In this document: in pieces, positions 1 to 38,514 of the stretch
Numbering within the stretch: position 1 is the stretch's first letter
How the letters are laid out: each line of letters opens with the position of its first letter
Virus record (IMG/VR): IMGVR_UViG_3300048131_000271
Location: 1 to 38,514 of that record
DNA from: a virus
Strand: one strand, 5' to 3'
DNA length: 38,514 nucleotides
Translations under genes and position numbers: made by a program
The notes under the pieces: model-generated
Databases searched by the model: none
Seen by the model: the letters and a program-made list of their open reading frames with translations, nothing else
What the model was told of the DNA's origin: nothing

Positions 1-1302
1 ATGCCTTCTCGCCCTCAATATGCGCTCATGTCTGGTAAAGATAAAAACATGGTGATTTTTGTCTGCTTGACGAGTGCTATCACTTTTTTTGACTTTTTGA
101 TCTACTTGTATATGGCAGATTATATCTCTTCTGCTTTTTTCCCAGCCAATATCGATTCTGGCATGACTCGCCTACAAGGGCTTGGATTATTTGCTGTCGG
201 TTATTTGGCTCGTCCGCTTGGCGGCATTTTGTTTGGTCGCTATGGCGATATGAAGGGACGTAAGCCCTTATTGCTTATAAGTATGCTTGCAACCGCGCTT
301 TGTATGGTAGGTATAGCAATACTACCGACTTATGCTCAGTGGGGCGTAATAGCCCCGAGCTTATTTATTATTTTGCGCCTAATACAGGGAATGGCGTTTG
401 GCGTTTATGTGCCTTTGGCTTGGATTTATATTGCTGAGCAAGTCCCGCGCCAGTATCTGTCAGTGGCCTGTAGCTATGTGACAGCAAGCTTTTTTGTGGG
501 CGTGTTATTTTCTAACGCTTTTTTTGTCTGGCTAAACGGCTCGATGACGCCTGTTCAGATGTTGGATTATGGCTGGCGTGTACCCTTTGCTGTCGCTGCT
601 CTGCTAAGCTTCTTACCTCTACTGGCATGGCGCTTCATTAACGAATCACCGTTTTTTATTGAGATGCAAACCCGAAAACCTTTACGAGGCGTTAGGCAGC
701 CGCTCACTTTATTATTTAAGTACTGCAAGCATTCTATCTTTTTGGGCCTCTTACTCAGCCTTATGATTGCTAGCATCACGACGGTAGTGGCTTTACTACT
801 GCCAAGCCTGATCGAGTTAAGCTTTAGTTTAGATAATGATCTGTTTGTTTTTTCGCATAGTTTGGGCATTGTCTTTATGATTTTTGGCTGTGTCTTTTAT
901 GGCATTGTGTCCAACCACGAAAACTTTGGTAAAATTTTGGTTTTCGGATCAATTTTATTAATCGGCCAGATATTTGCCTTTTATTATCACCTGCAAACTG
1001 GCGGCGATTACATCTTGATTATGTACGCTCTACTTGGGTTTTTTGCTGGCATTGTAGGCATGATACCGGCTATTTTCGTACAGTTATTTCCGACTAATGT
1101 ACGCCTGACAGGTCTCGCTTTGTCTTATAATGTGATGTATGCGATCGTGGGCGGCCTGCTGCCTTTTGCACTCGGTTATGCCACCTTTTATATCAGCATC
1201 TCGCCTGCTCTGTATATCGCTTTTATCGGTGCGATGAGTATTATGGTTGGTTTATATTTTTATCATCTACCAGAATCGAAACAACTGAACCGAGTGATTT
1301 AA
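1..1302 (+). CDS. MFS transporter, metabolite:H+ symporter (MHS/ProP-like)
   Basis: A 433-residue integral membrane protein with about 12 hydrophobic segments, as expected for the major facilitator superfamily. Residues about 67-92 carry the conserved loop 2-3 signature (GYLARPLGG, then GRYGDMKGRKP), typical of the MHS branch that takes up small organic acids or osmolytes by proton symport. Around residue 125 it has RLIQGMAFG, resembling the MHS motif after TM4, but the usual GGE is absent, so the substrate cannot be named. It is a chromosomal gene flanking the prophage and is read toward the dusA fragment. The window begins at its ATG, so its RBS is not visible and a start further upstream cannot be excluded. 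Confidence 0.85.
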   Translation: MPSRPQYALMSGKDKNMVIFVCLTSAITFFDFLIYLYMADYISSAFFPANIDSGMTRLQGLGLFAVGYLARPLGGILFGRYGDMKGRKPLLLISMLATALCMVGIAILPTYAQWGVIAPSLFIILRLIQGMAFGVYVPLAWIYIAEQVPRQYLSVACSYVTASFFVGVLFSNAFFVWLNGSMTPVQMLDYGWRVPFAVAALLSFLPLLAWRFINESPFFIEMQTRKPLRGVRQPLTLLFKYCKHSIFLGLLLSLMIASITTVVALLLPSLIELSFSLDNDLFVFSHSLGIVFMIFGCVFYGIVSNHENFGKILVFGSILLIGQIFAFYYHLQTGGDYILIMYALLGFFAGIVGMIPAIFVQLFPTNVRLTGLALSYNVMYAIVGGLLPFALGYATFYISISPALYIAFIGAMSIMVGLYFYHLPESKQLNRVI

Positions 1303-1532
1303 TAGCGCTATATACTTTGGCTGTGAATGATAAAGATGATGTCAACGCTACCATCGATTCGATTTGAAATAAATATAGTACTATTACGCAGGCCTCAATG
1401 TTTGATTAAAATAACCGTATCAAAATGAGTGCTGCGCCGGATAATATTCCCGACAACCTACTATATACCTAGTTAAAATCATACACATCGCTGCAATGCT
1501 TTAAAAATGCTTTAAAAAAGAGTTCTATAGTT
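1303..1532. other. chromosomal intergenic region upstream of dusA
   Basis: This 230-bp noncoding stretch lies between the MFS gene and the dusA start. It is AT-rich and should hold the dusA promoter and leader. I could not assign a convincing -35/-10 pair, and I see no RNA gene or terminator with a clear T tract. Confidence 0.5.
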
Positions 1533-1601
1533 ATGATAGATATGACCAATAAACGCTTATCCGTTGCACCAATGATTGATAGTATCAACCAATCACGTTA
1601 A
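1533..1601 (+). pseudogene. dusA: dusA 5' fragment left at the prophage junction
   Basis: An ATG at 1533 opens a 22-codon frame whose product contains KRLSVAPMID. That is the N-terminal signature of tRNA-dihydrouridine synthase A (flavin-binding TIM barrel, modifies U20/U20a in tRNA), normally followed by WTD and a full 330-residue protein. Here the match ends after GAT at 1580, and after a few unrelated residues the frame stops at TAA 1599-1601. The fragment therefore marks where a mobile element cut dusA near its 5' end. The rest of dusA should lie beyond the right edge, next to an integrase. Prophages using dusA-specific integrases are a known class. Confidence 0.8.
1560..1580. other. putative att core (prophage end in dusA)
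   Basis: The last bases matching dusA (codons for SVAPMID, ending at 1580) must contain or abut the crossover core, because sequence to the right no longer encodes DusA. The exact core cannot be fixed without the second junction, which should repeat this sequence beyond position 38514. The stretch just inside (1643-1660) holds a direct repeat of ATGGTAC spaced 4 bp apart, a possible integrase arm site. Confidence 0.6.
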
Positions 1602-1745
1602 GGCTATATGGTTAAGTGGTTTCAGGTTTTTTGTTTTATTCGATGGTACAAATATGGTACGACTATTTAGACCAACTACCGAGCAATCCTCGTTAGTTCA
1701 GTTATCCGGAAATCCCGGACAACTCAAATTTTAGACAAAAAAATA
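1602..1745. other. prophage end, noncoding
   Basis: This is noncoding DNA between the dusA junction and the late-operon terminator. It contains the ATGGTAC direct repeat (1643-1649 and 1654-1660), an imperfect palindrome TCCGG/CCGGA at 1705-1719, and one copy of the AAATTTTAGAC junction element at 1726-1735. No gene is supported. Confidence 0.5.
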
Positions 1746-1769
1746 AACCCCACCGATTAAGGCAGGGTT
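1736..1769 (-). terminator. intrinsic terminator at the end of the late operon
   Basis: Read on the minus strand, AACCCTGCC pairs with GGTGGGGTT (9 bp, two wobbles, six-base loop; 1746-1769) and is followed by a T-rich tail. The hairpin overlaps the last codons and the stop of the Rz1 gene, and it closes the leftward late transcript before the attachment site. Confidence 0.8.
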
Positions 1770-2050
1770 GTTTGATTATTGTCTATTTGTTTCAACCGTT
1801 GCTCGTAAGCTATTTGCAAGTCGATCAGTTGTTGTCGCCAGCTCGCTATATCTTGTGCTGCACGTTTCGAGTGAGTCGCTTGTGATGGCAAGGGCGTCTC
1901 GTTGAAAATCAGCGTCGGTAGCGGCTTTGGCTGTGACTTGACTGAGTGTGTTTGGCAAGCTTGCAACAGCATCACGGGCACTAGCAGCATCAGCAATGAT
2001 AACTTGCTCACGCTCTTGGTACTCATTAGCCGCTTCGATGTTTTGCTCAT
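1757..2050 (-). CDS. Rz1-like outer-membrane spanin (o-spanin), nested in Rz
   Basis: A 97-residue lipoprotein candidate. After a basic N-terminus there is a hydrophobic stretch at residues 18-31 ending in a lipobox (LLQAC), so Cys32 would be lipidated and the mature part tethered to the outer membrane. It is encoded in another frame inside the 3' part of the Rz gene and runs 19 bp beyond it, the classic overlapping Rz/Rz1 arrangement. With Rz it would fuse inner and outer membranes in the last step of lysis. The mature part contains a short proline-containing stretch (QPKPLP) and a helical C-terminus. ATG 2050 has GGAG about 10 bases upstream; an internal ATG at 2026 is an alternative start. 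Confidence 0.75.
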   Translation of the reverse strand: MSKTSKRLMSTKSVSKLSLLMLLVPVMLLQACQTHSVKSQPKPLPTLIFNETPLPSQATHSKRAAQDIASWRQQLIDLQIAYEQRLKQIDNNQTTLP

Positions 2051-2246
2051 AGTGTTTACGCTCCATTTGCTCGCGTAGCATACTTTGCTCAGCGATATTG
2101 TTAGCGAGTTGCAGATCCTGATTAACGCGCATCAACTGCATCGTATTAGACGCATCGCGTAGCATAAACGTCATGAATACGATTATCAGCGACAGCACAG
2201 CTATCACGATGTACTGCCAGTATTTTGCTAGTAGTATTAAGTGCAT
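1776..2246 (-). CDS. Rz-like inner-membrane spanin (i-spanin)
   Basis: A 156-residue protein with one N-terminal transmembrane segment (residues about 8-28) followed by a long charged, helical periplasmic domain, the architecture of Rz-type i-spanins. No enzymatic motif is present. It follows the endolysin by about 10 bp and overlaps the lipoprotein gene in another frame, so the gene order holin-endolysin-Rz/Rz1 supports the call. ATG 2246 is chosen because GGGG lies 7-8 bases upstream; a TTG two codons earlier is less likely. The call rests on architecture and position, because Rz proteins diverge fast. Confidence 0.8.
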   Translation of the reverse strand: MHLILLAKYWQYIVIAVLSLIIVFMTFMLRDASNTMQLMRVNQDLQLANNIAEQSMLREQMERKHYEQNIEAANEYQEREQVIIADAASARDAVASLPNTLSQVTAKAATDADFQRDALAITSDSLETCSTRYSELATTTDRLANSLRATVETNRQ

Positions 2247-2255
2247 AGTCAACCC

Positions 2256-2888
2256 CTACGGACGGATGCCGCTAAAATACTGAGTTCTTCCGTTAACCTT
2301 TTTAGCCGTCAAAACTTGGTTACGCTGCTCACCATTAGCTTTTTTATAGCCCAAGTGAATCCAGGTACTACCAGTGTTCGGAAACTCCAAAATAAGCTGG
2401 TCAAACGCGATCTTGTTTGTGTACAATTCTTTGACCAAAAACTTAGCAATCTCAACGGTATCGCCAAACTCGGGACAAGTGAAATCAATGGCACGTCCTA
2501 CGCTATGCGCCGATGTACGACTACCGCCAACCGCGCTATTAACCGCGGGAGAACGATAACCACTATTGATGTGCATCGGCTCGTCTAGTAGCTCACGCAC
2601 TGGTTGCCATAGTTTTTTAGCAGACTCAATCAAGTTGCGCTCATGCTCAGCATTTGGCTTATTACTAATGCCACGCGCTGCGGCGGTATTTGAGTGCGTT
2701 AGCTCGCTCATTTTAAAGTTGGTAGTGACATAGCCGTCCGGCAATTCCGGCGCTTTATAGCCTGTTGCTTTGATCGCGTCATTGACCGCTTTTAGCGAGG
2801 CCTTACCGAACAGGCCATCGACGATACCGTCATAAAATCCCGCGTCTTGCAGCGACTCTTGCGCTGTCATAATATGCTCTTTGCTCAT
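2256..2888 (-). CDS. endolysin, M15-family peptidase with peptidoglycan-binding N-terminus
   Basis: A 210-residue lysis enzyme. Residues about 7-45 resemble a peptidoglycan-binding helical repeat (LQDAGFYDGIVDGLFG). The C-terminal two thirds is a D-Ala-D-Ala carboxypeptidase-like M15 domain: SGYRSP at 109-113, the zinc motif SAHSVGRAIDF with His128 and Asp135, and a second ligand His178 in WIHLGY. It would cut peptide stems in the periplasm. There is no signal peptide, so release depends on a holin. The start at 2888 has AAGG about 8 bases upstream. It sits between the small membrane proteins and the spanin pair. Confidence 0.9.
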   Translation of the reverse strand: MSKEHIMTAQESLQDAGFYDGIVDGLFGKASLKAVNDAIKATGYKAPELPDGYVTTNFKMSELTHSNTAAARGISNKPNAEHERNLIESAKKLWQPVRELLDEPMHINSGYRSPAVNSAVGGSRTSAHSVGRAIDFTCPEFGDTVEIAKFLVKELYTNKIAFDQLILEFPNTGSTWIHLGYKKANGEQRNQVLTAKKVNGRTQYFSGIRP

Positions 2889-2911
2889 AGCTCTGCCTTT
2901 TTATAAATATT

Positions 2912-2932
2912 AAAAAACCCCAAATTAGGGGC
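2912..2932 (-). terminator. intrinsic terminator between holin region and endolysin
   Basis: On the minus strand CCCC-TAATTT-GGGG (2918-2931) is followed by a run of six T (2912-2917). It lies between the holin-like genes and the endolysin inside the lysis cassette, so endolysin transcription would need readthrough. Confidence 0.65.
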
Positions 2933-2981
2933 GGTTTATTTTTTACTTGATTTACGCTTGCGCGGTTCGTATAAAGCAGCC

Positions 2982-3218
2982 TCAGCGATATACACAATAT
3001 TTAATGCTAACATCGTTACCCTGACTATCATGATTGACCATGCTTTGATCGCATCGTACGGATAGTCGTAAAAAAAGCACGATAGTCCAGACGATAAGCC
3101 AAAGCGCCATTTTTGTTATTCGAATTGGGCACTTAGTATCTATATGGTGGGTAAAGACAACAAATAGACATACAACCAAGCCAATAAAAGGCACAACATA
3201 ACTAATCGTGTTAATCAT
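2982..3218 (-). CDS. small membrane protein, probable holin, apparently frameshifted
   Basis: The frame as read encodes 78 residues with two hydrophobic segments (about 4-23 and 37-50), then an unlikely polar tail. The change in character falls at a run of seven T (minus strand; 3070-3076). If one base is skipped there, the frame continues to a stop at 2936 and adds a third hydrophobic segment plus a basic tail ending in RKRKSSKK, the usual holin layout. The start at 3218 has a strong GGAGG and overlaps the stop of the upstream membrane-protein gene. Together with that gene it would form the holin/antiholin part of the lysis cassette. I cannot tell an authentic mutation from a sequencing error or programmed slippage. 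Confidence 0.65.
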   Translation of the reverse strand: MINTISYVVPFIGLVVCLFVVFTHHIDTKCPIRITKMALWLIVWTIVLFLRLSVRCDQSMVNHDSQGNDVSIKYCVYR

Positions 3219-3801
3219 TGAGCACCTCCGCTTGCTGCTGACTGCTGTCGCTACCTGAGTCCGGTATTATCGTAAGAGATGCAATGATTCCGATAAGTAG
3301 CGCGCCAATTAGCTTGATAGCGTGTTCGCTGACCATCTTAATAACCAATCCTGCAAACTTGATTGACTGCTGCACGATTAGATCAACAATAGCGTCCTGT
3401 AAATCCTGTCTATTCATGATATTGATGATGACTCGTAGCAAAATCGTGCCACATAGACCGGATATAAAAGATGCTATCTGCATGAGTCCAACACTAGCAT
3501 CGGGATTAGCGGTCGGTAGTACAACAAACGATAAAAACAGGCCAACAGACAAGGCGGCAAAGAAGTTACCCACTCTACTGCCATTGGCTTTCATATAGTC
3601 TGTTTGTGTAGCAAAACCTGCGCCCACAAAATTAAGTACAGCCATCGACAATAAGAATACCCAATACGGCAGAGATAGGTTTAAAAATTCATGCGTTACG
3701 TTTAACTGCTCAACCAAGCCCATAGCGACAGCCGCTATAGTGCCTGAGCTTGAGACAACCAGCGCCCTAGCGGTCTCAACAGCCTCCATTCGATGCGGCA
3801 T
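3211..3801 (-). CDS. multi-TM membrane protein, candidate holin
   Basis: A 196-residue protein with about five hydrophobic stretches: near residues 15-30, 44-62, 80-97, 105-125 and 160-180. The tail is short, polar and glutamine/serine-rich. No enzyme motif is visible. It is directly followed by another small membrane protein and the endolysin, so it likely forms or regulates the inner-membrane lesion that frees the endolysin. It is longer than most holins, so a holin-like accessory role is possible. ATG 3801 is preceded by GGAGAG at good spacing, just downstream of the tailspike terminator and its AAATTTTAGA junction element. Confidence 0.6.
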   Translation of the reverse strand: MPHRMEAVETARALVVSSSGTIAAVAMGLVEQLNVTHEFLNLSLPYWVFLLSMAVLNFVGAGFATQTDYMKANGSRVGNFFAALSVGLFLSFVVLPTANPDASVGLMQIASFISGLCGTILLRVIINIMNRQDLQDAIVDLIVQQSIKFAGLVIKMVSEHAIKLIGALLIGIIASLTIIPDSGSDSSQQQAEVLND

Positions 3802-3824
3802 CGTCTCTCCTCAAATTTTAGATA

Positions 3825-3850
3825 ATAAAAAACCGCCCAAAAGGACGGCT
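3825..3850 (-). terminator. intrinsic terminator after the tailspike gene
   Basis: On the minus strand AGCCGTCC-TTTT-GGGCGGTT forms an 8-bp stem (with wobbles) followed by TTTTATTAT. It lies 17 bp past the tailspike stop and carries the shared junction sequence TCTAAAATTTG on its downstream side. Confidence 0.75.
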
Positions 3851-3866
3851 TGTTTGATTAAGTAAA

Positions 3867-6140
3867 TTAGTTTATTTTAACTTTTAGACTGCTTGCTGCT
3901 ATCGTCACGCTAGAGCTTGTTGGGTTTATATGTGTAATAGCGACTGTATTCGCACTAACAACTGATGCACTCATCACAGTACCGGCAAGACTCTTATCTA
4001 GTGATGCTGCCACAACGTCCCCAAGAACCACGCCTGTAACCGTTACATTGTTTGTCACACTTGCGTTAGCAGGGATTGTCTGTTCTGCATACGCTATAGT
4101 AACAGTGTTAGCTGATTTTAGATTTGCACAATAAACCTTAATGTCAGTGCTTGCAGGGTCTAAAAACGCGATAAATTCTGCATAGCTTGAAAACCCTGAG
4201 TAACTAACTTCCGACAAACCGTTGACGGTGTAACCTGTTGGAGCTTCAAACTTAATAACATCGTCTGGCGCACCATTTCGACCTGTGCCCAGCACTTTTA
4301 TCGCTCTACCGCCGAAGTTAAAGTTTCTAAGCAAATCCACATCAGGTTCTCTGATTTTTATTGTCTGCTTATCTTTATTGACTGTGTGAACGCTTCTATC
4401 CGCTGAGTCCAAAGACAAAAATGAGCTAAACTCAGATGACGTGCTCTCAGTGACTAATTGTGCGCCCTCGTGCTGCAACGTAATACTATCCATATTTGCA
4501 AAACTGGTTAATTCGTCCGTTGCAAACCTTGCAGCATTTGTGTAGCTTATTTTGTGCATTGCTTTGACGTGTACTGAGCTAATGCTCTTATTAAGCTGTG
4601 CTCTAGACACTCGCAGTATATCTGTATCATTACCCTCGCAATAAAAAGCGCGTAAACCACCAGCTATACTAGCAGACGCAGGGTTATTACCCATCGCGTA
4701 AGCAACACCCACAAACTGAGCACAAAGAATACCCACGCTCACGCCATACAGCGCCATATCATGTAGTGCGACACTACATCGTTGCGAGTCAATACGACCA
4801 ATTTGCACTGCACTTGCATCACCGCCACGCACCATCACCCCTGCGCCAAATACGTAACGCAAAACTCCTGCGTTCTGCGCGTCTTTTAGCCACGGGAAAA
4901 TATTAAGTGTTTTTGCTGTACGGTCTATATCATACACGTAGTAGTAGTCGTCACCTACAGCCACAAAACATGGCATATTTGCTGGCAGCTCTGGGGGTAA
5001 TACATCTACATTAACCAAGCTGCGTTGAGCAACAGACCCTTGCGAGCCTGTACGAGTCGATGTGTAGTCTGACTCTACTGAATATCCTGCATATGAAAAA
5101 CCGCTACCACAATCATAAACCTTGATGTTACTTGCGCTAGATAGCGTAGTGTTGTTTTCAAAATAGACGCCTACTTGATTAAAATACCGCGCATACAACA
5201 TCGTGTATTGACTACGAGCTGCATCATAATCACCACCTATACGGATACCGACACGGCACTCTCTTGATGCGTAAGCTATGCTACCTGTGCCAGTTACACT
5301 CAAGCTACCAATCCAAGTAAAGTCATGCCCCGTGTACGACTGGAACATAATATCTATGGCGTTAAGCGCATAGAGTACCAAGCAGCCAACAACATTTTTT
5401 GTTTTAGATTTAGCAATACCGCCAAGCGTCAAACCTGCACCAACCCAAAAAACGCCATCAGCACGAGCTGTACCAACATCATTGTTAGTAATATAAGTCA
5501 AGAACGCTTGCAATGGTCTGTGTGCGTCAAATGCGGTCTTGTCTAGCTTATAAGCATCAAGCTCGCCTTTGGTGAAAAAGTCGAATACTGAAACAGACTC
5601 ACGGTTTTTCGCTAGCTGGGTGCGTGCGTTTGCACCAGTTGCGATAGGCACAATAGGCGTAAGCGCGTCGGTAACTAAATTTGCATCAATAGCAACGCCT
5701 TCAATGGCGTTTTGCACAGTATCAGACGTTTGACTACCAATATCAACAAGTGCACTTGTTGCTAAGTCTGTTGCTATCTGTTGTGACTGAGCGACGGCTT
5801 CATTAATACGAATAATTACATCGTCATTCCAGTTGCTACGCATCGCTTCGCCTTTGTAAAACACTTTACGACCGTAACTGTCTAAAACTTTGACGCTATA
5901 AATCAGCTCTTTAGCGTGCGGCTCTACCATATCGCCTTTGTCGTAAAGATAGCCGCCTTTTGTATAGACTGGCTGCATTAATGGCGTAGTCAGCTCATCG
6001 TTACTAAAAAGCTCAATAGGGTAATGCTCAGGGTCTTTGTTTGGCTCACCAAAATACACAGTACCATTATCAAGTGGGCGGCCTGTGCTATCGCCTAAAT
6101 ACATATGCGGCGTGACGGTTAATGGGGTGCGTAGTGCCAT
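3867..6140 (-). CDS. P22-type tailspike with head-binding domain
   Basis: A 757-residue adhesin or depolymerase. Residues 1 to about 110 match the P22 tailspike head-binding domain (TPHMYLGDSTGRPL, then YTKGGYLYDKGDMVEPHA, then YGRKVFY), which docks trimers on the virion. Residues about 180-215 (SVFDFFTKGELDA) look like the entry of a pectate-lyase-type beta helix, which continues through repetitive Gly/Ser/Val-rich sequence to about residue 600. A C-terminal beta-rich part follows. P22 tailspike has 666 residues, so this is somewhat longer. The receptor is presumably lipopolysaccharide or capsule of the host; catalytic residues cannot be assigned. ATG 6140 is chosen because the head-binding domain begins there and GGAG lies 9-10 bases upstream. 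Confidence 0.9.
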   Translation of the reverse strand: MALRTPLTVTPHMYLGDSTGRPLDNGTVYFGEPNKDPEHYPIELFSNDELTTPLMQPVYTKGGYLYDKGDMVEPHAKELIYSVKVLDSYGRKVFYKGEAMRSNWNDDVIIRINEAVAQSQQIATDLATSALVDIGSQTSDTVQNAIEGVAIDANLVTDALTPIVPIATGANARTQLAKNRESVSVFDFFTKGELDAYKLDKTAFDAHRPLQAFLTYITNNDVGTARADGVFWVGAGLTLGGIAKSKTKNVVGCLVLYALNAIDIMFQSYTGHDFTWIGSLSVTGTGSIAYASRECRVGIRIGGDYDAARSQYTMLYARYFNQVGVYFENNTTLSSASNIKVYDCGSGFSYAGYSVESDYTSTRTGSQGSVAQRSLVNVDVLPPELPANMPCFVAVGDDYYYVYDIDRTAKTLNIFPWLKDAQNAGVLRYVFGAGVMVRGGDASAVQIGRIDSQRCSVALHDMALYGVSVGILCAQFVGVAYAMGNNPASASIAGGLRAFYCEGNDTDILRVSRAQLNKSISSVHVKAMHKISYTNAARFATDELTSFANMDSITLQHEGAQLVTESTSSEFSSFLSLDSADRSVHTVNKDKQTIKIREPDVDLLRNFNFGGRAIKVLGTGRNGAPDDVIKFEAPTGYTVNGLSEVSYSGFSSYAEFIAFLDPASTDIKVYCANLKSANTVTIAYAEQTIPANASVTNNVTVTGVVLGDVVAASLDKSLAGTVMSASVVSANTVAITHINPTSSSVTIAASSLKVKIN

Positions 6141-6162
6141 GTTATTACTCCAAAATTTAGGC

Positions 6163-6188
6163 AAAAAAATACCGCCAATTAAGGCGGT
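6163..6188 (-). terminator. intrinsic terminator upstream of the tailspike
   Basis: On the minus strand ACCGCC-TTAATT-GGCGGT is a perfect 6-bp stem followed by ATTTTTTT. It separates the ejection-protein block and the 74-residue membrane protein from the tailspike gene, and carries the junction element (CCTAAATTTTG) before the tailspike RBS. Confidence 0.85.
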
Positions 6189-6204
6189 AGGTGGTTGGGT
6201 TTAT

Positions 6205-6429
6205 TTAAGGTTTGAGGTTTTGCTTTAAGCGTCCATCGAATAGCTCGTAAGGGTTAACCCTTTCAAATATCAAAAACTGGATAAGCACAAGCGGTATGCC
6301 TGCCACCAAAAACGTATCTATCACAATTCTAAACTCGCTTTCGATCACAAAGCCAATGATTGCAAAGAGCGCAACCAAAACCCAGGCGACTTGTAGCAAG
6401 CGAATTAAAAAAAGCCTAAAGTTTTCCAT
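6205..6429 (-). CDS. small two-TM membrane protein between gp16-like gene and tailspike
   Basis: A 74-residue protein with two hydrophobic segments (about 7-28 and 34-54) and a basic C-terminus. No family is recognised. In P22 the interval between gene 16 and the tailspike gene is the immI region, which carries the superinfection-exclusion membrane protein SieA and other accessory genes. The matching position makes an exclusion or membrane-modifying role reasonable, but that is inference. A holin-type role is less likely because the lysis cassette lies elsewhere. The RBS is weak (AGGC), and a terminator follows directly. Confidence 0.55.
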   Translation of the reverse strand: MENFRLFLIRLLQVAWVLVALFAIIGFVIESEFRIVIDTFLVAGIPLVLIQFLIFERVNPYELFDGRLKQNLKP

Positions 6430-6462
6430 GATGCTGCCTAATGAGTAGATAGCATCAATATA

Positions 6463-9400
6463 TCAAAAAGTAGGCGTAAATGCAGCATCATCTTGACTGT
6501 TCGCGCCTTGCGTTAACATGGTTAAAACGTCTGCATTGTTAATAGCCGCTTTACGAGCCTTTTTAGGTAGTGTTTTAACGTAGGCTTTCCACTCATCAGT
6601 TTTAGCGAGTCGCTTTTGCAAAACCTTGAGCTTGGTTTCGTTAGGCGCTGATTTCTCAAACTCTTCTAAAATAGCTTTCATCTCAGTCGTATCAATAACC
6701 TTGTTAGCCAACTTCTCATTAGCGGCGCGATACGCTTGAGCGCGTTTAGGGTTGTAAGACACATCAAGCTCGGCTTTGTTTTGACGCTCAGTAAGCGCGT
6801 TCTTTATCTTGCTTTGAGCTACTTTACTAGCAGCACCAGCCGCCGCGCCGATCATAGCATTACCACCTGTTGCCACCGCCGTAGTTACGCCGATTGCGGC
6901 TGACGACATATTTTCAGGGCTATTCCACTGGTCAAGATTTGCGGCTGTTGTGGCTGTACCTGACGGGTTAGGGTCTTGGTGCTGTAAGATATTGCGCCCA
7001 GCGATGTAGGTATCAATCTTCTTAGCAACCTCATCACCAAAGATAGCGGCGGCTTTATAACTGCCATCATCGTTCGGTTTACGGTACTGCATATACTCTT
7101 TGTTGACGGTTTTAAGCCCTGCCTTACCTAGTATAGACTCAGCAATCGCCGCTTGTATCTCAGCCTTAGCCCTTGCGCCTTGCTTACTCAAATCATCAGG
7201 CATTTTATCAAGCAAGTCATAAATGTGGTTGAACTGCGCCCCGTCTTTAGCCGCTAACTGCTGAATATTTCTGCCAATCTGCTCAGGCGATACTTTGCTA
7301 TTAATGCCGTCAATATCCAGTATCTTGCCGATGCCCTTTGGGTTTTCAAACATCTGCTTATACTGACGGTAGCGAGCACGAGCATCAACATAAGCGTTAT
7401 CATCAAGCTTGCTGAACACGCCCATGTCGATAGACTCATTGACACGCGCTATCAACCCAGCACTGCTAGGCGTCCATTGACTGTTAATGTATTGGCGCAA
7501 GGACTCGGCTTGTTTGGCAGTCATTGGCTTAACTGCGCCGTCCTTATCGACTAAATCCATCTCTTTAAGATAAGAGCGAATACCGCGCCGTAGTTGCTGA
7601 TTTTCTTTTTTACCTTGCCATGCGCTGTTTTGGTTTAGCTCTTTGTTAAAATCGCTAAGCTCAATACCGCCGCGACCACCCATCAGCTCATCGGCTTTAG
7701 AGTAATCCGCCTTGACTTGCTCTTTGTACCAGTCCTTGTAGTTTTGCAAAGCGTCGATCACGACTTGACCGCGACTTTCAGGACTGGCACCAGCGCGCGC
7801 GCCTATGTCATCTTCGATGATACGGTTAGCGTAATCGTTCATTACACTGTATTCATCGTCCATCTTTTCGCGTATCTCACGCCCTGCATTGGTATCAAGC
7901 TTTGACAGCGCCTTTTCAGTCTCAAGCTGCGTTATATCGCCTGTAATAGCGCCTTTGCGCGTGTTCTCGTCTGCGATACCTAAATCACGTAACACCTCAG
8001 CGCGTAAGCCTTGCACATCAATAGGCACGCCGCCCACTTGTGGCTTTGAGCCGTCAAGGTCAAGCAGCGTCTCAATAGGTGCGCTTGCTTTTGGCTCAGG
8101 TCGATTAATAATCACTTCTGGCGGTGGCGATGCTTGCGCGTTTGAATAATCCGGACGCGGCGTAGTGTCGAGATTAGCAATGCCAGCGCTAGTGCGAGCG
8201 GCTTGTGCGTTTAGTGCATCAAGGTTAGCTGCTGCACCTGTTATACCGCCTGTACTGCGAGCCATAGCATCGTTATAGGTATCTAACGGTGATGGCTGTC
8301 TAACGGGCACTGGTGCGCCCTCATCACGGCCTAATCTAGCACCGTCAGCGCGTCTGTTGTCAGCTTCTCGCACTCTTGCGCGTAGCTCTTCTTGTGATAA
8401 TTGTCGTCTAGGAGCTGCGCCATCATCAATAGGCGGTCTTGAACCTCTTGTTCTTGGCTTGGTTAAAGACCCTTTACCCATCAGTAGTGCGCCGAAGTTC
8501 AAGCCTGTCTGAGTCGCTGCACCCCAAAAAGGGCTATCAGATTTATCGTAAACATAATCACCCGCTTCAACAATAGCATCGTCAGCGATACCGAGTACGT
8601 CCATAAAGCTTGAACCAGTCTCGGTACGCGGCGTGGCTGCACTTTTTAGCACACCACTGACAGCCGTGTTATTGTAGTTATCAGCGCCTTTACTAAACCC
8701 ATCAACAATAGGCTGACCGCGCATTGCTGCACCTGCCATACCGCCGATACCTGCCATGCCTGTCATAGCCATATCAGCCATGCCGCCTACAACACCAAGC
8801 GCCGCATCTGCTGCGCCGACTACATTTGATACGCCGCCATTATCGAATTGATTGTCTGTAACTTGTTTAGCTGCTGCGCCGACCTTATCGCTTGAGCGAC
8901 CGATTAAGCCTTTTGGTTTTGGCTTTTTGAGCTTAAACCCTTTAGGCGCGGTAACGATACCCGCCTTAATATCAGCGTCTAGCTGTGACTGAGATGCCGC
9001 GTCCATCTCGCCGTTATTGTAGGCCAATACCACACCTAGCGGTAAAGTCTCAGTTTTGGCTTTTGCTGATGGCTTGCTATCCATAAGTTTAGCGTTTTTA
9101 GGCAGATCAACTAGCCCAGCCTTTACATCAGACTCATACTGCGCTTTATCATAGGCGCTCATCTTGCCGCTTTTGTAAGCACTGTATATCTTGGCTTTTT
9201 GTTTGTTGGTCATTGCTGGCGCTTGTGCTGACATATTACCGCCCATAAATTTATTAACCGTCTGCCATGACTTTGTTGGCTGACTATAACTTGCCGGAGC
9301 TGTGGGCAATGACGCCCATGTTGCGCCGGATTTTCTTACCGCGTCCTGCCAATTTCCGTCAAGTAAGTCTTGTAATGCGCCATTTTGTGATAATAGCGCC

Positions 9401-9702
9401 ACCGCTCCCAAGTCTTGATTTTTAGCGCCAAAGTCTCGCAAACCGTACTTTTTTGCCAAACCGTCCCATGTGCCTTTTAAAAACTGGTAGCGACCTGCCG
9501 CACTGGTCTTATTGGTTTTGCCGTTTTTTTGGGTGAATGACTTTAGATAGCGCGGATGGTCTTTAAGACTCGATAAGCGGCCGCCGCCAAACGCTGTACG
9601 ATAGCCGTTACCCTCTGTGCCCTCAGTATGAGCGATTAAGTCCAAAAACTTGCGGACATTGGGATTAACTACTGCCAGCTCTAATTGTTTGCGTGACGAC
9701 AT
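6463..9702 (-). CDS. DNA ejection protein (gp16-like) with N-terminal lytic transglycosylase domain
   Basis: A 1079-residue virion protein. Residues about 15-155 match the lambda R/GH104 lytic transglycosylase fold: IAHTEGTEGNGY with Glu27 at the catalytic position, then DHPR, SAAGRYQFL, WDGLAKKYGLRDF and WASLP. This part would open the peptidoglycan locally during infection. Next come lysine-rich repeats (two copies of KLMDSKP/KLKKPKP-like linkers, 190-270), a Gly/Ala/Met-rich hydrophobic stretch at about 290-340, a long charged helical region, and a second Ala/Gly-rich hydrophobic stretch near 975-1010. By size, order and composition it is the counterpart of P22 gp16, which crosses the cell envelope during DNA delivery. 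The start has GAGGTG six bases upstream. Confidence 0.8.
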   Translation of the reverse strand: MSSRKQLELAVVNPNVRKFLDLIAHTEGTEGNGYRTAFGGGRLSSLKDHPRYLKSFTQKNGKTNKTSAAGRYQFLKGTWDGLAKKYGLRDFGAKNQDLGAVALLSQNGALQDLLDGNWQDAVRKSGATWASLPTAPASYSQPTKSWQTVNKFMGGNMSAQAPAMTNKQKAKIYSAYKSGKMSAYDKAQYESDVKAGLVDLPKNAKLMDSKPSAKAKTETLPLGVVLAYNNGEMDAASQSQLDADIKAGIVTAPKGFKLKKPKPKGLIGRSSDKVGAAAKQVTDNQFDNGGVSNVVGAADAALGVVGGMADMAMTGMAGIGGMAGAAMRGQPIVDGFSKGADNYNNTAVSGVLKSAATPRTETGSSFMDVLGIADDAIVEAGDYVYDKSDSPFWGAATQTGLNFGALLMGKGSLTKPRTRGSRPPIDDGAAPRRQLSQEELRARVREADNRRADGARLGRDEGAPVPVRQPSPLDTYNDAMARSTGGITGAAANLDALNAQAARTSAGIANLDTTPRPDYSNAQASPPPEVIINRPEPKASAPIETLLDLDGSKPQVGGVPIDVQGLRAEVLRDLGIADENTRKGAITGDITQLETEKALSKLDTNAGREIREKMDDEYSVMNDYANRIIEDDIGARAGASPESRGQVVIDALQNYKDWYKEQVKADYSKADELMGGRGGIELSDFNKELNQNSAWQGKKENQQLRRGIRSYLKEMDLVDKDGAVKPMTAKQAESLRQYINSQWTPSSAGLIARVNESIDMGVFSKLDDNAYVDARARYRQYKQMFENPKGIGKILDIDGINSKVSPEQIGRNIQQLAAKDGAQFNHIYDLLDKMPDDLSKQGARAKAEIQAAIAESILGKAGLKTVNKEYMQYRKPNDDGSYKAAAIFGDEVAKKIDTYIAGRNILQHQDPNPSGTATTAANLDQWNSPENMSSAAIGVTTAVATGGNAMIGAAAGAASKVAQSKIKNALTERQNKAELDVSYNPKRAQAYRAANEKLANKVIDTTEMKAILEEFEKSAPNETKLKVLQKRLAKTDEWKAYVKTLPKKARKAAINNADVLTMLTQGANSQDDAAFTPTF

Positions 9703-9713
9703 ATTGCACCTCT

Positions 9714-11099
9714 TTAATTAGCATATTGCATATAACTACGCCCTGCGCTTGTACCTGTTGGGTTTTGAGCTACTTCGCCTAGCAAGTCTTGGTACTCAGT
9801 ACGCGCTGCTTGCTCAAAACTCTGCATGGCGTCATAGACAATCGCTAGGTTACGCTCTAGCGCTTCCTCAGATTGCACAAGGCTAAGGTTGGCAATACCT
9901 GACTCTAGTTTTTTACCCTCAAAATCAGTCAAAGCACCTAGCCCTCGCATTTTCTCGACTTGCGTTAAGAATACTTGGCTTTGCAGTGTTTCTAGGTCTC
10001 GTTCAAACTGCAAAGTGTTTTTTCTGACTGACGGTAAGCGACCATCAAGTGCACCCGTAGCAGCTTTTAGACCACTCTTATTGTTAAGCAAGCGCGCAAT
10101 AGTTGAGCGCGTGCCCTCGATAGCGTTAATGTTTTTATCAAATGCAGCTAAGCGCTGTTGGTTTTTCTTGTTGGTTTCGATCTGCTTTGTGGTTAGCCCT
10201 GCGGCGTAAGCGGCTTTCGTGTGATTGAGCTTATCAATTTGCACTTGCAGGCGTTGACGCGCTACATCGTTCGTCTCGCTCTGTAGTTGTAATTTAAGCT
10301 GTGCCAACTGGTTGTCGATTACTTGCTGCGCCTGAGCGTCAGCACGAGCAACAGGTATATCCTCCGCTCTCGTTGCGGCAAGTCCTGCGTTTGCAGTGTT
10401 CAAGCTAGTTTTAGACTTGCTTTCGGCTTGCACATAAGGTCGCATTTCTTGAATGTCGATAACTTCCTCGTCAAGCTTTCCTGCGGTTGCTATTTTTTGC
10501 TTAGCTCCGGCGTAACTTTCTACCGTTTCAGCTTGTGTTTTTGCTCTATCGACTGGCGCGGCTGCTTCGGCGGCTTCGGCTTCTATATAGTTTTCATAGT
10601 TAGCGCCTGACTTCTCAGGACTCAATACCGCATAATTCATCATCAAAGACTTACGAGCCGCTTGTGGGTCGCGCGTCATCCATTCAGCTAACTGCGAGTA
10701 TTCCTCAGCTTTAGACTCGTTGCCCATGTCACGATAAGCATTAGCCTTGTCACGCATAGACTGCACTGCGATATCAGGACGGTCACTACTGAGCGCAGAT
10801 ATAGCCTTGCTCATACCACCAAGCATAGACTGCTGCTCTTTAGCTTCTAGCGCATCGTAATAGTCCTTAGCGCCTTTCGTGTATTCCGGATATTGAGCGA
10901 CTAGCTGAGCGATAGCGCTTTGGTCGTTCCAGTCGAGCTGTTCAAGTTCTTGCTGCGCTTGTATTTTACGCGCTTGCTCGGCTTGTTTGGCTTTGAGTAA
11001 GTCGTGATTTTGGCGCGCAATCTGCCCTTGACCGTATGCTTCTAGCACACCATCAAAAGGATTGCCCATACCTGCTAAATAACTGGTTGCTTGTTGCAT
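9714..11099 (-). CDS. DNA ejection protein (gp20-like)
   Basis: A 461-residue, almost entirely alpha-helical, Gln/Ala/Lys-rich protein. P22 gp20 is of similar length (about 470 residues) and lies in the same place, between the gp7 and gp16 equivalents. Residues about 60-330 predict as long charged coiled coil; there is no signal peptide and no enzyme motif. It would be packed in the capsid and ejected with the DNA. The ATG directly abuts the TAG stop of the gp7-like gene and shares its GGAGG sequence, so the two are translationally coupled. Confidence 0.7.
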   Translation of the reverse strand: MQQATSYLAGMGNPFDGVLEAYGQGQIARQNHDLLKAKQAEQARKIQAQQELEQLDWNDQSAIAQLVAQYPEYTKGAKDYYDALEAKEQQSMLGGMSKAISALSSDRPDIAVQSMRDKANAYRDMGNESKAEEYSQLAEWMTRDPQAARKSLMMNYAVLSPEKSGANYENYIEAEAAEAAAPVDRAKTQAETVESYAGAKQKIATAGKLDEEVIDIQEMRPYVQAESKSKTSLNTANAGLAATRAEDIPVARADAQAQQVIDNQLAQLKLQLQSETNDVARQRLQVQIDKLNHTKAAYAAGLTTKQIETNKKNQQRLAAFDKNINAIEGTRSTIARLLNNKSGLKAATGALDGRLPSVRKNTLQFERDLETLQSQVFLTQVEKMRGLGALTDFEGKKLESGIANLSLVQSEEALERNLAIVYDAMQSFEQAARTEYQDLLGEVAQNPTGTSAGRSYMQYAN

Positions 11100-11705
11100 C
11101 TAAAATCCTCCAAAACCTAATGCGCTTGCCCCTGCCTTCAATCCAAAGCCAAGCAAGCCTTGATTGATCTGACCCTTAGCAAGCTGATACCCTGCTTGCG
11201 CCTGACCTATGTTTTGATGTCCTTGCGCCATATTATTACCAAAATTAACACTCTGAGCGCCTGAGCCTGCCGCCGCATTTTGCCCTAAAGTCGTTAGGCC
11301 GCCCAAGTTTTGCAGTTGCCCTTGTACGTTGTTATAGAGCATATTTGAGCGATTATCTGCAAGTGCTTCTCGAATGTTGCCACCTCGCAGACCACCCATA
11401 GCAGCTGCATTTTGCATCATGGCGTTTTCGGCTTGTTGATACTGAGATTTGAAAAAAGGCGAGTTCTCAATATTATCAATCGCGCTTTGCTGTGCTTGCT
11501 GACCGTTTAGACCTAGTATGTCTTGCTGACCGCCAAGCGCTCCTAGTCCTGCATCAACGTATGGCTGGTTGAGTTCAAGCATTGCTTCAAACTGCTTTTT
11601 TTGCGCTGCCATAGCGTTACGGCTTGCCCTCTCTTGCGCCTTTCCTGCCTTTCTCGCCGCCGACTTACCTGTTATGCTATCCCATGCGTCTTTAACAAAA
11701 CCCAT
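11100..11705 (-). CDS. DNA transfer/ejection protein (gp7-like)
   Basis: A 201-residue protein rich in Ala, Gly, Gln and Asn. The N-terminal MGFVKDAWDSITG followed by KSAARKAGKAQ and the later NAMMQNAAAMGGLRGGN segment match P22 gp7-type DNA transfer proteins, which leave the virion with the DNA. P22 gp7 has 229 residues. ATG 11705 is preferred over an upstream start at 11735, because GAGGTG precedes it and the family begins at this Met. It lies 1 bp after the stop of the GNAT gene. Confidence 0.8.
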   Translation of the reverse strand: MGFVKDAWDSITGKSAARKAGKAQERASRNAMAAQKKQFEAMLELNQPYVDAGLGALGGQQDILGLNGQQAQQSAIDNIENSPFFKSQYQQAENAMMQNAAAMGGLRGGNIREALADNRSNMLYNNVQGQLQNLGGLTTLGQNAAAGSGAQSVNFGNNMAQGHQNIGQAQAGYQLAKGQINQGLLGFGLKAGASALGFGGF

Positions 11706-11706
11706 C

Positions 11707-12129
11707 TTACACCTCGCAGTAATATAACCGCTCAAGCGGCTTAAATTTATTCTTAGTTAAAAACCTATCGATAGGCGCGCTGTTACGGCTTGATATGTAC
11801 CAATAATCAACGCCCATCACTTTAAGCTGTGACTTAATGCCGTCTATAAACTCGCTACTATTGCCGCGATATTCAGGCTTTACCCATATCACATCGGTTG
11901 ACGCATCGACTATTGATTGATTGCGTAGTGACGCGCTGACAAATAGTAAGGCCGCGCCTTTGACTGTATCACCGTAAAGCCACACGAAGGGTTTTAACAC
12001 GCCCATCTCGTCAAGCTCACAGTAGCGCTCAGTAGGTATATTTAACGCTTGCGGCTCTAGGTGCTGCATATCGAGTATTATGTTTGTGATCTCATCTTGA
12101 TACTCTGCAAACTTGACTTGCTTAATCAT
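11707..12129 (-). CDS. GNAT-like acetyltransferase in the tail module
   Basis: A 140-residue protein with the outline of a GCN5-related N-acetyltransferase: a beta strand at 76-83 (TDVIWVKPEYRG) leading into the acetyl-CoA loop region near PEYRGNSS, a following helix (FIDGIKSQLKVMG) and a C-terminal DYWYISSRNSAPIDRFLTKNKFKPL, the usual GNAT ending in which a residue near the tip of a helix faces CoA. The Q/RxxGxG/A loop is degenerate, so activity is uncertain. It sits among virion genes, spaced 1-4 bp from its neighbours. GNAT-like proteins occur at this site in other podophages; the target is unknown. Confidence 0.65.
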   Translation of the reverse strand: MIKQVKFAEYQDEITNIILDMQHLEPQALNIPTERYCELDEMGVLKPFVWLYGDTVKGAALLFVSASLRNQSIVDASTDVIWVKPEYRGNSSEFIDGIKSQLKVMGVDYWYISSRNSAPIDRFLTKNKFKPLERLYYCEV

Positions 12130-12132
12130 GCC

Positions 12133-12429
12133 TTACTCCGTGATTTCAACCACTGTCAGCATGACGTTAGCGCCGTCACCTGTCATCGTGAGTATTTCAG
12201 TTTTTTTGAGCTGTTGGTTAAATAACTGACTCAGTACCTCAGTGCTATTAGCAACAATGGTTTTTGTGAGTATCTGCACGCCGCCAACAGTTACTACTAA
12301 ATCGATATTAGTCTCAGTTGGATTGTGTACGGTTAGCGCTCTGATCTGTGCGTCAGTGGGCGCGGTATAAATCTCATTACTTGCGGCTGCCAGTGTGACC
12401 AATGCCGCTTGCTTGTTAATAAACGCCAT
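12133..12429 (-). CDS. small beta-rich structural protein, function unknown
   Basis: A 98-residue protein of alternating beta strands (residues about 28-50 and 52-96: LVVTVGGVQILTKTIVA, then MTGDGANVMLTVVEI), with an N-terminal Ala-rich helix. No family is recognised. The position after the gp10-like gene corresponds to the tail-needle region of P22, but the length and beta content do not fit a gp26 coiled-coil needle. A small virion or tail-accessory part is likely. Confidence 0.6.
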   Translation of the reverse strand: MAFINKQAALVTLAAASNEIYTAPTDAQIRALTVHNPTETNIDLVVTVGGVQILTKTIVANSTEVLSQLFNQQLKKTEILTMTGDGANVMLTVVEITE

Positions 12430-12437
12430 AGTAGCTC

Positions 12438-12743
12438 CTAAACGGCTTGTAATTGATAATTGCAGTCAATAGCACTGCTAACGGCTTGTAGCTGCTCTTG
12501 CGGCTGAATAGGAACGCTGACGGCTTGCAAGTACGGCTTAAGCTGCTCTCGTAACTGATTGGCAATCATGGCTGCTTGCTGTGCGTCTGCTGCTGCCTTT
12601 TCTATAATCTCTTTTATGTCATCAGGCAATAAATCAAAGACGGCTAGCTGCAAACCCTCAAGCGCTTTGATAGCCTGCGGATTGTTGTTAGTCATCTGCG
12701 CTAAAACGTCACGCGGTATCTTGAGCTTGCGATTATTAGCCAT
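12438..12743 (-). CDS. small helical tail-module protein with LQAV repeats
   Basis: A 101-residue protein. Residues 1-70 are helical and rich in Ala and Gln, with QQAAMIANQLREQL suggesting a coiled coil. The C-terminal part repeats LQAV three times (after PY, after EQ and at the very end), mirrored in DNA by three ACGGCTTG copies. ATG 12743 is preferred over 12749 because GAGGGG lies 7 bases upstream. It overlaps the end of the gp10-like gene. By position it could replace part of the P22 needle (gp26), but nothing in the sequence proves this. Confidence 0.6.
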   Translation of the reverse strand: MANNRKLKIPRDVLAQMTNNNPQAIKALEGLQLAVFDLLPDDIKEIIEKAAADAQQAAMIANQLREQLKPYLQAVSVPIQPQEQLQAVSSAIDCNYQLQAV

Positions 12744-14148
12744 TGCCATACCCCTCTACATCAACCTCAATCGCGGTAAATGATGCCAATGAGTCGTCAC
12801 AACCGCGAAAGCGCAGTCCTAGCGCTTGGTTAAATTTACCAATAGCACGCATCCAAATAATGCGCTTGCTGTATTGACCGCGCATCCCTTGCCGATGAGC
12901 ACGCTCGTTACTCCAAGTCATGCCGTCCTTAGTCCACGATAAAAACACTTTTGGGTCTTTATCTGTCACCGTGCGACCGGTTAAGCCGACAAGCTCAATA
13001 GATTTGACTTGCCCCGCCTGACCGCCGTTATAGATAAATGTCGTATTGATAGCCCAACACACTGACTCGCCATAGTGACTTGATACCCTGTTGCTGAGTA
13101 CGCCTACATTGCTGTTAAACCTATCGCCGACTATCCATTTGTTATAGCACCATACATGATTAATCGCTCTGTATGCGCCGTTACCGTCCGTTGACGATGA
13201 TAGCTCAAACCATACGTTTTGTTGCATAACCTTGCTTGCTGCAAAGTCGTAAACCATCGTTTTATCGGGCAAGTGTAAATAAAGGTGCTGGTGAGTATCT
13301 TGCGATTTTGACTCTAGCACTACCTTAGATAACTGAGCGTCATCATACTCAGATAGTATGATCTCAATCTCACGAGTAGCAATAGGTGTTAAGCCGCCAT
13401 TAGCGCCTAGATACACGCTGCACGGCTCATTCTTACCGCTACCGACAAACGCGAATGACTCTACAAATAAGCACTTGGCATGAGTACCGACCGCGCCTTT
13501 CGTCATCATAGCGCCATCGACACGGGCAAAAGCAAAGCCTGCGCTGCCTACGTTATCGAACACCTCTACCGTGTACCGGTTAAAAGCGACTAGCTCATTG
13601 CGTACTTTCATCAAACCGACAATAGGGTCCGGATCAGCTTCACTACTGCCATACTTTGTAGGATTAACTTTGGTGGGGTCATTTAGCTCAGTTTGTACAA
13701 TGTACTCGCCATCAGTGGTGACAAAATAGCCGTCAATCCACTCAACATCAGTGACTAGGCCTAAGTTCTCGTTAACTACTTGCTCAAGTATTCCATCTTG
13801 CAGGTAATAGAGCTTACCGCCGCTTGCAATGCCTAATCTGTCAAACGAGTAAGCAAAGCTGCACTGCTCGCCGCTTTCAATCGTACCGATAGCCTTGCAA
13901 TGACCATCTTCACCGATTTGCCATAGCTGCGAGCCTATGACGCGATAGCAAATACCATTCCAGTTAATACCACCCCTATCGATACCGCCCTTGTCTTTAC
14001 CGCAAAACATGGTGATGCCGTCAGCCTTACGCAAATAGCCGTTAGCGATACCGTTCTGCTTTGGCACCGGCACAAGGTTTAGCGGATAACTGGTACGATA
14101 GTCCGCTGTGTTGTCCGTATAAATACCGTTGATGATAGGGATTTGCAT
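12736..14148 (-). CDS. tail hub / packaged-DNA stabilization protein (gp10-like)
   Basis: A 470-residue protein, nearly identical in length to P22 gp10 (472). It begins MQIPIINGIYTDNTADYRTS, followed by YPLNLVPVPKQNGI and YLRKADGI, the typical opening of this family (many members start MPIQQLPLMKG then DYIDFLPVNML). The middle is beta-propeller-like with many short aromatic strands. It would form a ring below the gp4 ring and close the portal after packaging. The frame is open upstream to 14292, but ATG 14148 has a good CTGGAGA, lies next to the end of the gp4-like gene and fits the family start. Confidence 0.8.
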   Translation of the reverse strand: MQIPIINGIYTDNTADYRTSYPLNLVPVPKQNGIANGYLRKADGITMFCGKDKGGIDRGGINWNGICYRVIGSQLWQIGEDGHCKAIGTIESGEQCSFAYSFDRLGIASGGKLYYLQDGILEQVVNENLGLVTDVEWIDGYFVTTDGEYIVQTELNDPTKVNPTKYGSSEADPDPIVGLMKVRNELVAFNRYTVEVFDNVGSAGFAFARVDGAMMTKGAVGTHAKCLFVESFAFVGSGKNEPCSVYLGANGGLTPIATREIEIILSEYDDAQLSKVVLESKSQDTHQHLYLHLPDKTMVYDFAASKVMQQNVWFELSSSTDGNGAYRAINHVWCYNKWIVGDRFNSNVGVLSNRVSSHYGESVCWAINTTFIYNGGQAGQVKSIELVGLTGRTVTDKDPKVFLSWTKDGMTWSNERAHRQGMRGQYSKRIIWMRAIGKFNQALGLRFRGCDDSLASFTAIEVDVEGYGNG

Positions 14149-14149
14149 A

Positions 14150-14563
14150 TTATCTCCAGTATTTATTACCAGCGCCGTATAAGTGGTTATTGGTATGCGG
14201 CACGACTTCGGGTATCTTTTGATAGCGAGTGAGTAGCGCGTTATAAGCGTCATCTGCTTCTTTGTATAGCAAGGGGCTTGGCTGCTTGCCAAACTTATTG
14301 CATATCTTTAACGCGAGCTTATGAGCAATACCGCTCATAGCATCACGCTTGATACCCGCCAAATCACCCAGATAGCTATCGACAATATCCGGCGCAGTGA
14401 TATAACCAAAGTCGTAATCATCGTCTTGTAGCTCTGCCATCATGTTATCAAGTGACATTAAAACGCTATGCTCGTCCTCTGGTGAGTCGTCAAGCTCATA
14501 GCCGCTCATACCTAGCAGCTCAAAAGCTTCGTTCACGATGTCACGCTTGGTTATGTTTGACAT
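14150..14563 (-). CDS. head-to-tail adaptor, packaged-DNA stabilization protein (gp4-like)
   Basis: A 137-residue helical protein matching the P22 gp4 tail accessory factor family: IVNEAFELLGMSGYELDDSPEDEHSVLMSLDNMMAELQ, then LAGIKRDAMSGIAHKLALKICN and the C-terminal YNALLTRYQ. Twelve copies would bind the portal and receive the gp10-like hub. In P22 gp4 also has muramidase activity, but no such domain is visible here (the protein is slightly shorter), while a transglycosylase domain is found on the gp16-like protein instead. It sits 3 bp downstream of the preceding gene and next to gp10. Confidence 0.85.
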   Translation of the reverse strand: MSNITKRDIVNEAFELLGMSGYELDDSPEDEHSVLMSLDNMMAELQDDDYDFGYITAPDIVDSYLGDLAGIKRDAMSGIAHKLALKICNKFGKQPSPLLYKEADDAYNALLTRYQKIPEVVPHTNNHLYGAGNKYWR

Positions 14564-14566
14564 AAG

Positions 14567-15016
14567 TTACTCGCTGTCTTTTAGCTTCTGAATGAGTGTG
14601 TCTTTGCTGTCACGCTCAACGTATTCAACGCCGCGGTCATCAAGCAGTGCTTTTAGCTCGTCTTTGTTGTGTTCGTCATAGCTGACCACGCCATCGCCGT
14701 TTACGTCTTTGGTTTCTTCGTAGATTGCGAGTTTGGATTTTAGCTCTTTGACCTCAGCTTCAAGCTCTTTGGTACGCTCTTTATCGCCACCGTCTGCAAG
14801 CTCGCCTTTCATAGTTTCGTTCTCAGCTTGTAGTTTTTTAGCTTCGATCTGCTCAATCACCGCGTCAGCTTTTGGCTGCCAGCCGTCCGCTTTGGCCTGC
14901 TCTTTTGCGTCTTTGTCATCTGAGTCAATGACACGCACGCGCATCTTGTGACCATAAACGTTTTCAATATTGCCGCCTGTTGCTGACAATGCAGCGTAAA
15001 TCATCATTTTTGACAT
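14567..15016 (-). CDS. head-region protein with EF-hand loop and C-terminal HeH/LEM-like domain
   Basis: A 149-residue protein. Residues 1-30 form a short beta part (MIYAALSATGG, VYGHKMRVRVI), 50-100 a charged coiled coil, 104-115 a textbook EF-hand calcium loop (DVNGDGVVSYDE, with Asp104, Asn106, Asp108, Ser112 and Glu115 as ligands), and 116-148 a helix-extended-loop-helix unit (KDELKALLDDRGVEYVERDSKDTLIQKL), as found in many phage head and tail-joining proteins. It lies between capsid and gp4-like genes and so is probably a virion component. The EF loop plus HeH pairing is unusual. Confidence 0.65.
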   Translation of the reverse strand: MSKMMIYAALSATGGNIENVYGHKMRVRVIDSDDKDAKEQAKADGWQPKADAVIEQIEAKKLQAENETMKGELADGGDKERTKELEAEVKELKSKLAIYEETKDVNGDGVVSYDEHNKDELKALLDDRGVEYVERDSKDTLIQKLKDSE

Positions 15017-15092
15017 TGCTTTACTCCGTTGGTTAAATCTATCGCAATATGCACCGACCTGAGCCAGTGCATATAACTATAAATCTAAGTGC

Positions 15093-16358
15093 TTACGCTT
15101 GGTTAAATAGCTGAATACCTGCCATCTCGGTATTGGTCAAGCCAGTACCGTAGCGGACATCCCAACGATACTTGCACGACAAGTCGTTAATTTCGCCTTG
15201 ACGCGAGTAGTAAATCGACACGCCAAGCTCAGTGGTTGCTTTCATCGTCATCATGCCGTCAAGCTCGCCCATCTCCATAGAGCTTGGTACGATTTCTAAC
15301 GCACCTTTGACAAACGCTGGGTTAGCGTATGCGCGTGTGGTGTTCAAGAATGTAATAGCTGCACCACTTGCAGGCGTTGCCGTTACGTTCTTATACGCTG
15401 TCTCGGCATCGGTTGCGTCAACATAGTCATCACAGATGATAGCTGGTGTGATTTCAATCGTTGAGCTATTGACCACATTAGCGACACGGAATGTTTTAAG
15501 ACGGCCTGTATCTTCACCGGTCTTATGATGAACCGCGTTAACACCTGCGATAGTAAAGGCGTCACCGACTTGTAAGTCACCAGTGGCAGCGATATTTAGC
15601 GTCATAAAGCGGTTATCAACGTTCTTTTTATCACCTGCTGCATCTTTGACTGTAGCTTTTGGCATATGGCGCTGATCTGCACCTGCTACCGTTACACTGG
15701 TCGCTGTTGCGGCGGGCAACCATAGCGCTGACTTGTTTTTGTACGTGTCAAAGTTAGCTGCTTCACCAATGTATGATTTCTCATAGGCCGATAGTGTCTT
15801 ATCTTTGAGCAACAAACGGTTAGCTAAATCGCCAGTCATACCGTTGTAGTCGCGTGTTGAGTAAAAGATAGCGCGGTCACCATCGGGCACGCCTTGCTCA
15901 TCAAATAGCGCTTCCATATCAGCAACGTCATCATAGCCGCTTGCCTTACCTGCTTTGGCGTCAACAATAGAGCCAAGCAAAGCCACTTTTTGCTGTGCTG
16001 AGATATTGATAGCGCCTGCTAATGCGGATTTTGCACCGCGTCCGATACGGTCAAGCATCGTACCATCACGTAGCTCATAGGCATTGATCGAGCCGGGCAC
16101 TACTTTGTGCTGGTTAACAGTAATAGGCACTGCCATCTCGACCTTGCCTTTAAAGTTGCCAGTCTGGTCAATACCATCATAAACTTTGTGCTGGATAGGC
16201 TGCGGCACCCAAATGCGGTCAGCGCTACGTGCTGCATTGGTGGGCGTACCTAAGTCGCGGCGCTCAGCGGCTTGTGCAATGACAAGTGAGTCATCAAAGT
16301 CAGCCAGCACCTCGTCAAACATGACGCGTTCTTCTTGTGTAAAGTCGTTCTTAGCCAT
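15093..16358 (-). CDS. major capsid protein (gp5-like, HK97 fold)
   Basis: A 421-residue protein, close to P22 gp5 (430). Features of the P22 coat family: an acidic N-terminal helix (EERVMFDEVLADFDDSLVIAQAAERRD), then RIWVPQPI, then VPITVNQHKVVPGSINAYELRD, and a late RWDVRYGTGLTNTEMAGIQL. The middle (about 220-330) is beta-rich with AGDKKNVDNRFMTLN, in the place of the inserted I-domain of P22 coat. It assembles around the scaffold encoded directly upstream. ATG 16358 has AGGAG nine bases upstream. Confidence 0.9.
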   Translation of the reverse strand: MAKNDFTQEERVMFDEVLADFDDSLVIAQAAERRDLGTPTNAARSADRIWVPQPIQHKVYDGIDQTGNFKGKVEMAVPITVNQHKVVPGSINAYELRDGTMLDRIGRGAKSALAGAINISAQQKVALLGSIVDAKAGKASGYDDVADMEALFDEQGVPDGDRAIFYSTRDYNGMTGDLANRLLLKDKTLSAYEKSYIGEAANFDTYKNKSALWLPAATATSVTVAGADQRHMPKATVKDAAGDKKNVDNRFMTLNIAATGDLQVGDAFTIAGVNAVHHKTGEDTGRLKTFRVANVVNSSTIEITPAIICDDYVDATDAETAYKNVTATPASGAAITFLNTTRAYANPAFVKGALEIVPSSMEMGELDGMMTMKATTELGVSIYYSRQGEINDLSCKYRWDVRYGTGLTNTEMAGIQLFNQA

Positions 16359-16376
16359 AACAGGCTCCTAAATAAG

Positions 16377-17234
16377 TTAATTTTTGCGTTGTGATTTGCG
16401 ATATGCAATGATTTTTGACCGATCACCCGTCTTGGCAGCTTCGGCTTCGAGCTTTGCCAACTGAGTATCTGCACCGCCGCCTGCGCCGCCTTGTAGGCTA
16501 TGCGTTTTAGGCTTCGGCTTAGTTTTGTTTCGTTTTACGTTTGACATTTGCATCTCCATTTGTCCGAGATTGTATGCAAACTCGACATCATTCATCTTTG
16601 CGAGTTCGTCTAGCTTATCGGGCGACTTACCCAGTGCCACGACTACACGCGCGGGATTTTTACAAGCGATTTTGATTAAACCTTGCTTGGTCGCTGGCAG
16701 TACATCAACAATGGATTGCTCAATCTCATTGTAATTCGGTACTTTAGCTTTGACCGCATCAGCATCAGCGTTATAGCGCTCATCGTACTGCTGGTATTTT
16801 GCTTGCTCAGCTTGTACTTGCGCTTCGTGCTCTGCTTTTTCTGCGTACCATCTTTCAAGGTCAGCGGCGTATTCGTCTTCACCCCAGTCGTGATCGTCAA
16901 GCGTTGGCTTCTCGCGCAATGCTTTCTGCTCAGGCTGTTGTGACTCGCGCTCTTTGAGCTGTCGCTTGAGTTCTCGGTTTTCCTTACGGACTTGCTTCAC
17001 CCACTCGGGCGCTTCTTGTCCGGCGTAAGGGTCTTTGTCGTCACTCGGCTCATCAAGACTAAACTCTAGCCAATCGTCATCTTGACTCTCGGCTTCGTCA
17101 TCGTCTTGTGCGTCCTCGGACGGCTCAGGTTCAGGCTCGCTATCATCGTCAGTATCTTGCTCATCGACAACCTCGTCATCGCCTTGCTCAATATCTTCGA
17201 CTTCTAACTCGTCTCTAATCTCTTCTATGCTCAT
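16377..17234 (-). CDS. scaffolding protein (gp8-like)
   Basis: A 285-residue protein. Residues 1-75 are extremely acidic (Asp/Glu/Gln/Ser), 75-180 are charged coiled coil and the C-terminus is basic (RNKTKPKPKTHSL, then ending KSQRKN), as in P22 gp8 (303 residues), whose basic helix-turn-helix tail binds the coat protein. It directs procapsid assembly and leaves before DNA packaging. ATG 17234 is chosen over ATG 17246, because GAGGT lies right before it and falls inside the longer frame. Confidence 0.8.
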   Translation of the reverse strand: MSIEEIRDELEVEDIEQGDDEVVDEQDTDDDSEPEPEPSEDAQDDDEAESQDDDWLEFSLDEPSDDKDPYAGQEAPEWVKQVRKENRELKRQLKERESQQPEQKALREKPTLDDHDWGEDEYAADLERWYAEKAEHEAQVQAEQAKYQQYDERYNADADAVKAKVPNYNEIEQSIVDVLPATKQGLIKIACKNPARVVVALGKSPDKLDELAKMNDVEFAYNLGQMEMQMSNVKRNKTKPKPKTHSLQGGAGGGADTQLAKLEAEAAKTGDRSKIIAYRKSQRKN

Positions 17235-17279
17235 GTCAAACCTCATATTTATAGCGTATGGACGCTGTTAGTTAAATTT

Positions 17280-17310
17280 TAGACAATAAAAAAGCCGCTA
17301 TTAAAGCGAC
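17280..17310 (-). terminator. intrinsic terminator between portal and scaffold genes
   Basis: On the minus strand AGTCGCT-TTAAT-AGCGGCT gives a 7-bp stem (one wobble) followed by TTTTTATTGTC. It overlaps the stop of the 40-residue ORF and carries the junction element GTCTAAAATTT. Confidence 0.75.
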
Positions 17311-17423
17311 TCTCTATCTTTCTGCTTTACGTCATGTGACAGCTTGTCATAATCCGCTTGATACTTATTTTCAAAGTAAATGATGATTTTCTCAACGACT
17401 AGCATTAGCAGTAACTTTCGCAT
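17301..17423 (-). CDS. 40-residue small ORF after the portal gene
   Basis: An ATG overlapping the portal stop (ATGTGATG) opens 40 codons beginning MRKLLLMLVVEKIIIYFENK and ending in a charged helix. GGAGG lies about 9 bases upstream, inside the portal gene, so translation is likely coupled. No family is recognised. The first 17 residues are hydrophobic enough for membrane association. The stop lies inside the terminator hairpin. Confidence 0.6.
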   Translation of the reverse strand: MRKLLLMLVVEKIIIYFENKYQADYDKLSHDVKQKDRESL

Positions 17424-19576
17424 CACATGTCCTCCATTGGCGGCAATCCATCAGGTAAGCCGCCCATCATGGCCATTTCCTCGGGGCTTGGCTGTTCAGG
17501 TGGCGTGACTTCTTGCTTAATCTGCTGCTCGTTAGCTAGCTGTGATTGCTGCATGGCTTGCAAAATAACCATCATTTCTTGCATGGTCTGCTGTTGTAGC
17601 ATCTGCTCTTTTTGCATATCGTAGAGCGTCTTAGCTGTGTCAGCGCGTGTTTCGTCAACTTCTGCTAGTGTTTTCTGGGTGTCAGCTTTCGCTTTCTCAG
17701 CGCTTGCCGTAGCTTTCGCCGCTTCTGCGATAAAGTATTGGTCTTGCACACTAGGCGGCTGGTTCTGCGCTGCTGCCTGAGCTTCTTGCATCTCTTTAGC
17801 TTCATCTTCATTCGGCTCGACAATCCCCATGCTGATTAACTGCTTACGTGCATACTGGCTCAAATCACGCATACCCTCGCCATCTTGGTTCATCAAAATA
17901 GTATTGAGTAACGCGCCTTGTTGCTGTGGGTCAGCAATCATCGGCACAAGATTGAGTAAGCGCTTAACTGTCTTATCACGCTGCGTTGCAAACGCTTCGC
18001 CAATATCAACCGACACTTTATAGCGTCCGTTCTGTAAGTCATTCTCGTAAGCGGTAGCGCCATCAATGATAGTCGGCTTATTAATCACAATGCGATTGTC
18101 GCTGTCATCGTGACCAACGCCGATCATCTCGCGGCTTTCCTCATCATAGACGACTTGAGCCTGTGATAACCAAATTCTGCCAACGTGTGCAATCGTCTTA
18201 GCAAAGTTGTCAAGATAGATATAGGCTTGCGCGTCAACTTTATCCTGCACCATCTCGACCGCTTCGGTTGAGACGTTAGAGACTAGCTGCTCGCCGTTTG
18301 CTTGATTGCCTGTCAGCTCACCGACAACGCCGCTCATTGACTCAATTAATGCGCCCATAGCTTGCGGTATCACTGGTGCTTTAGTGTAAGCCTGTGGCCC
18401 CGTGCTGACTATATTGCCTTGTGCATCTCTAACAGGGTGCAATGTAAGATATGGCAGCCTGTCAACGTCTTTACGCGCCCACTGGCGGCTATGGCCTTTA
18501 ATCTGCTCAGGTGTGACAATCGGTATCTCATCTTGTGGCTTACTTGCTAAGTCCATCAAGCCGGACATTTGCATATTGTATGCAATCTGAGCGTCACGAG
18601 ATAAGCGGACATGACCGCTAGTAACCTCACGGCCTGATACATACATACGCTTACCGTAGAATGGTGCTATCGGCAAATAAGTGCCTGCAATGACGCCCAT
18701 CTTTTCAATGATACCGCTACCGTCTAGCACATATCCTTTAATCACGCGCTCTTTGATAGTTTTATCTAGTATCAGCGTATAACCTTGCGCTAGTAGGCTC
18801 TCAAGCTCTTGCTCATAGTCTTTATCGTCTTTGTATAGCGTGACCGGCTCATCTTCATGTTGATGCTCTAATTTGACAATATCGCGCTTGGTTTCATCAA
18901 CCACGTAATGCTCAGCGACTTTGACGTTATCGCCATCGCGCCAATCAAACTGCATACCATCCAAGCTATCAAAGGTCATCGGCTCTTTTTTGTACTTACG
19001 GCGATACTCAGCACTCGACATAGAGACAACAACAGTTACGTGACGCGCATCAGCCTTGTCGTACCGCTTCGCGCCGCTATCCCAATAGACCATACTGTCA
19101 GCTTCGTGGATAGGCTTAAAGCGTATGCGTTGTTTGTCGTCATCTTCGCCGTATTCATCTTCGTATTCAGGTAAGACTTGAATAGCACCAATGCCGCCTG
19201 ATATACCCTCCATAAATGCGGTGCTATAGGCTTCATCAGCGTTACTATCGCGCTCATCACCGCGAAACAGGTCTTGCAGTCGCTCCGCTGTGTCAGCGTC
19301 AGCAATATTATTAAGCGGTCTAAAATCTACCGTAAAGCGGTTCTTTGCCCACTCAGTGTAGATGCGGACTACTGATAGCTGTATCTTGTTAAACTCGTAT
19401 TTAGGACGGTTAGCAAACTGCAAGCCAATATCACCGTCCCACTGAGCGCCATTAACGAAACAAAAGCGGCGATCATTGTAACTCTCTAACTGATTACTCT
19501 GAGACTGGTCATAGTCAATATCGATACGCTCAAGCATATCAGTATGCAACTGACTGTCTTTATCTGATTTGCTCAT
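17423..19576 (-). CDS. portal protein (gp1-like)
   Basis: A 717-residue protein, matching P22 gp1 (725). Typical segments are NDRRFCFVNGAQWDGDIG near residue 30, NKIQLSVVRIYTEWAKNRFTVDF near 65-85, ADTAERLQDLFRGDERDSNADEAYSTAFMEGISGGIGAIQV at 93-135 and a middle part ending GVVGELTGNQANGEQLVSNVS. The C-terminal 130 residues form a long Gln/Ala/Met-rich helix, the equivalent of the P22 portal barrel. Twelve subunits form the DNA entry channel and engage TerL. The start follows the terminase by a few bases, with only a weak RBS (GGTAA). Confidence 0.9.
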   Translation of the reverse strand: MSKSDKDSQLHTDMLERIDIDYDQSQSNQLESYNDRRFCFVNGAQWDGDIGLQFANRPKYEFNKIQLSVVRIYTEWAKNRFTVDFRPLNNIADADTAERLQDLFRGDERDSNADEAYSTAFMEGISGGIGAIQVLPEYEDEYGEDDDKQRIRFKPIHEADSMVYWDSGAKRYDKADARHVTVVVSMSSAEYRRKYKKEPMTFDSLDGMQFDWRDGDNVKVAEHYVVDETKRDIVKLEHQHEDEPVTLYKDDKDYEQELESLLAQGYTLILDKTIKERVIKGYVLDGSGIIEKMGVIAGTYLPIAPFYGKRMYVSGREVTSGHVRLSRDAQIAYNMQMSGLMDLASKPQDEIPIVTPEQIKGHSRQWARKDVDRLPYLTLHPVRDAQGNIVSTGPQAYTKAPVIPQAMGALIESMSGVVGELTGNQANGEQLVSNVSTEAVEMVQDKVDAQAYIYLDNFAKTIAHVGRIWLSQAQVVYDEESREMIGVGHDDSDNRIVINKPTIIDGATAYENDLQNGRYKVSVDIGEAFATQRDKTVKRLLNLVPMIADPQQQGALLNTILMNQDGEGMRDLSQYARKQLISMGIVEPNEDEAKEMQEAQAAAQNQPPSVQDQYFIAEAAKATASAEKAKADTQKTLAEVDETRADTAKTLYDMQKEQMLQQQTMQEMMVILQAMQQSQLANEQQIKQEVTPPEQPSPEEMAMMGGLPDGLPPMEDM

Positions 19577-19582
19577 AGTTTA

Positions 19583-21004
19583 TTACCAATAATTAACTGT
19601 GGTAGGGATAGGTTCGATGGGTGCGTCGTCTTGTAACTCAAAGTCAAACAGCGTATTAAATGCGTCTGCTGATCCGTCAACTTGGTCATCGTTAGCACCA
19701 AGTGGGAATAATTTAAGCTCATCAATATAGGCTTTGTTCCAGTCACCGCGTATCAAGCGCACGTTACCTGCATTGACTTGCGCCGCAAATGGCTCAGCGC
19801 GTGTAATCTTGTCACCGCTAACTGGCAGTACAGACACGTTAAAACCTGCCAAAAGCCTTGTGTAGCTCTTAGCTTGGTCTTTACCTGCTTGCCCGGGGTC
19901 TTGTGGTAGTCTAATTCGTGTCAGCTTGCCGTCAAGCTCTGCGGTCAGCTTAATAGTTGCTCTAACTTCGCTGCTATCCCATTGACCGCGCTCAACGTCC
20001 TCAACGTAAAAATAGCCGTCACCACCGTCCGTAATTTTGGGTCCGGCTGTGTAATCACCATCACTGGCAGTTGATGCTAAATCCCAACCACGACATGACT
20101 TTTTAGCAGTGGCAGGCAGTGCATCGGCAATCTCAATCATGCCAACTTTAAATTCGCCGCCCTCGCCTGGTGTTGGTTCTTGCTGGTATTGCCCCGCAAA
20201 CATATACGGTTGCGCTTCCTGCATGGCTTTGAGTTTGGCGACATCGTGCTTTTCAGGCCATAAGGCGCTACCGTCCGGCTGTAATGCTGGCATTTTAAGC
20301 AACTCCCAATCATCGTCATCATTGCCCGTCATAAGCCAGCCTGTTAAATCATCTTCATGCAATCGCTGCATGATAATAATCATCGGCGTGCGTATCGGGT
20401 CATTGAGCCGTGATTTTAGCGTCTCCGCAAACCATTCTTGTACGTTCTGTCTGCGCTTCTTACTGCGCGCTTCACTCGCCTTATGCGGGTCATCGACTAG
20501 AATTGCGCCGCCGAACGACTCGCGCATCTTACCAGCACCGTAACCGGTCATCGTACCGCCGACACCAGCGGAATAACTCACGCCGCCATCGGTCGTACCC
20601 CAATGGCCTTTTGCGTCTTTGTCGCTTGATACTTTAGTTTCAGGGAATAACTCTTGATACGCTTCGGTTTTGATTAAGTCGCGCGCTTGAGCGTTGTAGT
20701 TATGTGCTAGATCAGCACTGTATGACGTATAGATAAACTCACTATCGGGCGTTCTACCCATGCACCAAGCGATAAAGTTAACAATGACCAATTCAGTTTT
20801 AGAGTAGCGCGGTGGTATGTTAATGATTAAGCGCGTCTTTTTACCCTCATAAACCGCTTCTAATGCTTTGCAGATACGCTCATGGTGCCAGTTGTGCATC
20901 CACTTGTAGTTACGGCGCTTATAAAACATATAGCGGCTAAACCAGTAGAAATCAGTGCGTGCTAGAGTTTGGAAGGCGAGTAAGTCGAGCGCATTAGTAG
21001 TCAT
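19583..21004 (-). CDS. terminase large subunit
   Basis: A 473-residue packaging motor. The ATPase domain shows a variant Walker A (PPRYSKTELV near residue 66-75), the Walker B ILVDDPHK near 168-175 and a coupling motif (MIIIMQRLHEDDLTGWL). The nuclease domain begins with GWDLASTASDGDYTAG near 305-320 (metal-binding Asp) and continues with LPQDPGQAGKDQAKS. This is the P22/Sf6-like terminase large family. It overlaps the small-subunit gene by 11 bp and has AAAAGGG just before ATG. Confidence 0.93.
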   Translation of the reverse strand: MTTNALDLLAFQTLARTDFYWFSRYMFYKRRNYKWMHNWHHERICKALEAVYEGKKTRLIINIPPRYSKTELVIVNFIAWCMGRTPDSEFIYTSYSADLAHNYNAQARDLIKTEAYQELFPETKVSSDKDAKGHWGTTDGGVSYSAGVGGTMTGYGAGKMRESFGGAILVDDPHKASEARSKKRRQNVQEWFAETLKSRLNDPIRTPMIIIMQRLHEDDLTGWLMTGNDDDDWELLKMPALQPDGSALWPEKHDVAKLKAMQEAQPYMFAGQYQQEPTPGEGGEFKVGMIEIADALPATAKKSCRGWDLASTASDGDYTAGPKITDGGDGYFYVEDVERGQWDSSEVRATIKLTAELDGKLTRIRLPQDPGQAGKDQAKSYTRLLAGFNVSVLPVSGDKITRAEPFAAQVNAGNVRLIRGDWNKAYIDELKLFPLGANDDQVDGSADAFNTLFDFELQDDAPIEPIPTTVNYW

Positions 21005-21650
21005 CCCTTTTCTCGCTCATTCTTTGTATGACTTGTTCGGGCGTAAGATGTACCGTTTCGATTGGTCCACCATCTGCGCCAGTGTGCTGCACCGTATCTT
21101 TAAACATACCCAAATGACGCGCCACGTTATCGAGTGCTTTCATGCGGTCCACTGTCTGCACCTCGATACCAAACTTGGTTTCTTTAGCGCCCTGGTATAG
21201 CAGCTTCGCGGCTGGTGATAGTTTGCTAGTATCAGCAATGTGCACATGGGGCGCACCCTCACCGCGACAGATACCACAATCAGGATTAGGCTCACAGCTT
21301 GGATCAATCTCTCGACCGTCACTATCATCGTCCAGTGTGACGCTATCACCATAACAATAGCCGCAAGCAACACGCCTTACACTAGACAGCTCGTTATAGT
21401 CAGCGTTGGCAATCTGCCACCACATCGTCACAACTTGATCTTGTGTGATAAATAGGCGCTCTTTACGCTCTGCGATAGCTGTATTGATAGCTTCAATCAC
21501 GCGCTTGTCTTTTAGCAGTCTATGCGCTTGCTGAGCGGGTTTTTTATCACTGTACCCTGCTCTAAGTACCGCTTCACTGCCGTTAAAATCTATAATGTAC
21601 TCATCAACAAATAACTGCATCTTACCAGTGAGCTTTTTATCTTTTGACAT
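20994..21650 (-). CDS. terminase small subunit
   Basis: A 218-residue protein of the Terminase_2 type. An N-terminal HTH lies at residues about 8-60 (KMQLFVDEYIIDFNGSEAVLRAGYS, then KKPAQQAHRLLKDKRVIEAI). The middle contains Cys pairs (CGYC near 97 and CEPNPDCGIC near 121-130), suggesting a zinc knuckle, as seen in related phages. Residues 140-218 carry the LSPAAKLLYQGAKETKFGIEVQ block. It recognises the packaging site and recruits TerL. ATG 21650 is chosen because AGGAGG lies 5 bases before it; the GTG two codons upstream overlaps the Shine-Dalgarno. Confidence 0.88.
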   Translation of the reverse strand: MSKDKKLTGKMQLFVDEYIIDFNGSEAVLRAGYSDKKPAQQAHRLLKDKRVIEAINTAIAERKERLFITQDQVVTMWWQIANADYNELSSVRRVACGYCYGDSVTLDDDSDGREIDPSCEPNPDCGICRGEGAPHVHIADTSKLSPAAKLLYQGAKETKFGIEVQTVDRMKALDNVARHLGMFKDTVQHTGADGGPIETVHLTPEQVIQRMSEKRDDY

Positions 21651-21668
21651 GCTCACCTCCTAAGCGAG

Positions 21669-21812
21669 TTATTTATTAATCATTGCGAGCCACCGCTGCG
21701 CGTCTTTATTGCCGCGATTGGCTCTATCACGTAACGTCTTTAACCTATGCGCTTTGAGCGCGTCAGTGCTGTCTTTAGCACGATAACTGTCGTATAGCTC
21801 TTGGTTGCTCAT
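21669..21812 (-). CDS. 47-residue small ORF upstream of terS
   Basis: ATG 21812 opens 47 codons, product starting MSNQELYDSYRAKDSTDALK and ending RGNKDAQRWLAMINK. It is highly charged and helical, and ends 18 bases before the terS start. AGGGA lies about 7 bases upstream. Its compact basic helices suggest a small DNA-associated protein (packaging accessory or HNH remnant position), but no family is recognised. It is the first gene after the double terminator. Confidence 0.6.
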   Translation of the reverse strand: MSNQELYDSYRAKDSTDALKAHRLKTLRDRANRGNKDAQRWLAMINK

Positions 21813-21837
21813 AGCGTCCCTGCTAAGTTATAGGCAT

Positions 21838-21865
21838 AAAAAAGCCCACGCGGTTAAACGTGGGC
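21838..21865 (-). terminator. second of two tandem intrinsic terminators before late genes
   Basis: On the minus strand GCCCACG-(8 nt)-CGTGGGC forms a perfect 7-bp stem (21844-21865) followed by six T. It directly precedes the late operon. Confidence 0.85.
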
Positions 21866-21879
21866 AAATCGTAGGTAAT

Positions 21880-21910
21880 AAAAAAGGCGGCTAGTTAATT
21901 CTAGTCGCCT
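21880..21910 (-). terminator. first of two tandem intrinsic terminators before late genes
   Basis: On the minus strand AGGCGACTAG-AATTAA-CTAGCCGCCT forms a 10-bp stem with one wobble (21885-21910), followed by TTTTTATTA. Two strong terminators within 75 bp between the early and late genes match the tR' position of lambdoid phages. Confidence 0.87.
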
Positions 21911-21959
21911 AAATAAGTTGGCATTACATACAACAAACGCCAGTGTAGTAAATATAGCA

Positions 21960-22529
21960 CTAACTGTTATCAAGGGTCAAGTTATGTCTATACTTACCGA
22001 CATCCCAATTAACCTCATTCATCAAATCCTCAATATCATCAAGCATGGCCTTTTCATATTTGCACCAAATCTGCGAGTAAGTGCTTGCTTTAACCTCAAT
22101 ACCACTGAACAGCAAACGCCCCTCGACTGAGTACAAGCACCATAGATCATATAGCTCAAAATGCAGCGCCATACGCGCCATTAGCCGCGCAAGCTCTGTT
22201 AGTGAGTAAATGCCCTTTGGTGACGCCCTCTTGTCCTCTGTGCAGCGCTCAACCATCTTGGCGGCTAGATGCTCGACAACATGGTTAAAACACTCTGACC
22301 AATCCCAGCGCTCGTTTTTACCCCATACAATGAGAGACGCTAATGACTTAGCGACCGGCTCTTTGATTACTGCCAGTGCTGCGCTCTTATCTTCCCATGT
22401 GACTTCAGGAGGTAAGCCGCCGGCACCGATGTCAAACTTGACTGTCTTAGCGCCCAATCCTTGCGTTACCCAGCCGTTGATTTCTAGGCGCTCACTGGTT
22501 GCAAATCGTCTTGTGATTATGTCGGTCAT
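21960..22529 (-). CDS. unknown early protein at the position of a late-gene regulator
   Basis: A 189-residue soluble protein. No family is recognised with certainty. Residues about 70-120 are helical with conserved-looking Trp/Cys/His (WDWSECFNHVVEHLAAKMVERC), and residues about 155-185 (TYSQIWCKYEKAMLDDIEDLMNEV) form another helical unit. It is the last gene of the leftward early operon and lies just upstream of two tandem terminators and the late genes, exactly where lambdoid phages encode Q antiterminators. An antiterminator or late activator is thus plausible but unproven. Its ATG overlaps the stop of the 53-residue ORF (ATGA type). Confidence 0.7.
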   Translation of the reverse strand: MTDIITRRFATSERLEINGWVTQGLGAKTVKFDIGAGGLPPEVTWEDKSAALAVIKEPVAKSLASLIVWGKNERWDWSECFNHVVEHLAAKMVERCTEDKRASPKGIYSLTELARLMARMALHFELYDLWCLYSVEGRLLFSGIEVKASTYSQIWCKYEKAMLDDIEDLMNEVNWDVGKYRHNLTLDNS

Positions 22530-22687
22530 TCGCTACTCTCCAAAGTAAACTGCTCTAAAAATTCATGCTTAAATAGCGGCTTGATAAATCCGTTTTCTTG
22601 ATAGTGCACGTAGTAATCGTCGACTCGCAGTACGAGCACGGCTTGCGCTGACTCTTTGTTTATATAGATTTGGCCTTTAGTGATCAT
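22526..22687 (-). CDS. 53-residue small ORF
   Basis: ATG 22687 opens 53 codons, product beginning MITKGQIYINKESAQAVLVL and continuing with VDDYYVHYQENGF. It overlaps the upstream gene's stop (ATGA) and uses GAGGAA as RBS, and its own stop overlaps the next start. It looks like a single small beta-barrel of the type seen in short phage proteins (DUF4222-like). The pattern resembles the N-terminal 60 residues of the upstream nucleotide-hydrolase-like protein, suggesting a shared fold. Confidence 0.65.
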   Translation of the reverse strand: MITKGQIYINKESAQAVLVLRVDDYYVHYQENGFIKPLFKHEFLEQFTLESSE

Positions 22688-23166
22688 TGGTGTTCCTCGC
22701 TATCAAACCACATCAAAAACATAAGGCAGCAGATAGCGTGTGCTAAATGCGGCAATCCTGTCTCGCTATCTCTAAGCTCGCCGTTATACCATGCGTCAAT
22801 ATGACGTAACGCTGCATCGTAGTAGCGTGTGCGAGCGTTTGGCACTTTTTGCCAGTTGTTGTCTGCGTACTTTTGACTGCCAAACTCTAAAACATCGACC
22901 ACGCTGTTAACTGTACCTGTCGGCAGTAGCGAGTATCGCCGCTTTGCGCTGTCGTCTTTGCGTCCTTGCTCATTCACCATTTCCGGCACTGGATCAAAAC
23001 GTGCTAAAAAATCAGACCTCTTAATCCAAACCCTGCCGTTACCGCTACGACTGTCAACCCACACCATGTCATCGCCGCCATCATGTGCTACTTCCACTTT
23101 AACAATCTTGCGAACATCGCCGTCCGCCTTTTCGCGCCATTTACTACCAATCTCAACATCACTCAC
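22684..23166 (-). CDS. dATP/dGTP diphosphohydrolase-like protein with N-terminal small beta domain
   Basis: A 160-residue protein. Residues about 5-60 form a small beta domain (GSKWREKADGDVRKIVKV, then MVWVDSRSG, then WIKRSDFLARF). Residues about 67-155 match the phage dATP/dGTP diphosphohydrolase N-terminal family: GRKDDSAKRRYSLLP, then VLEFGSQKYADNNWQKV, then YYDAALRHIDAWYNGELRD and ETGLPHLAHAICCLMFL. The family is all-alpha and MazG-related, and would adjust purine dNTP pools. GTG 23166 is the likely start: AAGGAGAGA lies just upstream and inside the longer ATG-started frame (23187). Confidence 0.8.
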   Translation of the reverse strand: MSDVEIGSKWREKADGDVRKIVKVEVAHDGGDDMVWVDSRSGNGRVWIKRSDFLARFDPVPEMVNEQGRKDDSAKRRYSLLPTGTVNSVVDVLEFGSQKYADNNWQKVPNARTRYYDAALRHIDAWYNGELRDSETGLPHLAHAICCLMFLMWFDSEEHQ

Positions 23167-23209
23167 AACTCTCTCCTTAATAAACATTCATGAACATCAA
23201 TATACTTTT

Positions 23210-23245
23210 CTATACTTTATCCGGCGCTCCTTCCAAGCAAGGTCA
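23210..23245 (-). promoter_or_regulatory. possible sigma70 promoter for the 23166 operon
   Basis: On the minus strand TTGGAA is followed, 16 bases later, by TATAGA, upstream of the GTG start at 23166. It would drive the downstream early genes separately from the Cro promoter. The match is moderate only. Confidence 0.3.
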
Positions 23246-23339
23246 CGGCTCCGGCGCGAATTAAACAGTTATTAACTTTTGTTCGGTATTACTCCCCTTT
23301 TATTTCTTTTCTTACAACTAAAAAAATAAATAAATAAGG

Positions 23340-23535
23340 GAAAAACGGAGTTGAGACGATAGAGACGATAAAACCCCCAAAACAAAAAAGTAGTCTATAT
23401 AAGGGAGGTTTTTAAAAACGGGGCAGCTATCGTCTTTATCGTCTCAAAACGGGGATAAAACTCCCAAAACCCCGCAACCGTTTAAAAAGTTATGTAAAAC
23501 ATTGTCGCTATCGTCTCAAATAACGGGGATAATCC
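23340..23535. other. iteron-rich noncoding region, candidate replication origin
   Basis: The gap 23188-23569 has no gene. It contains five copies of a 9-mer: GAGACGATA in tandem at 23353-23361 and 23362-23370, and its inverse TATCGTCTC at 23428-23436 (one mismatch), 23437-23445 and 23509-23517. Two inverse copies are each followed by AACGGGGATAA (23449-23459 and 23523-23533). An A/T-only tract lies alongside at 23319-23337. Direct and inverted iterons plus an AT-rich tract next to the primase-helicase gene fit a replication origin. A regulatory operator array is the alternative. Confidence 0.55.
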
Positions 23536-23569
23536 GCAAAACTTACGGATTAGCCCGAAAAGCAAACCT

Positions 23570-26122
23570 TTACGCGTCCGCAGTTTCTACGGTTTCGAAA
23601 TCATCCTTGACCGATATGCCTAGCAAGCCGCGTCCGCGAATACCGTACGTGTCTTTTATCTTCTTTACGTACGTTCTCGCTTCCAGTTTTTTGTTCAGTG
23701 TTCTAGCGTTACTGATATACCTCAGCTCACCGCGTACCTCGGCAAACTGTTTCCAACTGGCCCACAGCGCCGCGTTAGTAGCTACCTTGTCGTTACCGAT
23801 CTCACAGCACTCTTCTATCCACTCAGCGAGTAGGTCCATGTCGCTTTTGTACTCGTTACGCGCTTCCTCAACGATGGCCGGTGGCCGCAGCCCCATCTCT
23901 AAGTACGACATCGCACCGCGTACCAGCCACGCCAGGATGCCTTCATGTTCAGCTTCCAGCTTTGCGCTGCGGTCGTTGTCTTTGACGATATCGGGATCGG
24001 TACTGAAGTTACGGGTAAAGGGTACGAGCATGATGCGGCGCCATATCCCGAAGTCATCACCTTTAATGATAGGCTTGTGGTTGGTGGGGAGTATGACCGT
24101 CCAAGTGGGCGTAAACTGTACGAAAGTGCGAGAGTATGCCGCGCGCGCTGCCATGGCCTCACCGCCAGTCATCGATTTGATCAGACCTTCTTTGAGTTCG
24201 CGGTCTTCGTCCGGCTCAGTGACATAGACAAAGCGGCTACCGCGCAGGCGTAGGATATCGTCACGCGGACCACCGGCGTTCGCGCCGCCACTACCTAAGA
24301 AGGTCTCATTGGATGCTGTGATCGCGTGTGCACCCATCGCGTCACGAATAGCGCCAAGGACAGTCGACTTACCGTTACTGCCTGTGCCGTACGGGATAAC
24401 GATGATGTCTTCTTTAGGATCAGCGAGTAGCGTGTACCCCATTAAGCGTTGGAAAAATTCGACCAGTTCAGTGTCACCATAAAAGCACTCACTGACGGTT
24501 TGCTCAAATAGTGGGCATTTAGCTTTCGGCTTATACGTAGTGCTACTAGCAATGGTGATACGGTCTAGCCTATCGGCGGGTATTAGCTCACCTGTGGTTA
24601 AATCGATAGCGCCGTTAGCGACGCCAAACAGCATTTTGTTCGCGTCTAGCTCGTCAGTGTTTACTAAGATGCTTTTTTCAGTACGGATGATTTTGACCAT
24701 AGCCGTCATCATGGCGACTTTTAGACTGTTCTTAACGAAGTCGTATTGATCACTGGCTAAGATACCCTGCTCAGCGCCATCAGCGATAAGCTGCATTAGT
24801 GTCGCTTTGGATAACTGCTCAAGCTCGGCTTGCGCCGACACGCGCCAGTAGCTACCCGTCCAGCGGTACCAGGTTTCGGTATCTGCAGCAAACATGATGT
24901 TATCGCCGTACAGCTCAAGCATACGGCGTGCGTTACCGAACTCGGTATATTGCATCTGACGCTCTAAGTTCTCAGCGCTGGTATCTTTGCCAAGACCTAA
25001 CAGCGTATTGATAGAGCTGTCAGATATCGACTGCTTCATCACCGCTTTATACTTAGCTTTGGCCGTGGCGCGTACCTCGTTGCACGTGATCACCTCAGTC
25101 TTATCAAGCTCAGTGCCAATCGCTTTTAGTACCTCTTCAAGCTCAAAGCCGTCCGCGCAGTTCTCGATGCGGTCTTTGTACTCTTGGATAGCGCCGCGTT
25201 TTTGCTCACGCTTTTGCTGCGCGTTGGCGTCACCGCCCCACTTCATTAGTGTACGGATAGTGATACCGCTACCGTCGTGACCGAAGCCCGACCAGCGCTT
25301 TTCTAAATCTTCATCGCTACTATAGTTGTCCGCTTTTTGCGACCAACCATCCCACATATTAAAAGCCGCATCGCTGCCGTCGTATTCATGGTGCAAAGCC
25401 ATACCGACCTGCAGCCACCGGTCATAGTCTGCAGCATCTAGGTTAGCGAGTAGCTTTTCAGCGTCTTTGATATCGACGCCCACTTTGGCACCTGCAGTAA
25501 AGTCTTCAGGATCCGCTTTGCCACTATTTATAGTTCTAGCAGTCGAACCGCTGCAAGCAGTCATACCGGCGTCTAAAGCCATTTGCTCGAATACTTCTAA
25601 TACTTGTGTGATTTCATCTGCAGTAACGACGGGTAACTCTTTAGCAGGCGTGTACTCTAAGCCGCCAAGCATATCGGTCCACTCGTACGGCTCGCCCGTG
25701 TCGGGATGGATATGGTATGCGACAAACTGCTGACCACGGCCTAGCACCTCGACACGCTGACGCTCTTCGCTGTCATCGGTGAACCACTGGCTTGCCGCTT
25801 TTGACCAGCCGCTATCGGCTGCGCGGTAGACCAGCATCGTCTTTGGTGCTTGCCCTACCCGCTCGACCGTCATGCCTAAATGTTCATGGCACCAGTCCGA
25901 CAGCGCAGCGGTGAGCTCCGGGTTAAGTACGTCGATATCGATAGCGCAAATCGGATACTCACCGATGCCGCATTTCACCCCGATACCGGCGTCAATGTCT
26001 TCAGCGCTAAACTCTTTCTTTTGCCACTCTTTTATCAGTGGGCCTTTTTGCCCTTTATTAATTGGGACAATGCTATAACCCCCGTCACGTAGTCTTTTCG
26101 CTTGCATAGTATAGTTATCCAT
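23570..26122 (-). CDS. primase-helicase (AEP prim-pol, PriCT-2 and SF3 helicase)
   Basis: An 850-residue replication initiator. The N-terminus (1-190) is an archaeo-eukaryotic primase-like prim-pol domain: YSIVPINKGQKGPLIKEWQ and the metal motif CAIDIDVLN with Asp62 and Asp64. Residues about 225-290 are PriCT-2-like (WLQVGMALHHEYDG, then GHDGSGITIRTLMKWGG). After a D5-type region (NTDELDANKMLFGVANGAIDL) comes the SF3 helicase near 575-720: Walker A GTGSNGKST, then FVYVTEPDED, and sensor LPTNHKP followed by IWRRIMLVPF. It would open the origin, unwind and prime. The start has only a distant AAGGAC. The neighbouring iterons are the likely target. Confidence 0.92.
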   Translation of the reverse strand: MDNYTMQAKRLRDGGYSIVPINKGQKGPLIKEWQKKEFSAEDIDAGIGVKCGIGEYPICAIDIDVLNPELTAALSDWCHEHLGMTVERVGQAPKTMLVYRAADSGWSKAASQWFTDDSEERQRVEVLGRGQQFVAYHIHPDTGEPYEWTDMLGGLEYTPAKELPVVTADEITQVLEVFEQMALDAGMTACSGSTARTINSGKADPEDFTAGAKVGVDIKDAEKLLANLDAADYDRWLQVGMALHHEYDGSDAAFNMWDGWSQKADNYSSDEDLEKRWSGFGHDGSGITIRTLMKWGGDANAQQKREQKRGAIQEYKDRIENCADGFELEEVLKAIGTELDKTEVITCNEVRATAKAKYKAVMKQSISDSSINTLLGLGKDTSAENLERQMQYTEFGNARRMLELYGDNIMFAADTETWYRWTGSYWRVSAQAELEQLSKATLMQLIADGAEQGILASDQYDFVKNSLKVAMMTAMVKIIRTEKSILVNTDELDANKMLFGVANGAIDLTTGELIPADRLDRITIASSTTYKPKAKCPLFEQTVSECFYGDTELVEFFQRLMGYTLLADPKEDIIVIPYGTGSNGKSTVLGAIRDAMGAHAITASNETFLGSGGANAGGPRDDILRLRGSRFVYVTEPDEDRELKEGLIKSMTGGEAMAARAAYSRTFVQFTPTWTVILPTNHKPIIKGDDFGIWRRIMLVPFTRNFSTDPDIVKDNDRSAKLEAEHEGILAWLVRGAMSYLEMGLRPPAIVEEARNEYKSDMDLLAEWIEECCEIGNDKVATNAALWASWKQFAEVRGELRYISNARTLNKKLEARTYVKKIKDTYGIRGRGLLGISVKDDFETVETADA

Positions 26123-26164
26123 GGTTTAATTAAGTCCTTGCATAGTGTTTAGTTAAGAAAGTCG

Positions 26165-26200
26165 AAAACCCCATTCAGCTCATATCTGACTGGGGTTTTT
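26165..26200. terminator. bidirectional-looking intrinsic terminator before the primase gene
   Basis: AAAACCCCA at 26165-26173 pairs with TGGGGTTTT at 26191-26199, with T tracts on either strand. On the minus strand it overlaps the stop of the 55-residue ORF and separates the regulatory genes from the primase gene. Confidence 0.7.
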
Positions 26201-26342
26201 CTTCGTCTAGCAGTTGACCGTGCTCATTAAAAATATCTCTAAGGGTTTTTGGTCTTCTGCCGTCCCACCCTTTGCGCTGCTCTTGTATCTTTTTAGCGTG
26301 TGCGATTTCACGTTTCATCGCTTCATCGTCCAGTCTATCCAT
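26175..26342 (-). CDS. 55-residue charged small ORF
   Basis: A protein of 55 residues starting MDRLDDEAMKREIAHAKKIQ, strongly charged and helical, with a central GWDGRRPKTLRDIF. No family is recognised. ATG 26342 overlaps the end of the RHH gene and has GAGGA eight bases upstream; the frame is open further upstream to 26369, but that start lacks an RBS. It is part of the three-gene leftward regulatory operon behind the Cro-like gene. Confidence 0.55.
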   Translation of the reverse strand: MDRLDDEAMKREIAHAKKIQEQRKGWDGRRPKTLRDIFNEHGQLLDEEKPQSDMS

Positions 26343-26571
26343 CGTCAAAATCCTCAAATCCGTTCTCACAGTTCTCAGCGTTCTCTAGCATTGCCAAAGT
26401 CGCCACCGTAGATTTAGCTTGAAGGTATTGATTTTTTAGCTCTTTATTAGCTAGATCACGAAGCCACTTACTAGGCGTTACGCCATCTTTAAAAGAAACA
26501 TTTTTAATAGCTTCAGATAAATCGGTCGAAAGGTGCACGGTCACAGCTTCCGTTAGTTTTTGTTTAGCCAT
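26335..26571 (-). CDS. ribbon-helix-helix (Arc-like) protein
   Basis: A 78-residue protein. Residues about 8-47 match a ribbon-helix-helix fold: strand TEAVTVHLSTD, helix LSEAIKNVSF, turn KDGVTP and helix SKWLRDLANKEL. The tail is acidic. Such proteins bind DNA as dimers and often repress phage early genes. It is the second gene of the leftward operon, directly after the Cro-like gene. Confidence 0.65.
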   Translation of the reverse strand: MAKQKLTEAVTVHLSTDLSEAIKNVSFKDGVTPSKWLRDLANKELKNQYLQAKSTVATLAMLENAENCENGFEDFDDG

Positions 26572-26573
26572 GC

Positions 26574-26828
26574 CTAAGCTCCTTCGGATATATCGGCTTC
26601 GTTAGTTTCGCGTCGTTGGCGTTCATAGTCCCAGTTGACATCGGGCCGCAGCTCTTCAGCAGTTACTTGATCATCCGTTAATCTTTGGATGTCGAGACAA
26701 CGATCTTTAGGTGGGTTTTTGACATCCCACTTATAAACTGCCCAAGGGGTTATTTGTAAGGCGTAAGCAAGCTGGGCAGGATTGCCCAAAATGTCGAAAG
26801 CTCGCTCTAGCGCTGTTTTAGTGTTCAT
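26574..26828 (-). CDS. Cro/YdaS-like HTH repressor
   Basis: An 84-residue protein. Residues 1-50 carry a helix-turn-helix: ALERAFDILGNPAQLAYALQITPWAVYKWDVKNPPKDRCLDIQ, where AQLAYAL and TPWAVYKW are the HTH helices, as in YdaS/Cro-type regulators (a one-turn insertion before IP is common). It is divergent from cI, with three operators between. It is expected to bind them after induction and repress cI. The start has GGAG eight bases upstream. Confidence 0.8.
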   Translation of the reverse strand: MNTKTALERAFDILGNPAQLAYALQITPWAVYKWDVKNPPKDRCLDIQRLTDDQVTAEELRPDVNWDYERQRRETNEADISEGA

Positions 26829-26842
26829 TACTTTCTCCTGTG

Positions 26843-26933
26843 TACTACTTTAAGTAGTAATACTACTACTTTTAATAGCAGTGACGCAAGAGCTTATATG
26901 GACTAAACTATATTTTTACTACTAAGGGTAGGA
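26843..26933. promoter_or_regulatory. OR-like operator cluster (three 17-bp sites) with divergent promoters
   Basis: Sites of the type TACTACTTTNAGTAGTA are found at 26843-26859 (perfect palindrome), 26864-26880 and 26917-26933. The first two overlap a minus-strand promoter for the Cro-like gene: -35 TTGCGT (26884-26889 on the plus strand reads ACGCAA), an 18-bp spacer and -10 TAGTAT (26860-26865). The third lies just before cI, behind a plus-strand -10-like TATATT (26909-26914) with a poor -35, as expected for a weak, activated RM-type promoter. Confidence 0.8.
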
Positions 26934-26937
26934 TAAT

Positions 26938-27696
26938 ATGAGCGATTTAGAGGTAAAATATCCCGAGTTTGCAAAGAGATTAACTGAGTTGATGGACGCA
27001 AAAGGGCTAGACAGGACCGCTTTAAGCGATGCAACAAATATTAGTTATGAGATGATCAGGCGGTACAACGAGGGTATGGCGAAACCAAGACGCAAAGGAC
27101 TGGAAAGTATAAGTAAGGCTTTAGACACCACAGCCCAATATCTTGAGTATGGCGGCGAGTTCGCAAAGAAAATGACTACTGCCGAAATAATGGAGAAGAT
27201 AAAAGCTATTGAAAATGGCGATACCAATAGCATCGAAGATATAGACGCGCCCGAGGGCACTAGGAAAGTATCGGTTGATCACGGCATGGCAGGCCAAATG
27301 CCTGTAATTAGTTGGGTAGCGGCAGGCAGTTTCTCAGACGTAATGCCTGTGACTATCGATGACGCTATTGAGTGGATTGATAGACCGAGCAACCTATCAC
27401 CTAGGGCTTTTGGTTTAATCATCCAAGGGCGCAGCATGTGGCCGGACTTTAAACCAAATGAGATTATATATGTAGAGCCGGACGTATCTCCTTTAGAATT
27501 AAGAGACGGCGCTTTGGTGGTTATACATTGTAACGATGACAAACAAGCCACCTTTAAGCAGTTGATAATTGGCGACAGTCCGGATGATATGTATCTAAAG
27601 CCATTGAACAAAGATTGGCCTGATCAAAAAATCGTACCTATGGGGGAGTGTACCCTAGTGGGTATCGTTGATAGTAAGCTAACTAGATATAGGTAA
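26938..27696 (+). CDS. cI: CI-type prophage repressor, LexA/S24 family
   Basis: A 252-residue repressor. Residues 10-66 form an N-terminal HTH (FAKRLTELMDAKGLDRTALSDATNISYEMIRRYNEG, then KPRRKGLESISKALD). The C-terminal peptidase-like domain has the self-cleavage site VAAGSF (Ala129-Gly130), catalytic Ser166 in GRSMWPD and Lys207 in ATFKQL, so it should be cleaved upon RecA activation in an SOS response. It lies between two operator clusters about 1 kb apart, and no RBS stands out before the ATG (GGTAGG is near). Confidence 0.93.
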   Translation: MSDLEVKYPEFAKRLTELMDAKGLDRTALSDATNISYEMIRRYNEGMAKPRRKGLESISKALDTTAQYLEYGGEFAKKMTTAEIMEKIKAIENGDTNSIEDIDAPEGTRKVSVDHGMAGQMPVISWVAAGSFSDVMPVTIDDAIEWIDRPSNLSPRAFGLIIQGRSMWPDFKPNEIIYVEPDVSPLELRDGALVVIHCNDDKQATFKQLIIGDSPDDMYLKPLNKDWPDQKIVPMGECTLVGIVDSKLTRYR

Positions 27697-27699
27697 AAT

Positions 27700-27810
27700 A
27701 TGAAAACAAGCGAATACTATTGGATAGAGCACTTTTTGAAACACGCTAAACCAGTTAGAGAGTTACCTTTCGGCTGGTGTGTCTACCGAGAAGCGATCGA
27801 TTGGGATTGA
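27700..27810 (+). CDS. 36-residue ORF downstream of cI
   Basis: ATG 27700 begins 3 bases after the cI stop and opens 36 codons, product starting MKTSEYYWIEHFLKHAKPVR with several aromatic residues and ending IDWD. AGGT lies within 9 bases upstream. It is co-transcribed with cI up to the terminator at 27834. Lysogenically expressed genes, for example exclusion genes of the rex type, lie at this place in lambda. No family is recognised and it may be untranslated. Confidence 0.4.
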   Translation: MKTSEYYWIEHFLKHAKPVRELPFGWCVYREAIDWD

Positions 27811-27833
27811 CTTAGACCGATAATAAAAAAATA

Positions 27834-27857
27834 ACCGCCCTAGTGGCGGTTTTTTTT
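27834..27857 (+). terminator. intrinsic terminator of the cI transcript
   Basis: ACCGCC-CTAGT-GGCGGT forms a perfect 6-bp stem followed by seven T on the plus strand. It separates the cI message from the OL-like region and PL operon. Confidence 0.9.
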
Positions 27858-27887
27858 GTGCCTAAAAATCAATAACTTACGATAAAA

Positions 27888-27950
27888 TACTACTTTTAGT
27901 AGAATTATTTACTATTTTTAGTTGCATTATACTACTTTAGGTAGTAATAT
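27888..27950 (+). promoter_or_regulatory. OL-like operator cluster (three 17-bp sites) and PL-like promoter
   Basis: Three sites resembling those in front of cI lie at 27888-27904 (TACTACTTTTAGTAGAA), 27910-27926 and 27930-27946 (TACTACTTTAGGTAGTA). A good sigma70 promoter overlaps the last two: -35 TTGCAT at 27922-27927, a 17-bp spacer and -10 TAATAT at 27945-27950. It would start the rightward early operon, and repressor occupancy would block it. Confidence 0.85.
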
Positions 27951-28103
27951 TCCCTTATCGCAACGAGATACATCGAGCTGACGAAGCAGCGATAGGCCAA
28001 CAAGCCAAACTATTTAAAAACATAATTATTCAAATTTAGTTATTTACACACGTGCGATTGGTCCGCCAGTCGTACGCAGTAAGCAACTAACAAGGAGTAC
28101 CCC
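27951..28103 (+). other. leader of the rightward early operon
   Basis: A noncoding 5' leader of about 150 nt. TATCGC (27956-27961) and GCGATA could pair around an inner loop near 27956-27995, giving a weak hairpin. No antiterminator gene is recognised here, and no nut-like box is assigned. Confidence 0.4.
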
Positions 28104-28301
28104 GTGCCGCATACCGTGAACCTAGTTATTTTTCTAGTTATGCTCGCCGCAATAGCCCTTGCGCTACCCAAAGCTTGTGCCACGCAAGCCGCCAATGAGC
28201 GAGCCGCGACCGAGCTACATAAAGAAAGTATCAGTGGCGTTTATATAAGCCCTTCCGATCAAGTCGCTATCGATTTAATGAGATACCCAAGGGAGAAATA
28301 A
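28104..28301 (+). CDS. small membrane or secreted protein, first gene of the PL-like operon
   Basis: A 65-residue protein beginning at GTG 28104 with AAGGAG 9 bases upstream. Residues 5-21 (VNLVIFLVMLAAIALAL) are a transmembrane segment or signal peptide; a cleavage site near ACA-TQA is plausible. The remainder is polar and helical. No family is recognised. By position it might act against host or superinfecting phage, but nothing supports this directly. Confidence 0.6.
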   Translation: MPHTVNLVIFLVMLAAIALALPKACATQAANERAATELHKESISGVYISPSDQVAIDLMRYPREK

Positions 28302-28303
28302 AC

Positions 28304-28711
28304 ATGCCTTACACACTATGTCAGTTAGAAGCGCTGGAGTCACGCGAACTGCTGACGCTAGCCGAGCACGACTTAGACGAATTTACCACTTCGGACACTG
28401 AACGCGCTCTGATTTACCACCTTAACGATTTACTGCACGTCAATGATGACTTTCTCGACCCTGATGATGCTGACGCAGTGTTAAGTGAAGTCAGCGCCCA
28501 GCTACCTGAAGACGACTTCTTAGGCCACGCCATCGACATCGCCCAAAGCATCGCTGACGGCAAAATGCTTAAGAAAGGTCTACAAGCCGAAGGCCAACGC
28601 TTAGCAAACTTGCTCGAAGCCATCCAGGACGAGCAGCGTAACGCTACTGACTACGCGAACCATGAAATTTTGAAGTTAACCCAACCCACAGCCGCAAACG
28701 TAACCCAATAA
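28304..28711 (+). CDS. unknown acidic early protein
   Basis: A 135-residue, very acidic, helical protein. Residues 1-60 are Leu/Asp-rich (LTLAEHDLDEFTTSDTERAL), and the C-terminal half includes KKGLQAEGQRLANLLEAIQDE, a likely helical hairpin. No domain is recognised. It has GGGAG before the ATG and lies between other early genes that precede the nuclease/SSB pair. Confidence 0.65.
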   Translation: MPYTLCQLEALESRELLTLAEHDLDEFTTSDTERALIYHLNDLLHVNDDFLDPDDADAVLSEVSAQLPEDDFLGHAIDIAQSIADGKMLKKGLQAEGQRLANLLEAIQDEQRNATDYANHEILKLTQPTAANVTQ

Positions 28712-28722
28712 GGATAAACATT

Positions 28723-29181
28723 ATGAGTATTGAAAGTGGAATTACCAAAATAGCTGAAGCGCTTGGCGCATTGGCACAATCAGGCAACGCTATAGCAGAA
28801 AGCATCAACCGCTACTGCGATATGGCCCAAGCCGAAGCGGTCAGCACTGGCGACGATGTTGAGCTGAAAGAAGTGATCAACAAAGCGGTTGCAGAGTTTG
28901 AAGCGGAACACGATGAGCATAAGGCAAAAGCGGAGCAAAGCGACTCGCAAGCCGCCGAAGACACTGCCGCTGGAGAAGCCGAAGCTGTCGAAGAAACGGC
29001 AGATGCTGAAAGCGATGGGCCGGTAACTTTTGAAGAAGCCAAGACCATCGTTATCGATACGGTCAAAGCCAAAGGCAAAGATAAAGTATCGGCAATCTTT
29101 GAGCAGATGGGCGCCAAGAAACTGCCCGACCTTGAACCTGAACAGTACGGCGAGCTTGTCGCACTGTGTAAAGCGGCATAA
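28723..29181 (+). CDS. unknown acidic early protein with C-terminal conserved module
   Basis: A 152-residue protein. Residues 1-60 are helical, 60-95 a low-complexity Ala/Glu/Asp linker, and 97-151 (TFEEAKTIVIDTVKAKGKDKVSAIFEQMGAKKLPDLEPEQYGEL) form a compact helical unit found in several phage proteins next to SSB or recombination genes. There the pattern LLxxxGAxxLxxLxxxxYxxL is typical. Function is unknown; it likely accompanies the downstream nuclease/SSB pair. AAGGA precedes the ATG. Confidence 0.65.
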   Translation: MSIESGITKIAEALGALAQSGNAIAESINRYCDMAQAEAVSTGDDVELKEVINKAVAEFEAEHDEHKAKAEQSDSQAAEDTAAGEAEAVEETADAESDGPVTFEEAKTIVIDTVKAKGKDKVSAIFEQMGAKKLPDLEPEQYGELVALCKAA

Positions 29182-29191
29182 GGAGCGAACC

Positions 29192-30463
29192 ATGTCACAC
29201 GCCAAACTAAGCCCATCATCGAGTGGACGGTGGCTCACCTGCCCCGCTTCACCCTTGATGGAAGACGGCAAACCGGATAGCAGTAGTAGCTTTGCCGCAG
29301 AAGGTACAGCCGCCCATTTCTTAGGTGAATGTTGTCTATCATCCGGGCGCGACGCTATCAGCTATTTAGGTGAGTTAATCGAAGTTTACGCGAATGGCGA
29401 TACGCACTTCTTTATAGAGAACGCCAAAGAGCCGCCAAGTGACGCACCCCTTGAGTACCAATTTGACGTTGACCAAGAAATGTGCGACTACGTGCAAACC
29501 TACGTTGACCTAGTACGCGACATCGTGCGCGCAACGGGCGGCGAACTGCTTATTGAGCAACGTCTACCACTCACGCCTATCACTGGTGAGGAAGGCGCAG
29601 GCGGTACGGCAGACGCAGTAATTCTTACTGACGATGAGATCATCATTGTCGATTTGAAGTACGGCCAAGGCTTAAAGGTGGACGCTGAAGAGAACACGCA
29701 GCTCATGATCTATGGCCTCGCCGCTTTAGAAGAGTACAGCCTGATTGGTGACTTCAAGCGCGTTCGATTAATCATCAGCCAACCGCGACTGCATCATGTC
29801 AGCGAGTGGACCGCTGATATCGACACGCTTAATGCTTTTGCCAAGCGTGTGACCAATACGGCAAAGCTGATCAATAGCTTAGACGTTACAAGCGACTTAA
29901 CAGAGCTATTCGCACCTAGCGTGAACGCTTGCCGCTACTGCAAAGCTAACACGGAATGCAAAGCGCTCGCTGAGCACAACATCAAATTAGTCAGTGACGA
30001 CTTTAGCAGTTTAGACGATGCTTGCGCCTACACCGTAAGCGACGCGAAGTACGACAGCGACACGCTCGCTAAGATTTATGGGCACATCGACTTACTCAAA
30101 GACTGGATCAAAGCCGTCGAGACTGGCGTTTACGCCAAGCTGATCAACGGTGAAGCGGTCGGAGATTTGAAACTGGTAGAAGGTCGCGGCGGTGCTCGTA
30201 AATGGGCAAACACTACCGAAGCTGAAACCATGCTTAAATCGATGCGCTTAAAGGTCGATGAAATGTACGACAAGAAAATCATTAGCCCCACCACCGCCGA
30301 AAAGCTCGCCAAAGCAGGAACACTAGGCGATATGCAGTGGGAGAAATTACAAGCCTTAATAGTAAGACCTGAAGGCAAACCGAGTATTGCCCCAGGTAGC
30401 AGCCCAAAACCTGCAATTAACTTAAACCCTGTCGAAGACTTCGACGATATAACCAACGTATAG
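29192..30463 (+). CDS. DUF2800 PD-(D/E)XK nuclease (Cas4/RecB-like)
   Basis: A 423-residue nuclease. The start MSHAKLSPSSSGRWLTCPAS is the family N-terminus. Catalytic core: Glu122 (LLIEQRL), Asp141 (GTAD), the D-x-K of IVDLKYG (Asp154 and Lys156) and Gln170 in NTQLMIYGLAAL. Four cysteines (Cys17, Cys247, Cys250 and Cys256 in ACRYCKANTEC) suggest an Fe-S cluster, as in Cas4 and AddB. It is paired with a DUF2815 protein as in many phages and presumably processes DNA ends during recombination or replication. ATG 29192 with AAGGAG is chosen; the longer frame upstream (29030) overlaps the preceding gene and has no RBS. Confidence 0.85.
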   Translation: MSHAKLSPSSSGRWLTCPASPLMEDGKPDSSSSFAAEGTAAHFLGECCLSSGRDAISYLGELIEVYANGDTHFFIENAKEPPSDAPLEYQFDVDQEMCDYVQTYVDLVRDIVRATGGELLIEQRLPLTPITGEEGAGGTADAVILTDDEIIIVDLKYGQGLKVDAEENTQLMIYGLAALEEYSLIGDFKRVRLIISQPRLHHVSEWTADIDTLNAFAKRVTNTAKLINSLDVTSDLTELFAPSVNACRYCKANTECKALAEHNIKLVSDDFSSLDDACAYTVSDAKYDSDTLAKIYGHIDLLKDWIKAVETGVYAKLINGEAVGDLKLVEGRGGARKWANTTEAETMLKSMRLKVDEMYDKKIISPTTAEKLAKAGTLGDMQWEKLQALIVRPEGKPSIAPGSSPKPAINLNPVEDFDDITNV

Positions 30464-30473
30464 GACCATAATC

Positions 30474-31013
30474 ATGTCAAAAGTAATCTTACAAAACGTT
30501 CGCCTTGCCTTCCCTAACATCTTCCGTCCGTCTGAGCAGTTCGATAACTTCGGCGCGCAGTTGATCATCGAAAAAGGCAGCGAGAACGAAAAGAAAATCA
30601 ACGCCGCTATCCTTGAGGCCGCAAAGACCAAGTGGGCGGCCAAAGCTGAAAGTACCATCAAACAGCTAAAAGCCGGTAACAAGATATGCTTTACCGACGG
30701 TGATGCAAAAGCCGAGTACGAAGGCTTTGAAGGCAACATGGCACTATCTGCTACCAACCGCCAGCGTCCTACAGTAGTCGGTAAAGACCGCAGCCCGCTG
30801 ACTGAAGCTGACGGCATTGTTTACGCCGGTTGCTATGTTAATGCTGTTGTCGATGTTTGGCCGCAGGACAACCAGTGGGGCAAACGTATTAACGCCAGTC
30901 TTAAAGGCGTCCAGTTCGCAGCAGACGGTGACTCGTTCACTGGCGGCGGCGTAGCGTCTACCGATGACTTTGAAGATTTAAGCGACGGTACTGAAGCCGA
31001 AGACTTCGTATAA
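30474..31013 (+). CDS. DUF2815 ssDNA-binding-like protein
   Basis: A 179-residue protein with the DUF2815 opening KVILQNVRLAFPNIFRPSEQF, an OB-like beta-rich middle (AGNKICFTDGDAKAEYEGFEGN, then VYAGCYVNAVVDVWPQDN, WGKRINASLKGVQF) and an acidic, Gly/Asp-rich tail like those of single-strand-binding proteins. It would coat ssDNA during phage replication or recombination. AGGA precedes its ATG, 10 bp after the nuclease gene. Confidence 0.85.
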   Translation: MSKVILQNVRLAFPNIFRPSEQFDNFGAQLIIEKGSENEKKINAAILEAAKTKWAAKAESTIKQLKAGNKICFTDGDAKAEYEGFEGNMALSATNRQRPTVVGKDRSPLTEADGIVYAGCYVNAVVDVWPQDNQWGKRINASLKGVQFAADGDSFTGGGVASTDDFEDLSDGTEAEDFV

Positions 31014-31255
31014 ACCAGTTCAGCAGCAGCACAGGCGTAAGCCTAGAACGCTTTAGAGATATGAGGACTGCTAACTATCTCTCGGCATACCGTAATAGTA
31101 AGAGGCAGACAAGCCGAAAGCGAATCCCGTATGCGGGTAAATTCTAAATCCGATTAACTGCCGTAAGCAGTTTTATTTAGTGAGCCAATTGGGTGTTAAC
31201 CATCACACAGTCGACCAGTTGGCTCAACTAAATAAACCCGAAAAGGAGTAATACC
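31014..31255 (+). ncRNA. structured noncoding segment, candidate cis-RNA
   Basis: A 242-nt gap between DUF2815 and the next gene, packed with hairpins on the sense strand: AGGC-GTAA-GCCT (31033-31044, GNRA loop), AGAGATA/TATCTCT (31055-31082), GAATCCCG-TATG-CGGG...ATTC (31122-31144), AACTGC-CGTAA-GCAGTT (31156-31172) followed by TTTT, and a 21-bp hairpin with one bulge and one wobble (31172-31192 with 31215-31236). The last ends about 20 nt before the start codon of the next gene, right before its AAAAGGAG. No ORF of note lies here. Gaps elsewhere in this operon are mostly under 15 bp, so the segment is likely functional RNA. Confidence 0.55.
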
Positions 31256-31873
31256 GTGACGCATTTCAGCTTATCCCGAACGGCTAGAAAAGCGAATAAA
31301 AAAGCCGCTTACGATATGGCGGTCAAACTTAAAAAAGGCGAAACGTTAAACGTTGACGAGCTTGATAGCTTGCTTTTGTACTTCGCGCCGAGCCTACCGA
31401 AAAAAGCAACAAGCGCAATGCAATGGGTCGCCAAAGCCGCTGCGGTAAACGAGGAACGTAAGTACCTGAATTATGTACGTGTCCAAAACGGTACGGCATA
31501 CGCTTCAGACGGCGGGCGAATGCATATCGCTAAAAGCGACTTGCCGGAAGGCTGGTACTGTCCGCTAACCCTTGCGAGCGTAACGCCTGACCTTAGAGCG
31601 CCAGACTATCTACGGGTAACAAAGCGTAGGGCAGACGCTGCAACAACACGCGCTACGCTTGGCGAATTGACCAAAGGCATAGAGGGTAAAAGCCCATATC
31701 TATTGCATCCTGTTTTAGATACCGCCGTGAATGAAAACCATCTACTCGACGCGCTCAACACCCAAGCCGATGACGCCGCTTTTGAGTATGAAGAATACAA
31801 CTCAAGTTATCGAATCCACGGATCACATGAGTTCGGCGATTTCATCGTAATGCCTATGCGAGTAAAACCATGA
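31256..31873 (+). CDS. sliding-clamp-like protein (DNA polymerase beta-clamp fold), divergent
   Basis: A 205-residue protein. Residues about 72-105 (LNYVRVQNGTAYASDGGRMHIAKSDLPEGWYCP) resemble the clamp segment that normally reads ...LVATDGHRLAI..., and the C-terminus FGDFIVMPMRVKP mimics the conserved VVMPMRL end of bacterial beta clamps. The gene overlaps the PolA gene by 4 bp (ATGA), so it is probably the processivity factor. It is half the length of bacterial clamps, so it may form a ring from more subunits or be only one domain. GTG start with AAAAGGAG upstream. Confidence 0.55.
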   Translation: MTHFSLSRTARKANKKAAYDMAVKLKKGETLNVDELDSLLLYFAPSLPKKATSAMQWVAKAAAVNEERKYLNYVRVQNGTAYASDGGRMHIAKSDLPEGWYCPLTLASVTPDLRAPDYLRVTKRRADAATTRATLGELTKGIEGKSPYLLHPVLDTAVNENHLLDALNTQADDAAFEYEEYNSSYRIHGSHEFGDFIVMPMRVKP

Positions 31874-33921
31874 ATACACTATTTTTAGATTTAGAAACAT
31901 ACAGCGAAACGCCAATCAAGCACGGCACGTATGAGTACGCCGCCAACGCCGAGATTATGCTTTTCGCTTACGCTTGGAACGATGAACCCGCAAAAGTTAT
32001 TGATATGACAAGCGGCAAAGATTACAACATCACCATTAAGGACTTGTTAAGTAGAGCTGACACCATCATCGCACATAACTCAATGTTTGACCGTAACGTG
32101 CTAAACGCCAACGGCTTTGTCACTGACCTAAGCAAATGGCGCGACACGATGATCAAAGCGTATAGCCACAGCTTAGTCGGTAGTCTTGGCAACTTATGTA
32201 CTATTTTAGGCGTCGAAGCTGACCAAGCTAAAGACAAGGACGGTAAAAAGCTCATTCAATTATTTTGTAAGCCTTTAGGTAAGCATAGAAACCTGGACCG
32301 CGCCAACCGCGAAACACATCCTGAAGAATGGGCGAAGTTTGTCGAATACGCGCGGCTTGATGTTGAAGCCATGCGCGCAGTAGATAAAGCACTGCCAGAT
32401 TGGAACATGGCTTGCGAGATACCGCACTGGCACCTTGACCAGATTATCAATGATAGAGGCTTTAAGGTAGACACTGAACTGGTAGACGCCGCACTTATCG
32501 CTATTGATATCGAAAAAGAACGCTTAGCGAATGAAGCACAGCTAATGACAGACGGTGCCGTTGAATCAGCGACACAACGCGCGGCGCTACTCGAATTTAT
32601 CTTGAGCGAATACGGTATCGATTTACCCGATATGCAAAAGTCGACGCTTGAGCGCCGCATCAATGATCCTGACTTACCAAGCGCGGTAAAAGACTTACTC
32701 AATAATAGACTACAAGCGAGTACAACCAGTACTAGTAAATACCAAGCGCTTGCACGTTCTACCAATAGCGATGGGCGACTTCGCGGCACATTGCAATTCG
32801 CCGGAGCCGCACGCACAGGGCGCTGGGCAGGTCGTACATTCCAACCGCAAAACCTACCACGTCCAAGTATGAGCGACGCGGCTATCAATGCCGGTATTGA
32901 AGCGCTCAAAGCAGACTGTGCAGAGTTTATCACCGATAACATCATGGAGCTGACAAGCTCAGCGCTACGCGGCTGCATCATCGCGCCTAAAGGCAAAAAG
33001 CTAGTCGTCAGCGATTTATCGAATATTGAGGGGCGCGCCCAAGCATGGCTGGCCGGTGAAACATGGAAGCTAAAAGCCTTCGCCGATTTTGACAAAGGGC
33101 AAGGTTACGATCTTTATAAGTTAGCGTATGCCAAATCCTTTGGCGTATCTCCTAAAGCAGTCACTAAAGACCAACGCCAAATCGGTAAGGTGCAGGAATT
33201 GGCACTTGGTTACGGCGGCGGCGTAGGTGCTTTTACTACGTTCGCAACCGCTTACGGTATAGACCTTGACCAACTCGCAGACGATGCTTGGGACACACTA
33301 CCCGCGCAAGAAGTCGAAGCGTCACGCTCATGGCTTAATGTCCGTAAAAAGGACAAAGAGTACGAGCACACCATGAGCGATAAAGCCTTTATCACTTGTG
33401 ACACGCTTAAACGTATGTGGCGCAAAGCCCACAGCAACGTGGCCCAACTATGGTACGACCTAGAGAACGCTTGCCGCAATGCGATTAACGCAGAAGGTCA
33501 AACGTTCCGAGCGGGTAAATTAGCCGTACGTCGTGACGGCACATGGTTACGCATACGACTGCCAAGCGGTCGCTATCTATGTTACCCAAATATCCGCATC
33601 AAAGACGACACCATTCAGTACCAAGGTATGAACCAATACACTCGCAAATGGCAATATCTCAGCACTTACAGCGGTAAGCTCTTTGAGAATATCTGCCAAG
33701 CCATGAGCCGCGATATCTTAGCGCACAACATGCACACCATCGACAAAGCCGGTTATAAGATTGTTTTAACCGTGCACGATGAGGTGATATGTGAAGCGCC
33801 TGATACTGACGACTTTAATCACGAACACCTAAGCGAACTACTGGCGGCTAACCCACCGTGGGCAAAAGACATACCACTTGCCGCAGGTGGTTTTGAAGAC
33901 TACCGATATAAAAAGGATTGA
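31870..33921 (+). CDS. family A DNA polymerase with 3'-5' exonuclease domain
   Basis: A 683-residue replicative polymerase of the phage PolA type. Exonuclease: FLDLET (Asp7, Glu9), IIAHNSMFDRNVLN near 74 and YARLDVEAMRAV near 160. Polymerase: GRWAGRTFQPQNLPRPS near 317-333, motif A VVSDLSNIEGRAQAWLAGE (Asp382), motif B RQIGKVQELALGYGGGVGAF (near 437), and motif C LTVHDEVICEAP (His636-Asp637-Glu638). There is no 5'-3' exonuclease domain. It is translationally coupled to the clamp-like gene upstream. Confidence 0.95.
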   Translation: MNTLFLDLETYSETPIKHGTYEYAANAEIMLFAYAWNDEPAKVIDMTSGKDYNITIKDLLSRADTIIAHNSMFDRNVLNANGFVTDLSKWRDTMIKAYSHSLVGSLGNLCTILGVEADQAKDKDGKKLIQLFCKPLGKHRNLDRANRETHPEEWAKFVEYARLDVEAMRAVDKALPDWNMACEIPHWHLDQIINDRGFKVDTELVDAALIAIDIEKERLANEAQLMTDGAVESATQRAALLEFILSEYGIDLPDMQKSTLERRINDPDLPSAVKDLLNNRLQASTTSTSKYQALARSTNSDGRLRGTLQFAGAARTGRWAGRTFQPQNLPRPSMSDAAINAGIEALKADCAEFITDNIMELTSSALRGCIIAPKGKKLVVSDLSNIEGRAQAWLAGETWKLKAFADFDKGQGYDLYKLAYAKSFGVSPKAVTKDQRQIGKVQELALGYGGGVGAFTTFATAYGIDLDQLADDAWDTLPAQEVEASRSWLNVRKKDKEYEHTMSDKAFITCDTLKRMWRKAHSNVAQLWYDLENACRNAINAEGQTFRAGKLAVRRDGTWLRIRLPSGRYLCYPNIRIKDDTIQYQGMNQYTRKWQYLSTYSGKLFENICQAMSRDILAHNMHTIDKAGYKIVLTVHDEVICEAPDTDDFNHEHLSELLAANPPWAKDIPLAAGGFEDYRYKKD

Positions 33922-33923
33922 TT

Positions 33924-34172
33924 ATGAATGATTTTGACTGTGAAGAGCTAATCAGATTTTCACTAAAGCTCGATGATGAAGCCGACATTGAAGATACTGT
34001 GTTTGAAAAATATGGCGTTGATTTTGAAACTTACTTTGACATTGTGAGCGATTTGGCGCCATACGCCCACTTAGTACAAAGCCCTTTAACCGGCAAAAAA
34101 TACGTTGGTTTTGCCGACCATGCGAAAGGGTTTTTGATTACTAAGATGGCTTATAGCGAGGTTAACGCGTGA
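33924..34172 (+). CDS. unknown acidic small protein
   Basis: An 82-residue acidic protein (FDCEELIRFSLKLDDEADIEDTVFEKYGVDFETYFDIVSDL). No family is recognised. ATG 33924 has AAGGA about 7 bases upstream and directly follows the polymerase stop; the frame is open two codons earlier at a TTG. The stop overlaps the VRR-NUC start. A polymerase-linked role is only suggested by position. Confidence 0.6.
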   Translation: MNDFDCEELIRFSLKLDDEADIEDTVFEKYGVDFETYFDIVSDLAPYAHLVQSPLTGKKYVGFADHAKGFLITKMAYSEVNA

Positions 34173-34492
34173 CCACTGAAAAAGACATTGAGCAATATCT
34201 TGTCAAGCAAGCGCAAAAAGGTACGGACTGGCAGATACGCAAAGCGCAATGGGTAGGACACAACCACTGCCCTGACCGCTTAATCATGACGCCCGATATC
34301 ACTGTTTGGGTAGAAGTCAAAGCACCTGGCAAAGGGCCAAGAGCCGGACAAGAACGCGAACATACTCGAATGCGCCGCGCTGGACAAATTGTTGTCAGCG
34401 TCAGCACCAAAGGCGAAGTCGACCAACTTATAAGCGAGATAAAAGATGCGAAAGGATTACATACCACGCCCTTATCAGCAAATAGCGCTTGA
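34169..34492 (+). CDS. VRR-NUC nuclease
   Basis: A 107-residue VRR-NUC (PD-(D/E)XK) nuclease, stand-alone phage form. Motifs: a helix with Glu near 8 (DIEQYLVKQAQ), PDRLIM (with Asp at residue 36), VWVEVKAPGKGPRAGQ (Glu49 and Lys51, then Gln59) and the final strand IVVSVSTKGEVDQLI. Such enzymes act as structure-specific or Holliday-junction-type nucleases, often beside SNF2 helicases, as here. It starts at GTG overlapping the previous stop, and overlaps the helicase gene by 47 bp. Confidence 0.9.
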   Translation: MTTEKDIEQYLVKQAQKGTDWQIRKAQWVGHNHCPDRLIMTPDITVWVEVKAPGKGPRAGQEREHTRMRRAGQIVVSVSTKGEVDQLISEIKDAKGLHTTPLSANSA

Positions 34493-35822
34493 CCATATCC
34501 TAAGCACCAAGCGTAACGCGCTCTGGGCTTCCATGGGTATGGGGAAAAGTGTTACATGCTTAACCGCCATCAACAATCTACAACTGGTAGAGCCGGAGCC
34601 AGTTTTAGTATTGGCACCAAAGCGAGTCGCTGCGACCACATGGCCAGATGAAGCGGCTAAATGGTCCCACCTGCAAGGCTTAGATGTTACGCCGATACTA
34701 GGTAGCGCCGCAGAGCGCAAAGCCGCTTTAAAAACCGACAGCGCAGTTTATACGATGAACTATGAGAACATCCCGTGGCTCATTGAGCACTACGGTAAAA
34801 AATGGCCTTTTAAAACTATCATCGCAGACGAGTCCACACGTTTAAAGTCATACCGCTCACGCGGCGGCTCAAAACGTGCCAGGGCATTAGCAAAGATTAG
34901 CCATAGTCACGTTGACCGCTTTATTGAGCTGACCGGCACGCCAAGCCCCAACGGTTTAATCGATTTATGGGGCCAAGCATACTTCTTAGATGGCGGCGAA
35001 CGCTTAGGCTACTCATTCACCGCTTTTAAAAGCCGATGGTTTAAGAGTATTCAAGTCGGCGCCCAGCGCTTTGCCGTACGCTTAGAGCCACATGACTTCG
35101 CGCAAGAGCAAATACAAGAGCGCCTAAACGATATCTGCTTAACGCTAGATGCACACGACTACTTCGATATCGCGAAGCCTATCGTCACAGACGTTTACGT
35201 CGAGCTGCCAAGCAAGGCGCGAACGCTGTACGACAAGATGCAAAAAGAGATGTTCTTTGAGCTTGGTAACGTTGAAGTTGAAGCGATGAACGCGGCATCT
35301 AAAACCATCAAGTGCCTGCAGTTGGCAAACGGTGCGATTTATACCGAAGGCGGCAACTGGCAACCCCTGCACGATGCGAAGCTACAAGCAGTCGAGTCGA
35401 TAGTAGAAGAGTCCGCAGGAATGCCGATACTTGTCGCTTACCACTTCAAAAGTGACTTGGCACGACTGCAAGCCGCTTTTAAGCAAGGCAAAGTTTTGGA
35501 CAGTGATCCGCAAACGATACGCGATTGGAACGCGGGCAAAATCCCGATACTTTTCGCCCACCCTGCTAGCGCCGGACACGGGCTAAACCTTCAAGACGGC
35601 GGCAACATCCTAGTCGTTTTCGGCCACTGGTGGAACTTAGAAGAGTATCAGCAGATTGTTGAGCGTATCGGCCCCACGCGCCAAGCGCAAGCCGGACACA
35701 AACGTCCCGTCTTTATTTATCACATCATCGCCAAAGATACGGTCGATGAATTAATCATGGAGCGCCGCGACACCAAGCGCAGCGTTCAAGACATTTTACT
35801 TAACGCAATGAAAAGGAAATAG
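34446..35822 (+). CDS. SNF2-type DEAD-box helicase/translocase
   Basis: A 458-residue superfamily 2 helicase of the short phage SNF2 type. Motifs: I ASMGMGKSVTC (residues 28-38), Ia LVLAPKRVAATTW, II IIADESTRLK (Asp128-Glu129), III ELTGTPSPNGLIDLW, IV-like PILVAYHFKSDLARL near 318, V ILFAHPASAGHGLNLQDGG near 367 and VI ERIGPTRQAQ near 402-411. It pairs with the VRR-NUC nuclease (same order in many phages) and would remodel branched or stalled DNA during replication. It overlaps the nuclease gene. Confidence 0.92.
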   Translation: MRKDYIPRPYQQIALDHILSTKRNALWASMGMGKSVTCLTAINNLQLVEPEPVLVLAPKRVAATTWPDEAAKWSHLQGLDVTPILGSAAERKAALKTDSAVYTMNYENIPWLIEHYGKKWPFKTIIADESTRLKSYRSRGGSKRARALAKISHSHVDRFIELTGTPSPNGLIDLWGQAYFLDGGERLGYSFTAFKSRWFKSIQVGAQRFAVRLEPHDFAQEQIQERLNDICLTLDAHDYFDIAKPIVTDVYVELPSKARTLYDKMQKEMFFELGNVEVEAMNAASKTIKCLQLANGAIYTEGGNWQPLHDAKLQAVESIVEESAGMPILVAYHFKSDLARLQAAFKQGKVLDSDPQTIRDWNAGKIPILFAHPASAGHGLNLQDGGNILVVFGHWWNLEEYQQIVERIGPTRQAQAGHKRPVFIYHIIAKDTVDELIMERRDTKRSVQDILLNAMKRK

Positions 35823-35824
35823 CC

Positions 35825-36082
35825 ATGAGCATGTTAGAACAGTTAAATAGATCACTATCACTGCAGCTTGCCAATGTTATGGAGTCGGACGGCGAAGAGC
35901 TTGAGGAAGAGATCAAACGAAGTAAAGCCGTCACCGATCTATCTAAGCAGATTTTAGACGGCCACCGAATTGTACTAGACGCGACCAAGTTCGCTTTTGA
36001 GAAAATGCAGCGCGATGTAAACATTGATGAGTCACTGCTCAGCGTCGGGTATAGAGGTTTGGAGGGGCCTAAAGATGGCTAA
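35825..36082 (+). CDS. unknown helical early protein
   Basis: An 85-residue helical protein (MSMLEQLNRSLSLQLANVM; ELEEEIKRSKAVTDLSKQILDG; DATKFAFEKMQRDVNIDESLL). It resembles small phage proteins with a regulatory or HNH-linked role seen in other tailed phages, but no function is assigned. AAGGAA precedes ATG 35825, three bases after the helicase stop, and its stop overlaps the next start. Confidence 0.6.
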   Translation: MSMLEQLNRSLSLQLANVMESDGEELEEEIKRSKAVTDLSKQILDGHRIVLDATKFAFEKMQRDVNIDESLLSVGYRGLEGPKDG

Positions 36083-36782
36083 GTATCACAAGTACACGGC
36101 AGAGCATCACGCTTTCATCGTCAAGCATCAAGCGGATATACCGCGTAAAGAGTTGGCTGAGCGGTTTAACGCTAAGTTTGGCGCCAACGCTACTACGCAG
36201 ATGATGAACGCGTACTGCCGTAATCGCAAACTTAAAAGCAACAGCACCGGGCGCTTCGATATTGGCGGCTTTCGCCGAGAGAATACGCATAGATATACGC
36301 AGGAGCAACGCGATTTCATCGTTAAGCATTAAGCGTTTATCACGCGTAAAGAACTAGCAAAACGGTTTAATGCACGCTTTGGTACGGCGTTGACTAAAAA
36401 CCAAATGGTGTGGTACTGCCATACGCACAAACTACGGCGGTACAACAACACCAACCCTGGCAGCTACGTGCCGATAGGCTCCATACATAAAGGTGGAAAA
36501 AGGCAACTGCACATAAAAGTTTGCGAAAACGGTTGGATGCCGCTACACCGCTATAACTACATAAAAGCGTACGGACCCATCCCGGACGACCACACGATAC
36601 GGTTTATAGACGGCGATAGCTTTAACTGCGAACCTGAAAACCTTTTAGCCGTACCGCGATCCGCGCAAGGCGCTATCAATTCGACTAAAACGTACAAAAC
36701 AGATAACGCAGAGCTTAACAAAGCGACCATGTTAACGGCAGCGCTGAACACCGTAACTGCCCGCAAAAGCGAAGGACTTTAA
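36075..36782 (+). pseudogene. HNH endonuclease with duplicated HTH domain, interrupted by an in-frame TAA
   Basis: The frame from ATG 36075 to 36782 (235 codons) encodes two tandem copies of an HTH unit and an HNH domain, but a TAA at 36330-36332 stops translation after 85 residues. Copy 1: KYTAEHHAFIVKHQADIPRK. Copy 2: RYTQEQRDFIVKH-stop-AFITRK. The aligned codon in copy 1 is CAA, so one C-to-T change explains the stop. The HNH part reads PLHRYNYIKAYGPIPDDHT, then IRFIDGDSFNCEPENLLAV, the fold of phage HNH homing-type nucleases. A TTG at 36390 could restart the C-terminal 130 residues. Upstream, the gene overlaps its neighbour by 8 bp. Confidence 0.75.
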
Positions 36783-36784
36783 CC

Positions 36785-37195
36785 ATGGCAAAACCTAAAA
36801 ACCGCGACAAGCGCAAGAAACTAGCCCAGCGTAAGCGCAACCAAGTCCGCCAACAAAAGCGTGATAACGGTGAGTTTGTAAAATCATTTACCGGTTATAT
36901 GCAGCTATCGTTTAAACGTGAAACTGATGACGAAACGATACGCAAGAACGTGATCCGCTGCGACGACTGGCTAAAGAATAGCTATCAGATATTTAAGAAC
37001 CCGCGCCGCTACTTGGTAGGCGTCAAGCTCTTTAAGTTTGATAAAAGCATTGAACCTGCTGAGCTTGAGTGGGCCACAGAAACTGAAATAGCAAAAGAGA
37101 ATATCGTTGATCTAGCCGCAAGAATGGCAGATGAAATGGCAAACGGCCACGACGATGTTGACTTTGATAATTCATTTATACGCATTTATGCGTAG
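36785..37195 (+). CDS. basic protein, unknown
   Basis: A 136-residue protein with a strongly basic N-terminal 28 residues (KNRDKRKKLAQRKRNQVRQQKRD) suggesting nucleic-acid binding, followed by an acidic, helical C-terminal half (EPAELEWATETEIAKENIVDL). No family is recognised. It follows the HNH gene by 2 bp and uses AAGGAC as RBS. Confidence 0.6.
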   Translation: MAKPKNRDKRKKLAQRKRNQVRQQKRDNGEFVKSFTGYMQLSFKRETDDETIRKNVIRCDDWLKNSYQIFKNPRRYLVGVKLFKFDKSIEPAELEWATETEIAKENIVDLAARMADEMANGHDDVDFDNSFIRIYA

Positions 37196-37203
37196 GAGGT
37201 TTT

Positions 37204-37476
37204 ATGACTGAAGATCATATAAAAGATGTATTGCTAGCAGGCGGTAATTTTAAACTCAAAGAGCAGCCAGACGGTACGATGGATTTGAACCCTTATGTCT
37301 GCCCTGATGTCGCTAGAGTCGTACTTATCAAGCTAGGGCAAATTATGGCTGATATGAGCGACTTGATAGACAGTAAAGATACGCTAGAGAGTCAGTCGAT
37401 GCTTGATAGATGCGAGGATATTATCGAGCGGCATATTGAGCAATTACGGGAGATAAAATCTAATGGCCACAATTGA
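37204..37476 (+). CDS. unknown acidic protein
   Basis: A 90-residue protein (MTEDHIKDVLLAGGNFKLKE, then a helical acidic C-terminal half, MADMSDLIDSKDTLESQSMLDRCEDIIERHIEQLREI). No family is recognised. AGGAGG precedes its ATG, and its 3' end overlaps the GIY-YIG gene. Confidence 0.6.
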   Translation: MTEDHIKDVLLAGGNFKLKEQPDGTMDLNPYVCPDVARVVLIKLGQIMADMSDLIDSKDTLESQSMLDRCEDIIERHIEQLREIKSNGHN

Positions 37477-38248
37477 AACTGATATCGATATTGATGCGCT
37501 ACCTAATTTTATTGATAGAAATATCCTAGATAAAAAGATGACAGCAGGTGGAATGGCTAAAATATTCCGAATAGGTGATATGCACGTTACTTCATATATT
37601 CAAAGTTTGAAAGCAAAGGAACATCCAATCAACTTTGAAGTAGTTGAGCATAATGGTGGCCGTGGGTACAAACATTTATACCTGGTTAGAGACGTGATCC
37701 AAAATGCAATAAGTAGCAATTTGGAAATCAAGACACCTCATGTCATAGAACAAGCTGAATACCGCCAAATGCTAAGTCAACAACATGCTTCCCTATTAAC
37801 CGATATAGCAAACCTGCAGGAAGTTAAAGATCAACTGGTGAGCGAAGTTGATATGTTGATGGGGGATTTAACTGATATAGCACCCATTCTTGAACAGACT
37901 AAATTCAACCTACTGCCAAAATCAGCAATTGTAGAAAAGTCCAAAACCTATGGCGATGCTTGCGGTGTTTACTTTTTGATAAAGGAAGATGAGATCGTTT
38001 ATATAGGTCAGAGCATAAATATAGCCAGTCGCGTAGCTAGTCATAAAGATAAAGACTTCGACAGCATGAGCTTTGTCGCATGCCAGAAAGAAGAGTTAGA
38101 CATATTGGAGTCACTATACATCTTAGCTTATCAGCCAGCACTAAATGGCAGTAGCGCTGTAGGTCCAACAGGGGGTACTAGACCTGCCATGCCCATAACA
38201 CTTAACAAGATAATTAAAATGTTTCACAAAGGAGGCCTATCAAAATGA
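37463..38248 (+). CDS. GIY-YIG domain protein with N-terminal helical/winged domain
   Basis: A 261-residue protein. Residues about 15-80 may form a DNA-binding domain (MTAGGMAKIFRIGDMHVTSYIQSLK, then FEVVEHNGGRGYKHLYLVRDVI), about 95-140 are a coiled coil, and about 167-228 form a GIY-YIG nuclease: CGVYFL (Gly168-Tyr170), IVYIGQS (Tyr180, Gly182, Gln183), Arg190 and the Glu of LDILESLYILAYQPALN (Glu216). The motif spacing is right for GIY-YIG. It may be a homing or defensive nuclease of the prophage. Sequence here is more AT-rich than in the genes before it, suggesting a recent insertion. Confidence 0.75.
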   Translation: MATIETDIDIDALPNFIDRNILDKKMTAGGMAKIFRIGDMHVTSYIQSLKAKEHPINFEVVEHNGGRGYKHLYLVRDVIQNAISSNLEIKTPHVIEQAEYRQMLSQQHASLLTDIANLQEVKDQLVSEVDMLMGDLTDIAPILEQTKFNLLPKSAIVEKSKTYGDACGVYFLIKEDEIVYIGQSINIASRVASHKDKDFDSMSFVACQKEELDILESLYILAYQPALNGSSAVGPTGGTRPAMPITLNKIIKMFHKGGLSK

Positions 38249-38514
38249 CTAACTTCAGCACAGAGCAAATGCTCATTATGCGGTATGGTTTTACACCACT
38301 CATACCGCTAGAAAAGGTGGCAAGCGATTACCTACCACCATTGACAAAGACGGAGCTACACCGCAAAGCTAAACACGGTCAGCTAGGCTTTTCGGTAGTC
38401 AATAACGGATCTGAGAGTAAACCTGCTTACTACGCGCCACTGGCATCATTAGCAGCATGGATTGACCACGAAATAAGCGAAGCTAATAGCGACCATCTTG
38501 CCATGCAAGCATAG
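38245..38514 (+). CDS. PrtN-like (pyocin activator-type) protein, candidate excisionase
   Basis: An 89-residue protein resembling the pyocin activator PrtN family: an N-terminal helix (FSTEQMLIMRYGFTPLIPLEKVASDYLP) and LTKTELHRKAKHGQLGFSVVN, then YYAPLASLAAWIDHEIS. In prophages inserted in dusA, such small proteins commonly sit next to the integrase and probably act as recombination directionality factors. Here the gene ends at the right edge, so an integrase should start just beyond. It overlaps the GIY-YIG stop by 4 bp (ATGA). Confidence 0.75.
   Translation: MTNFSTEQMLIMRYGFTPLIPLEKVASDYLPPLTKTELHRKAKHGQLGFSVVNNGSESKPAYYAPLASLAAWIDHEISEANSDHLAMQA

Follow-up and report, generated by a model that had tools for sequence, protein, structure and literature searches.

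A structured RNA cassette and a recurrent phage hairpin module in a viral replication operon

The window analysed here, the 38,514 nucleotides of IMG/VR virus record IMGVR_UViG_3300048131_000271, contains a replication operon in which the gene for a single-stranded DNA-binding protein (SSB, stop codon 31011-31013) is separated from the next ORF (start 31256) by a 242-nt intergenic gap, noncoding save for one 28-codon ORF. The gap is made up of three parts, a structured RNA cassette that we term RNA A, its 3' module, and a long bulged hairpin, hairpin B (Table 1). An earlier note on this DNA, made from the sequence alone, had described a 242-nt structured gap, and this description is upheld by the ORF check, by folding and by comparative evidence. 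The segment 31000-31270 folds with a minimum free energy of -74.8 kcal/mol (z -3.2, as good in 1 of 200 shuffles), an excess that stems mostly from the long hairpin 31173-31235; 31030-31147 folded alone is unremarkable (z -1.1), so that energy by itself is insufficient to prove the 5' part, which the comparative evidence does prove. No promoter-like site was found in 30800-31500, and any RNA must therefore derive from the operon transcript. The ORF that follows, previously labelled a clamp gene, ends in FIVMPMR, which we take to resemble the C-terminus of the sliding clamp (DnaN), but it gave no Pfam match, no convincing PDB match and a weak PHROG match (RusA-like, E 0.0012), and as bait its product recovered a single relative. 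On the strength of that C-terminal motif a clamp identity is plausible, and we refer to the gene as clamp-like.

Table 1. Coordinates of the RNA features, the flanking genes and the overlapping small ORF
Feature	Position	Strand	Remark
Enc34-type ssDNA-binding protein (SSB) gene, 179 aa, upstream	30474..31013	+	Pfam PF10991, E 9.6e-37
Structured RNA cassette RNA A, ~159 nt	31013..31171	+	94% identical copy in an unrelated Psychrobacter phage operon
Variable 5' hairpin AGGC-GUAA-GCCU	31033..31044	+	loop GCAA in L106; other sequence in other copies
Proposed closing helix S0, 31050-31054/31117-31121	31050..31121	+	pairing discussed in text
Hairpin S1, 31055-31061 with 31076-31082	31055..31082	+	extensive compensatory changes
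28-codon ORF overlapping RNA A, basic peptide	31061..31147	+	judged incidental
Kissing/pseudoknot helix S2, GCAUAC 31085-31090 with GUAUGC 31129-31134	31085..31134	+	paired in 7 of 7 copies
Small hairpin S4, GGC-AGACAA-GCC	31104..31115	+	pairing from alignment
Hairpin S3	31122..31144	+	upper stem 31126-31128/31135-31137 covaries; loop is a strand of S2
3' module, CCGAUU and hairpin S5 AACUGC-CGUAA-GCAGUU	31150..31172	+	widespread phage motif
Long bulged hairpin B, AGUCGA 3' bulge	31173..31235	+	homologues given in text
Downstream ORF, 205 aa, clamp-like	31256..31873	+	without Pfam match
Family A DNA polymerase (PolA) gene	31870..33921	+	Pfam PF00476, E 2.1e-13

RNA A is conserved well beyond this operon, with four further Psychrobacter copies of 88-94% identity across the aligned core and two divergent copies. 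The 94% copy sits ~20 nt 3' of an HNH-type endonuclease gene, and the three additional copies lie in other Psychrobacter genomes. A covariance model built on these five copies, the window's included, recovered two more, one in another Moraxellaceae genome (E 1.7e-10; this element is L232 in IMG/VR) and one in viral contig L154 (E 3.2e-10), which brings the total to seven; a pattern scan for the RNA A body matched one other viral contig only. Several weak matches of the model at module loci (E about 1e-3) owe their score to the module alone, and we excluded them from the homologues. Homology among the copies has sharp limits, at the two ends of RNA A, and the gene neighbours differ from copy to copy. 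The nearest viral relatives, L002-L004 (SSB protein 93-94% identical; DNA 86-88% for L002 and L004), keep the sequence from ~31146 onward at up to 97.8% identity, with a short stretch in place of 31014-31145. Because these relatives lack the body yet retain the module and long hairpin, the RNA body and the 3' part are separable modules, the body being a mobile structured cassette. That L002-L004 keep the operon without the 5' RNA domain weakens an essential cis role.

Two neighbouring arrangements may be recorded here. In L006/L015/L134 (Psychrobacter pygoscelis) the RNA A position is occupied by a tRNA-like gene whose anticodon arm is defective (L134:5921-5992; ARAGORN, tRNA-???), with CCGACU and hairpin B following. 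A CTGTCCTAGGACAC / CCGTCCTAGGACAC repeat in L003 flanks a further ~100-nt insert between hairpin B and PolA.

That RNA A moves between operons, and that HNH or endonuclease VII-like genes stand immediately 5' of the RNA or the module in L106, L107, L141 and L151, would suit a selfish homing element, with the RNA serving free-standing HNH endonucleases as their conserved target, or itself forming part of the element. We regard this as improbable, as most copies and modules, the window's included, have no adjacent HNH gene, and the status of homing target would leave the RNA structure unexplained. Nor does the Rfam group I intron model match anywhere in the window up to E 10, which leaves the intron remnant entertained in the earlier note unsupported.

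Comparison of the copies indicates that RNA A is a real folded RNA. In a MAFFT alignment of the seven sequences 92.6% of cells are paired in S1, S2, upper S3, S4 and S5; no shuffle among 500 was as good, and slid controls reached at most ~44%. Compensatory changes, the check that the earlier note had proposed, are present, with 13 of the 25 pairs changed on both sides, although such counts are not independent events because five of the copies are closely related, and much of the weight of the covariation rests with the two divergent copies. The outer pair of the kissing helix S2 is GC, AU, CG or GU depending on the copy, and is never broken. Of the hairpins noticed at first reading, the GTAA-tetraloop hairpin near the 5' end and the long hairpin just before the RBS are confirmed; the kissing helix, which went undescribed, is also part of the real fold. 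Two elements were rejected as conserved helices, S0, mostly formed in all but one of the five close copies and unsupported in L109, L139 and L154, and the lower stem of S3 (31122-31125/31141-31144), likewise unsupported in the divergent copies L139 and L154. Two further pairings considered by eye, one between the S1 loop CUGC and GCAG and the other between CCGA and a UCGG segment, are lost across copies. The unremarkable energy of the 5' part might suggest spacer hairpins that arose by chance, but this is scarcely credible, contradicted as it is by the covariation, the remote homologues and the recurrence across unrelated phages.

It is also very improbable that the conserved feature is the basic peptide of the 28-codon ORF (MRTANYLSAYRNSKRQTSRKRIPYAGKF in the window) and not the RNA. 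The ORF is open and of equal length in all five close copies, but nonsynonymous changes prevail (8 against 1, window versus L109), several of them compensatory pair changes, L139 and L154 retain the fold without the ORF, and the spacing from an SD-like GAG to the ATG is very short. A protein-coding small ORF was accordingly rejected, its codons giving no sign of purifying selection.

The first reading recognised no known class in the segment, and of the 4227 families in Rfam 15 none scored above the gathering threshold in the whole window; sub-threshold matches up to E 10 are only to microRNA and other implausible families. ARAGORN found no tRNA or tmRNA in the window. The open-access literature searched yielded no description of RNA A or of the module. 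Structured phage RNAs without assigned role are in themselves familiar, and it is the shared 3' module that is less usual.

The hairpin of this module, S5 (31156-31172), has the loop CGUAA (nCGUAAn across relatives) and not a tetraloop. A search pattern of CCGAnU and the hairpin, which placed no constraint on the third stem pair, matched 115 IMG/VR stretches, or 73 viral contigs after removal of redundancy. In 96% of these 73 the free pair takes one of the four Watson-Crick combinations, against ~25% expected of chance matches, and the loop is best written nCGUAAn because the position adjoining it pairs in just 68%. Modules lie within an ORF of at least 120 aa in 9 of 46 cases, compared with 68% of random positions. 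The motif is restricted to phages, as it is unenriched in 349 proteobacterial genomes (2 matches, where the reversed control gave 3 and a scrambled pattern gave 0), one of the two matches, in Psychrobacter pygoscelis, looking genuine.

Many different gene families stand 3' of the module, which bears directly on the proposal, made in the earlier note, of a switch or attenuator governing how the clamp-like gene and polymerase are transcribed or translated. The end of hairpin B ~9 nt from the SD of the next gene would suit such control, and S5 is terminator-like by score in the window, where together with TTATTTA it could be a weak terminator. However, the U tract is missing in L106-L109 and in most module matches, so S5 was rejected as an intrinsic terminator. 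Unrelated genes follow the other copies of RNA A, and even among close relatives the gene after the module and long hairpin may be PolA (L002 and L003), clamp-like (L004) or another. This independence from neighbouring genes argues against a gene-specific switch, which we consider quite unlikely, and a trans-acting RNA, also among the options of the earlier note, would be the better fit. RNA A is thus probably a phage non-coding RNA gene in its own right.

What stands beside the module is consistent with this. tRNA genes lie within ~210 nt in L163, L183, L199, L247, L255 and L256, and in L147 by Rfam only. On the 5' side, tRNA-Ala ends 1 nt from the module in L199, tRNA-Gly is 24 nt away in L247 and tRNA-Arg ~120 nt away in L183; with almost nothing between tRNA and module in the first two, the module does not in every case terminate a larger RNA. 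On the 3' side, a tRNA follows the module hairpin by ~8 nt in L255 (Bordetella phage vB_BbrM_PHB04), a low-scoring Rfam tRNA match follows by 4 nt in L147, and tRNAs lie 111 nt away in L163 and ~205 nt away in L256. Several phages carry the module within tRNA arrays, although the RNA A segment, unlike the stable RNAs of these arrays, is not a tRNA. In L155 the Proteo-phage-1 sRNA (RF03044, gathering score 42 bits) lies 38 nt 5' of the module. This RNA, like RNA A a phage-associated sRNA candidate, was matched in L155 only and in the window neither at gathering nor to E 10, and its Rfam model stops short of the module and excludes it. In L222 a type II hammerhead ribozyme (Rfam RF02276, 6516-6583) starts 6 nt 3' of the module. 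Hairpins of at least 16 bp start within 8 nt 3' of the module in 10 of 69 distinct cases (shuffle mean 0.4, maximum 2), an enrichment that is partly post hoc because this stricter measure was chosen after viewing sequences; a looser measure of hairpins upstream and downstream of modules gave no enrichment. Many modules have only an RBS downstream, without long hairpin, tRNA or ribozyme.

Several module-bearing contigs hold other features of note. The L255 record has at 45.0-46.6 kb a 1.5-kb unannotated stretch with three tRNAs, the module and a permuted tmRNA (RF04321). On the reverse strand of L160, 5900-7400 (~1.5 kb) offers little in the way of convincing genes and holds three CGUAA hairpins resembling the module, together with repeats of CUUCACGCAUG-like motifs; it looks like a cluster of RNAs of no assigned kind. 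L166:3343-3436 carries an abiF RNA (RF03085) overlapping an anti-hemB-like match below gathering score, possibly a phage-borne Abi defence locus.

In the window the structure that follows the module is hairpin B, which adjoins S5 without a spacer. Homologues occur in L002-L004, L006/L015, L113 and L116, and a similar stem in L233/L258; they mostly keep the stem GAGxxAAUUGG...CCAGUUxGCUC, and several keep the AGUCGA bulge. Phage operons, e.g. that of T7, have RNase III processing hairpins in which a long, bulged stem lies between cistrons. Hairpin B shares this form and intercistronic position and is a putative cut site, but is distinguished from the T7 type by its conserved AGUCGA bulge and its placement directly after the module.

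The adjacent hairpins S5 and B also recall the put sites of phage HK022, early-operon RNAs of two adjacent stem-loops which bind RNA polymerase, need no phage protein and sustain transcription across untranslated stretches (PMC9378689). By analogy, the segment could be a cis-acting antitermination or anti-Rho RNA. This is the main rival explanation, albeit an unlikely one: modules occur in phage tRNA arrays and other untranslated regions, where Rho would act, and L002-L004, with the hairpins kept and the body absent, would be better explained. However, put sites sit 3' of early promoters (PMC9378689) whereas the segment sits inside an operon, and the CGUAA hairpin is absent from HK022 26000-33500, a stretch chosen without annotated put coordinates. 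A second hairpin accompanies only a minority of modules, and a put-like role leaves unexplained the kissing RNA body, for which putRNA has no described counterpart.

We therefore return to the non-coding RNA gene. The neighbours of the module, which include tRNAs, long double-stranded stems, one self-cleaving ribozyme and one phage sRNA already known, fit a boundary between non-coding RNA and polycistronic transcript, and so favour a stable, released RNA. RNA A would be transcribed along with the early replication operon; its body, 31045-31149, folds with the kissing helix included, and its 3' end is the CCGAnU and nCGUAAn hairpin module common to many phage RNAs. A stable RNA would probably be freed by cleavage at a processing structure 3' of the module, here hairpin B, a putative RNase III-type cut site, in other phages a tRNA (RNase P) or, once, the type II hammerhead ribozyme, and the released RNA may act in trans or as a ribonucleoprotein. 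We put the probability of this reading, an untranslated structured phage RNA gene released at a downstream processing structure, at about 0.5. More tentatively, the CCGAnU and nCGUAAn hairpin might serve non-coding RNAs of phages generally as a tag for their 3' end or their handling, read by one host or phage factor and uniting Proteo-phage-1, RNA A, tRNA-linked RNAs and others in a single large system that has so far gone unrecognised.

RNA A adds a new family of structured RNAs whose fold can be tested, and its 3' module, short and specific to phages, turns up again beside tRNA genes and unrelated RNAs of phages. Should a single factor recognise the module, many orphan intergenic phage RNAs would be tied together, and there would be an easy route to their function.
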